The notes beneath the pieces are model-generated. The model worked only from the letters and a program-made list of their open reading frames with translations. It did no database searches and had not been told where the DNA came from. A stretch of DNA of 45,932 nucleotides from Vicinamibacterales bacterium (GTDB taxonomy: Bacteria; Acidobacteriota; Vicinamibacteria; Vicinamibacterales; Fen-181): assembly GCA_036504215.1 (NCBI GenBank), contig DASXVO010000022.1, forward strand, positions 1-45,932. The letters run 5' to 3'. Shown here piece after piece: positions 1-45,932 of this stretch. How positions within the stretch are numbered: position 1 is the first letter of the stretch; every line of letters starts with the position of its first letter. The position numbers and the translations under genes are program-made.

Positions 1-453
1 CTCTCGTCGCTGGCGGTGATCGAGGCGGAATCTTCCTCTCCCCGCGATTTGCTCCTCAGCAGCCTGGACGAGGCGGTCGGGGCTGCGAACTCCCTGGCAG
101 TCGGAGCGGAACGGGTTGGGGAGTCGTTCCGCGGTTTCGACGTCAAGACAGCGAACGAAGACCTGACGCAGCTTGCGCAGGGACTGGGCACTCTCGTGGC
201 GATCGTGCAGGCGCTCAGCCAGGCGGTCGGTGTGGATCTGGCCAACGTATCGTGCGCCAAGGGGACTGGGGCGCAGATGATTGACGAGCTCATTGCCCAC
301 GCCGACTCGCTGATCGCGTCACAGTCGACGGGGGACTGGATTACCGTGGCCGACGTGATCGAGTATGACATCGCTCCGGCGCTCCGCGCCTGGCCGGACC
401 TGCTGGATGCTCTTCGCGGTGCAGTCCCGGATGTCCCGCGCTCGGTGTCGTGA
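1..453 (+). CDS. Hypothetical protein, 5' end possibly outside window
   Basis: The reading frame is open from the first base, so the start may lie upstream. A GTG at 16 would give 145 residues. I do not recognise the family. The visible protein is acidic, mostly helical in composition and has no membrane segment. It has one cysteine, and its C-terminus (around VIEYDIAPALRAWPDLLDAL) looks amphipathic. The gene ends 9 bases before the next start and lies in the same operon as two glycosyltransferases and, further on, flagellar genes. A role in flagellar glycosylation is suggested only by position. It could be a small cytoplasmic partner or scaffold protein. Confidence 0.6.
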   Translation, partial: LSSLAVIEAESSSPRDLLLSSLDEAVGAANSLAVGAERVGESFRGFDVKTANEDLTQLAQGLGTLVAIVQALSQAVGVDLANVSCAKGTGAQMIDELIAHADSLIASQSTGDWITVADVIEYDIAPALRAWPDLLDALRGAVPDVPRSVS

Positions 454-462
454 GAGCCTGCC

Positions 463-2163
463 GTGACCGACCTCTTTCGGGACAATCTGGCCGCGCTCCT
501 CGAACGTTCGCCGGAAACCGGACGCCGCGTTGAGGCGTCGCCCGTTCTGCGCGGGTTCGGCATCGCGTCCTCGGCCGACGGCGGAGCGATAGTCGAGCAG
601 GGGGGCCATCCCCTCGAAAGCCGGCGCGCGCCGGTCGAGGCCGCACGGCGTCAGGCCGCGGCCGTGCCCTTTCCCCGCGTTGCTGTGGCCGGCATCGGAG
701 CCGGGTACCTCGTGGAGGCGTTGTTCGAACGGGGCGTCGAGGTGGCGGCCATCGTCGAGGACGGTACCGACGCGCTGGTCGCCGCGATGTCGGCGCGGGA
801 TCTCCGGGCCATTCTCCGGCAGGTTCCGGTCGTGCTGCTCGACACGCTCGGAGATGCCACCGAACGGGTACTCTTCAAGTCCCGCGTGTCGGATCTCGCG
901 CCGCTCGGCGGCAGGGTGGCCGGGAGCGCAGGTCTCGGTGCGCTGGTCACGTCGTGGCCGCGCATTCCTCCGCCCACGCGGCCGCCCCGCGTCCTCGTCG
1001 TCGGTCCGATCTACGGGGGCTCGCTGGAAACCTCGCGGTCCACAGCCCGAGCGATGACGGCCATTGGCGCGGACACGAGCTTTCTCGATTTCGCCCCGTT
1101 TGGCGAGGGTTGGCGCGCGATCGAGCAGTTCGAACTCCCCACCGAGGGGCGCCGATCGCTCCAGGCCAGTCTGGCGGAGATGCTCGGTGAGACGGTGGTC
1201 CGCCGGGCCGAGGCGTGGAAGCCGGACCTCGTCCTGGCGCTCGCGCAGGCCCCGCTCTCGGAGCCGAGTCTTCGTCGGCTTCGCGAGATGGGCTCCCGCA
1301 CGGCATTCTGGTTCGTCGAGAACGGGCGCGTGCTGCCGTATTGGAAAGATGTCGCACGCAGCTACGATGTGTTCTTCGCAATCCAAGTGCAGCCGTTCAT
1401 CGACCAGGTGAAAGCGGCCGGCGCGGCCAGGGCGGTGTACTTGCCAACGGCGTGCGATCGCGAACGTCACGTGCCCGTTGTGCTGACCCCGGAGGAGCGC
1501 AGCCGGTACGAAACGGATGTGAGCTTCGCGGGGGCGCCGTACCTGAATCGGCGGCGGTTGCTGGGGACGCTTGCCGACTGGTCACCGAGGATTTGGGGCG
1601 AAGGGTGGGATCAGACCGAGCTGGCCTCGATGGCCGTCGGCACGGGACATCGCTTCTCCCTCGATGAAATGGTCCGCGTCTTCGCCGGTTCACGGGTCAA
1701 TCTGAATATCCACTCGGCGGCCCACACCGAAGGACTGGACCCCGATCCGGACTATCTCAACCCACGCACCTTCGAGTTGGCAGCGTGCGCCGCGTTCCAA
1801 CTCGTGGACGCGAGGCAGCCGCTTCGCGACGCTTTTGCCGAGACCGAGGTCGTCAGCTTCCGTTCGGTGTCGGAACTGCGCGAATGTCTCTCCCACTATC
1901 TGGCACATCCCGAGGAGCGGCAGGCGTTCGCACGGCGGGCTCGCGCGCGAGCGCTGGCGGCACACACGTTCGAGCACCGGGCGCGTGAAATTCTGCGTGA
2001 AGCGGTGGGGCCCGACTTCGCCGCGGGGGCCATCCTCCGCACCAGGCGAGGCGGCGACGACACGCTCGACGCGGCAATCGATCACGCGGGCCAGGCGAGC
2101 CCCGAGATGACGCGCGACGAGGCGCTGCTACGCCTGCTCGGCGCCGTACGGAGCACGAAGTGA
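463..2163 (+). CDS. CgeB-type glycosyltransferase
   Basis: A 566-residue protein with a GTG start preceded by GAGAG. The middle (about 175-340) has a GT-B-like N-terminal fold beginning RVLVVGPIYGGSLETSR. The C-terminal third (about 350-540) has the features of spore-maturation CgeB/glycosyl-transferase-1 proteins: VSFAGAPYLNRRRLL, SRVNLNIHSAAH and the donor-site stretch YLNPRTFELAACAAFQL. Such proteins transfer sugars from nucleotide donors to surface or flagellar acceptors. The first 170 residues are not recognisable and may bind the acceptor. The stop overlaps the next start (GTGA), so the two transferases are probably translationally coupled. Sugar and acceptor cannot be told from sequence. 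Confidence 0.85.
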   Translation: MTDLFRDNLAALLERSPETGRRVEASPVLRGFGIASSADGGAIVEQGGHPLESRRAPVEAARRQAAAVPFPRVAVAGIGAGYLVEALFERGVEVAAIVEDGTDALVAAMSARDLRAILRQVPVVLLDTLGDATERVLFKSRVSDLAPLGGRVAGSAGLGALVTSWPRIPPPTRPPRVLVVGPIYGGSLETSRSTARAMTAIGADTSFLDFAPFGEGWRAIEQFELPTEGRRSLQASLAEMLGETVVRRAEAWKPDLVLALAQAPLSEPSLRRLREMGSRTAFWFVENGRVLPYWKDVARSYDVFFAIQVQPFIDQVKAAGAARAVYLPTACDRERHVPVVLTPEERSRYETDVSFAGAPYLNRRRLLGTLADWSPRIWGEGWDQTELASMAVGTGHRFSLDEMVRVFAGSRVNLNIHSAAHTEGLDPDPDYLNPRTFELAACAAFQLVDARQPLRDAFAETEVVSFRSVSELRECLSHYLAHPEERQAFARRARARALAAHTFEHRAREILREAVGPDFAAGAILRTRRGGDDTLDAAIDHAGQASPEMTRDEALLRLLGAVRSTK

Positions 2164-3806
2164 AGCCGCGCCGCGTGCTCGTCCTGCAACTGTGCCGCAT
2201 GGGAGACATCCTCCAGACGACGCCCATGCTGAGGGGGATTCGTCGGGAGCACCCCGACTGGCACGTGACCCTGGTTCTGCTCGACGGTTTTGCCAGCGTG
2301 CCCATACCGACACGCCTGTACGACCGTCTCGTCAGCTTCCCACATTCGGCGCTCTTTGCCACCGTGGCCACGAATCCCGATCAATGGCGGGACGGACTGA
2401 CCCGGCTTCGGAGCCTGATCGAGGAGTTGGGAAGCGAGCCGTACGACCTTGCCCTCAACCTCACGCACAGCGATGTGTCGGGCTATCTGATGGCGGCCGT
2501 CCCGAGCCGCGAGCGGCGGGGCGTGGTCTTTGGCGCGGACCGCAAGCGGGCGATTCGCGGCGCGTGGATGCAGTATTTCTGGGCCACGGCGAGGTCCCGC
2601 CTGCTTCGCGCGTTCAACCTGGTTGATCTCTACACGTGGTCCGCGGATGTGGGCTGTGACGATGGAGCCCTCGATCTCGCCGTGCCCGATCCCGCGCGCC
2701 ACCGGATTGAGGAATGGTTGAACGAGCACAAGGCGGGGGTGCGCCCGCTGATCGCGCTGCAACTGGGTGCGAGCGAGCAGATCCGTCAGTGGCGCCCCGA
2801 GAACTTCGCCGGACTGGTGGACCAACTTCCCGCCGATGTCGCCGATTTCGTGCTCGTTGGGACTGCGGGTGAGCGCCCCTTGGCGGACCGCTTCAAGGCG
2901 GTCGTCAGGCGCCCGGTGCTCGACGCGGTCGGCTCCACGTCCTTGACGGAACTCGGTGCGCTGCTCGGGCGTTGCCGCCTTCTCGTCACCAACGACACCG
3001 GAACCATGCACGTGGCCACAGCGGTCGGCACCAAGGTGCTGGAGATCACGCTGGGCCCCGCGCTCGCTCACGAGACGGGTCCGTACGGTGTCGGTCATCT
3101 CATTGTCGAGCCGGAGATCGCGTGCTTTCCGTGTCCGGCGGGGGCGGACTGCAACCACCGATCGTGCCACGAGTACCTCTCGCCCGGGGCGGGGGCGGCA
3201 CTGGTCCGCTTCGCGATGGGCGAGCCCGGTGTGCCAACCGTGCCTGGCGGGCGAGTCCTGTGCGCCGTTCGCGCGGCGTCAGGAGGCGTCGAGTACCGCC
3301 CTCTCGTTGCCTCGACGATGAAGCCGACGGATATTCTCCGCGACCTGACGGGGCAAGCGTGGGGGGACTCGCTGGGCTTCCCGCACCCTGCCGCGGGCGT
3401 ACAGGCGCCGAAGCGAGATTTGCTGCCCTCCGGCCTGACCGACTGGGCGTGGGCCACGCCGGTGATCAAAGCCCTTGCGGAGGTCGAGACCGAGGCCCGG
3501 AATGCCGGGGCCCTGCTCCGGCGGCTTCCGGGCGCGCCGCGGAAGGAACAGGCCGATCTGGCCGCGCGCACGCATCGGCACCTCGAGCGACTCCTGCTGC
3601 TCGGCGAGATTGAACCTTCCTGCCTGCCTCTGGTGACCGGTCTTCGGGTTGAACTTGAATCGATTGTGGCTTCCGACCTGCGGACGCTCACGCGAACCCA
3701 GACCGCAGCCTATCTCGCGGTCTCCGGGCGCGCGATCCGCCTCGCCAGTCTGCTGAGCGCGTGCGCACCGGCCCCCTCTTGTGCGACCATGTCGGCCGGG
3801 ATATAG
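2160..3806 (+). CDS. Glycosyltransferase family 9 (heptosyltransferase-like) with C-terminal extension
   Basis: A 548-residue protein starting at a GTG that overlaps the upstream TGA. Residues 1-350 form a GT9 fold. The start RVLVLQLCRMGDILQTTPML is the family's N-terminal nucleotide-fold signature. LIALQLGASEQIRQWRPENF and LLVTNDTGTMHVATAVG are the ADP-heptose/donor-binding motifs. A cysteine cluster CFPCPAGADCNHRSC (about 321-335) is typical of GT9 enzymes that act outside lipopolysaccharide core assembly. The last 190 residues have no recognisable domain and make the protein much longer than the usual 320-360 residues. The flagellar setting suggests a glycan or protein acceptor rather than lipid A core. 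Confidence 0.85.
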   Translation: MKPRRVLVLQLCRMGDILQTTPMLRGIRREHPDWHVTLVLLDGFASVPIPTRLYDRLVSFPHSALFATVATNPDQWRDGLTRLRSLIEELGSEPYDLALNLTHSDVSGYLMAAVPSRERRGVVFGADRKRAIRGAWMQYFWATARSRLLRAFNLVDLYTWSADVGCDDGALDLAVPDPARHRIEEWLNEHKAGVRPLIALQLGASEQIRQWRPENFAGLVDQLPADVADFVLVGTAGERPLADRFKAVVRRPVLDAVGSTSLTELGALLGRCRLLVTNDTGTMHVATAVGTKVLEITLGPALAHETGPYGVGHLIVEPEIACFPCPAGADCNHRSCHEYLSPGAGAALVRFAMGEPGVPTVPGGRVLCAVRAASGGVEYRPLVASTMKPTDILRDLTGQAWGDSLGFPHPAAGVQAPKRDLLPSGLTDWAWATPVIKALAEVETEARNAGALLRRLPGAPRKEQADLAARTHRHLERLLLLGEIEPSCLPLVTGLRVELESIVASDLRTLTRTQTAAYLAVSGRAIRLASLLSACAPAPSCATMSAGI

Positions 3807-4056
3807 CCCGGGACCGGGCACCGGTGTCTGCTCGGAAGATGCGAGTTGGAGCACCGGGAGGGCGGTGAAGTGGGCCCTGGCGCTGGTATTTCACTTGCAG
3901 GTCCGAGCGGTACCACGGCGTGCCGATGCGACGTGCGGGCGAAACACACCGGATATCGACGAAATCGCCGCACGGTTGGACGTCGGCTGGACGACCGCCC
4001 GTGTCGTGCGTCCGTCGTTGTGCGCCCACACGGCGTGCAGGGTTTCTGGAGGACTT
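3807..4056 (+). other. Intergenic gap with no supported gene
   Basis: These 250 bases are the longest gap within the first gene block. The frame of the downstream NHL gene stays open back to 3781. However, the predicted residues there are not protein-like, and a well-placed GGAGG lies only before the GTG at 4057. I see no convincing promoter or U-tract terminator. The inverted repeat GCCCGGGACCGGGC right after the stop at 3806 could fold into a small hairpin. Confidence 0.5.
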
Positions 4057-6102
4057 GTGGCCAGCATCACGCGCCCGGCAGACGATATGACCGGCGGGAC
4101 TGTGCCCTCGCGTGCCGCAAGCCAGGTCATCCATGATGTGGGGGGGGCGGGCCCGATCTATTCCGCGGCGACCGGCCCCGACGGCCGCCGGTATTTCAGC
4201 GACGAATTCCATCACCGCGTGGTCATCGAAGAGTCCACCGGCTACCACTGGAGTTTCGGCCAGATGGGCGGCGGGGCTGGAGAATTTCGCCATCCCAGGG
4301 GCCTCGCACTCTTGGCCAGTGAGACGATTGAGGCGTGCCGGCTGTTCGTGTGTGACGCCTGGAACCACCGGATCCAGGTCTTCGACGGTCAGGGTGTCTT
4401 TCTCTTCGCGTTTGGGAGTGCCGGCAACGGCGAAGGACAATTCGACGTCCCGTCCGACATCACGCTGATACGGCCCGAGTTCCCTGGCGAGGATCTGGGA
4501 ACGGATCCACACGACGGCACCTGGCTGGCGGTCGCCGACCGCTGGAATAACCGGGTACAGGTGTTCGACTTCGATGGTGCGTTCATCGCGACCACTGGCG
4601 GTCGCCTGCGCTCGACGACGGCGTCGCACGGTGCGCTCGGCGCGACCGGCGGCTGGCCGTTCTTCCGAATCGGCGTCGATCCCACCACCTGGTTTCCGGT
4701 TCGCCTCCATTGGAGCCCGCCCCACCTCGAAATCACTTCGGCAAATGGTCGGATTCTGAACGTCGATCTCGCGCTGGCGATGTTGCCCGATTTCGAGCGC
4801 TGGCGGCAGACCGCGTCGATGGCCGAACTGGCGGAGGCCCGCCGCGAACTCACGTCAGGCGCCGGCGCGCTGCGGTCCGCGCCCGAGGTTCTCGCGGCGA
4901 TCGACACTCGGCTTGGAGCGGCCCAGCTGGCTGACGGTCGTGCGAGCGACGCGGCGCGCAGTTGGGCGATGGCCTGGCCGACGGGGCTGTCCCCTCGCGC
5001 GGTGGATCGGCAGCTCGAACAACGGGTGGTGGCGGCCGAGGCCTATCTGTCGGGTCCGTCCGCCCGCGTGCGCAGACGGTTGCTGCTGAAGGGACTGCGA
5101 TCGCGGCTGGCCATCGAGCGGCGACGGCGGGCGCGTGAAACTGTGACGCTCCACCTCCAGAGTGAGCGCAGCGCGTCGCGAGCGCGGCACGACGCCGTAA
5201 TCGGTACGGCGGTGGACCCCGCGGCACTTTCGAGCCTCTGGGCGCCGACCGCGCGGCTCTCGGCGCTGAAGACGCGGGTGGGTGTGCTCGAACGACGACA
5301 GGATCCGTCTGCCACGATCTGCTGGACCGCCCCCCCGGTCGAGGGAGATCTGCGGCACGCCACGGTCGCGCACGGACAACTGGCGGTCGTGGCGGCCAGG
5401 CAGCCGGCGGTGTGGGTGTTCGACGCCGACTGCGCGCCGCTCGGTCGGTTCGCGCTGCCGGCCGGAACACATCCCCGAGGGATCGCGGCCGGCCCGGCCG
5501 GCGGCTGGTACGTTTCGGATGTTCAGCACGATTGCCTGCTCCACCTGGACGCGGCCGGCAAGATCGTCGACCGGTGGGGCCATCACGGCGAGCGTCCAGA
5601 TGCGTTCAACGGGCCGCTCGGTCTGGCCGCGGACGCCGAAGGTCTGTTCGTCGCAGACCGCGACAACGATCGGGTCGAGCAGTATGACGATCGCGGGTGC
5701 GCGCTCGGCGCCTATCCGCGCCTGAGCGCTCCGACCGCGGTCGCCATCGATTCCGAGAGTCTATGGGTGGCGGAATGGCGCAGGCACGCCGTGCGTCGCC
5801 TGGCCCGTGCCACCGGCGAAATTCTCGGCGTGTTGCAGCATCCGGACCTGGTTGCCCCCGTGGCGGTGGCGTTGACGGACGAACTGGTGCTCGTGGCGGA
5901 CTACTGCGGCGGGGTGCACGCGTTCACGACCGCGGGCACGTGGCGTGGATGCGTGACGATGGTCGATGGGCGCTCTTTCGGCCGCCTTCACGGATTGGTC
6001 GTCATCAAAGGGTACGGCGTCGCGGTCGATCACGATCACGGCTGCCTGCTTCGATTCCGACTCCCACAGGGAGATCAGTCATGGCAGTCCGAGTCACGGT
6101 AG
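4057..6102 (+). CDS. NHL-repeat beta-propeller protein
   Basis: The start chosen is the GTG at 4057, which has GGAGG 4 bases upstream; this gives 681 residues. NHL-type propeller blades occur at both ends. Near the N-terminus (about 25-200) are VCDAWNHRIQVFD and VADRWNNRVQVFDFDG. Near the C-terminus (about 430-680) are VSDVQHDCLLHLD, LFVADRDNDRVEQYD and LWVAEWRRHAVRRL. Between them (about 235-420) lies an alanine/arginine-rich helical region. No signal peptide is visible, so the protein appears cytoplasmic. NHL propellers usually bind proteins, peptides or sugars. The last 22 bases overlap the aminotransferase gene, tying it to the nonulosonate operon. Its role is unknown; scaffold or glycan/flagellin recognition are inferences. 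Confidence 0.8.
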   Translation: MASITRPADDMTGGTVPSRAASQVIHDVGGAGPIYSAATGPDGRRYFSDEFHHRVVIEESTGYHWSFGQMGGGAGEFRHPRGLALLASETIEACRLFVCDAWNHRIQVFDGQGVFLFAFGSAGNGEGQFDVPSDITLIRPEFPGEDLGTDPHDGTWLAVADRWNNRVQVFDFDGAFIATTGGRLRSTTASHGALGATGGWPFFRIGVDPTTWFPVRLHWSPPHLEITSANGRILNVDLALAMLPDFERWRQTASMAELAEARRELTSGAGALRSAPEVLAAIDTRLGAAQLADGRASDAARSWAMAWPTGLSPRAVDRQLEQRVVAAEAYLSGPSARVRRRLLLKGLRSRLAIERRRRARETVTLHLQSERSASRARHDAVIGTAVDPAALSSLWAPTARLSALKTRVGVLERRQDPSATICWTAPPVEGDLRHATVAHGQLAVVAARQPAVWVFDADCAPLGRFALPAGTHPRGIAAGPAGGWYVSDVQHDCLLHLDAAGKIVDRWGHHGERPDAFNGPLGLAADAEGLFVADRDNDRVEQYDDRGCALGAYPRLSAPTAVAIDSESLWVAEWRRHAVRRLARATGEILGVLQHPDLVAPVAVALTDELVLVADYCGGVHAFTTAGTWRGCVTMVDGRSFGRLHGLVVIKGYGVAVDHDHGCLLRFRLPQGDQSWQSESR

Positions 6103-7268
6103 AGACGCATCCGTTCATCGAATTCTCCCGGCCGACCATCGGCCCCGAGGAGATCGAAGCGGTCGCCGACGCGATGCGGTCGGGATGGTTGTCGTGCGGG
6201 CCGCGCACGAAGGAGTTCGAGACGGCGTTCGCCGCTTTCGTCGGGGCACGATATGGCGTCGCGGTCAACTCCTGCACCGCGGCGCTGCACCTCTCGCTGT
6301 TGGCCGAAGGCGTCGGACCGGGCGACGAGGTGATCACGACGCCGCTCACCTTCTGCGCGACAGCCAACGCCGTGCTGCACACCGGGGCGACGCCGGTCTT
6401 CGCCGACATCGACCTGCTGACGATGAACATCGATCCCGCGGCGGTCGAAGCGGCGATCACGCCAAAAACCAGGGTGCTGCTCCCAGTGCACTTCGGCGGA
6501 CGTCCGGCGGATGTGCTCACCCTCCGCGCGCTGGCGCGCAGGCGGGACCTGGCGTTGATCGAGGACGCGGCGCACTGCGTGGACGGGATGATTGGCGGTG
6601 AGCGCATTGGGGCGATCGGCGACTTCACCTGTTTCAGCTTCTATGCGACGAAGAATCTCACGACCGGTGAAGGCGGCATGATCACGACCGATTCGCGTGA
6701 GCAGGCCGAGTGGCTGCGCATCGCGGCGCTGCAGGGAATGAGCCGGGACGCCTGGGCGCGCTATTCGCGAGCCGGCGGCCGTCTGTACGACGTGGTCATG
6801 GCCGGCTTCAAGTACAACATGACCGATCTGCAGGCGGCAGTCGGGCTGCAGCAGCTCCGCCGCCTGGCCGACATGCAGGCCCGGAGGGAAGCGATCTGGG
6901 CCCGCTATGACGAGGCATTTGCCGATCTGCCGGTGACGCGCCCCGCCGAGCCCGCGCCGGGAACCCGCCACGCCAGGCACCTCTACACGCTGCTCGTCGA
7001 TCCCGACGTCGCGGGCTGCTCCCGCGACGGCCTGCGCGAGGCGTTGCGCGAGAGGGGCATCGGCACGAGCGTGCATTTCACGGCGCTTCATCTGTTTGCG
7101 TACTATGCGGATCGCCTCGGCCTCAAGCGCGGGATGTTCCCGAACGCCGAGTTCGTGTGCGATCGGACGATGTCGTTGCCGTTCTCCTCGGCCATGACGG
7201 ACGAGGAGGTCGAGCGGGTCATCGAGAGCGTGAGGGCCCTGCTCGCATGCCCGCGCGGCGCCTCATGA
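6081..7268 (+). CDS. PLP-dependent nucleotide-sugar aminotransferase (PseC/LegC/DegT family)
   Basis: A 395-residue protein of normal length for the DegT/DnrJ/EryC1 family. The ATG is preceded by AGGGAG at 8 bases and lies inside the end of the NHL gene. FSRPTIGPEEIEAVADAMRSG is the family N-terminus, and LIEDAAHCVDG carries the PLP-phenol aspartate. SFYATKNLTTGEGG contains the Schiff-base lysine at about residue 191. The enzyme would place an amino group at C4 of a UDP-4-keto-6-deoxy-HexNAc made by the dehydratase at 13686, the second step to pseudaminic or legionaminic acids. Its stop overlaps the next start (ATGA). Whether the substrate is the altro (Pse) or gluco (Leg) isomer cannot be decided here. 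Confidence 0.9.
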   Translation: MAVRVTVETHPFIEFSRPTIGPEEIEAVADAMRSGWLSCGPRTKEFETAFAAFVGARYGVAVNSCTAALHLSLLAEGVGPGDEVITTPLTFCATANAVLHTGATPVFADIDLLTMNIDPAAVEAAITPKTRVLLPVHFGGRPADVLTLRALARRRDLALIEDAAHCVDGMIGGERIGAIGDFTCFSFYATKNLTTGEGGMITTDSREQAEWLRIAALQGMSRDAWARYSRAGGRLYDVVMAGFKYNMTDLQAAVGLQQLRRLADMQARREAIWARYDEAFADLPVTRPAEPAPGTRHARHLYTLLVDPDVAGCSRDGLREALRERGIGTSVHFTALHLFAYYADRLGLKRGMFPNAEFVCDRTMSLPFSSAMTDEEVERVIESVRALLACPRGAS

Positions 7269-8323
7269 TGAGAGACGACGACCATGCGGCCCGGAGACCC
7301 GGCGCGCGCCAACGCCGTGCAGGGCCGTGTTCGCGCCAGCGGGGCGATCCGCGCATCGGCTCCGTGCTGTTCCGCGTGGCCGCCGGGCCCCGGACGGGAT
7401 TTGGCCACCTGCAACGTGCCCTGTCGCTGTCTCGCGCCCTGCACGTTCCGCCCGTCATGTCGATTCGCGGATCGTCCGCCACGCTCCGCGCCGCACGGCG
7501 GCTTGGTGTACGGGTGGTCGACGGATCCAGCGCCCGGAATATCCTCCTTCGACAGCGCCCCCGAATCCTGATCATCGACGACCGTGAGGCTCGCGCCACC
7601 GCACCATGGCGACGCGCCGCGCGCGGGCTGGGCGTCCCGATCGTCAGCATCCACGACCTCGGGATCGGGTTCGGCGATGCGGACCTGATCGTGGATGGGA
7701 GCCTCACGGCGCAGGCGCCGGCGGGCGTGGTCGCCCGGGTGTTGATCGGTACTTCGTACGCGATTCTTGGTCGGACGGCGCGGGCAGGGCCGCGTCGGCC
7801 GGCGGCGGGGGAGTCGGTGGTGATCGCGCTCGGTGGAGGGCGCCGCCGGGGGTTGGCCGTGCGACTGGCACGAGCCCTGCGCGTTCGGCGGCCGGCGGCC
7901 GAGGTCCTCGTTGCCGGCGGATTCAGCGCAACCGGACGCCAGCGGGGGCCTGCCGGGATTCGTTGGATTCGGCCCGATGGCCTTTCCGACGCGTTGCGGC
8001 AGGCTTCGGTGGCCATTGTCGGCGGGGGCGTGACGCTCTACGAATCGTGCGCGCTCGGTGTGCCGACAGTGGGGATCGCCGTCGTGGCGTCGCAGGTGCC
8101 GACCGTGACAGCATTTGCGGCGCGCGGAGCGATCATCGGCGGAGGGCTCGCGTCGGGCCGCGGCGACTCCCCGGCGATTGTCGTCACGCGCGTCGTTGGC
8201 GAGGTGGTCAACCTGCTGCAGGACGGCGCGACGCGTCGGCGCCTGGCGAGCGCCGCGGCATCGCTGGTTGACCGGCGCGGCGCCGAGCGCGTGGCGACTG
8301 CCATCCGAAGGCTGTGGCCATGA
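7265..8323 (+). CDS. PseG-like UDP-sugar hydrolase
   Basis: A 352-residue protein starting at an ATGA overlap with the aminotransferase. An in-frame GTG at 7364, right before LFRVAAG, would remove an arginine-rich, probably unconserved 33-residue leader. The motif VLFRVAAGPRTGFGHLQR matches the N-terminus of PseG, where the glycine-rich loop and histidine (about H48 here) act in hydrolysis of the UDP-sugar. The C-terminal half has the GT-B donor-site pattern VAIVGGGVTLYESCALGVPTV. PseG releases UDP from UDP-2,4-diacetamido-2,4,6-trideoxy-altrose before condensation with phosphoenolpyruvate. LegG/NeuC-type hydrolysing epimerases look different, so this is the more Pse-like member of the pathway. 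Confidence 0.82.
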   Translation: MMRDDDHAARRPGARQRRAGPCSRQRGDPRIGSVLFRVAAGPRTGFGHLQRALSLSRALHVPPVMSIRGSSATLRAARRLGVRVVDGSSARNILLRQRPRILIIDDREARATAPWRRAARGLGVPIVSIHDLGIGFGDADLIVDGSLTAQAPAGVVARVLIGTSYAILGRTARAGPRRPAAGESVVIALGGGRRRGLAVRLARALRVRRPAAEVLVAGGFSATGRQRGPAGIRWIRPDGLSDALRQASVAIVGGGVTLYESCALGVPTVGIAVVASQVPTVTAFAARGAIIGGGLASGRGDSPAIVVTRVVGEVVNLLQDGATRRRLASAAASLVDRRGAERVATAIRRLWP

Positions 8324-9006
8324 CGCGGCGCGCGATCATCTTCGACCTCGACGAGACGCTCTACCGCGAGCGACGGTTCGTGCTGAGCGGCTATCACGCG
8401 GTCGCCAGCGCCGCGGCGCTGGAGTCGGGCGTTCCGGAGCGTGAGATCCTCACGGTTTTGGTTGGCGCGCTGCGACGAGGTCGCCGTGCGCGGGCGTTTC
8501 AGGACGTGTGCGAGTGCTTCGGGCTTCCGGCGGGGAATACCTCCCGCTGGCTGGCGATCTACCGCGCTCACGAGCCGCGGTTGCGGCTTCCGCGACCATC
8601 CCGGGAGACCCTTCTCTCGTTGCGGCCGTCCTGGCGAACCGGGATCCTCACGAACGGGCTACCATCCGTCCAGGCGGCGAAGGTGCGCGCGCTCCGGCTC
8701 CGGGATCTCGTGGATGCTGTCGTCTATGCCGACGAGTTCGACGGCGGCAAGCCGAGCGCAGCGCCGTTTCTCGAGATGCTCGCGCGTCTCGGCAGCGAGC
8801 CCGCGCGAGCGGTCTTTGCTGGAGACGACCCGGTGCGCGATATCGGAGGCGCGATGCAGGTCGGAATGCGGACGGTGCTCGTTCGCAGGTCGGCAATGAG
8901 CGGCATGGCTGCGGGACCCGAGCCGGATGCGGTCGTGCGATCGGTGTCGGAGATCCCCTCAATCGCCGCGCGGTGGATCGGCGAGGAGTTGGCGTATGTG
9001 CATTGA
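8320..9006 (+). CDS. HAD-superfamily hydrolase
   Basis: A 228-residue protein starting at an ATGA overlap with the previous gene. HAD motif I is IIFDLDETLY at the N-terminus with both catalytic aspartates. Motif II is GILTNG. Motif III is the lysine in FDGGKPS, and motif IV is VFAGDDPVRDI. A helical C1 cap lies between motifs I and II. HAD phosphatases of this kind remove phosphate from small metabolites; NanP does so on Neu5Ac-9-phosphate. Classical Pse and Leg routes have no phosphorylated intermediate, so its presence between hydrolase and synthase genes is noteworthy. The substrate is unknown. Confidence 0.85.
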   Translation: MTRRAIIFDLDETLYRERRFVLSGYHAVASAAALESGVPEREILTVLVGALRRGRRARAFQDVCECFGLPAGNTSRWLAIYRAHEPRLRLPRPSRETLLSLRPSWRTGILTNGLPSVQAAKVRALRLRDLVDAVVYADEFDGGKPSAAPFLEMLARLGSEPARAVFAGDDPVRDIGGAMQVGMRTVLVRRSAMSGMAAGPEPDAVVRSVSEIPSIAARWIGEELAYVH

Positions 9007-10063
9007 GATCGGAGCCCGCCACGTTGGACCGGCCGAGCCGCTGTTCGTCATCGCAGAACTGGGGATCAACCACCGCGGCTCCCTCCAGACAGCGCTCGAC
9101 CTGCTCGATGCGGCTGCCGACGCGGGGGCCTCGGCCGTCAAGCTTCAAACGATCGAGGCCGATCGGCTCGTGGCTGAGAGCTGTCCGGCGCCCGCGCACG
9201 TCGCGGCCCGATCGCTCCGCGAATTCTTCCGCCAGTTCGAGTTGGACGAAGCGGCGCACCGGGCGATCGCCGAGCGGGCCCGGGTGCGGGGCGTCGCGAT
9301 GATGTCCACGCCGTTCAGCGAAGAGGCGGTGGATCTGCTCGATCGCATCGGCTGCGACGCGCTGAAAATCGCGAGCGGCGACCTGACACACACGAGGCTC
9401 ATCGAGCGGGCCGCCCGCACCGGTCGTCCGTTGATCCTGTCGACCGGCATGAGTGACTTGCACGACGTGGCGGCGGCGGTGGGCTGCGCGCGCAGCGCGG
9501 GAGCGCGTCAGATTGGCCTGCTGCACTGCGTGTCTGCGTACCCGGTGCCGGCGGGGAGCGAGAACCTGCGCGCGATCGCCGAGCTCGCGCGCGTGTTCGC
9601 CGTGCCCGTTGGACTGTCGGACCACACCACCGAACCCCTCGCTGCCGCGTTGGCGGTCGCGCTCGGGGCTTCGATCTACGAGCGTCATTTCGTACTCGAC
9701 GAGGCAAACTGCGGAGCAGACGCCGCCGTCTCCTCGACGCCGACCGAACTTTGCAGGATCATCGTCGAGGCCGAGCGGGCGCGACGGGCCCTCGGCCACG
9801 GCCGGAAGATCTGTCTACCTGCTGAGGCCGTGAACGTGGAGGCCAGCCGCCGAAGCCTCTACGCGCTACGGGACCTCGAGGTGGGAGACGTCGTCGGGCC
9901 GGAGGATTTCACCGCGCTCCGCCCGGCGTCCGGGCTCGCGGCGGACCGCTGGCGCGAACTCGTTGGCGTTCGCCTGGTTCGCCGGGTCGGGTCGGGCGGA
10001 CCATTCCTCGACACAGACATCGAGGCACAGCGTGAGAAAGGGCACGTCGTTCATGTCGCTTAA
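8996..10063 (+). CDS. Nonulosonic acid synthase (NeuB/PseI/LegI family)
   Basis: A 355-residue protein, the usual NeuB length. The ATG at 8996 follows a GAGGAG site and overlaps the HAD gene. The TIM barrel begins PLFVIAELGINHRGSL. Family motifs include AVKLQTIEADRLV, MMSTPFSEEAVDLL, LKIASGDL, VGLSDHTTEPLAA and YERHFVLDE, whose histidines bind the metal. The C-terminal 65 residues form an antifreeze-like SAF domain (SLYALRDLEVGDVV). The enzyme condenses a 2,4-diamino-6-deoxy hexose (or ManNAc-type sugar) with phosphoenolpyruvate to give a nine-carbon sialic-acid-like sugar. Context favours PseI or LegI over true NeuB. It overlaps the next gene by 11 bases. Confidence 0.92.
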   Translation: MCIEIGARHVGPAEPLFVIAELGINHRGSLQTALDLLDAAADAGASAVKLQTIEADRLVAESCPAPAHVAARSLREFFRQFELDEAAHRAIAERARVRGVAMMSTPFSEEAVDLLDRIGCDALKIASGDLTHTRLIERAARTGRPLILSTGMSDLHDVAAAVGCARSAGARQIGLLHCVSAYPVPAGSENLRAIAELARVFAVPVGLSDHTTEPLAAALAVALGASIYERHFVLDEANCGADAAVSSTPTELCRIIVEAERARRALGHGRKICLPAEAVNVEASRRSLYALRDLEVGDVVGPEDFTALRPASGLAADRWRELVGVRLVRRVGSGGPFLDTDIEAQREKGHVVHVA

Positions 10064-11066
10064 CGTACTCCTTACGGCCGGCTCGCGGCGCGTTCCGCTG
10101 CTCGAGGGCTTCCGCCGTGCCCTCCGGGACCTCCGACTGGCCGGTTCGGTCCACGTGACCGACGTCAATCCGTTGTCGCCAACCGTGCTCGTGGCCGATC
10201 GGGCGCACCTGGTACCGCTCTCCAACGACCCGGGCTACCTGGACTGCGTCACGGAGATTTGCAACCGCGAACGGATCGGTCTGCTCATTCCGACGATCGA
10301 CGACGAGTTGCCGCTGTTCAGTGATGCCCGCGACAGGTTCGCACGGATCGGCGTGTGCGTGGCCATCTCGGACGCGTTCGTCACGACGCTGTGCAACGAC
10401 AAGTTCGCGACGTGTGCCTACTTGCGTGACCGGCGCGTGGCCGCCGCCGAGTCGTACCTGCCCGAGACGCTTCCCGATGACGTGGCGTTCCCTGTGTTCG
10501 TGAAGCCCCGCTTCGGCCGGGGGAGCATCGGGGCTTTTCGCGCGGACGACCGCCGCCAACTCGACTTCTTCCTGTCGTACGTGCCCGATCCGGTCATCCA
10601 GGAGTACCTCAACGGCCCTGAATTCACGATCGATCTCTTCTGCGACTTCAATGGGACGCCCATCTCCATCGTGCCCCGCGAACGCGCGGTCATCCGCGCC
10701 GGCGTCATCGACCGCGGACGGACGGTTCGCGATCAGGTGCTGATCGATCTGGCCCTCACCTGCTGCGCGGTCCTGAAGTTCGAGGGACCGTGTAACATCC
10801 AGTGCCGTGTCGTCGACGGCGTGCCAGTCATCTTCGAGATCAACCCACGATTTTCCGGCGGCATTCCACTGACGATTGCGGCCGGGGCCGACTTCCCGCG
10901 GATGCTGGTCGAACTCGCGATTGGTCGCGACGTGAAGCCGGTGATTGGCGAGTTCACACCGGATCTGTGGATAACCAATTACGAGTCGTCCTTCTTCGTG
11001 GATTCGACGCGGCTGACGGCATTGACCGAGCGCGCGACGGGGCGGCGCGTCACGGAGGTGGCATGA
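10053..11066 (+). CDS. ATP-grasp ligase-like enzyme
   Basis: A 337-residue protein with a carbamoyl-phosphate-synthase-like ATP-grasp fold. The N-terminal pre-grasp domain begins NVLLTAGSRRVPLLEGFRRAL. FPVFVKPRFGRGSIGAF is the nucleotide-binding glycine loop, QEYLNGPEFTIDLFCD the lid region, and VIFEINPRFSGG carries the metal-binding glutamate and asparagine. These enzymes activate a carboxylate as acyl-phosphate and join it to an amine or thiol. There is no Gcn5-type acetyltransferase (PseH/LegH) in the cluster. The enzyme might therefore acylate the 4-amino group or modify the nonulosonate carboxylate; this is inference. It sits between synthase and cytidylyltransferase genes and overlaps both. 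Confidence 0.85.
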   Translation: MSLNVLLTAGSRRVPLLEGFRRALRDLRLAGSVHVTDVNPLSPTVLVADRAHLVPLSNDPGYLDCVTEICNRERIGLLIPTIDDELPLFSDARDRFARIGVCVAISDAFVTTLCNDKFATCAYLRDRRVAAAESYLPETLPDDVAFPVFVKPRFGRGSIGAFRADDRRQLDFFLSYVPDPVIQEYLNGPEFTIDLFCDFNGTPISIVPRERAVIRAGVIDRGRTVRDQVLIDLALTCCAVLKFEGPCNIQCRVVDGVPVIFEINPRFSGGIPLTIAAGADFPRMLVELAIGRDVKPVIGEFTPDLWITNYESSFFVDSTRLTALTERATGRRVTEVA

Positions 11067-11767
11067 ATCTCGGCGGCCTGCCGATCATCCTGCAGGCGAG
11101 GATGGGGTCCAGCCGATTGCCAGGCAAAGTGCTGGCCGACCTCGTCGGTCGGACCGTGTTTGCGCACTGTGTGGCGCGGCTCCAGCGGGCGGGTGTTGGG
11201 CCGGTGGTGCTGGCCACGTCCGACAGGCCGGGCGACGACCCTCTGGTGGAGGCGGCCGAATGTCTGGGAATTCGCGTCGTTCGAGGTCCGGAAGACGACG
11301 TGCTTCAGCGTTTTGCCCTGGCTGCCGATTATCTTGACGCCCGCTTCTTCATCCGGGCGACGGCGGACAATCCTGCCGTCGACATCGACGCCCCAGCGCG
11401 GGTTGGAGCGGCGATTCTCGCAGGTGGAGCCGACCGCGTGGTGGAAACAGGGTTGCCGATCGGAGCCGCAGTTGAGGCTGTCCGCGTGGCGGCCTTGTAC
11501 CAGGCGCTGGCACAGACGCGAGGCGCTTACGACCGGGAGCACGTGACACCGTATATCTACCGGAATCCGTCCCGGTTCCTGGCCCTCGCACCCGAAGCGC
11601 CACCGGCGCTGAGACGGCCCGATCTGCGGCTGACGGTGGATACGGCAGACGATTTGGCGTTCATGCGACGGGTCTTCGAGCGGGCGGCCCCGGCGGGTGA
11701 GACGGCGTCGCTCGCCGAGATCATCCGATCGGCCGACGCCGTTGGACGGCCTGGCCAGGTGGCGTGA
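11063..11767 (+). CDS. SpsF/PseF-type cytidylyltransferase
   Basis: A 234-residue protein starting at an ATGA overlap. Its nucleotide-binding signature is QARMGSSRLPGKVL (about 10-23), followed by ARLQRAG and VVLATSDRPGDDPL, then FIRATADNPAVD and LRLTVDTADDLAFMRRVF. This is the CTP-transferase-3 family (SpsF, PseF, LegF, NeuA), which makes CMP- or other nucleotide-activated sugars. Here the likely product is a CMP-nonulosonate ready for a glycosyltransferase. SpsF-type members are looser in substrate than NeuA, so the exact sugar is not fixed. It is the last sugar gene before the flagellar genes flbD and motA. Confidence 0.88.
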   Translation: MNLGGLPIILQARMGSSRLPGKVLADLVGRTVFAHCVARLQRAGVGPVVLATSDRPGDDPLVEAAECLGIRVVRGPEDDVLQRFALAADYLDARFFIRATADNPAVDIDAPARVGAAILAGGADRVVETGLPIGAAVEAVRVAALYQALAQTRGAYDREHVTPYIYRNPSRFLALAPEAPPALRRPDLRLTVDTADDLAFMRRVFERAAPAGETASLAEIIRSADAVGRPGQVA

Positions 11768-11768
11768 C

Positions 11769-11996
11769 ATGATTTCCGTGACGCGGCTCGACGGTTCGCC
11801 GATGTTGCTGAACGCCGACCTCGTCGAGTGGATCGAGCGGACGCCGGATACTGTCATCGGATTGGTGAATGGCGACCGATTCCTGGTGCGGGAGACGCCA
11901 GAGGAAATCGTGCGGCGAGTGATCGACTTCAAGCGGGCGGTGCAGGCAGGTCCGGTTCTGCGAATGGCGGACGGATCGGCCGGCTCGGACGGGTGA
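11769..11996 (+). CDS. flbD: FlbD family flagellar protein
   Basis: A 75-residue protein whose ATG comes one base after the upstream stop. The pattern ISVTRLDGSPMLLNADLVE, then IERTPDTVIGLVNGDRFLV and EEIVRRVIDFKR, is that of the small FlbD (swrD-like) proteins encoded directly upstream of motA in spirochaetes, Firmicutes and others. Family members affect flagellar torque or stator function. This small beta-rich protein should not be confused with the Caulobacter transcription factor of the same name. Its position 3 bases before motA fits the family exactly and marks the junction of sugar and motor genes. Confidence 0.88.
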   Translation: MISVTRLDGSPMLLNADLVEWIERTPDTVIGLVNGDRFLVRETPEEIVRRVIDFKRAVQAGPVLRMADGSAGSDG

Positions 11997-11999
11997 TCC

Positions 12000-12812
12000 A
12001 TGGCTCCACGCAACGTGCGCAAACGACGGCTCGACCTGACATCGGTGATGGGCGTTCCTCTCGGGATCGGCATCATCCTGCTTGGCCAGGTGCTCGAGGG
12101 CGGTTCGGCCCGGTCGCTGCTGCAATTGACCGCGGCCATCATTGTATTTGGCGGGACGCTCGGAGCCGTGCTCGTGAGTTTTCCATTCGCCGACGTGAAG
12201 CGGGCTGTGGCCAGTCTGGGCCGCGTCTTCACCGAAGACGACGAGTCGGCTGACTCGACGGTCAGCGCGATCCTGCGGTACGCCCGCATCGCCCGGAAAG
12301 ACGGCATGCTCGCCCTGGAAGAAGAATCGGCGCATGCGAAGGACCCGTTGCTTCGGAAGGGGCTGATGCTGGCGGTGGACGGGGTGAACCCGAAGACGGT
12401 ACGCGAGATGCTCGAGATCGATCTGGCAGGAGCCGAAGAGCGCGACCTCCAACCGAGCCGCGTGTACGACGCGGCCGGGGGGTACGCGCCGACCGTCGGC
12501 ATCCTGGGCGCGGTCCTCGGCCTCATCCACGTGATGGAGAATCTCAGTGATCCGAGCCGTCTGGGGAGCGGCATCGCGGTGGCCTTCGTCGCGACGGTGT
12601 ACGGCGTCGGCGTGGCCAACTTGATCCTGCTGCCCATCGCCAACAAGCTCCGCGTGCGCGCCACGGAAGCGGCGCGGCGCCGCATCCTGGTTTTCGAAGG
12701 CGTGCTCGCGATCCAGGAAGGGCTCAACCCGCGGCTCATCGACCAGAAACTCCGCGGATTCACCGGAACGCCCGCTGCCCGGGCCGCCGAGCCAGACGGT
12801 CGGGCGGCGTAA
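12000..12812 (+). CDS. motC: Flagellar stator MotA/MotC-like subunit
   Basis: A 270-residue integral membrane protein. Transmembrane segments are visible near residues 15-33 (MGVPLGIGIILLGQVLEGG), 38-58, 160-180 (AAGGYAPTVGILGAVLGLIH) and 190-220. The cytoplasmic loop between TM2 and TM3 holds the charged stretch LLRKGLMLAVDGVNPKTVREMLE, which in MotA proteins contacts FliG. MotA pentamers surround a MotB dimer and conduct ions to drive the motor. Pairing with a MotD-like partner and with FlbD suggests the MotC/MotD branch. The ion used cannot be fixed from this reading. The gene sits 3 bases after flbD and 13 bases before its partner. Confidence 0.9.
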   Translation: MAPRNVRKRRLDLTSVMGVPLGIGIILLGQVLEGGSARSLLQLTAAIIVFGGTLGAVLVSFPFADVKRAVASLGRVFTEDDESADSTVSAILRYARIARKDGMLALEEESAHAKDPLLRKGLMLAVDGVNPKTVREMLEIDLAGAEERDLQPSRVYDAAGGYAPTVGILGAVLGLIHVMENLSDPSRLGSGIAVAFVATVYGVGVANLILLPIANKLRVRATEAARRRILVFEGVLAIQEGLNPRLIDQKLRGFTGTPAARAAEPDGRAA

Positions 12813-12825
12813 GGCACGAGCCGTG

Positions 12826-13689
12826 ATGACACCTGCACCGGGCTACCGATATCGCCGGCGGATAGAGGCCGAACCGGTCAACCAACACCGATGGATGGTC
12901 TCGTACGCCGATTTCATCACACTCCTCTTCGCCTTCTTCACGACGCTCTACGCGATCTCGAATGTCGACCTCCAGAAGATGAATCGCCTGGTCTCGGCCC
13001 TGCAGGTCGCGTTCGACTCCAAGGGCGCGGTCGGCCTTCCGCGCAAGACCGGGCTGACGGCAAGTCCGGCGAATGACCCGAGAGAGGTCGCGTTCAAGAG
13101 CGGCTCGGCCGCCCGACCCGTGACCGCCAACGCCGAGGATCTTCCGAAGTTGCCGCTCAACGTCCTGGCCGCGCTCGACCGGGGTCTGCTCGAGACGGCG
13201 CTCGGCGGCGTCAAGGGGCGTCTGACCGAGAGGCTCGCCCCCGCCATCAAGGACGGGCGCGTGGCCCTCGAGATCGACCGGCGCGGCCTGGTCGTGTCGA
13301 TCCGGGAAAACGGCAGCTTCCGGACGGGCAGTGCCGATCTGTCCGATACGACCAGGGGCCTCATTGCCGAGATCGCGGCGTCGCTCACGGGCCTGCCGAA
13401 TTTCGTGCGCGTGGAAGGCCACACCGACGACGTGCCGATCCACACGAGCCGCTTCGCGTCGAACTGGGACCTCTCGACAGCCAGGGCCACGGCTGTGGTG
13501 GCCTTCCTCCTCCAGGAACATGGCTTCACCCCCGACAGGCTCTCTGCGGCCGGCTACGCCGAGTTCCATCCGCGTGTGCCGAACGCCAGCGAGGCGGACC
13601 GAGCCCGCAACCGGCGTGTGGACATCGTGATCCTCAACCAGACGACCACCAGGGCTGAGGAACCCGTGCCGGCGGAGAAGGGTCAGTGA
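12826..13689 (+). CDS. motD: Flagellar stator MotB/MotD-like subunit
   Basis: A 287-residue protein with adjacent GTG (12823) and ATG (12826) starts; I chose the ATG. The single transmembrane helix VSYADFITLLFAFFTTLYAIS carries the essential ion-binding aspartate (about D29), and its sequence is very close to MotD of Pseudomonas. The C-terminal half (about 160-275) is an OmpA-like peptidoglycan-binding domain with VEGHTDDVPIHTSRFASNW, then ALSERL-like spacing and NRRVDIVIL. A plug/linker of about 100 residues lies between. It anchors the stator to the cell wall. The stop overlaps the start of the dehydratase gene (GTGA), so stator and sugar genes are translationally coupled. Confidence 0.92.
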   Translation: MTPAPGYRYRRRIEAEPVNQHRWMVSYADFITLLFAFFTTLYAISNVDLQKMNRLVSALQVAFDSKGAVGLPRKTGLTASPANDPREVAFKSGSAARPVTANAEDLPKLPLNVLAALDRGLLETALGGVKGRLTERLAPAIKDGRVALEIDRRGLVVSIRENGSFRTGSADLSDTTRGLIAEIAASLTGLPNFVRVEGHTDDVPIHTSRFASNWDLSTARATAVVAFLLQEHGFTPDRLSAAGYAEFHPRVPNASEADRARNRRVDIVILNQTTTRAEEPVPAEKGQ

Positions 13690-14852
13690 TCGATCTGCGC
13701 GACGTCCCGACGCAGGAGCAGCTGCTCGGCCGCCGGATCCCGGAGATCCTGACGTCTGAGGACCGGCGGGCGTTCACGGGTCAGCGGGTCATGATCACGG
13801 GTGCCGGCGGGTCGGTGGGATCGGAGTTGGCACGCCAGATCGCGCGGTGCGGCCCGGCGCGGCTCACGTTGTTCGAACAGTCGGAATACAACCTGTTCAG
13901 GATCGAGGAAGAACTGGCGGAGGAGTACCCCGACCTGCCGCTCGACCCGATCCTCGGCGACGTTCGCCGCCGTCGTTCGATCCGTCTTGCATGCCGGACC
14001 TCCCGGCCGCACGTCATCTATCACACGGCGGCCTACAAGCACGTGACGATGACCGAGCGCGCGTTGTGCCCGGCGATCGAGGCGAACGTTCTCGGCGCGC
14101 TCGCGGTGGCGCGCGCGGCGGAAGACTGTGGCGCACGACTCGTCCTCATCTCGTCCGACAAGGCGGCCCAGGCTCGCAGCGTGATGGGCGCGACGAAGCG
14201 ACTCGCGGAACTCACCGTCGTCACCCTGGCGTCGGCCACGTTCCGACCGGTGGTCGTTCGCTTCGGCAACATCCTGGGCAGCAGCGGTAGCGTCGTCGAG
14301 GTCTTGCTGGAACGAGCCCGGCACAGCCGGCCGCTCCTCGTGACGCATCCCGACGCCACTCGCTACTTCATGACGGCGCAGGAAGCCGTGTCACTGGTGA
14401 TGAAGGCCGATCTGCTGGGGCGGGCCGGCGAGACGTACTGGCTGGACATGGGGGGGCCGGTGCGGCTGATGACGCTGGTGCAGCGCCTGGTCGCGATGAT
14501 GGAGCGCGAGGGATACCCGACGGTGCCGATCAAGGTCGTGGGTCTCCGTCCGGGCGAGAAGCTCCATGAGGAGTTGACGACTCACGGCCTCGAGCTGTGC
14601 CGGACACCGCACCAACGGATCTGGACCGCGAGGCAGGCGGCGTTCGACGGGGGGAAGATCAGGCGCGTGCTGCGTGCGCTTCGCCAGGACATCGAGCACG
14701 ACGACGCGATGGCGGCGTTGTCGGATCTGTCGGCCGCCGTGCCCGAGTTCGAAGCGAGCCCGGAGGCATGGAAGGCTGCGGCCGCGTCGTCGATGACGAC
14801 GAGCGGAGCGGTACGGCCGCCGACCGCTCCGCTCCTGCAGCAGACGCTGTAG
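13686..14852 (+). CDS. UDP-HexNAc 4,6-dehydratase (FlaA1/WbpM C-terminal type)
   Basis: A 388-residue extended short-chain dehydrogenase with a GTG start. Residues 28-50 hold the NAD(P)-binding loop VMITGAGGSVGSELARQI. The catalytic region is SSDKAAQARSVMGATKRLAE, giving S157-D158-K159 and M167-x3-K171. The usual tyrosine is methionine, as in WbpM-like enzymes, while PseB keeps tyrosine. Later motifs VRFGNILGSSGSVV, RYFMTAQEAVSLV and LRPGEKLHEEL are those of the CapD/FlaA1 family. It would supply UDP-4-keto-6-deoxy-GlcNAc as the first step of the nonulosonate route, despite being separated from that block by three motor genes. The last 60 residues are unconserved. Confidence 0.88.
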   Translation: MIDLRDVPTQEQLLGRRIPEILTSEDRRAFTGQRVMITGAGGSVGSELARQIARCGPARLTLFEQSEYNLFRIEEELAEEYPDLPLDPILGDVRRRRSIRLACRTSRPHVIYHTAAYKHVTMTERALCPAIEANVLGALAVARAAEDCGARLVLISSDKAAQARSVMGATKRLAELTVVTLASATFRPVVVRFGNILGSSGSVVEVLLERARHSRPLLVTHPDATRYFMTAQEAVSLVMKADLLGRAGETYWLDMGGPVRLMTLVQRLVAMMEREGYPTVPIKVVGLRPGEKLHEELTTHGLELCRTPHQRIWTARQAAFDGGKIRRVLRALRQDIEHDDAMAALSDLSAAVPEFEASPEAWKAAAASSMTTSGAVRPPTAPLLQQTL

Positions 14853-14872
14853 CCGAGACCAGCCTCGGTCAG

Positions 14873-14901
14873 TTGGTGCCCCGGCGCCCTTGGGCTATGC
14901 T
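14873..14901 (+). promoter_or_regulatory. Possible housekeeping promoter, near-leaderless
   Basis: TTGGTG at 14873-14878 and TATGCT at 14896-14901 are spaced by 17 bases, a good sigma-70-like layout in otherwise GC-rich sequence. The predicted transcription start (about 14908) lies right at the ATG at 14910. The mRNA would therefore have almost no leader, which fits the lack of a Shine-Dalgarno sequence before this gene. Confidence 0.45.
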
Positions 14902-14909
14902 GTGACGGC

Positions 14910-16499
14910 ATGAAGCGCTTCGGCACCATCTTCCCGTTTCTCGAAGCCGGGCGTCAGCCCCGCCACATAGGGCGTCTGGTCGCCAACCACGATTTTGCCC
15001 AGGCCATCCTCCGATACGGTGATTTCGACGAGTTCGTCTTCAGCAATCCCACACCTTCGAATCTGAACGTCTTCGCAGACGTGGTCCGCACCTGGGGCTT
15101 GTCCGAACGACGTCTCTCGCAGGTGCGGTTCGTGCCGCTGCCCAACTTGGCGGGGGTTCTCGAGGCCGACGCGTTTCACGTGTTCCATCTCGGCGGGTGG
15201 GGCTGGTTCATGCCCGGCCTTCACTTCCTGCGGGCGCGTCACGCGTCGAACCCGTGGCCCATCACGGCCGTGACACACTCGCTGAACGGACGCGACGTGA
15301 TTGACAACGCCGTCCGTGTCTCACACGCGCAGTTCGCACCCTACGACGCGATTTTCTGCACGAGCAGGGACGGCCGCGAGGCCCTCCGCCGGCTGCTCGA
15401 AGGCGGCGCAGCGATTGCGGGGCACGCGTTCGCCGGCCACCTGGAACACCTGCCGCTCGGGATCGACGACGATCTGTTCGAGACGTCGGGCGACCGCGCG
15501 CGGGGGCGGGCGCGACTGAAGATCGATCCAGACGCCGTCGTATTGCTGGTCCTGGGCCGGATCACGCCCTTCCAGAAGATGGATCTCGGCCCGGTGCTCC
15601 GAACCCTCGCTCACGACATCCTGCCGCGTGCGGGTCGGACGGTGTGCCTCCTCCTGGCGGGGAGCGCAACCGCGGACGACCTGCGTCTGGTCAAGGCCGA
15701 CGTGGACCGCTACGACCTGGCGTCACACGTGCGCGTGCACCCGAACTTTCCGGTCGACCAGAAGGCCGACGTGCTGGCGACGGCCGATGTGCTGGTGTCA
15801 CCCGTGGACAACGCTCAGGAGACGTTCGGCTTGAGCCTGATCGAGGGGATGGCTGCCGGGCTGCCCGTGGTCGCCTCCAGGTTCGACGGGTACAAGGATC
15901 TGATCGACGACGGCGTGGACGGCTTCCTGATCGACACGTACTGGAGTGCGCTGGACCCCGTGGAGGAGCTGTTCGACCTGCTGGACCGCGACGCGGCGCA
16001 ACTGTTCCAGTCGCAGAGCGTGGCGATCGATCTCCCTCAACTCGCCGACCGCGTGCTGCGACTCGTGCAGGACCCCTCGCTCAGAGCGTCGATGGGAGCG
16101 GCCGGGCGGGCCAAGGCGGCTCGAGAGTACAAATGGAGCCGGGTGGTCGCGCGCTACGAGGCGTGCTGGAACGTGCTGGCCGACCAGGCCAGGACGACGG
16201 GACTCGTTTCCGCGGGCGAGCACCTGTACAACCTTGGGGCGGGCCGGATCTTCTCCCACTACGCCTCGCATCGGGTGCATCGCGACGAGCGCCTGGTGGC
16301 GGTCGGCGAGGGCCTGGACGTCCGTCCGTACAACGAGACCGCTGTGCTGCTCGACCATGAGCTGCTGTCACGCGTTCACTCGAAGGCCGCGAACGGTGCC
16401 ACGGTGACGCAGTTGCTCGAGGCCGCACAGGCGCCTGAGGCCCAGGCGTGGTTCGCCGTACAGTGGCTGCTGAAATACGGGATGCTCCGGCGCGCGTAG
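14910..16499 (+). CDS. Glycosyltransferase family 4 (GT-B)
   Basis: A 529-residue protein. The N-terminal acceptor half (about 1-200) includes HVFHLGGWGWFMPGLHF, AVTHSLNG and FAPYDAIFCTSRDGREAL. The donor half (about 205-410) has VVLLVLGRITPFQKMDL, VRVHPNFPVDQKADVLATAD and the EX7E-type stretch ETFGLSLIEGMAAGLPVVAS, followed by DGYKDLIDDGVDGFLID. This is a retaining GT4 transferase. About 110 extra C-terminal residues have no recognised domain. The gene stands between two gaps and may have its own promoter. Context suggests it extends the flagellar or surface glycan; donor and acceptor are unknown. Confidence 0.87.
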   Translation: MKRFGTIFPFLEAGRQPRHIGRLVANHDFAQAILRYGDFDEFVFSNPTPSNLNVFADVVRTWGLSERRLSQVRFVPLPNLAGVLEADAFHVFHLGGWGWFMPGLHFLRARHASNPWPITAVTHSLNGRDVIDNAVRVSHAQFAPYDAIFCTSRDGREALRRLLEGGAAIAGHAFAGHLEHLPLGIDDDLFETSGDRARGRARLKIDPDAVVLLVLGRITPFQKMDLGPVLRTLAHDILPRAGRTVCLLLAGSATADDLRLVKADVDRYDLASHVRVHPNFPVDQKADVLATADVLVSPVDNAQETFGLSLIEGMAAGLPVVASRFDGYKDLIDDGVDGFLIDTYWSALDPVEELFDLLDRDAAQLFQSQSVAIDLPQLADRVLRLVQDPSLRASMGAAGRAKAAREYKWSRVVARYEACWNVLADQARTTGLVSAGEHLYNLGAGRIFSHYASHRVHRDERLVAVGEGLDVRPYNETAVLLDHELLSRVHSKAANGATVTQLLEAAQAPEAQAWFAVQWLLKYGMLRRA

Positions 16500-16822
16500 G
16501 AGCCAACCGAGGCCCGCCCTGCGACAACTGGATTCCGCAGAACTCCCGCCAGATTCCGATGCCGTGAATCCCCCGCACCCGCTGGAATCGTGGATGACGT
16601 CTCCTGGCGGCTCAGGGATAACCCGGTCGGTTCTCCGACACTCCAGTCGGCTCACCCACGGGGACCTGTCGTGGCACGGATGGGTTTGCCCGGCGGAACC
16701 CGCGATCTGCCTGGGATTCCGGCCCGAAGCGAACGGTCCCCGGCGGAATCCGGTCCTCTTGGCGGCCTGGTTGCACGGCGGATACCGGCCGGGCGTGGCA
16801 CGTGTCTTGATTGAGGAACAGC
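16500..16822 (+). other. Intergenic gap of 323 bases
   Basis: No convincing gene is seen. Frames open here on both strands read as low-complexity arginine/proline-rich peptides with no family resemblance. I see no hairpin with a T-tract after the upstream stop. The only regulatory candidate is a sigma-54-like TGGCACG-N4-TTG at its downstream end, listed separately. Confidence 0.5.
16796..16811 (+). promoter_or_regulatory. Weak sigma-54 (RpoN)-like element
   Basis: TGGCACG then TGTC then TTGAT reproduces the -24 box and the correct 10-base distance to the -12 box. However, the highly conserved GC of the -12 box is GA here. The predicted start of transcription (about 16822) would fall at the chosen GTG start, which counts against it unless translation begins at the ATG at 16838. 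Confidence 0.22.
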
Positions 16823-18517
16823 GTGAACGTCTTCGCGATGATGACGACGTCGGCGACCCGTGGCCATACCGCGGTCGCGCTCAAGTCTTTCTTCAGTCAT
16901 ACCGCACCCGAGCAGATCGGTGCGTTCATTGTGCTCGACTGCTCGGGCGACTTCGTCGTTCCACCCGGCACTCCGGCCGACAGGCTCAAGGTCGTCGGTC
17001 GCACGAAGGGCCGACCAGCCGGTGTCGCAACCGCCTTCGCCGCAGCAAGGGATCTGCACGCTGACCTGTTTCTTCTCGACAATAACGTCGTGTTCACCTC
17101 GGGATGGTTCGAACCACTCCTGGTCGACAGACCTGGCCTCGTCTCGGCGGTGTCGAATGTCGACGTGTCGTACGAGTCGGAGCACGCCTGGCTGCGGCCG
17201 ACGATGTCGATCGACGATCTGCGCGGACATGAAGTCGAGCTGGCGGCGCTGGTCTCCGAGCATCACCGTACTCACGCCGACTACCAGCGGTCGAGCGCGC
17301 CGGCGTTCTTCTGCATCAAGATACCTGTCGCCGTTCGGGAAGCCGTCGGTGAGCCGGACACTCGGTTCCGCTCTGGTTCGACTCAGGATGCCGACTACGC
17401 GCTTCGGGCCTGCCTGGCCGGATTCCCGTGCGAGCTGGCTACGGCATCGTACGTGCTGCGGCTGAATGACGTGTCCTCCGCCCGCGAGGCGTCGGCGCGG
17501 GCTGCCGACAAGGGCGCCGCGGAAACGAACGTGTTCAAGGCGAAGTGGGGATCGGCGCTGACGTACGCGTACGTCGGGAGGGACTGGAACCTGTTCCTGT
17601 CGGAGAGCCGCCTCGCCGCAGCCATCGAGCATCGCGACTACAAGCCGGTCGTCGAGTTCCTCCTGGCCAACCCGTCGCTCGATAGCTTCATCGAACGCCA
17701 ACAGCACGCGCGCTTTGGCGCCGTCTGCCTGGTCTACGAGGACGATTCCTGGCTGCCCCTCACAATCGAGCCCATCTACAACCTCTGCGATTCGATCTGG
17801 TTCTTGGTGAGCGACCGGCCCTGGTACGGAGAACCGACTGATCAGTCCCCGATGCTCGACCGCATTCAAGCGCTACCCGATCCGGAGGGGAAGTTCCGAA
17901 TCGTTGCCGGCAGCTGGCGGGACGAGTGCCACCAACGCAACGAAGCGATGCGGCGTCTGCGCGAGGCCGACATCGACTACTGCTTCGTGCTCGACGCCGA
18001 TGAGATCTGGGATCCCGAGGTCCTCGGTCAGGCGATGGATCTCGCGCGCCAGCATCCGCAGATCGGGATTTGGCGGGCAGGCTGCTACACCTACTGGAAG
18101 TCGTTTCGGTACCGTGTCGATCCACCCGAACCGTATCGGTCCATCGTCTTCATGCGCGTCGGTGCCGGCCGGTTCTTCCACGGTCGCGAGGGGGTGGCGG
18201 ATACCCAGGTGACGCTCCCGATCGAATCAGTGGCCTTTCACCACATGAGCTACGCCAGGTCCGACGAGTTGATACGACGCAAGATCGACACGTTCACGCA
18301 CAAGCTCGACGTCGTACCGGGCTGGTACGAGAACGTGTGGCTCGGCTGGGACGCCAACAGGTCCATGGAGGACGTGCATCCCTGCTGGCCGGCGGCCTAC
18401 AAACGCATCGTCGAACAGCCGCGCGCGGCCATGCCGCCCGCGCTCCGCAGGCTGCACGACGCGGAGGCTCACGAGCTGGGCGAGAAGACAACCGTCATCG
18501 AATCTCCGGCGGGTTGA
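16823..18517 (+). CDS. Tandem glycosyltransferase-2-like protein
   Basis: About 564 residues from the GTG at 16823, which has GAGGAA 4 bases upstream. Two GT-A-like halves are visible. The first (about 1-270) has AADLFLLDNNVVFTSGWFEPLL-type features with LLDNN where a DXD would be, and DVDVSYESEHAW. The second (about 300-540) has WFLVSDRPWYGEP, then RNEAMRRLREADIDYCFVLDADEIWDP with a clear DAD metal-binding motif, and FHHMSYARSDELIRRKIDTF. The second half therefore looks catalytically intact. The first may be degenerate or use another motif. It is followed closely by another transferase-like gene, so the three downstream genes probably form a unit. Confidence 0.75.
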   Translation: MNVFAMMTTSATRGHTAVALKSFFSHTAPEQIGAFIVLDCSGDFVVPPGTPADRLKVVGRTKGRPAGVATAFAAARDLHADLFLLDNNVVFTSGWFEPLLVDRPGLVSAVSNVDVSYESEHAWLRPTMSIDDLRGHEVELAALVSEHHRTHADYQRSSAPAFFCIKIPVAVREAVGEPDTRFRSGSTQDADYALRACLAGFPCELATASYVLRLNDVSSAREASARAADKGAAETNVFKAKWGSALTYAYVGRDWNLFLSESRLAAAIEHRDYKPVVEFLLANPSLDSFIERQQHARFGAVCLVYEDDSWLPLTIEPIYNLCDSIWFLVSDRPWYGEPTDQSPMLDRIQALPDPEGKFRIVAGSWRDECHQRNEAMRRLREADIDYCFVLDADEIWDPEVLGQAMDLARQHPQIGIWRAGCYTYWKSFRYRVDPPEPYRSIVFMRVGAGRFFHGREGVADTQVTLPIESVAFHHMSYARSDELIRRKIDTFTHKLDVVPGWYENVWLGWDANRSMEDVHPCWPAAYKRIVEQPRAAMPPALRRLHDAEAHELGEKTTVIESPAG

Positions 18518-18525
18518 CAATAGCT

Positions 18526-19146
18526 ATGGCGGACACAACACGAGTGCTCGTCGGGATGCCCACTCGCGGCTTTCCGTGGATTCAGTCCATCATCTATGCC
18601 CAGCAACTCGCAACGGAGCTGGGCACGGGGCTGGCACTGCAGGTGGGGCAGCCCGTCCACGTCGTTCGCAATCGGATGGTGCGGAATTTCCTCAAGAGCG
18701 GCTGCACCCACTTCTTCATGATTCACGACGACGTCGTGCCGCCGCCGGGTGCGCTGGCGAAGCTCCTTGCGATCGACCGGCCCGTGGCAACCGGCGTCTA
18801 TCCGCTCTCGCGCACAGGCCGGCCCGTCTCGAGTGTGATGGGGATCCATGACGAGACCTGGCCTGACCGATGCCCCCAGTCGACGTTTCCCGTGAAGCAC
18901 TGCGGCCTCGGTTGTGTCCTGGTGCGCCGGGAGGCGTTCGAGAAGATCGGGTTTCCCTGGTTCTACTGGCAGGAAGACGCAGACGGCGGGGACGTTGGCG
19001 AGGACGTCTGGTTCTGTCAGCGGGTGCGCCGGGCGGGTCTCCAGATCTACTGCGATGGCACGCTCGTCTGCAGTCACGTGAAGAGCAACTTCGACCTCGC
19101 GACCGTGTGGCCCACGGTGCAACCTGAATCCTCGCCCGGAACATGA
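18526..19146 (+). CDS. Small GT-A-type glycosyltransferase-like protein
   Basis: A 206-residue protein with an ATG start 8 bases after the previous stop. The fold signature is VLVGMPTRGFPWIQSII at the N-terminus. RNRMVRNFLKSGCTHFFMIHDDVVPPPGAL follows, with HDDV as the probable metal/nucleotide-sugar motif (about 64-67). Downstream are VKHCGLGCVLVRREAFEKIG and GEDVWFCQRVRRAG, a pattern common in GT2/Anp1-like transferases, where the ED lies near the acceptor site. It lacks any membrane helix. Its stop overlaps the next start (ATGA). The substrate is unknown. Confidence 0.72.
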   Translation: MADTTRVLVGMPTRGFPWIQSIIYAQQLATELGTGLALQVGQPVHVVRNRMVRNFLKSGCTHFFMIHDDVVPPPGALAKLLAIDRPVATGVYPLSRTGRPVSSVMGIHDETWPDRCPQSTFPVKHCGLGCVLVRREAFEKIGFPWFYWQEDADGGDVGEDVWFCQRVRRAGLQIYCDGTLVCSHVKSNFDLATVWPTVQPESSPGT

Positions 19147-20867
19147 GCGACGATCCTGCCGACCGCGGTGCGGAGATTCGGGCACTCATCCAGGGAGGGT
19201 CTCTGGATGAAGCCGAGGCGATGCTGGCACACGCCGGCAGCGTGCTCTCGGTGGCGGACCGACTGGCGCTCGAAGGCATGGTCGCCTGGTGCCGTCGCGA
19301 TCTCGCGCGTGCGGTCGAGCGGCTCGAAACCAGCCTGGGGGCCACTCCGACGTATCATGCGGCCACCCTGTTGGCGTCGATCCATCTCTCGACCGGCGAC
19401 GCCGGAGCTGCGCGCGGGCCGCTCGCGACGGCTCTCAGATTCCGCCCCGAATCGAGTGCTCTGCGCACGGCCCATCGGAAGCTCCAGTCTCGCGAGACTG
19501 CCCCGGTCCGGCCGCCGTTGCACGTCGAAGGGACCGTCCGACCGCTCTCCATCTGGTTCTGTCAGCCCAAGAGCATTCCGTACGACGGCCGTACGCCCCG
19601 CGAGCGGCCGCTCGGCGGGACGGAGAGCGCTGTCGTCTACCTCACCGAGGCGCTGGTGGCGCTCGGACAGGACGTCCGCGTCTACAACACGACCTGCGAG
19701 CCCGTGTCGGTGGAAGGGGTTGAGTATCGATCCTGGACCGACGCCAGAGCGGACGCCGTGCTCGATCCGCCCGACGTTCTGGTCGCGATACGCGACTGGT
19801 CGCTGATTGGGGCGACCCGCTTCGCGCCCCTGCAGATTCTCTGGACGGGTGACGCGCCAGACCAACCCGCTGCGAAGGGACTGGCCGAGGCAGCCAACCG
19901 CGAGTCGATCGATCTCTTCGCGTTCGGCAGCCAGTGGCAGGTCGAGGCTTTCTGCAGCGCCGCCGGGCTGCCGGTCTGGCGTACGGTTCGCATCGGCCTC
20001 GGGTTCGCGCCGATGATGATTCCCGACGAGCCGCTGGCCGACCGGAAGTCGCGGCTCGTCTATGCCAGCACGCCGTTTCGCGGCCTCGAGCTCCTGCTGG
20101 ACTGGTTTCCCCGCATCCGGGAGTCGTGCCCGGAGGCGGAATTGCGGGTGTTCAGCAGCATGCGCGTCTATGGCATGGCCGAGGCCGAGGACCGGCAGTT
20201 GTACGGCCACCTCTACGAGAAGGCGTGCCAGCCCGGCGTCGAACTGCTCGGTTCCGTGGCGCAGCCCGGGCTCGCCCGTGAATACCGGCGGGCCAGACTT
20301 CTCGCATATCCGAACGTGTGGCCCGAGACGTTCTGTGTGACGGTTGCCGAGGCGCAGGCAGCCGGTTGCCCGGTCGTGACGTCAACGCTGGGCGCGCTGC
20401 CGGAGACGGTGGGCGCGGGGGGAATTTGTATACCCGGCGATCCTCGTGCAGACACCGGATTTCGCGACCGCTTCATCGAAGAGATCGTCGGTCTTCTCCG
20501 CCACCGCGACCGCTGGGAGGCGCTGAGCACCGCGGCAAAGCGCGGAGCAGAGGCGCGGTTCAGCTATGAGGTCGTCGCCGGGCGGTGGCTGGAGACCTGT
20601 CGGCTTGCCCTGACCGGGGAAGACCCGCTCGTCGTGCGCGTGGCACATCATGTGCGCAACGGACGTGCGGCGCTGGCCAGCCGGATGCTCGAGAAGGAGG
20701 GCCGGCCGTCGACGATGACGGCGCCGGCGTGGGACTGGCTTCGCGAGTTCACGGCGTGGATGTCGGACAGAACGAGCGTGGCGCCCGGTCACTGGGAACG
20801 GGCTACCGCGATGCTCGGACCCATCCGGCGTCTGCCGGGGTTTGACGCGTGGGCAGGACTCGCGTGA
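19143..20867 (+). CDS. Glycosyltransferase family 4 with N-terminal helical-repeat region
   Basis: A 574-residue protein. Residues 1-120 look like two to three TPR-type helical pairs (GGSLDEAEAMLAHAG, DLARAVERLETSLGATPTY, DAGAARGPLATALRFRPES). The GT-B part (about 135-490) starts IWFCQPKSIPYDG and includes LGGTESAVVYLTEAL. The donor site is WPETFCVTVAEAQAAGCPVVTS followed by LPETVGAGG. A C-terminal tail of about 85 residues is unassigned. TPR-GT combinations are frequent in flagellin-modifying transferases, where the repeats hold the protein acceptor. That makes this the best candidate here for direct protein glycosylation, by inference. It ends 47 bases from the convergent response regulator. 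Confidence 0.82.
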   Translation: MSDDPADRGAEIRALIQGGSLDEAEAMLAHAGSVLSVADRLALEGMVAWCRRDLARAVERLETSLGATPTYHAATLLASIHLSTGDAGAARGPLATALRFRPESSALRTAHRKLQSRETAPVRPPLHVEGTVRPLSIWFCQPKSIPYDGRTPRERPLGGTESAVVYLTEALVALGQDVRVYNTTCEPVSVEGVEYRSWTDARADAVLDPPDVLVAIRDWSLIGATRFAPLQILWTGDAPDQPAAKGLAEAANRESIDLFAFGSQWQVEAFCSAAGLPVWRTVRIGLGFAPMMIPDEPLADRKSRLVYASTPFRGLELLLDWFPRIRESCPEAELRVFSSMRVYGMAEAEDRQLYGHLYEKACQPGVELLGSVAQPGLAREYRRARLLAYPNVWPETFCVTVAEAQAAGCPVVTSTLGALPETVGAGGICIPGDPRADTGFRDRFIEEIVGLLRHRDRWEALSTAAKRGAEARFSYEVVAGRWLETCRLALTGEDPLVVRVAHHVRNGRAALASRMLEKEGRPSTMTAPAWDWLREFTAWMSDRTSVAPGHWERATAMLGPIRRLPGFDAWAGLA

Positions 20868-20913
20868 GGCGGAACGAGACCGGGGTTGGGTGTTGGCAGG
20901 GGCGTCGTTCTTA

Positions 20914-21399
20914 TCAGCCGGCCCGCTGCAGTACCGCCCTGAGCGCCCGTCGAGCCTCGGCTTCCGGGGAGGATTCGTCCTCATCCACGCGGACCACGGG
21001 CAGTAGGGGAGCCTTGAAACGACACTCGGCTCGCGGCAGCTTCACGCGCTCCTCGGCGAGACGAACGCGCGCCCGGAACTCCTGCAAATGGAGCGGCTTG
21101 AACAGCAGGTCGGTCGCGCCGCACGCCAGCACGTCCTCGAGCGAATACTGCGAGGAGTAGCCGGTCATGAGGATCGCCGTGAGGTCGGGCTGCAGCTTCG
21201 TGGCCGCGCTGACCAGGCGGAATCCGTCCGGCGGCGGCATCACGATGTCGGTGACGAGGATGTCCGCGGGATGGGCTGACAGATACTGCAGGGCTTCGTG
21301 GGAACAGATAAACGTCTCGACCGAGTGGCGGTCGGCCGCACAGGCGGCGGCCAGCAGATCCAGAATCACCGGTTCGTCGTCCACCAGCACGAGATGCAT
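20914..21399 (-). CDS. Single-domain response regulator
   Basis: A 161-residue protein on the minus strand. The ATG at 21399 has GGAGGG 7 bases upstream. The receiver has MHLVLVDDEPVILDLL (acid pocket), ILVTDIVMPPPDGF (phosphoacceptor aspartate), ILMTGYS (threonine) and LLFKPLH (lysine), so it should be phosphorylated normally. The last 40 residues are charged and have no DNA-binding or output domain. It diverges from the HD-GYP regulator and shares a symmetric pair of sigma-28-like promoters with it. It is likely a CheY-like or phosphorelay shuttle protein made with late flagellar genes; its partner kinase could be the one at 22661. Confidence 0.88.
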   Translation of the reverse strand: MHLVLVDDEPVILDLLAAACAADRHSVETFICSHEALQYLSAHPADILVTDIVMPPPDGFRLVSAATKLQPDLTAILMTGYSSQYSLEDVLACGATDLLFKPLHLQEFRARVRLAEERVKLPRAECRFKAPLLPVVRVDEDESSPEAEARRALRAVLQRAG

Positions 21400-21434
21400 G
21401 TCGTCGCCCTCCGGCGGCCTAGTACCTATCTCCG

Positions 21435-21461
21435 TAATCGGCGGGAGCGGGTTGAAGTTTA
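21435..21461 (-). promoter_or_regulatory. Sigma-28 (FliA)-like promoter, leftward
   Basis: Read on the minus strand the site is TAAACTTC, 11 bases, GCCGATTA. It matches 6 of 8 and 7 of 8 positions of the FliA consensus TAAAGTTT-N11-GCCGATAA. The predicted start of transcription is about 30 bases before the response-regulator ATG at 21399, leaving room for its GGAGGG site. The -35 box overlaps that of the rightward promoter. Confidence 0.65.
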
Positions 21462-21479
21462 GGGGAGGATTGCCGATTA
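21453..21479 (+). promoter_or_regulatory. Sigma-28 (FliA)-like promoter, rightward
   Basis: TGAAGTTT, 11 bases, GCCGATTA matches 7 of 8 and 7 of 8 positions of the FliA consensus and is the best match in the window. It would drive the HD-GYP gene at 21578 and the kinase at 22661 with a leader of about 90 bases. Confidence 0.75.
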
Positions 21480-21536
21480 TCACGGTGACGTACCAGGCAA
21501 CCGCCTCGTACGACCGGATAACCTCCTCGCGGGCAT

Positions 21537-21548
21537 CAAGACGTCTTG
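21537..21548. promoter_or_regulatory. Perfect 12-base palindrome in the HD-GYP leader
   Basis: CAAGACGTCTTG is a perfect palindrome lying 29 bases before the ATG of the HD-GYP gene and about 50 bases downstream of the predicted transcription start. It may be an operator for a dimeric regulator or a small RNA hairpin. One such 12-mer by chance is not rare enough to be decisive. Confidence 0.3.
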
Positions 21549-21577
21549 TGGTCCGCCGGCCAAGGTGCGAGGGATAG

Positions 21578-22612
21578 ATGGGTGCGCACATCCTGGTGGT
21601 TGATGACGAAGCCTCCATTCGGGACCTGTTCAGTGAGTGGCTTCGGGTGGCCGGTCATACGTGTGTCAGTGCGGGAAATGCCGCGGAGGCCTTGTCGGTG
21701 GCCGAGCGCGAGAAGACCGACGTCGCGCTCTTGGATCTGCGGATGCCTGGAGAGAGTGGCGTCTGGCTGGCCAGGCGCCTGCGCGAGTCCCGGGACGATC
21801 TTGCGATCATCATGGCCACCGGCGCGCAGAGCTTCGACGCCGCCGTCGAGGGCATGCGTCTTGGCGTGCTCGACTACCTCCTGAAGCCGTTCTCGCGGCA
21901 GGAACTGGTGGACGCGGTCAACCGGGCGGTCCAGTGGTGCGAGGCCACGGCGCGGGAGCGGGCCGAACGAGAGCGGCTCGAGCGGGAAATCGAACGTCGG
22001 AGCGCGGAACTGTCCGAGGCGTTCGCCGAGGTGGAACTCACGACCGCCGGCGCCCTCGAGGCCCTGCTCGCGGCCTTCAACATGCGGAACCCGGACGCCT
22101 TCGCGCACGCCAAGCGAGTGGCCGAATCGGCGGTCGTGCTGGCCCAGTCGATGGGCGTCAGCGCGTCTCTGCTCGCCGACATCGAGCGGGGCGCGATGCT
22201 GCACGACATCGGAAAAGTCGCGATGCCCGATTCGCTCATTCACAAGGCCGGCGCGCTGAGCGAAGAAGAAGTCGGCATCATCCGAACCCATCCCAAGGTC
22301 GGCCACGACATCCTCATGTCCGTGCCATTTCTGCGAACAGCGGCTGGGATCGTCCTGGCCTCACATGAGTGGCTGAACGGCACCGGGTATCCCGACGGGT
22401 TGAAAGGGGATCAGATTCCACTCGGGGCCCGAATCACGTCGGTTGCCGATGCGTTCGACGCGTTGACGTGCTCGCGCGTGTACCGCGATCCCGTCTCGGT
22501 CGAACGGGCGAACGCTGAACTGGCGCAATTCTCGGGGAGGCAGTTCGATCCGAACGTGGTTCGCGCATGGCTTCGGCTCTCCGAACGGCGTACGGCCACG
22601 GAACGGAACTGA
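21578..22612 (+). CDS. Response regulator with HD-GYP domain (cyclic-di-GMP phosphodiesterase)
   Basis: A 344-residue protein. The receiver (1-120) has ILVVDDEASIRDLF, VALLDLRMPGESG with the phosphoacceptor, IIMATGA and YLLKPFS. A charged coiled linker (about 120-160, RERAERERLEREIERRSAEL) joins it to an HD-GYP domain (about 170-335). That domain has MLHDIGKVAMPDSLIHK with the HD pair at about 209-210, RTHPKVGHDIL, ASHEWLNGTGYPDGL with the GYP triad, and ARITSVADAFDALT. The full set of metal and substrate motifs suggests an active enzyme that lowers cyclic-di-GMP, favouring motility. It is preceded by the best sigma-28-like promoter and probably cotranscribed with the kinase 48 bases downstream. 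Confidence 0.92.
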   Translation: MGAHILVVDDEASIRDLFSEWLRVAGHTCVSAGNAAEALSVAEREKTDVALLDLRMPGESGVWLARRLRESRDDLAIIMATGAQSFDAAVEGMRLGVLDYLLKPFSRQELVDAVNRAVQWCEATARERAERERLEREIERRSAELSEAFAEVELTTAGALEALLAAFNMRNPDAFAHAKRVAESAVVLAQSMGVSASLLADIERGAMLHDIGKVAMPDSLIHKAGALSEEEVGIIRTHPKVGHDILMSVPFLRTAAGIVLASHEWLNGTGYPDGLKGDQIPLGARITSVADAFDALTCSRVYRDPVSVERANAELAQFSGRQFDPNVVRAWLRLSERRTATERN

Positions 22613-22660
22613 CCGCAGGCCAGGACGTCAGGCGGCGCGAGCGGCAAGGGGACCCGACGG

Positions 22661-25303
22661 ATGAATCTCGAGGCGGTTGCGTCGCTTGGCATCAGGCTCA
22701 GTCAGTTGTCGGACCGGAAGGAAGCCGGCCGGGCAGCGAGCCTGGGTCTGACCGAAGCCTTCGAGGCCGACGCGGCCGTGGTGTGGCTGCCGCCCGATTC
22801 CGGTCCGTGCCGGGCTGAAGACGTCTTCGCCTCCGGCTCCGTGGTTCCCGACGGTGCGGCCCGCGAGCTTGCCAGGGTTCTGCGTGACGGTGGCCTCGAA
22901 CGCTGGTTTGCAGCGCGGGGCGCCGCTGTCTCCACCGCGGCGGCCATCGGCGCCGCCGGCACCCCATTCGGTCTGCTGGCCGTGGGGTGGCAGCGATCTC
23001 CCTTCAACAGCTCGCGGATCGAGGTCTTCCTTGCGCTCGTCGCCGAGCAACTGCGGAGCGTCCTCGCCCGCGAACAGCTCGTCTGCCAGGCGGCAGCCGG
23101 CACCGGTGACCCCGAACAGCATCCCCTCGTCCGAACCCTGCGCCGTGACATCACAGTCCTTCAGCAGGAGCTCACCCGCAGCCAGCGCGCGATTCCGGAG
23201 GACGGCTCCACCACCACCAGGCAGCGCACCATCATCGAGTCCACCAGCGACTACGTGTTCGTGAAGGACATCTGGGGCCGCTACGTGGACGTGAACGCCG
23301 CTTACCTCGCGGCGCTCGGCGTCTCGGCGGCGGACGTGCTCGGAAAGCGCGACGGCGATCTGTTCCCGCCCGAGCTTGCCGACGAACACACGGCGCGGGA
23401 GCACATTGCCCAGATCTCGGGTCAGACGCTCGAGGACGAGACGACGTGGACGCTCGGCAAACGGCATCGGCACCTGCTCGTGCGCCGGTCGCCGTGGCGC
23501 AACGCCGAGGGCCATACCGTCGGCGTGGTGACGGTAGCGACCGATATCACCGAGCGGAAGGAGGCGGAGGTCCAGCGCCAGACCGCGCTCGACGCGCTTC
23601 GCACGGCGAACGAGCGAATGCAGCAGCTGCTGGCCGAGCAGATGCGGCTGAGCCAGAGGGGCAGTGCGCTGCTCGAGCTGACGCGTCGGCTCACGCTCGA
23701 ATCGGACGCCGAGTCCATCTACCGTGTCGTCGTCGAGACGGCCGAGCAGCAGCTCCAGGACGCGTGCGCGCTGATTGCCAACTGCGATCCGGGCGGTCCG
23801 ACGTTTGCCGTTCGCTGCTCGGGCGGCCGGGCCCTCACTCTCAGGCACGCGTCGGGCCTGAAGCACGGCGTCGAGGCGAGCTTCGGCGGGGAGGTCATGG
23901 GTGAGCGGGGCACGACGTCGGTCCTGCTCGATCCCGGGTATCGCTTCGATGCAGCGTTGATCGAGGACGGCCTGCGGGCGGCCACGGTTCTGCCGATCGT
24001 CGCCGCCGGCCGACCTCAACCGGTGCTGGTGATTGGCTGGCCCGACGCCAGGCAGTGTTCGCCCGAGGACCTCTGGTTCCTCGAGAACCTTGCCGTTCAG
24101 CTGGGGCTCGCCGTCAAGAATGCCCGACTGTACTCGGATCTTCGGCAGTCGCTACTCTCGTTGCGGGACGCGCAGCAGGAGCTGTCGCGGGGACAGCGGG
24201 TCCGTGCGCTCGGCGATCTGGCATCGGGGATCGCTCACAAGTTCAACAACTCGCTGACGTCGATTCTGGGTCTCACCGACTGGCTGCTGTTCACGCTCCC
24301 CGAGGACGCCGCCGGGCGCCAGGAGATGAGCAGCATCCGGGCCTCAGCGACCGAGGCTGCTGGTCTGGTCAAGCGTCTGCACGACTTCGGGCGCGTGGCG
24401 CCGGGTGGCGAGAGCGCGGGGCCGACCGACCCCGTGGACGCGATGCGGCACATGCCGGACCTCCTCAGGACACGGCTCGACGAGGAGGCACGGCGACGAG
24501 GCGTGCGCCACGACCTGGTGATGGACCTGAACCAGGTGCCACTCGTTCGCATCGTCCCGTCGGAACTGCGCGAGGTGCTGCTGTGCCTGGTGTCGAATGC
24601 GATCGATGCGATGCCGGCCGGCGGACAGATTACCCTCCGGTCCGTCGAGTCGGAAGGCCGCGTCCGGCTCTCGGTCCTGGATGAGGGCGACGGCGTCGCT
24701 CCGGAGATTCTGCCGCATTTGTTCGAGCCGTTCTTCAGCACGAAGGGCGGCGAGCACGTCGGGCTCGGCCTGAGTGTGAGCCGAAGCGTGGTCGAACGCT
24801 ACGGCGGGTCGATCGCCGTGCAAAGCCGGCCGGGCAGCGGCACCACTTTCACTCTCAGTCTGCCCGTGCCGGTTGACGTGCCCACCCGGGCGACGCCGAT
24901 CGTGCAACCCCAGGACCAGAACGCCGTGCGACGCGAACAACTGCGGGTGCTGCTCGTGGACGACCAGCACGATGTACTCGAGGCGGTGTCGGAGATGGTG
25001 TCCGCGCTGGGCCATCGGGTGGAGACGGCAACCAGCGGGGCGCTGGCGCTCGACGCGCTCGGCCGTGAGGAATACGACGTCGTGCTCACCGACCTCGGCA
25101 TGCCGGATCTCGACGGACGCGAGCTCGCGAGGCAGGCGATGACGCGGCACCCGGGGCTTCGCGTCATCCTGATCACCGGGTGGACCGCGGACCTCGAGCA
25201 GACACCGCCGCAGGGTGTCTCGCGCGTGCTGACCAAGCCGTTGACCATCAAGACCCTGCGCGCGGCGCTGGCGCTCGACGGCGCCGGCGTCGCCCTCGCC
25301 TGA
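22661..25303 (+). CDS. Hybrid histidine kinase (GAF-PAS-GAF-kinase-receiver)
   Basis: An 880-residue soluble protein. A GAF-like region (about 10-145) is followed by a PAS domain (about 190-305, IIESTSDYVFVKDIWGRYVDVNAAYL, ending TDITERKEAE). A second GAF-like region (about 335-490), the phosphorylation helix, an ATPase domain (about 615-735; VSNAIDAMPAGG, DEGDGVAPEI, GLGLSVSR) and a C-terminal receiver (about 765-875; LLVDDQHDV, VVLTDLGMPDLDG, LITGW, VLTKPL) come next. The phosphoacceptor helix reads GIAHKFNNSLTSILG: H526 is followed by lysine where the family has aspartate or glutamate. The receiver looks competent. It probably signals to the HD-GYP regulator or the divergent single-domain regulator, by position. 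Confidence 0.88.
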   Translation: MNLEAVASLGIRLSQLSDRKEAGRAASLGLTEAFEADAAVVWLPPDSGPCRAEDVFASGSVVPDGAARELARVLRDGGLERWFAARGAAVSTAAAIGAAGTPFGLLAVGWQRSPFNSSRIEVFLALVAEQLRSVLAREQLVCQAAAGTGDPEQHPLVRTLRRDITVLQQELTRSQRAIPEDGSTTTRQRTIIESTSDYVFVKDIWGRYVDVNAAYLAALGVSAADVLGKRDGDLFPPELADEHTAREHIAQISGQTLEDETTWTLGKRHRHLLVRRSPWRNAEGHTVGVVTVATDITERKEAEVQRQTALDALRTANERMQQLLAEQMRLSQRGSALLELTRRLTLESDAESIYRVVVETAEQQLQDACALIANCDPGGPTFAVRCSGGRALTLRHASGLKHGVEASFGGEVMGERGTTSVLLDPGYRFDAALIEDGLRAATVLPIVAAGRPQPVLVIGWPDARQCSPEDLWFLENLAVQLGLAVKNARLYSDLRQSLLSLRDAQQELSRGQRVRALGDLASGIAHKFNNSLTSILGLTDWLLFTLPEDAAGRQEMSSIRASATEAAGLVKRLHDFGRVAPGGESAGPTDPVDAMRHMPDLLRTRLDEEARRRGVRHDLVMDLNQVPLVRIVPSELREVLLCLVSNAIDAMPAGGQITLRSVESEGRVRLSVLDEGDGVAPEILPHLFEPFFSTKGGEHVGLGLSVSRSVVERYGGSIAVQSRPGSGTTFTLSLPVPVDVPTRATPIVQPQDQNAVRREQLRVLLVDDQHDVLEAVSEMVSALGHRVETATSGALALDALGREEYDVVLTDLGMPDLDGRELARQAMTRHPGLRVILITGWTADLEQTPPQGVSRVLTKPLTIKTLRAALALDGAGVALA

Positions 25304-25359
25304 CCGCCGTCGTTCCGCGTCAGCTCATCGTGTGAATGGGCGGTGCTGTGCGGATCCGC

Positions 25360-25386
25360 TCAAGTTCCGGCCCGGCCTGACGATTT
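25360..25386 (+). promoter_or_regulatory. Sigma-28 (FliA)-like promoter of the second stator operon
   Basis: TCAAGTTC, 11 bases, GACGATTT matches 6 of 8 and 5 of 8 positions of the FliA consensus with exact spacing, and keeps the CGAT core. The same boxes recur before cheA. It lies in the 167-base gap before motA, giving a leader of about 80 bases. Confidence 0.55.
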
Positions 25387-25470
25387 CCGTGTCATGGACT
25401 GATCTCGAGCGGGGGACACCACCCGCCCGGGATCACGTGGGGCCGTCCGGGCCTGCTGGGAGAGATTCGC

Positions 25471-26346
25471 ATGTTGATGCTCATTGGTGCCATCCTCGTC
25501 CTCGCGAGCGTCGTCGCTGGCTTCGTCTGGGAGGGGGGCAAGGTGCCCGCGCTCATCCAGCCAGCCGAGTTGTTGATCATCGGCGGCTCGGCCGTGGGCA
25601 GCGTGCTGATCAGCACACCGACCAAGGTGCTGATGGGCATGCTCCGCCAGCTCAAGGGCGCGATGGGCTCCGGCACTTCGAAGGCGGAGTACATCTCCCT
25701 CCTGTCGATGTTGTACCAGCTGTTCAAAGTCATCCAGCAGGCCGGTGTCATGGCGTTGGAGTCGCACTTCGAAGACCCGCCCAACAGCCCGATCATGGCG
25801 AAATTTCCCGGCTTCCTCGCCCGCCAGGATGCGGTGGATTTCCTGGCCGATTCCGTGAAGGTGATCATCGTCGGGGGCATTGCGCCGCACGACCTGGAGA
25901 GCCTCATGGACGAGGACTGCGATGTGCACCAGGAGGAGGCGATGCTGCCGTCGTCCACGCTGACCAAGGTGGGCGACTCGTTGCCCGGCCTCGGCATCGT
26001 CGCCGCCGTGCTCGGCGTCGTGATCACGATGGCGTCGATTGACGGCCCGCCGGCCGAGATCGGCGAGAAGGTCGGCGCGGCGCTGGTCGGCACCTTCCTC
26101 GGCATCCTTCTCTGCTACGGATTCGTCGGTCCGCTTGGGAGCAAACTCGAGCATGTCGTGACCGAGGAAGGTCACTACCTGAAGTGCATGAAGACCGGCA
26201 TTCTCGCGGTCTACAAGGGCTTCCCGCCGGCGATCGCGGTCGAGTTCGCCCGCCGGGTGATTCCAGGTGACTCCCGGCCGACGTTCGACGAGACCGAGCA
26301 GGCCTGCAAGGCGCGTCCTGAGAAGGAGGCGGCCGCCGCGGCCTGA
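25471..26346 (+). CDS. motA: Flagellar stator subunit MotA
   Basis: A 291-residue membrane protein of proteobacterial MotA type. The ATG at 25471 has GGGAGAG 7 bases upstream; the ATG at 25477 is an alternative. MLIGAILVLASVVAGFVWEGG and IQPAELLIIGGSAVGSVLIS form TM1 and TM2. LPSSTLTKVGDSLPGLGIVAAVLGVVI and IGEKVGAALVGTFLGILLCYGFVGPL form TM3 and TM4. The loop carries EDPPNSPIMAKFPGF and the acidic stretch ESLMDEDCDVHQEE. It forms the ion channel with MotB and pushes on FliG. It is distinct from the MotC-like subunit at 12000, so the cell has two stators. A sigma-28-like promoter precedes it. Confidence 0.95.
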   Translation: MLMLIGAILVLASVVAGFVWEGGKVPALIQPAELLIIGGSAVGSVLISTPTKVLMGMLRQLKGAMGSGTSKAEYISLLSMLYQLFKVIQQAGVMALESHFEDPPNSPIMAKFPGFLARQDAVDFLADSVKVIIVGGIAPHDLESLMDEDCDVHQEEAMLPSSTLTKVGDSLPGLGIVAAVLGVVITMASIDGPPAEIGEKVGAALVGTFLGILLCYGFVGPLGSKLEHVVTEEGHYLKCMKTGILAVYKGFPPAIAVEFARRVIPGDSRPTFDETEQACKARPEKEAAAAA

Positions 26347-26351
26347 CGCGC

Positions 26352-27134
26352 ATGAAGAACCAGCCCGTTATCATCATCAAGAAGAAGAGCCATGGACACG
26401 GCGGCCACCACGGCGGTGCATGGAAGGTGGCGTACGCCGACTTCGTCACAGCCATGATGGCCTTTTTCATCGTGATGTGGGTACTCGGGCAGAGCACGCA
26501 GGTCAAGTCCGCCATCGCCGGCTATTTCCGCAATCCGGGGCTCTTCGACTACGAGAAATCGAGCAGCATGGTGCCGGGCGGCGAGAAGGGCATCCTGCCC
26601 GACCCGAAGGGGGGCAATGGAGACGTCGCGAAGGAGGCCGCGTTCTCGGACGCGGAGAAGCTCGAGCAGGCGGCCGCCCGGATCCGTCAGGCGCTCGGCG
26701 TTCTGCCGGAACTGAACGCCGTGAAGGACCAGATTGAGATCAACATGACGGCTGAAGGACTCCGGATCGAACTGCTCGAGTCGCCGCAGGGCGGGTTCTT
26801 CGATTCGGGCAGTTCGAAGATGAACAGCGCCGGTGAGAAAGTGCTGGTGGCCATCGGGCGCGAACTCTCGAAGGTACAGAACGGCGTCGTCTTCGAGGGG
26901 CACACCGACAGCCGGCCCTATCAGAGCGGCGAGGGATACTCGAACTGGGAGCTCTCGGCCGACCGCGCCAACACGGCTCGGCGGGTGATGGAGAAGAACG
27001 GGCTGCATGCGGGGCAGGTGAGGGGAGTCCGAGGGTGCGCCGACACCCAGCTTCGCACACCGGACGATCCGTTCAACGCCAAGAACCGCCGGGTCTCGAT
27101 CATCGTGCAGCACACGGCGGCAGCGAAGCCATGA
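26352..27134 (+). CDS. motB: Flagellar stator subunit MotB
   Basis: A 260-residue protein starting 5 bases after motA. A basic, histidine-rich N-terminus (KKKSHGHGGHHGG) precedes the single transmembrane helix WKVAYADFVTAMMAFFIVMWVL with the ion-binding aspartate at about D30. A plug/linker region with FRNPGLFDYEKSSSMVPGG and an OmpA-like peptidoglycan-binding domain (about 140-255) follow: GFFDSGSSKMNSAGEKVL, VFEGHTDSRPYQ, NWELSADRANTARRVM and NRRVSIIV. This is the proton-type MotB pattern. Its stop overlaps the next start (ATGA), coupling it to a degenerate receiver protein. Confidence 0.95.
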   Translation: MKNQPVIIIKKKSHGHGGHHGGAWKVAYADFVTAMMAFFIVMWVLGQSTQVKSAIAGYFRNPGLFDYEKSSSMVPGGEKGILPDPKGGNGDVAKEAAFSDAEKLEQAAARIRQALGVLPELNAVKDQIEINMTAEGLRIELLESPQGGFFDSGSSKMNSAGEKVLVAIGRELSKVQNGVVFEGHTDSRPYQSGEGYSNWELSADRANTARRVMEKNGLHAGQVRGVRGCADTQLRTPDDPFNAKNRRVSIIVQHTAAAKP

Positions 27135-27733
27135 CCGATATCTGGATGACCATCGTGCTCGCCCATCCGGTTGCGACCGCTTCGGCCATCCTGGCCCTGG
27201 TGTCCGCGGCCTGGGGACTGCATCTCTGGCGCCTGCGCCTCCGGGAGCGAGACCTGCTGCTTCTCGTGGACCAACGAACGCGCCAATGGCAAGATGAGGC
27301 GAGCGCGCATACGCGGCTCAGGGAACGGATCGTGGCCACCGTCCTGGCGTTTCCCCTCCACGCCGCATCGCCGGTCAGTTCGGCAGGCGGCGAGCGAGCG
27401 TGCGAGACTGGGTCGGCTCGGGTTCTCGTGGTCGACGACCGCGCGGAGGAGCGGGTGGTGCTGGCCTCCCTCTTCGACGGCCTTGGGGTGACGGCTGCAT
27501 TCGCCGATTCCGAGTGGGCGGCGTCGGTGGCAAGGATGGAGGCGTGCGAGGCTGGAATGCCGTACGATCTAGTGCTCGTCGGGGCCGGAATGCCTGCCGC
27601 TGAGACCGACGGCATCTCGTTGCCCGAAGCGGTGGATAGCAGCGTCATCGAGCGGCTGCTCGCATGCTGCGTGCAGTCTGACCGGCGCCCGGCGGGCCTC
27701 GCTGCGGCCCCGTCGGGCGGTGGTGCAGACTGA
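27131..27733 (+). CDS. Membrane-anchored degenerate, truncated receiver protein
   Basis: A 200-residue protein starting at an ATGA overlap with motB. One N-terminal membrane helix (about 8-30, AHPVATASAILALVSAAWGL) is followed by a short basic helical stretch. From residue 95 a receiver-like domain begins SARVLVVDDRAEERVVLASLF with the acid pair intact. The expected phosphoacceptor segment is LVLVGAGMP: glycine (about G151) stands where aspartate belongs. The protein then diverges and ends before the threonine and lysine strands. It should not accept phosphate and may act as a protein-docking module at the membrane. No homologue is recognised by name. The following gene is an Hpt protein. Confidence 0.7.
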   Translation: MTDIWMTIVLAHPVATASAILALVSAAWGLHLWRLRLRERDLLLLVDQRTRQWQDEASAHTRLRERIVATVLAFPLHAASPVSSAGGERACETGSARVLVVDDRAEERVVLASLFDGLGVTAAFADSEWAASVARMEACEAGMPYDLVLVGAGMPAAETDGISLPEAVDSSVIERLLACCVQSDRRPAGLAAAPSGGGAD

Positions 27734-27750
27734 ACGGTGGAGGGAACGCC

Positions 27751-28098
27751 GTGACGGATACTGAGCAGGTAGTCGACGTGGCAGCCCTCATGGACAGGCT
27801 CGAGGGTGACCGTGAACTGCTGCAGGAGCTCGTGGCACTCTACCTGGAGGACGAACCGGGCCTCCTCGACCAGATCGCCCGGGCTGTCGACAGCAAGGAT
27901 GCGGATGCGCTCCGCCGGAGCGCCCACACGCTGAAGGGGTCCGTCGGGAACTTCTGCGCGCCCGGTGCCCACGCTGCTGCGCTGGCGCTCGAGGACGCGG
28001 GTCGCAGCGGCGAACTGAAGGCGGCCTCGGTCCTCTTCGATCGGCTCCGGCAGGAACTGGTGAGCGTACGGGTCGCGCTGACCGGGCTCGTCGCCTGA
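27751..28098 (+). CDS. Histidine phosphotransfer (Hpt) protein
   Basis: A 115-residue single Hpt domain with a GTG start preceded by GGAGGGAA. The phosphorylatable histidine lies in RRSAHTLKGSVGNFCAPGAH, the standard H-x-L-K-G-x-x-x-N/G-F motif. The N-terminal helix is VVDVAALMDRLEGDRELLQEL. It has no other domain. It would pass phosphate from the receiver of a hybrid kinase to another regulator. Neighbours on both sides (a degenerate receiver, and a REC-kinase-REC protein 67 bases downstream) point to a local phosphorelay. Confidence 0.9.
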   Translation: MTDTEQVVDVAALMDRLEGDRELLQELVALYLEDEPGLLDQIARAVDSKDADALRRSAHTLKGSVGNFCAPGAHAAALALEDAGRSGELKAASVLFDRLRQELVSVRVALTGLVA

Positions 28099-28165
28099 TT
28101 CCCGGTCTGCCGCTTGACGGGTTGCGGCGGATGTGGTTTCCTGCGAGCGTCCCTTCGAGAGGCGC

Positions 28166-31100
28166 ATGACCACCGAACGTCCAACCGTCCTGATCGTCGA
28201 AGACGACTCCGTTTACGCGGCCTTTGCCCGGGCGTCATTGAAGAAGGGCGAAGATCCTCCGGGCAAGGTGCTGATCGCCGGCAGCCTGGCGGAAGGCCTG
28301 CGGTGCCTGACGCCGCCCTCCCGCGTCGATCTCATTCTGATCGATCTCGGCCTTCCCGATAGCGACGGCTTCGACAGTTTTGTCGCGGTGCGCGACCGCG
28401 CGCCGGAAACGGCCATCATCGTCCTCACTGGTCGCGACGACCGCGTGCTGGCGCGTCGTGCGGTGCAGGAGGGCGCACAGGACTACATCGTCAAGGGATC
28501 GGACGGAGAGAAGCAGCTGGCACGGTCTGCGGGCTATGCCATCGAGCGCAAGCGGGGCGAACGCACGCTGCGCCGGATCGCCCGGCAGCAGGCGGCCGTC
28601 GCCGGCCTCGGCCAGCTGGCACTCGCAAGCAGCGATACCTCGACGCTCCTCGAAGACGCCGTTGGTGTCGTCGCACGGACCCTCGTGACGGACGTTGCCG
28701 AGATCTACGAAACGCCGGGCGGGACGAACCCGCTCATCCTTCGTGCGGCGGCCGGTCGGGATCCGTCGTTGGTCGATCAGGCTTCTGTGGCCTGCGACGC
28801 CACGACGTGCGTCGGCACAGCCTTGATCGAGAACCACCCCATGGTCTTCGCGACGTTGGACGAAGCCTCGCGATTCGTCTGGCCCGACTGGCAAGACCCT
28901 GTGATGGCCTCTGGTGCCGCAGTGGTGATTCACGGTGGAGACCGGTCATTCGGCGTGCTGGCGGTGGGCTGCCGCGAGCCACGAGACTACAGCAGTGAAG
29001 ATGTCCAGTTCCTCGAACTCGTCGCCCATGTGGTCGGGGCGGCCATCAGCCGCGAACAGGTCGAGGAGGTGTTCCGCGTCAGCGAGGCCGGCTACAGGCA
29101 TATCCTCGATACCGCGTCGGAGGGTATCTGTGCGCTGAATGCCGAGGGCAGGGTCACGTACGTAAATCGCCGCGCGGTGGAGATGCTCGGCTACGACAGC
29201 ATCGAGTCGGTCATCACCCACCCAGTTCTGGAATTCATGTTCGAGCAGGACCAGGAGCACGCCCTTCGCGTGCTCGACGGCTGGAAGGGGGGCGTTCAGA
29301 ACCAGTTCGATTTTCGCCTCCGGTGCCAGAACGGTTCCGAACTGTGGGTGCTGGCGTCGACTAGTCCCATCCTGGACCAGACGGGACAGTTCGGGGGCGC
29401 CCTCGTGATGTTCACCGACGTCACGGCCCGCCGGAAGGCAGAGCGGGCCCTGCGCGAGAGCGAGGCGCGATACCGGCGCATCGTCGAAACGGCGAACGAG
29501 GGCATCTGGGTGACCGACGCAGCGTGGCGGACCGAATACGTCAACCGCGTCATGGCCGACATCATGGGATACCCGGCCGGGGAGATGGTCGGCCGCAGCC
29601 TGCTGGATTTTGCGTTCGATGACGATCGCGAGCTGGTCCGGCAGGGCATCGGCCCCGAGCGCGAAGGACCACGAGAGCCGGTGGAGATGAGGCTGCGTCG
29701 GAAGGGCGGCGCCGAAATCTGGGTCCTCGCGTCGACGACGACCATTCTCAGCGAGCAGGGTGTCGTGGAAGGCCTGCTGGTGATGTGCAGCGACATGACG
29801 GCCAGGCGTCGCGCCGCGGCCGAGCGGGCGCGATTGCACTCGGCCGTTGCACAGGCAGCCGAGGCCATCATGATGACCAAGCGGGACGGGACGATCGTCT
29901 ACGTGAATCCCGCCTGGCAGCGCATGACCGGCTATTCGTCGGGCGAGGCGCTCGGCCGTACTCCACGCCTGCTGCGCGCCGACGTCCAGGATTCGAGGGT
30001 CTTCAAGGATCTGTGGGAGACCATCCTCGATGGGCGCGTCTGGCGTGGCGAGTTGACGAATCGCAGCCAGGGCGGCGCGCTGTTCAGCTGGGAAGAGACG
30101 ATCACGCCGGTCCGCGACGAATCGGGGCGGATCACCGAGTTCATCTCCTTCGGCCAGGACACCAGCGGGAGGCGGGATCTCGAGGCCAGGCTGCGGCAGT
30201 CCCAGAAGATGGAAGCCGTCGGGCGATTGGCTGGCGGTGTCGCCCATGACTTCAACAATCTCCTCACGGTCATCACGGGGTACAGCGAGCGCCTGCTGAT
30301 GGGGTTGCCCGCCGATGACCCGCTGCGGAAGGGTGCCGAGGCCATCAAGCGGTCGGCAGACCGGGCGGCGGCCCTCACACAGCAACTGCTGGCGTTCAGT
30401 CGCCGGCAGATCCTGGCGCCCAAGGTGATCGACCTGAACTCGGTCGTCGGCAACATGAACAAGATGTTGCAGCGGTTGATCGGCGAAGACGTCGAGCTGG
30501 TGTTTCACTCGGCGACGGAGCTCTGGCGCACCAAGGCCGATCCCAACCAACTCGAACAGGTGATCATGAACCTCGCGGTGAACAGCCGCGACGCCATGCC
30601 GCAAGGTGGCATCCTGACGATCGAGACGTCGAACATCGAGCTCGACACCTCGTTCGCGGGCCGGCATCTGGGTTTGCAGCCAGGACGCTACGTGATGCTG
30701 GCCGTGACCGATACCGGGAGCGGAATGGACGATGAGACGCAGTCGCACCTGTTCGAGCCGTTCTTCACGACGAAGGAGCAGGGAAAGGGTACCGGTCTGG
30801 GGCTGTCCACGACCTACGGCATCGTCAAGCAGAGCGGCGGCTACATCTGGGTCGAGAGTGAGGTCGGGCGCGGCACGACCGTCCGCATCTACCTGCCACG
30901 AATCGAAGAGACGGCCGATTTGACGCCCGCCGCGATCGAGATGCGGTCGGCGCCCCACGGGTCGGAGACGATCCTGCTGGTGGAAGACGAGGACGCGGTC
31001 CGCCACCTGCTGCGCGACATTCTCAGACGCTATGGCTATACCGTGCTGGAGGCCCAGAACGGACCTCGCGCCATCGAGATCTGCCAACAGCACGAAGGTC

Positions 31101-31339
31101 AGATCGACCTGGTCATCACAGACATGGTGATGCCCCAGATGAGCGGGTGGGAAGTGGCAGACGCCGCGTCCAACCTCCGGCCCAAAGCGAAGTTGATCTA
31201 TATGTCGGGGTATATCGAGCACATGGTCGTCGAGCAGCGCGTGCTCGAATCAGGTGTGGCATTTCTGGGCAAGCCGTTCACCCCAGACACGCTGGGGCGG
31301 AAAGTGCGCGAAGTCCTCGACGGCGAGCAGGCTGACTAG
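28166..31339 (+). CDS. Hybrid histidine kinase (REC-GAF-PAS3-kinase-REC)
   Basis: A 1057-residue soluble protein; the ATG at 28166 is preceded by GAGAGG. An N-terminal receiver (1-125; LIVEDDSVYAAF, LILIDLGLPDSDG with D60) is followed by a GAF domain (about 150-295). Three PAS domains come next (about 310-430, 435-555 and 560-680), each with YRHIL, YRRIV or IMMTKRDGTIVYVNPAWQRMTG-type starts. Then come the kinase helix GVAHDFNNLLTVITG with H694, an ATPase domain (about 800-905) with DTGSGMDDETQSHLFEPFF and GLGLSTTYGIV, and a C-terminal receiver (about 930-1050) with D986 in ITDMVMPQMSG. All catalytic motifs look intact. It probably feeds the Hpt protein just upstream. The input signal is unknown. 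Confidence 0.92.
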   Translation: MTTERPTVLIVEDDSVYAAFARASLKKGEDPPGKVLIAGSLAEGLRCLTPPSRVDLILIDLGLPDSDGFDSFVAVRDRAPETAIIVLTGRDDRVLARRAVQEGAQDYIVKGSDGEKQLARSAGYAIERKRGERTLRRIARQQAAVAGLGQLALASSDTSTLLEDAVGVVARTLVTDVAEIYETPGGTNPLILRAAAGRDPSLVDQASVACDATTCVGTALIENHPMVFATLDEASRFVWPDWQDPVMASGAAVVIHGGDRSFGVLAVGCREPRDYSSEDVQFLELVAHVVGAAISREQVEEVFRVSEAGYRHILDTASEGICALNAEGRVTYVNRRAVEMLGYDSIESVITHPVLEFMFEQDQEHALRVLDGWKGGVQNQFDFRLRCQNGSELWVLASTSPILDQTGQFGGALVMFTDVTARRKAERALRESEARYRRIVETANEGIWVTDAAWRTEYVNRVMADIMGYPAGEMVGRSLLDFAFDDDRELVRQGIGPEREGPREPVEMRLRRKGGAEIWVLASTTTILSEQGVVEGLLVMCSDMTARRRAAAERARLHSAVAQAAEAIMMTKRDGTIVYVNPAWQRMTGYSSGEALGRTPRLLRADVQDSRVFKDLWETILDGRVWRGELTNRSQGGALFSWEETITPVRDESGRITEFISFGQDTSGRRDLEARLRQSQKMEAVGRLAGGVAHDFNNLLTVITGYSERLLMGLPADDPLRKGAEAIKRSADRAAALTQQLLAFSRRQILAPKVIDLNSVVGNMNKMLQRLIGEDVELVFHSATELWRTKADPNQLEQVIMNLAVNSRDAMPQGGILTIETSNIELDTSFAGRHLGLQPGRYVMLAVTDTGSGMDDETQSHLFEPFFTTKEQGKGTGLGLSTTYGIVKQSGGYIWVESEVGRGTTVRIYLPRIEETADLTPAAIEMRSAPHGSETILLVEDEDAVRHLLRDILRRYGYTVLEAQNGPRAIEICQQHEGQIDLVITDMVMPQMSGWEVADAASNLRPKAKLIYMSGYIEHMVVEQRVLESGVAFLGKPFTPDTLGRKVREVLDGEQAD

Positions 31340-31382
31340 CCACCAACCCCTTTCTTCTCAGCAGTTATCACCATTCTAGCTG

Positions 31383-31415
31383 GGCGGCGGATAGCCTTCC
31401 TCGCCGGCCGCCGCC
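31383..31415 (+). terminator. GC-rich hairpin after the hybrid kinase gene
   Basis: GGCGGCGG (31383-31390) pairs perfectly with CCGCCGCC (31408-31415) across a 17-base loop, 43 bases after the stop of the kinase gene. There is no T-tract, so it would be an imperfect intrinsic terminator or an RNA-stabilising structure. Confidence 0.4.
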
Positions 31416-31436
31416 TCGTCCCGAAACGGGGCAGGC

Positions 31437-31463
31437 GTGTGCGGAGAAGACCGCGCCGCACAC
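31437..31463. repeat. Inverted repeat just upstream of the cheA promoter
   Basis: GTGTGCGG (31437-31444) and CCGCACAC (31456-31463) are perfect 8-base inverted arms with an 11-base spacer. The right arm ends 7 bases before the -35 box of the sigma-28-like promoter. It could be an operator for a dimeric regulator, or a second terminator hairpin for upstream transcription. Confidence 0.4.
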
Positions 31464-31470
31464 AGTCGAT

Positions 31471-31497
31471 TCAAGAACCTCCTCAGACTGACGATTT
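31471..31497 (+). promoter_or_regulatory. Sigma-28 (FliA)-like promoter of the chemotaxis operon
   Basis: TCAAGAAC, 11 bases, GACGATTT has the FliA layout with the CGAT core and exact spacing. Its -10 box is identical to that upstream of motA (25379-25386), and its -35 box shares TCAAG. It would give a leader of about 210 bases before cheA. Confidence 0.6.
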
Positions 31498-31674
31498 CAT
31501 GGCTGCTTGGTTTCCGAGCCCGAGGACCGCCTCTGGCTGTCGGAATTCCGGCCAGGGGTCTCAGAAAGACGACCGGGTGACAGCGCCGCGCGGGGCGGGA
31601 TCGGTCGAGTTACTGAGGAATTCGGTGGATCGCCCCGGCCGGACGCCTTTGCGGAGTGGTGCGGCTTTTGAGTA

Positions 31675-31706
31675 TCACCCATTGGCCGCTTCTGATTTTC
31701 GGGTGA
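31675..31706 (+). promoter_or_regulatory. Hairpin abutting the cheA ribosome-binding site
   Basis: TCACCC (31675-31680) can pair with GGGTGA (31701-31706), directly joining the GAGGGGG Shine-Dalgarno stretch before the ATG at 31717. The fold might modulate access to the site. The 6-base stem is short and may be chance. Confidence 0.3.
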
Positions 31707-31716
31707 GGGGGACACG

Positions 31717-34395
31717 ATGGACGACAACGAGGTTCTCGATCTCATCAAAGAATTCCTCATTGAGAGCAATGAGAACCTGGCACGGCTCGAGCAGGAGATG
31801 TTGGCGCTCGAACAGCGCCCGAACGACCTTGCGCTGCTCGGCAGCGTCTTCCGTACCATCCACACCATCAAGGGGACGTGCGGCTTTCTCGGCTTCGACC
31901 GGCTCGAGGGCGTCACGCACGTTGCCGAGAACATCCTGAACCAGTTGCGCAGCGGTGAGCGGGCGCTCACGCCGTCCCTCGTCTCGCTCATTCTCGAAGC
32001 AGTCGATGCCGTCAAGACCATCCTGGCGAACATCGAGGCTACGCAGAAGGAGGGCGCTGACCAGTGGGGCGACCTCCGGGCGCGCTTGCAGCAGGCGTGC
32101 GACGTGCCGGCGGCCCCGGCTCCCGAGCCTGCGATCCCGGCTCCCGGGACTGCTGCGGCCCCGAATGCCGCACCAGCGATCTCCGCAACCCCGACTCCGG
32201 TGACGACGCCAGTGGCGACGCCGGCCGCGGCCGCCAAGCCCGTGCCTGCGGCGGCTCCGTCGGAGCCGGCCCAGGCTGCCACGCCAGAAGTCGAGGTGGC
32301 GGCGGCGCAGCGAGGAACGTCCGTGGTCGACTCCACGATCCGCGTGGACGTCGGGCTGCTCGACAAGCTGATGAACCTGGTCGGCGAGCTCGTGCTGGCC
32401 CGGAACCAGATCCTCCAGGTGAATTCGCGCCGCGAGGAAGCCGCCCTGAACGCCACCTCCCAGCGCTTGAATCTCATAACCACCCAGCTGCAGGAGGGCG
32501 TCATGAAGACGCGCATGCAGCCGATCGGCGTGGTGTGGAACAAGCTGCCGCGAGTCGTTCGCGACATGGCGTCCAGCCTCCAGAAGCAGATCCGCGTCGA
32601 GATGGACGGCGCCGAGACCGAACTCGACAAGAGCATCATCGAGGCCATCAAGGATCCGCTCACGCACATCGTCCGCAACTGCTGCGATCACGGGATCGAG
32701 AAGCCCGAGCGTCGCGTGCCGGCCGGGAAGAACCCCGAGGGGCGGCTGCTGCTCCGGGCCTTCCACGAGGGCGGCCATGTCAACATCGAGATTTCCGACG
32801 ACGGCGGCGGCATCGACCCGAAGAAGCTGAAGGACAAGGCCCTCCAGAAGGGGCTGGTCCGCCCGGAACAGGCCGAGCGGATGAGTGACAGAGAAGCAGT
32901 CAACCTCGTCTTCCTGCCCGGTCTCTCCACCGCCGAGAAGGTCACGAACATCTCGGGACGCGGCGTCGGCATGGATGTCGTCAAGACCAACATCGAGAAG
33001 ATCGGCGGCGGCGTGGACGTCATCTCCCGCGTCGGCGCGGGGACGACCGTCAAGATCAAGATTCCGCTGACGCTGGCCATCATTCCCGGACTTGTAGTCA
33101 ACAGTGGGTCCGAGCGCTTCGTGATTCCGCAGGTCAGCCTCCAGGAACTGGTTCGTCTGGAAGGCGCCTCCGGCAGGAAGCAGATTGAACTCATCCACGG
33201 AACACCGGTCTACCGCCGGCGCGGCACGCTGCTGCCGATTGCCTATCTCGACGCGATGCTCGGCCTCCGTACCGGGCCGCACGACGCCGAGATCGTGAAC
33301 ATCGTCGTCCTGCAGGCTGACGGGCGCGAATTCGGCCTCGTGGTCGATCGGATCAATGACACGCAGGAGATTGTCGTCAAGCCGCTCGGGAAGCAGTTGA
33401 AGGGGCTGAGCGCGTACGCCGGCGCCACCATCATGGGCGACGGTCGCGTGGCCCTGATTCTCGACGTGCACGGCCTGGCGGAGATGTCGGGCGTGCTGAA
33501 TGCCGCGCAGGAGCGTGGGCACTCGGAGGCCGAGCGCCACGAGCACGCGGCGGCTGGACGGCAGAACTACCTGGTCTTCCGGTCCGGGTCGTTCGAGCGC
33601 CTGGCGGTACCGCTGTCGCTGGTCGCACGGCTCGAGGAATTCCCGCTGGCGCAGATCGAGCACGCGGGCGGTCGCCTCGTCATCCAGTACCGCGGCCAGA
33701 TCCTCCACCTCGTCCAACTCTCGGCGCTGCTCGAGAACAGGCCCGTGGACGTGACGATCCTTCGGGATCCGGTGCAGGTCGTCGTCTTCAGCGACCGGGA
33801 TCATGTCATCGGTCTCATCGTCGACCAGGTCGTCGACATCGTCGACGAGGCGATCACCGTCCGGCAGTCCACCGAACGTGAAGGACTCGCAGGCGTCGCC
33901 GTGGTCGGCAAGAAGGTGACCGACTTCCTCGACCTCGTCTCGGTGATCCGCTCGGTCGACGACGAGTGGTTCGGCGACGAGGCCCAGAAGGAAGGGGCCG
34001 CGCTGGTCATGGTCGTGGACGCCTCACCGTTCTCCCGGGCACTCACGAAGAACAGTCTGGAACTCGCCGGCCACACGGTCATCGAGGCGATCTCACCGGA
34101 GGAAGCGCTGGCACGGCTCGAGAAGGAACGGGTGAACGTCGTGGTGGCATCCGTCGAGTTGCCGCGCGCCGGCGCCGCGCACCTCGTCCGCCAGCTCCGG
34201 TCGAAGGAGGCGTTCGCCATGGTCCGCGCGCTGGCCGTGACGGCGCGAGCCGCAGATGTGAAACGGGAACGGGCTGACCTCGACTATGACGAGTACCTCC
34301 TGCGTTCGGATCGGGAGGGCCTCCTGCGAGCCATTCTGCGCGGCAACGTGCCGCCGGTGGAACCCGATCTCGCGATGGCGATCAAGAGGAGCTAG
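31717..34395 (+). CDS. cheA: Chemotaxis histidine kinase CheA with C-terminal pseudo-receiver
   Basis: An 892-residue protein. The Hpt (P1) domain (1-110) has RTIHTIKGTCGFLGF with H49. An alanine/proline-rich linker (about 130-190) replaces a clear P2. Dimerisation and ATPase domains (about 205-445) include LTHIVRNCCDHGIE and GRGVGMDVVKTNIEKIGG. Two CheW-like domains follow (about 450-590 and 610-750). The last 135 residues fold like a receiver (ALVMVVDASPFSRALTKNSLELAG), but the phosphoacceptor position in VVVASVELPRAG is serine (about S812) and the lysine strand reads YLLRSD. The core kinase looks active; the tail probably cannot be phosphorylated. It heads the chemotaxis operon behind a sigma-28-like promoter. 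Confidence 0.95.
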   Translation: MDDNEVLDLIKEFLIESNENLARLEQEMLALEQRPNDLALLGSVFRTIHTIKGTCGFLGFDRLEGVTHVAENILNQLRSGERALTPSLVSLILEAVDAVKTILANIEATQKEGADQWGDLRARLQQACDVPAAPAPEPAIPAPGTAAAPNAAPAISATPTPVTTPVATPAAAAKPVPAAAPSEPAQAATPEVEVAAAQRGTSVVDSTIRVDVGLLDKLMNLVGELVLARNQILQVNSRREEAALNATSQRLNLITTQLQEGVMKTRMQPIGVVWNKLPRVVRDMASSLQKQIRVEMDGAETELDKSIIEAIKDPLTHIVRNCCDHGIEKPERRVPAGKNPEGRLLLRAFHEGGHVNIEISDDGGGIDPKKLKDKALQKGLVRPEQAERMSDREAVNLVFLPGLSTAEKVTNISGRGVGMDVVKTNIEKIGGGVDVISRVGAGTTVKIKIPLTLAIIPGLVVNSGSERFVIPQVSLQELVRLEGASGRKQIELIHGTPVYRRRGTLLPIAYLDAMLGLRTGPHDAEIVNIVVLQADGREFGLVVDRINDTQEIVVKPLGKQLKGLSAYAGATIMGDGRVALILDVHGLAEMSGVLNAAQERGHSEAERHEHAAAGRQNYLVFRSGSFERLAVPLSLVARLEEFPLAQIEHAGGRLVIQYRGQILHLVQLSALLENRPVDVTILRDPVQVVVFSDRDHVIGLIVDQVVDIVDEAITVRQSTEREGLAGVAVVGKKVTDFLDLVSVIRSVDDEWFGDEAQKEGAALVMVVDASPFSRALTKNSLELAGHTVIEAISPEEALARLEKERVNVVVASVELPRAGAAHLVRQLRSKEAFAMVRALAVTARAADVKRERADLDYDEYLLRSDREGLLRAILRGNVPPVEPDLAMAIKRS

Positions 34396-34398
34396 GTC

Positions 34399-34896
34399 AT
34401 GACGGATATCGATCAGACACGCGCGGCCGGCGGCGTCGCCGAAGCCGGCGACCGGCAATTTGCCACGTTCTTCGTCGACAACCTGCTGTTCGGCGTCGAA
34501 GTGCTGCGCGTGCAGGAAGTCCTGCGTTACCAGGAAATGACCCCCGTGCCCCGGGCGCCCGAGCAGATCGAGGGCCTCATCAACCTGCGCGGACAGATCG
34601 TGACCGCGATCGACGTGCGGCGTCGGTTGGGTCTTGGCGCCCGGGAGTCGGGTCGCACGCCCATGAACATGGTCATCCGTGCGGAAGACGGGGCGGTGAG
34701 CCTGCTGGTGGACGAGATCGGCGACGTGCTCGACGTCGAGCAGTCGGATTTCGAGCCGGTGCCGGAGAACGTGGCGCCGAGCATCAGGGATCTGACGACG
34801 GGCGTGTACAAGATGAAGGAGCGGCTGCTCCTGGTCCTGGACACGAACAAGGCGATCGAAACCGGGTACCCCGCTGGCCGGCAGCGCGTGCAGTAG
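34399..34896 (+). CDS. cheW: Chemotaxis coupling protein CheW
   Basis: A 165-residue protein starting 3 bases after cheA. The CheW fold spans about 20-155, with FATFFVDNLLFGVEVLRVQEVL, then PEQIEGLINLRGQIVTAIDVRRRLG and VSLLVDEIGDVLDVE. The receptor- and kinase-contact region around NLRGQIV is conserved. It links chemoreceptors to CheA. The 15-residue N-terminal extension and the short basic tail are unremarkable. The chemoreceptors encoded downstream are its natural partners. Confidence 0.95.
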   Translation: MTDIDQTRAAGGVAEAGDRQFATFFVDNLLFGVEVLRVQEVLRYQEMTPVPRAPEQIEGLINLRGQIVTAIDVRRRLGLGARESGRTPMNMVIRAEDGAVSLLVDEIGDVLDVEQSDFEPVPENVAPSIRDLTTGVYKMKERLLLVLDTNKAIETGYPAGRQRVQ

Positions 34897-34909
34897 AACG
34901 GAGCGCGGC

Positions 34910-35533
34910 GTGGCATTCACCTTCTTCTTTCGCGACCAGCACGTGCTCGACCTCATCGTGAAGCACGTCGGTCCGACCCTGTGCGGCCGGAGCCGCGCCC
35001 GCATCTGGGATGCGGGCTGCGCGATGGGGCCGGAGCCGTACTCGCTGGCGATTCTTATGGCCGAATCGCTGGGCTACTTCGCGTTCAACAACCTCCGGAT
35101 CGACGCGTCGGATCTGGACGACTGCGGGCTGTTCGGTCCCATCATCGAGAGCGGGACGTACGACTGGCAGGAGATCGAGCGCCTGCCGAAGCCGCTGCTC
35201 GAGAAGTACTTCTCCGAAGTCGCGCCGAAGCGCTACCAGATCGTGCAGCGGGTGAGGAACTGCGTGAGATTCCAGCGCCACGACCTGCTGTCGCTGAAGC
35301 CGATCGGCGAGGGTTATCACCTCATTCTGTGCAAGAACGTGCTGCTCCACCTCCAGCCCGCCGAGCGGGTCGAGGTGATCCGCATGTTCCATGCGTCGCT
35401 GGCGCCGGGTGGGTTCATGGCCACCGAGCAGACCCAGAAAATGCCGGGGGAGCTCGAGCCCCTGTTCGAGCAGGTCGTGTCGGACGGGCAGGTGTTCCGG
35501 AAGGTGGAGGCGGCGCAGGCGAGTGCCGCCTGA
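34910..35533 (+). CDS. Shortened CheR-like methyltransferase
   Basis: A 207-residue protein with a GTG start. It corresponds to the catalytic part of CheR only: [18 protein letters not shown] is the S-adenosylmethionine-binding loop, [11 protein letters not shown] the acidic ribose-binding strand, and [23 protein letters not shown] matches the CRNVLIYF region. The beta-subdomain segment between them is present. The N-terminal helical domain of about 75 residues found in the full-length CheR at 44750 is missing, so FTFFFRDQ begins the protein. It may be a receptor methyltransferase specialised for the adjacent receptor, or one that targets another protein. A full CheR is encoded in the same operon. 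Confidence 0.78.
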
Positions 35534-35597
35534 CACACATCAACGGGTCGGAGAGCCGACACAGGACGGGGGCAGGGCAACAGACAGAAGGCATGTC

Positions 35598-38500
35598 ATG
35601 TCGATTTCCAGAACCGTCGGCATCATCGTCGCGGGAGTGCTCATCGTCACCTTGGGCTGCATGGTCGGCGTGCTCGTCACGCGAACCGCGCGGACCACTG
35701 CGGACAACGACGCCAGGGACGCCGAGGTGCTGGAGAGCGTCATCGCCGACGCGCTGAAGTTCTCGATGGGCGAAGGCGTGAGCGACGTGAAGCCGCTCGT
35801 CAGCCGGATGCAGGGGCGGGGCGACATCGTCGATTTGCGGGTGACGCCGACCAACGCAGTCCGCGCCGGCAGCGAGGATCGAATGGACGCGGCCGAGCGC
35901 CAGGTCATGGCCACGCTGCAGGGGCAGTCGGTCGTCGAGACGTTCAACGGGCAGCCAGTCGTCCGGACCATCAGTGCGATAGCCGCAGACCAGAAGTGCA
36001 CCCAGTGCCACAGCACGGCCGTCGGCCGTCCGCTGGCGGTATTCAGCCTCAGGCGATCGACCGCGCACGCGGCCGCCGAAATCAGCAGCCAGAGGTGGAT
36101 GGGGGTACTGATGGGCGCTGGGACGGTGATCTTCGCGTTCCTGCTGTTGGCGTGGCTGATCAGGCGCCAGGTGGTGCGCCCGTTGGCCGCCTCGGTGGTC
36201 CATATCGAGCGGCTCGCCCAGGGTGACGTGACGCACACGGTCGAAGTCGGCAGGAACGACGAGATCGGGGTGCTTCTCCAATCGGTGCGAACGCTGCAGA
36301 CGTCGCTGAAGCAGAAGACCGAAGCAGCCGATCAGATCGCAGACGGCAACCTGGACGTCGAGGTGGAGGTCCGGTCCGACGTCGACACGCTGGGGAAGGC
36401 GATGCTCCGGATGCGGGACAGCATTCGCGGCGTCATCGGCGAAACGCGCGTGTTGACCGACGCGGCGCGCGCCGGTCGCCTCGCGACACGGGGCCCCGCG
36501 GACAGGTTCCATGGCGCGTTCCGCGAGGTCGTCCACGGCATCAACGAGACGCTCGATGCCGTGGTGGGTCCGCTGACGGTCGCGGCCGAGTACGTCGAGC
36601 GGATCAGCAAGGGCGACATTCCGGAGCCGATCACCCGGGAGTTCCCGGGCGACTTCAACGAAATCAAGACGAGCGTCAATGCGTGCATCGCCGCGCTGGA
36701 ACAGATGCGCAGCGATGTGAGGACGCTGGCCGGTGCCGCCCTCGATGGTGACCTCCACGTCCGGGCGGACGTGGCCCGCCACCAGGGTGCGTTTCGGGTC
36801 ATCGTCAAGGGGTTCAACGACACGCTCGACACGGTCATCGACCCGCTCGAGGTCGCGGCCAGCTGCGTGAGCCGTATCTCGAAGGGCGACATCCCGGATC
36901 GGATCACTCAGGACTACAAGGGCGATTTCAACGGCCTCAAGACCAGTCTCAACGGGTGCATCGACAACGTGCAGGCGCTCATTGCCGACGTCCGCAGGCT
37001 GGCGTCAGCGGCCGTGCAGGGAGAGTTGTCGGTGCGGGCCGACGCCACCCGGCACGGCGGGGAGTTTCGCACCATCGTCGAAGGCGTGAATGCCACGCTG
37101 GACGCGGTCATCGGGCCACTCACCCTCGCGGCCGATTACGTGAAGCGGATCGGGAGCGGTGACATCCCAGAGAAGGTCGTGGCCGAGTACCGCGGTGACT
37201 TCGGCGAGCTGATGACGAACCTGAATGCGTGCATCGAGGGCCTGTCGGCCTTGCAGGAGGCCAACCAGGTCCTGCAGTTGATGACGCTGAACGACTTCAC
37301 CGTCCGCGTGGCGGGCGCGTATCAAGGCGTCTTCGCCGCCGTGGCCCGCGGCGTCAACGAGGTGCTCGAGAGCCAAATCGGCACGCAAGAGGCCGTCGAG
37401 CGAATCGCCCGCGGAGACCTCTCGCAACTGGAACAGGTTCGGGCGATTGGCGGCGGCACCGGGCGGCGCTCGGCGAACGACCAGATCGTCCCGTCGTTCA
37501 TCCGGATGATGGAGGCGATCCGGGCGCTCGTGGCCGACACCAACGACCTGTCGAAAGCGGCCGTCGAGGGCCGGCTGTCCGCGCGGGCGAATGCCTCCAG
37601 GCACGAGGGCGACTACCGCCGCGCCATCGAGGGTGTGAATGCAACGCTCGACGCCGTGATCGGTCCGCTGAACGTCGCCGCCGAGTACGTCGACCGAATC
37701 TCCAAGGGCGACATCCCGCAGAAGATCACCGATCAGTACAGCGGCGACTTCAACGAGATCAAGGTTAACCTCAACGCCTGCATCGAGGCCGTCAACGCTC
37801 TCGTGCGCGACGCGAACGAACTCGTCGACGCGGCCGTCGCGGGTCGCCTGAAGACGCGCGCCAATCCGGACGGGCACGGCGGTGACTTCCGCCGGATTGT
37901 CGAGGGGGTCAATCGGACGCTCGACGCGGTCACCAATCCGCTCAACGAGGCGGCGACGGTGCTCGATCGGGTCGCGCACCAGGATCTCAGCGTGCACGTG
38001 GAGGGGGACTACACCGGCGACCACGCGGCCATCAAGACCTCGATCAACACGATGGTGATGGACCTTCGCGGCTCCATCCAGTCGATCGGCCAGAACGCCC
38101 AGCGCCTCGCCGGCTCGTCACAGGAACTGACGACGATCAGCGAGCAGATGGCGTCGAACGCCGAGGAGACCGCGACGCAGACCAACGTGGTGTCGGCCGC
38201 ATCGGAAGAGGTGTCCAGGAACCTCACCGTTGTCGCCACGAGCGCCGAGGAGATGCTCGCCTCGATCCGTGAGATCGCGAAGAGCGCGAACGAGGCCGCG
38301 AAGATGGCCAAGGGAGCCGTCAGCGTGGCTGATGCCACCAACGGCACCGTCAGGAAGCTCGGCGACAGCTCGATGGAAATCGGTAACGTCATCAAGGTCA
38401 TCACGTCGATTGCCGAGCAGACCAACCTGCTCGCCCTGAATGCGACGATCGAAGCGGCGCGCGCGGGCGACGCGGGCAAGGGCTTCGCGGTCGTGGCGAA

Positions 38501-38873
38501 CGAGGTCAAGGAACTCGCCAAGGCCACCGCCAAGGCGACCGAGGAGATCAGCCACAAGATCGAGGCGATCCAGGGCGAGACCCATGGCGCGGTGGAGGCG
38601 ATTGCGCAGATCAGCGCGGCAATCGGCCAGATCGACGACGTATCGAACACGATCGCCTCGGCGGTCGAGCAGCAGATGGCGACCACCAACGAGATCGGTC
38701 GCAACATCTCCGAGGCGGCGCGCGGAGCGGGCGAAATCGCCCGCAACGTCTCGAGCGTGGCAGGAGCCGCGCAGTCGACCGCGCACGGCGCGAGCGAAAC
38801 CCAGCAGTCCGCGAAGGCCCTCACCGAGATGGCCGCTCGCCTGCAGGCGCTCGTCGCCGGATTCCACGTGTGA
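35598..38873 (+). CDS. Poly-HAMP chemoreceptor with c-type haem motif
   Basis: A 1091-residue methyl-accepting chemotaxis protein; AGAAGG precedes the ATG. TM1 (about 8-28) and TM2 (about 167-188) bound a periplasmic domain of about 135 residues. Near its end that domain carries C134-T-Q-C137-H138, a covalent haem-c attachment motif, in the setting [21 protein letters not shown]. This resembles haem-c sensor domains of deltaproteobacterial receptors, suggesting a redox, NO, CO or oxygen signal. A HAMP domain is followed by six HAMP-like units (about 315-850), mostly 91 residues each. The signalling hairpin tip is [20 protein letters not shown]. It lacks a C-terminal NWETF-type pentapeptide. 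Confidence 0.93.
36540..38000 (+). repeat. Tandem 273-base HAMP-like repeats in the haem chemoreceptor
   Basis: Units begin at 36540, 36813, 37086, 37353, 37635 and 37908 with [12 protein letters not shown]-like residues. Three of the five intervals are exactly 273 bases (91 codons, 13 heptads); the other two are 267 and 282. Each unit holds a GDIP-type turn and a GDFNEIK-type turn, as in alternating HAMP pairs. Confidence 0.8.
38466..38574 (+). repeat. Near-identical tract shared with the second chemoreceptor gene
   Basis: This 109-base stretch of the signalling domain matches 42756-42864 with a single difference (38495 versus 42785), including 79 bases with no change. Flanking parts of the two genes differ at many synonymous sites, so recent gene conversion or strong local constraint is likely. 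Confidence 0.75.
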
Positions 38874-38945
38874 GTCGGGACGGTAAACGCAATACAACAG
38901 GAAACGGTAGAAACAGGTCGGGTTTGACGTCAGAGAGGAGACGTT

Positions 38946-39284
38946 ATGTTGAGCAAACGGGTCGTGATCATCGGGTTGGCATTGGCGGTGCTCTTCGCGG
39001 GCAGTGCCGCGGCACAGTGGCGGGGCCTCGGCCGGCTCACGGGCAAGGTTGTGGACGAGGCCGGGGCGGTCCTGGTCGACGTGACTGTTCGCGCAGACCT
39101 CCCGGGCATGGGCGGGACGACGGTGAAGACCAACGAGAAGGGCGAGTGGATGATCAGCGGCATCGCCCGCGGTGAGTGGGTCATCACCGTGGCGAAGGAC
39201 GGCATGGCGATCCAGAAGGTCAAGGCCGTCGTGCAGGAAATGGCGGTTCCGCCGCTGGTGAAGACGACGCTGAAGAAGGAGTAG
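38946..39284 (+). CDS. Small secreted carboxypeptidase-regulatory-like protein
   Basis: A 112-residue protein with a strong AGAGGAG site before the ATG. A signal peptide (KRVVIIGLALAVLFAGSAAAQ, probable cleavage after AAA or AAAQ) is followed by one beta-sandwich domain. GRLTGKVVDEAGAVLVDVTV and TNEKGEWMISGIARGEWVITVAKDG are hallmarks of the CarboxypepD-regulatory fold. No catalytic residues are present. The domain usually mediates binding on secreted or outer-membrane proteins. It lies between two chemoreceptor genes, so it could be a periplasmic ligand-binding partner of one of them. That idea rests on position alone. Confidence 0.82.
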   Translation: MLSKRVVIIGLALAVLFAGSAAAQWRGLGRLTGKVVDEAGAVLVDVTVRADLPGMGGTTVKTNEKGEWMISGIARGEWVITVAKDGMAIQKVKAVVQEMAVPPLVKTTLKKE

Positions 39285-39338
39285 TTGGTGACCAGGCGCC
39301 GCCCCGCCAAGTGAGGGAGCGGCTGCCTGGGACGTGGT

Positions 39339-39372
39339 CGGATGAAGCGCGACGGATGTCGCGCCTCATCCG
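39339..39372 (+). terminator. Strong hairpin between the small secreted protein and second chemoreceptor genes
   Basis: CGGATGA and GCGCGAC pair with GTCGCGC and TCATCCG around a GGAT loop. That gives 14 base pairs interrupted by a single A-C mismatch. No T-tract follows. It may be an attenuator, an mRNA-stability element or an imperfect terminator that lowers expression of downstream genes. Confidence 0.5.
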
Positions 39373-39425
39373 GGACGCGGTTAACGTCGGTTGCTCGATG
39401 AGCGCGCATTCGCAAAGGTTGACAT

Positions 39426-42400
39426 ATGTTCGGAACCATGGATCTTGGGAAGAAGCTGTCGGCGTTGATCGGTCTGCTGGTCCTCCTGGCCGCCGGGGCG
39501 ACTGCGATCGCCGTCTCCATCATGGGGGGCGATGCCGTCCGCGAACAGGCGTACGAGCGTGCCAGGGCTGAAGCCATGGCCACCTCTAGCGACGTGCAGC
39601 GCGCCCTCGAGAAGGGGCTGAACTCAGCGCGAGCGCTGGCCAGCTCGTTCGAAGGACTCCGCGCACGCGACTTCACAGACCGCATCCAGTACGCGGTCAT
39701 GCTTCAGAAGGTGCTCGAGGACGACAAGGACCTCGTCGGCACGTGGACGTCCTGGGAGCCGAACGCGCTCGACAAGAAGGATGCCAAGTTCAAGAACGCG
39801 CCGGGCGCCGATGGCGAGGGCCGGTACGTGCCGTACTGGGGCCGGGTGGACGCCGACACCGTCCTCAATTCGGTTCACGAAATCGCCACGCCGAACGAGG
39901 ACTACTACCTCGTGCCGAAGAACACGGGCGCAGAGTACATCATGCCGCCGGCCACGCGGAAGATCGGCAACAGGACTGCCCTCGTGACGCGGCTGTCGGT
40001 CCCCATCAAGGGCGACGGCAAGTTCGTGGGGACCGCCGGCGTGGACGTGGCTCTCGACGCCATCGAGAAGCTCGTGAGCGAGCTCAAGCCCTTCGGCACG
40101 GGCCGCGTCTCGCTGTTGACGTACGACGCCAAGTACGTCGCCGCGTACCGGCGCGAACTCGTGAACACGGACATGAAGGCCGGCAGCGACACGGACCGGA
40201 TGATGGCCGCCATCCGGCAGGCGAAGCTGACCACCTTTACTAGGACCGATCCCGAGACGAAACAGGAACTCTACACCGCAATGGTGCCGCTCGTGGTCGG
40301 CAGGACGACGACGCCGTGGTGCCTGGTGGTGGACGTGCCGATGGACACCGTGACGGCTGCGGTGCCTCGCATGCGGAACACCGTGATTGCCATTGCGGCG
40401 CTCTCATTCATCCTCGCGATCTTCGTCGCCTTCTTCGTACTGCGGAGCATAGTCACCCGGCCGATGGCGAAGGTCGTCACGCTGGTCGGTGAACTGCTGA
40501 AGGGCCATCTGAGCCATCGTGCGGGCGTCACGCAGCGGGACGAGGTCGGTCACACGGCACAGGCCCTGGACCAGTTCGCCGAGGTGCTCCAGACGAATGT
40601 CATCGGCGTGATGAAGCACATCGCCGAGGGTGACCTCAGCGACGAGGTCCGGGCCCAGGACGACAGGGACGAGATCGCGCCCGCCCTCCAGACGACAATC
40701 GCGTCACTGCGGGGCCTCGTGGCCGAGGCGAACATGCTGTCCACGTCGGCTGTCGACGGACGACTGGCCACGCGCGGCGATGCCAACCGGTTCCAGGGTG
40801 GATACCGGGAAATCATCCAGGGCGTCAACGCGACCCTCGACGCGGTCATCGGGCCGCTCAACATGGCCGCGGAATACGTGGATCGCATCAGCAAGGGCGA
40901 CATCCCGCCGAGGATCACCGACGAGTACAATGGTGACTTCAATGAGATCAAGCTGAACCTCAACGGCTGCATCGACAACGTGAACGCGCTCGTCGCCGAC
41001 ACGACGATGTTGTCTGGTGCCGCCATCGAGGGTCGATTGGCCACCCGGGCCGACGCGAGCCGTCACGGCGGTGACTTCCGCAAGATCGTCGAGGGCGTCA
41101 ACGCGACGCTTGACGCAGTCATCGGGCCGCTCAACATGGCGGCGGAGTACGTGAACCGGATCAGCACCGGCGACATCCCGCCGAAGATCACCGATGCGTA
41201 CCGGGGCGACTTCAACGAGATCAAGATCAACCTGAATCACTGTATCGACAACGTGAACGCCCTCGTCGCCGATACGGCCATGCTCGCCGACGCCGCGGTG
41301 GCCGGCAAACTGGCCACCCGCGCCGATGCCACCAAACACGGCGGCGACTATCGTAAGATCGTGGAGGGCGTGAATCGGACGCTCGACACCGTCATCGGTC
41401 CGCTGAACATCGCGCGAGACGTGCTGTGGAAGATGGGCGTCAACGACCTCACCGAGCGGATGCCGCGTGACTTCGTCGGCGATTTCCAGAACCTGGCGAA
41501 GGCAATCAACAGGATGCACGACGTCCTGACGCGACTGCAGAAGACCGCCGTCAACGTCGGCAATGGCGACCTCCACGATCTCGAGGCGTTCAAGGCCATC
41601 GGGAACGGGACGGGACGGGCGTCCGAGGACGACCAGCTGACTCCCGCGTTCGTCAGGATGATGGAGTCGATTCGGGCGCTGGTCGCAGACATGGACGGGT
41701 TGTCGCGCGCGGCCGCCCAGGGACAGCTCTCCACCCGCGTGGAGGCCTCGCGTCATCAGGGTGAGTACCGGAAGGTGGTCGAAGGCGTCAACGCGACCCT
41801 CGAGGCCGTGATCGGACCGCTCAATACGGCGGCCGGCTACGTCGACCGCATCGCAAAGGGCGAGATCCCTCCGCGGATCACCGAGACCTACTATGGGGAC
41901 TTCAACCAGCTCAAGGACAACCTCAACGCCATGGTGCAAACGATGGCCGATCTCCTCCTGGAGACCGATCGGATCATCAAGGCGGCGACCGAGGGCCAGC
42001 TGAGCACGCGGGCGGACGCGGCGAAGTTCGTCGGCGGTTGGAATCGCCTGGTCAGCGGGATCAACAGCACGGTCGAGAGCATCGTGACGCCGCTGAACAG
42101 CGCCACCCAGTACATGGACCGGATCTCCAAGGGCGATATCCCGGACAAGATCACGGCGCAGCACCAGGGGGACTACAACAGGATCAAGGACAGCCTGAAC
42201 ACCTGCATCGACGCGATCCGGGCGCTCGTGGCGGACACCAAGGTCCTCACCGACGCTGCGGCGTCCGGCCGCATCAAGACGCGGGTCGAGGTCGCGCGTC
42301 ACGCCGGCGAGTTCCGCAAGGTCATCGAGGGCGTCAACCAGACGCTCGAGGTGATCACCGACCCGATCGTGCAGATCGGCCGCGAGGCGCGCGGCCTCGG

Positions 42401-43163
42401 CGCATCGTCCGAAGAGCTGAACGCGATCAGTCAGCAGATGTCGGCGAATGCCGAGGAAACCGCCACGCAGACCAACGTCGTGTCAGCGGCTTCCGAGCAG
42501 GTGTCGAAGAACCTGACCGTCGTGGCCACGAGTTCGGAGGAGATGCTCGCGTCGATCCGGGAGATCGCCAAGAGCGCCAACGAAGCCGCCAAGATGGCCA
42601 AGCACGCGGTCGGGGTCGCCGACACGACGAACCTGACGGTGAAGAAGCTCGGCGACAGCTCGCTCGAGATCGGCAACGTGATCAAGGTCATCACGTCGAT
42701 TGCCGAGCAGACCAACCTGCTGGCGTTGAACGCGACGATCGAGGCGGCGCGCGCCGGCGACGCGGGCAAGGGCTTCGCGGTCGTCGCGAACGAGGTCAAG
42801 GAACTCGCCAAGGCCACCGCCAAGGCGACCGAGGAGATCAGCCACAAGATCGAGGCGATCCAGGACGAGACCAAGGGTGCCGTCAAGGCCATCGGCCAGA
42901 TCAGCGGCCTGATCACGCAGATCGACGACGTCTCGAATACGATCGCCTCGGCGGTCGAGGAACAGACGGCGACAACGAACGAGATCGGGCGTAACATCAG
43001 CGAAGCCGCGCGCGGTTCGGCGGAGATCGCACGAAACGTCTCGAGTGTGGCAGGGGCCGCCCAGTCCACCGCGCAAGGGGCCACCGATACGCAGAAGGCA
43101 GCACGGGCGCTCGGCGAGATGGCCGGACAGCTGCAGTTGGTCGTGTCGCGGTTCGCGATCTAG
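39426..43163 (+). CDS. Poly-HAMP chemoreceptor with Cache-type sensor
   Basis: A 1245-residue methyl-accepting chemotaxis protein; AAAGG precedes the ATG at 7 bases. TM1 (about 10-33) and TM2 (about 320-342, [19 protein letters not shown]) bound a periplasmic domain of about 285 residues. That domain resembles a double-Cache fold ([56 protein letters not shown]). A HAMP domain and an array of HAMP-like units follow (about 467-970, five intervals, four of them 91 residues and one 139). The C-terminal signalling domain has [37 protein letters not shown] at its tip, almost identical to that of the haem receptor. Ligands are likely small organic molecules; which is unknown. Confidence 0.93.
40824..42340 (+). 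repeat. Tandem 273-base HAMP-like repeats in the Cache chemoreceptor
   Basis: Units begin at 40824, 41097, 41370, 41787, 42060 and 42333. Four of the five intervals are exactly 273 bases. The third unit is 417 bases because of an insert around [19 protein letters not shown], which has a counterpart in unit four of the haem receptor (around [14 protein letters not shown]). Confidence 0.82.
42756..42864 (+). repeat. Near-identical tract shared with the haem chemoreceptor gene
   Basis: This is the partner of 38466-38574, with one difference in 109 bases. Confidence 0.75.
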
Positions 43164-43175
43164 CGGGCTCGTCGG

Positions 43176-43215
43176 GGACGGAGCCGGCGGCGCCCGCGGG
43201 CGGGCCGCTCCGTCC
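43176..43215 (+). terminator. Strong GC hairpin before cheY
   Basis: GGACGGAGC (43176-43184) pairs perfectly with GCTCCGTCC (43207-43215). The loop itself contains the palindrome GCCCGCGGGC. It starts 13 bases after the chemoreceptor stop. Without a T-tract it may be a partial terminator or a barrier to 3' decay that sets the receptor-to-cheY ratio. Confidence 0.5.
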
Positions 43216-43239
43216 TCCGCGTGAACGGGATGAGGTTCT

Positions 43240-43623
43240 ATGCCGAAAGCGATGGTGGTGGACGACTCTCGTACGATCCGGCGGATTCTGGCGGGGATCC
43301 TCGGGGAGATTGGATTCCAGGTGATCCATGCCGAAAACGGCAAGGAAGCGCTGGCAATCGTCGGTCGGGAACGGGAGGCGGATGTCGCCATCTCCTTGGC
43401 GCTGGTCGACTGGAACATGCCGGAGATGAACGGGCTGGAGTTCGTCCAGCAACTCCGCGCGGACGTCAGGAACGCCGACATGTTGGTCATGATGGTGACG
43501 ACCGAGACGCAGGTCGACCAGATGGTCGCGGCGCTCGAGGCCGGCGCGAACGAGTACATCATGAAGCCGTTCACCAAGGACATCATCCAGGGCAAACTGC
43601 GTCTCCTGGGTGTGGTGGAGTAG
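43240..43623 (+). CDS. cheY: Chemotaxis response regulator CheY
   Basis: A 127-residue single receiver domain. MPKAMVVDDSRTIRRILAGIL supplies the acid pocket, LALVDWNMPEMNGLEFVQ the phosphoacceptor aspartate, VMMVTTE the switch threonine and YIMKPFT the lysine. Length and motifs are those of CheY. A few extra residues (REREADVAIS) lie before the phosphoacceptor strand. Phosphorylated by CheA, it would bind the flagellar switch. It lies 10 bases before cheB. Confidence 0.93.
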   Translation: MPKAMVVDDSRTIRRILAGILGEIGFQVIHAENGKEALAIVGREREADVAISLALVDWNMPEMNGLEFVQQLRADVRNADMLVMMVTTETQVDQMVAALEAGANEYIMKPFTKDIIQGKLRLLGVVE

Positions 43624-43633
43624 GGTAGGGTCT

Positions 43634-44737
43634 GTGGCCACTGCTGTCCGGCGCGCCATCCCCGCGGGCACCAAGATCCGCGTGCTCGTCGTGGACGACT
43701 CGGTGGTGATCCGCCGTCTCGTGACGCAGGCGCTCAGCGAGGATCCCGGCATCGAAGTGGTGGCGGCGGCTGCCAACGGTCTCATCGCGCTGCAACGCAT
43801 TCCCCAGGCCAACCCGGACGTGATCACGCTCGACGTCGAGATGCCGGAAATGGACGGCCTCGAGACGCTGCGTCGCATCCGCAAGGACTACCCGAACCTT
43901 CGGGTCATCATGTTCAGCACGCTGACCGCCCGCGGAGCGACAGCCACGATCGACGCGCTCATGCTTGGCGCGGACGACTACGTGACGAAGGCCGCCAACG
44001 TGGGAAAGGTCGGCGAATCGCTCGCGGCGCTCAGGGGCGAACTGGTGCCTCGAATCAACCAGTTCTTCCTGAGGGCCGAGCCGTCGTCGGGCGCGGTATC
44101 CGTCGCACGTCCGATGCCGGGACGGGGCCCGCGCCCCGTGCGGGTCGTGGCGGACTTCCGGCCGCACCTGGCGCCCAAGGCGCTCGTCATCGGCGTCTCG
44201 ACTGGCGGACCGACGGCGCTGTCGCACATCGTTCCGGCGCTGCCGGGCGATTTCAGGCTGCCGGTCCTCATCGTGCAGCACATGCCGCCGCTCTTCACGC
44301 GACTGCTCGCCGAGCGACTGCAGAAGCAGACGGCGTTGAAAGTCGTGGAGGCGGCTGAGGGGCTCGCCGTGCAGCGCGGGACGGTCTACATCGCGCCCGG
44401 CGATTACCACATGCGGGTACGCCAACAGGGCGACCGCGTCGTGGTGGCGCTGGACCAGGCTCCGCCCGAGAACTCGTGCCGGCCTGCCGTGGACGTGCTG
44501 TTCCGCTCCGCGCACGAGGTCTATGGCGGCCAGGTGGTCTCGGTCATCCTGACCGGGATGGGGCAGGACGGCCTCCGCGGCGTCGAGTTGCTCAGGTCGA
44601 GCGGTGCCCGCGTTATCATCCAGGACGAGGCGACGAGCGTCGTCTGGGGTATGCCCGGCGCCATCGCTCGCGCGAATCTCGCGGATGCAATCGTCGGAAT
44701 CGATGATATCGTGCCGGAAATACTCAGGCATGTCTGA
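43634..44737 (+). CDS. cheB: Chemotaxis methylesterase CheB
   Basis: A 367-residue protein; the GTG at 43634 follows GGGTAGGG. The receiver (about 15-135) has VLVVDDSVVIRRLV, VITLDVEMPEMDGLE, IMFSTLTA and YVTKAAN. After a short linker the methylesterase domain (about 180-365) has the catalytic serine in IGVSTGGPTALS, histidine in IVQHMPPLFT and aspartate in LTGMGQDGLRG. GTVYIAPGDYHM and NSCRPAVDVLFRSA are also typical. It demethylates or deamidates receptor glutamates for adaptation, opposing CheR encoded 12 bases downstream. Confidence 0.95.
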   Translation: MATAVRRAIPAGTKIRVLVVDDSVVIRRLVTQALSEDPGIEVVAAAANGLIALQRIPQANPDVITLDVEMPEMDGLETLRRIRKDYPNLRVIMFSTLTARGATATIDALMLGADDYVTKAANVGKVGESLAALRGELVPRINQFFLRAEPSSGAVSVARPMPGRGPRPVRVVADFRPHLAPKALVIGVSTGGPTALSHIVPALPGDFRLPVLIVQHMPPLFTRLLAERLQKQTALKVVEAAEGLAVQRGTVYIAPGDYHMRVRQQGDRVVVALDQAPPENSCRPAVDVLFRSAHEVYGGQVVSVILTGMGQDGLRGVELLRSSGARVIIQDEATSVVWGMPGAIARANLADAIVGIDDIVPEILRHV

Positions 44738-44749
44738 GAGCGGGTGGCT

Positions 44750-45619
44750 ATGACGTTGCAGGCGGAGGGCACGGCGCGGCAGGACCCGAACCCGTTCCAG
44801 GGGATCAGTCCGGAGACGTACAAATATCTCCAGGACTACGTGTATCGTGAATCCGGCATCGTCCTCGAGGACGACAAGCACTACCTGCTTCAGGCCAGGC
44901 TGATGCCGATCCTGAAGAAGGAGCAGCTCAAGACGATCGACGAGATCTGTGCACGTCTGAAGGCCGGCCAAGGCGACCTCAGACTGCGCGTCGTCGAGGC
45001 GATGACGACCAATGAGACGCTGTTCTTCCGCGACCCGGCGCACTACGACGCCCTCAAGACCCAGATCATCCCGGCGCTGATGAAGGCCCGTGAGTCCACG
45101 CGCCGCCTGTGTTTCTGGTCCGCCGCCGCCTCGTCGGGCCAGGAGTCCTACAGCCTGGCAATCCTGCTCCTTGAAATGGGGCTCCTGGCTCAGGGCTGGA
45201 GCATCCAAATCATCGGGACCGACCTGTCGTCCCAGGTGCTCGAGCGGGCGCGCCAGGGCCGGTACATGCAGATTGAGGTGAACCGGGGCTTGCCCGCGGC
45301 CCACCTGGTCCGGTACTTCAGCAAGCAGGGACTCGAGTGGCAGCTGAAGGACAACGTCCGATCCATGGTGACCTTCGAGCGGTTCGACCTGCGACAAAAT
45401 CCCTCGCCGCTGGGGATGTTCGACGTGATCATGTGCCGCAACGTCCTCATCTACTTCGACGTGCCGACCAAGAAGAAGATCCTGGCGGCCTTGCGGACCG
45501 TGCTGCGTAATGATGGGTGCCTTCTGCTCGGAGGCGCCGAGGCAATCCTTGACCTCGACGGCAACTACGCGCGTCAGGTCGTTGGGCAGGCGTCGGTCTA
45601 TCGCAAGGCCGTGTCCTGA
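44750..45619 (+). CDS. cheR: Chemotaxis receptor methyltransferase CheR
   Basis: A 289-residue protein; the ATG at 44750 was preferred over the GTG at 44744. The N-terminal helical domain (about 15-75) has ISPETYKYLQDYVYRESGI and ARLKAGQG. The catalytic domain has MTTNETLFFRDPAHYDAL, then CFWSAAASSGQESYSLAIL as the S-adenosylmethionine loop, IQIIGTDLSSQVLERA, and FDVIMCRNVLIYFDVPTKKKIL. The AAASSGQES loop differs slightly from the usual GCSTGEEP but keeps the glycine and glutamate. It methylates chemoreceptor glutamates. It is the full-length counterpart of the short CheR-like gene at 34910. Confidence 0.94.
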   Translation: MTLQAEGTARQDPNPFQGISPETYKYLQDYVYRESGIVLEDDKHYLLQARLMPILKKEQLKTIDEICARLKAGQGDLRLRVVEAMTTNETLFFRDPAHYDALKTQIIPALMKARESTRRLCFWSAAASSGQESYSLAILLLEMGLLAQGWSIQIIGTDLSSQVLERARQGRYMQIEVNRGLPAAHLVRYFSKQGLEWQLKDNVRSMVTFERFDLRQNPSPLGMFDVIMCRNVLIYFDVPTKKKILAALRTVLRNDGCLLLGGAEAILDLDGNYARQVVGQASVYRKAVS

Positions 45620-45632
45620 GGGGTGAGCGCAT

Positions 45633-45932
45633 ATGGAGTCAACCGAGATCCAGGATTTCGGCCCGATCGTGAACCAGATCGTCGAAAACGTCTTTCAGAC
45701 GATGATGAATCTCGAGGTGCACGCGGAGGAACTGCCGTGGCCGCCGAAGGGTGAGCTGATCACCGCCGCCATCTCGCTGGCCGGCACCTGGAAGGGTGCC
45801 GTGCTAGTGGAATGTGGGCTCAACGAGGCGTTCCTGTTTACCAGCCGGATGATCGGCGTGGACCTGCCCACCAGCCTGAACGACGACGTGCGCGACGCCC
45901 TCGGTGAACTCGCGAACATGGTCGGCGGAAAC
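45633..45932 (+). CDS. cheX: CheX-like CheY-P phosphatase, 3' end outside window
   Basis: The first 100 residues are visible from an ATG preceded by GAGGGG. The protein begins MESTEIQDFGPIVNQIVENVF, and the window ends in DALGELANMVGGN. The latter is the conserved E-x-x-N phosphatase helix of the CheC/CheX/FliY family, where glutamate and asparagine act on phospho-CheY. ITAAISLAGTWKGAVLVEC is the preceding beta-sheet. A single E-x-x-N motif so far, with this order and length, favours CheX over CheC. It lies 13 bases after cheR at the end of the visible operon. Confidence 0.85.
   Translation, partial: MESTEIQDFGPIVNQIVENVFQTMMNLEVHAEELPWPPKGELITAAISLAGTWKGAVLVECGLNEAFLFTSRMIGVDLPTSLNDDVRDALGELANMVGGN

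Follow-up and report, generated by a model that had tools for sequence, protein, structure and literature searches.

A predicted two-way sigma-28 promoter with a common -35 box between a receiver gene and an HD-GYP gene of a Vicinamibacterales bacterium

Introduction

The 45-base stretch at positions 21435-21479 of the window, the whole stretch of DNA that was analyzed (45,932 nucleotides), contains two predicted sigma-28 promoters that point in opposite directions and have the -35 box in common. This layout raises the question whether both directions are functional FliA promoters, and whether the overlap makes the element a switch between the two genes that it faces, as suggested in the original prediction. 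The features on which the analysis is based are the following.

20914..21399, minus strand: stand-alone receiver-domain response regulator, 161 aa (Pfam Response_reg, 3.7e-19)
21400-21577: intergenic region of 178 bp between the divergent receiver and RR-HD-GYP genes
21435..21461, minus strand: predicted sigma-28 promoter of the receiver gene, TAAACTTC-N11-GCCGATTA, 3 mismatches of 16 (-35 box TAAACTTC at 21454-21461, -10 box GCCGATTA at 21435-21442, expected start at ~21428)
21453..21461, no strand: dyad TGAAGTTTA of the common -35 region, with its axis on base 21457
21453..21479, plus strand: predicted sigma-28 promoter of the HD-GYP gene, TGAAGTTT-N11-GCCGATTA, 2 mismatches of 16 (-35 box TGAAGTTT at 21453-21460, -10 box GCCGATTA at 21472-21479, expected start at ~21486)
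21578..22612, plus strand: response regulator with an HD-GYP domain, 344 aa (Pfam HD_5, 2.3e-38; Response_reg, 7.8e-26)
22661..25303, plus strand: PAS/GAF hybrid histidine kinase with a receiver domain, 48 bp downstream of the HD-GYP gene

Results

The window represents a motility and chemotaxis cluster in which MotA, two MotB-like proteins and an Hpt protein were identified with Pfam, while CheA and CheW were named from their translations; a CheA-like gene adjoins motAB in relatives too. The ATG of the receiver gene at 21399 is preceded by GGAGGG, and this start is supported by a relative of the protein in genome G005. The residues D7, D8, D51, T79, and K101 are all present in the receiver protein. 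On the other side of the intergenic region, the translated gene contains both the HD and the GYP motif, making its product a probable cyclic-di-GMP phosphodiesterase, and the kinase gene that follows is probably co-transcribed with it. No sigma-70-like promoter was detected by a consensus scan between 20.8 and 28.3 kb, a result that carries little weight in a GC-rich genome.

Two further observations concern the surroundings. A weaker sigma-28-like site, TCAAGTTC-N11-GACGATTT, is located on the plus strand at 25360-25386, ~84 bases upstream of motA, and in G005 a better site, TCAAGTTT-N11-GCCGATTC, precedes motA by ~275 bases, so that motAB probably has a FliA promoter of its own. The idea that the plus promoter at 21453..21479 is an old motAB promoter was dropped, since motA has its own site. 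Between 14910 and 20867, with the two mot loci on either side, lies a run of glycosyltransferase-like genes, which possibly serves flagellin glycosylation.

The geometry of the element agrees with the original prediction: its positions, the spacing of 11 bases, and the identity of the two -10 boxes (GCCGATTA) are as given there, and so is the overlap of 7 bases, by which the -35 boxes have seven of their eight bases in common. The predicted starts of the two directions are ~58 bp apart and imply leaders of ~30 bases on the receiver side and ~92 bases on the HD-GYP side, the -10 box of the minus promoter being located 35 bases upstream of the receiver start. The "exact dyad symmetry" ascribed to the element holds for the placement of the boxes and for the -10 boxes (8/8), but not for the -35 half (3/4) or the spacers (aggggaggatt in the plus and aacccgctccc in the minus promoter; 0/10), giving 11 matches in 22 arm pairs. 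Since the spacers do not match at any position, the element consists of two symmetrically placed promoters, and an origin by inverted duplication is ruled out. The G at position 5 of the -35 box is absent from the minus promoter and present in the other good sites of this genome.

To compare the two sites with chance, we scanned for the pattern TAAAGTTT-N11-GCCGATAA, allowing up to 3 mismatches of 16. The only matches in the 45.9-kb window were these two sites, one on each strand and both with a spacing of 11, and 100 shuffles of the window gave none. In the 5.9-Mb genome, 10 sites were found, compared with 5 for a reversed control pattern; therefore, most 3-mismatch sites elsewhere in the genome may be due to chance. 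A 6-Mb first-order Markov sequence gave 1 site. When the 178-bp intergenic region was simulated with Markov models, a site of the quality of the minus promoter appeared in 1 and one of the quality of the plus promoter in 0 of 2000 sequences. Two such sites in this arrangement are not a product of chance.

FliA is encoded in the same genome (G000:C5:17719-18384) and scores 232 bits against TIGR02479, where the cut-off is 189.6. Similar promoters are found upstream of flgM (TAAAGCTT-N12-GCCGATTT), whose product passes its family cut-off, upstream of a cheY-like receiver gene (TCAAGTTT-N11-GCCGATTG), and upstream of two further genes, one encoding an HEQAHAA-motif protein and the other a lipoprotein-like product. 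Because the genome encodes FliA and these genes have similar promoters, both sites at 21435-21479 are probably real FliA promoters. The expectation of a divergent FliA-type pair between a receiver gene and an RR-HD-GYP gene is thus borne out by the sites, the Pfam domains of the two products, and the above-cut-off FliA. Of all sigma-28-type sites in the genome, the closest to consensus (TAAAGTTT-N11-GCCGATTA, 1 mismatch) is located ~42 bases upstream of the gene of the HEQAHAA-motif protein (L031:1569-2273, on G000:C16), which has 234 aa and matches none of the NCBIfam families.

The original prediction had looked to related genomes for conservation of the 45-base element. With up to 2 mismatches allowed, the 45-bp dyad was found in its own genome only among 162 genomes of the order, and no relative with the same receiver/HD-GYP gene pair was found among the genomes searched. 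A clear relative of the receiver was found only in G005, a FliA-bearing member of the same family but of another genus (69% over the first 126 aa, 62% over the full alignment); the four genus mates searched contain no close relative. Upstream of the G005 receiver gene, CTAAACTT is followed after 12 bases by ACCGAATA. Since an equally good site appears in 109 of 2000 Markov sequences, this one is only suggestive of a retained receiver-side promoter, which would be weak at most. The divergent neighbor of the G005 receiver gene is a different response regulator, and no plus-type promoter was found on its side. The homologues of the HD-GYP protein in relatives (~40-46%) are non-syntenic.

An exact but looser dyad pattern was then searched for in 84,980 species genomes and returned 14 stretches, 10 of which lie within a long open frame. 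Two are located at likely flagellar or chemotaxis promoters, neither of them between divergent genes: in Dechloromonas (L047:5474-5518), a flgK-like gene, itself preceded by a flgJ-like gene, begins 27 bases downstream of the dyad, and in Pseudomonas segetis (L052:6162-6206), a chemoreceptor gene begins 31 bases downstream of it, all genes being named from translations. In both cases, transcription in the second direction would enter the upstream gene in antisense orientation. By a rough estimate, about this number could arise by coincidence among many sigma-28 promoters, and the 14 stretches are therefore no evidence of a widespread class. Among 396 genomes of the phylum, matches to the dyad with 3 mismatches were common and chance-like. 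Pairs of exact -10 boxes at spacings from 14 to 44 showed no clear peak at 29 across the phylum, and the other pairs at spacing 29 had no -35 box. Since the dyad occurs in its own genome only within the order and has few matches in the 84,980 genomes, the arrangement is rare and looks independent in origin.

Discussion

We consider it likely that the element works as a bidirectional promoter for sigma-28 (FliA), with both directions functional. On the opposite strand, the -35 consensus TAAAGTTT becomes AAACTTTA, and after a shift by one base 6 of the 7 overlapping positions agree. Because the consensus is nearly palindromic (AAA-N-TTT), a single -35 box can serve both strands. Directionality would then be set by the location of the -10 box, and with a GCCGATTA box 11 bases off on each side, both directions would be usable. 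Once FliA is freed late in flagellar assembly, the receiver gene and the operon of the HD-GYP and kinase genes would be co-induced, with the split of initiations depending on how strongly each side is recognized. With the axis on base 21457, only the plus strand obtains the consensus G at position 5 of the -35 box, and for this reason the HD-GYP direction is probably the stronger one. The activity of both directions, their co-induction and this bias are inferred; against a two-way promoter speak the lack of conservation of the pair in relatives and the absence of the -35 G5 from the minus promoter.

A less probable explanation is that the plus promoter alone is functional, its minus counterpart being a by-product of the near-palindromic -35 box and a chance or decaying GCCGATTA, with the receiver gene expressed weakly or from elsewhere. 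Any strong sigma-28 -35 box automatically gives a 6/7 match on the opposite strand, the minus site has 3 mismatches and lacks G5, and one-sided cases do exist, namely the Dechloromonas flgK and P. segetis chemoreceptor promoters with their antisense second direction. However, chance is unlikely to have placed a perfect 8-base GCCGATTA at the correct distance from the -35 box and 35 bases upstream of the receiver start; moreover, CTAAACTT recurs upstream of the G005 relative, and no other promoter for the receiver gene was seen in the sigma-70-like scan from 20.8 to 28.3 kb. These points argue for a working receiver direction. That the symmetric boxes are instead the operator of a dimeric DNA-binding protein, and not promoters at all, is very improbable. 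Although the outer arms of 8 bases form a perfect inverted repeat, they correspond to -10 boxes of the sigma-28 consensus, each strand has a -35 box at the distance typical of sigma-28, and an element found a single time in the genome and among the 162 genomes of the order is unlike the site family of a regulator.

A different matter is what a two-way promoter would do with its overlap. With seven of the eight -35 bases belonging to both promoters, binding must be exclusive: FliA-polymerase bound one way would shut out the other way, and the original prediction was right that two RNA polymerases could not occupy the element together. Steric competition could then set a fixed ratio, or an activator could tip a receiver/phosphodiesterase switch, both of which are compatible with the two-way promoter. 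In Escherichia coli, activation of flgBP2 lowered the opening of flgAP2, which the authors suggest may reflect competition (PMC12781870). Exclusion matters only with enough occupancy, though, and the basal activity of five bidirectional sigma-70 promoters of E. coli was insufficient for either direction to influence its counterpart, so that competition set in only once one direction was strengthened or activated (PMC12825309). In addition, no operator or regulator is known for the element, and the arrangement was not found to be conserved. We regard competition or switching as doubtful. A fixed ratio is possible in principle, but the specific scheme of a near-consensus, balanced two-way promoter whose -35 exclusion ties receiver and phosphodiesterase output together appears equally doubtful. 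The element as a switch, which the original prediction had named beside a fixed ratio, is unsupported, as both directions use the same sigma factor and the basal activity of the E. coli promoters is too low for competition. The bidirectional FliA promoter remains our preferred reading, and if competition is without effect here, the element is merely a compact divergent promoter.

The near-palindromic sigma-28 -35 box suggests that a flagellar promoter could become two-way by gaining just a second -10 box, comparable to the symmetry of the -10 element in sigma-70 promoters. With both sides near consensus, the example in the window is cleaner than the one in E. coli and would be a handy template for testing polymerase competition with an alternative sigma factor.

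Comparison with known systems

The original prediction knew of no described pair of this kind, a statement that is superseded by flgAP2/flgBP2 of E. coli, divergent sigma-28 promoters with one -35 element in common (PMC12781870, NAR 2026); our literature search found no other sigma-28 pair with a common -35 element besides this one. In vitro, flgAP2 and flgBP2 each gave the expected RNA with sigma-28 polymerase only when their own -10 element was intact. Opening of flgBP2 was incomplete without MarA, and activation by MarA lowered the opening of flgAP2, an effect that the authors tentatively attributed to polymerase competition (PMC12781870). In our own reading of the E. coli K-12 sequence (NC_000913), the two promoters are best matched by CCCATTTT-N11-GCCGATAA and, on the opposite strand, AAAATGGG-N11-GCCGTTGA; together they form an element of 46 bp with 4 and 7 mismatches. 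By our own count, flgBP2 requires MarA despite a better consensus fit than flgAP2; match counts are thus a poor guide to which direction works.

Bidirectional sigma-70 promoters (Warman et al., 2021, cited in PMC10268837; PMC12825309) are also near-symmetric elements that are bound exclusively in either way. It is normally their -10 element that is common, with starts ~18 bp apart, whereas in the window the sigma-28 -35 box is common and the predicted starts are ~58 bp apart. The predicted sites in Dechloromonas and P. segetis share the 45-bp geometry with the element in the window, one at a flagellar and the other at a chemotaxis promoter; their second direction is antisense, while that of the window faces a divergent gene.

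The closest likeness is to the E. coli flgA/flgB region, where divergent sigma-28 promoters with a common -35 element are likewise found, in that case between two flagellar operons. The E. coli element has 46 bp and an even axis, and its two strands use the same 8 bp as their -35 box, whereas that of the window has 45 bp, an odd axis, and a 7-bp overlap, and its boxes fit the consensus better (2 and 3 mismatches versus 4 and 7). The E. coli region additionally contains sigma-70 promoters and sites for FlhDC and MarA, and its genes differ from those of the window. With a 7-base overlap, the element belongs to the divergent sigma-28 promoters of the flgA/flgB type, in which the -35 boxes coincide or overlap, and it is a clean second example of this layout rather than a new kind of switch.
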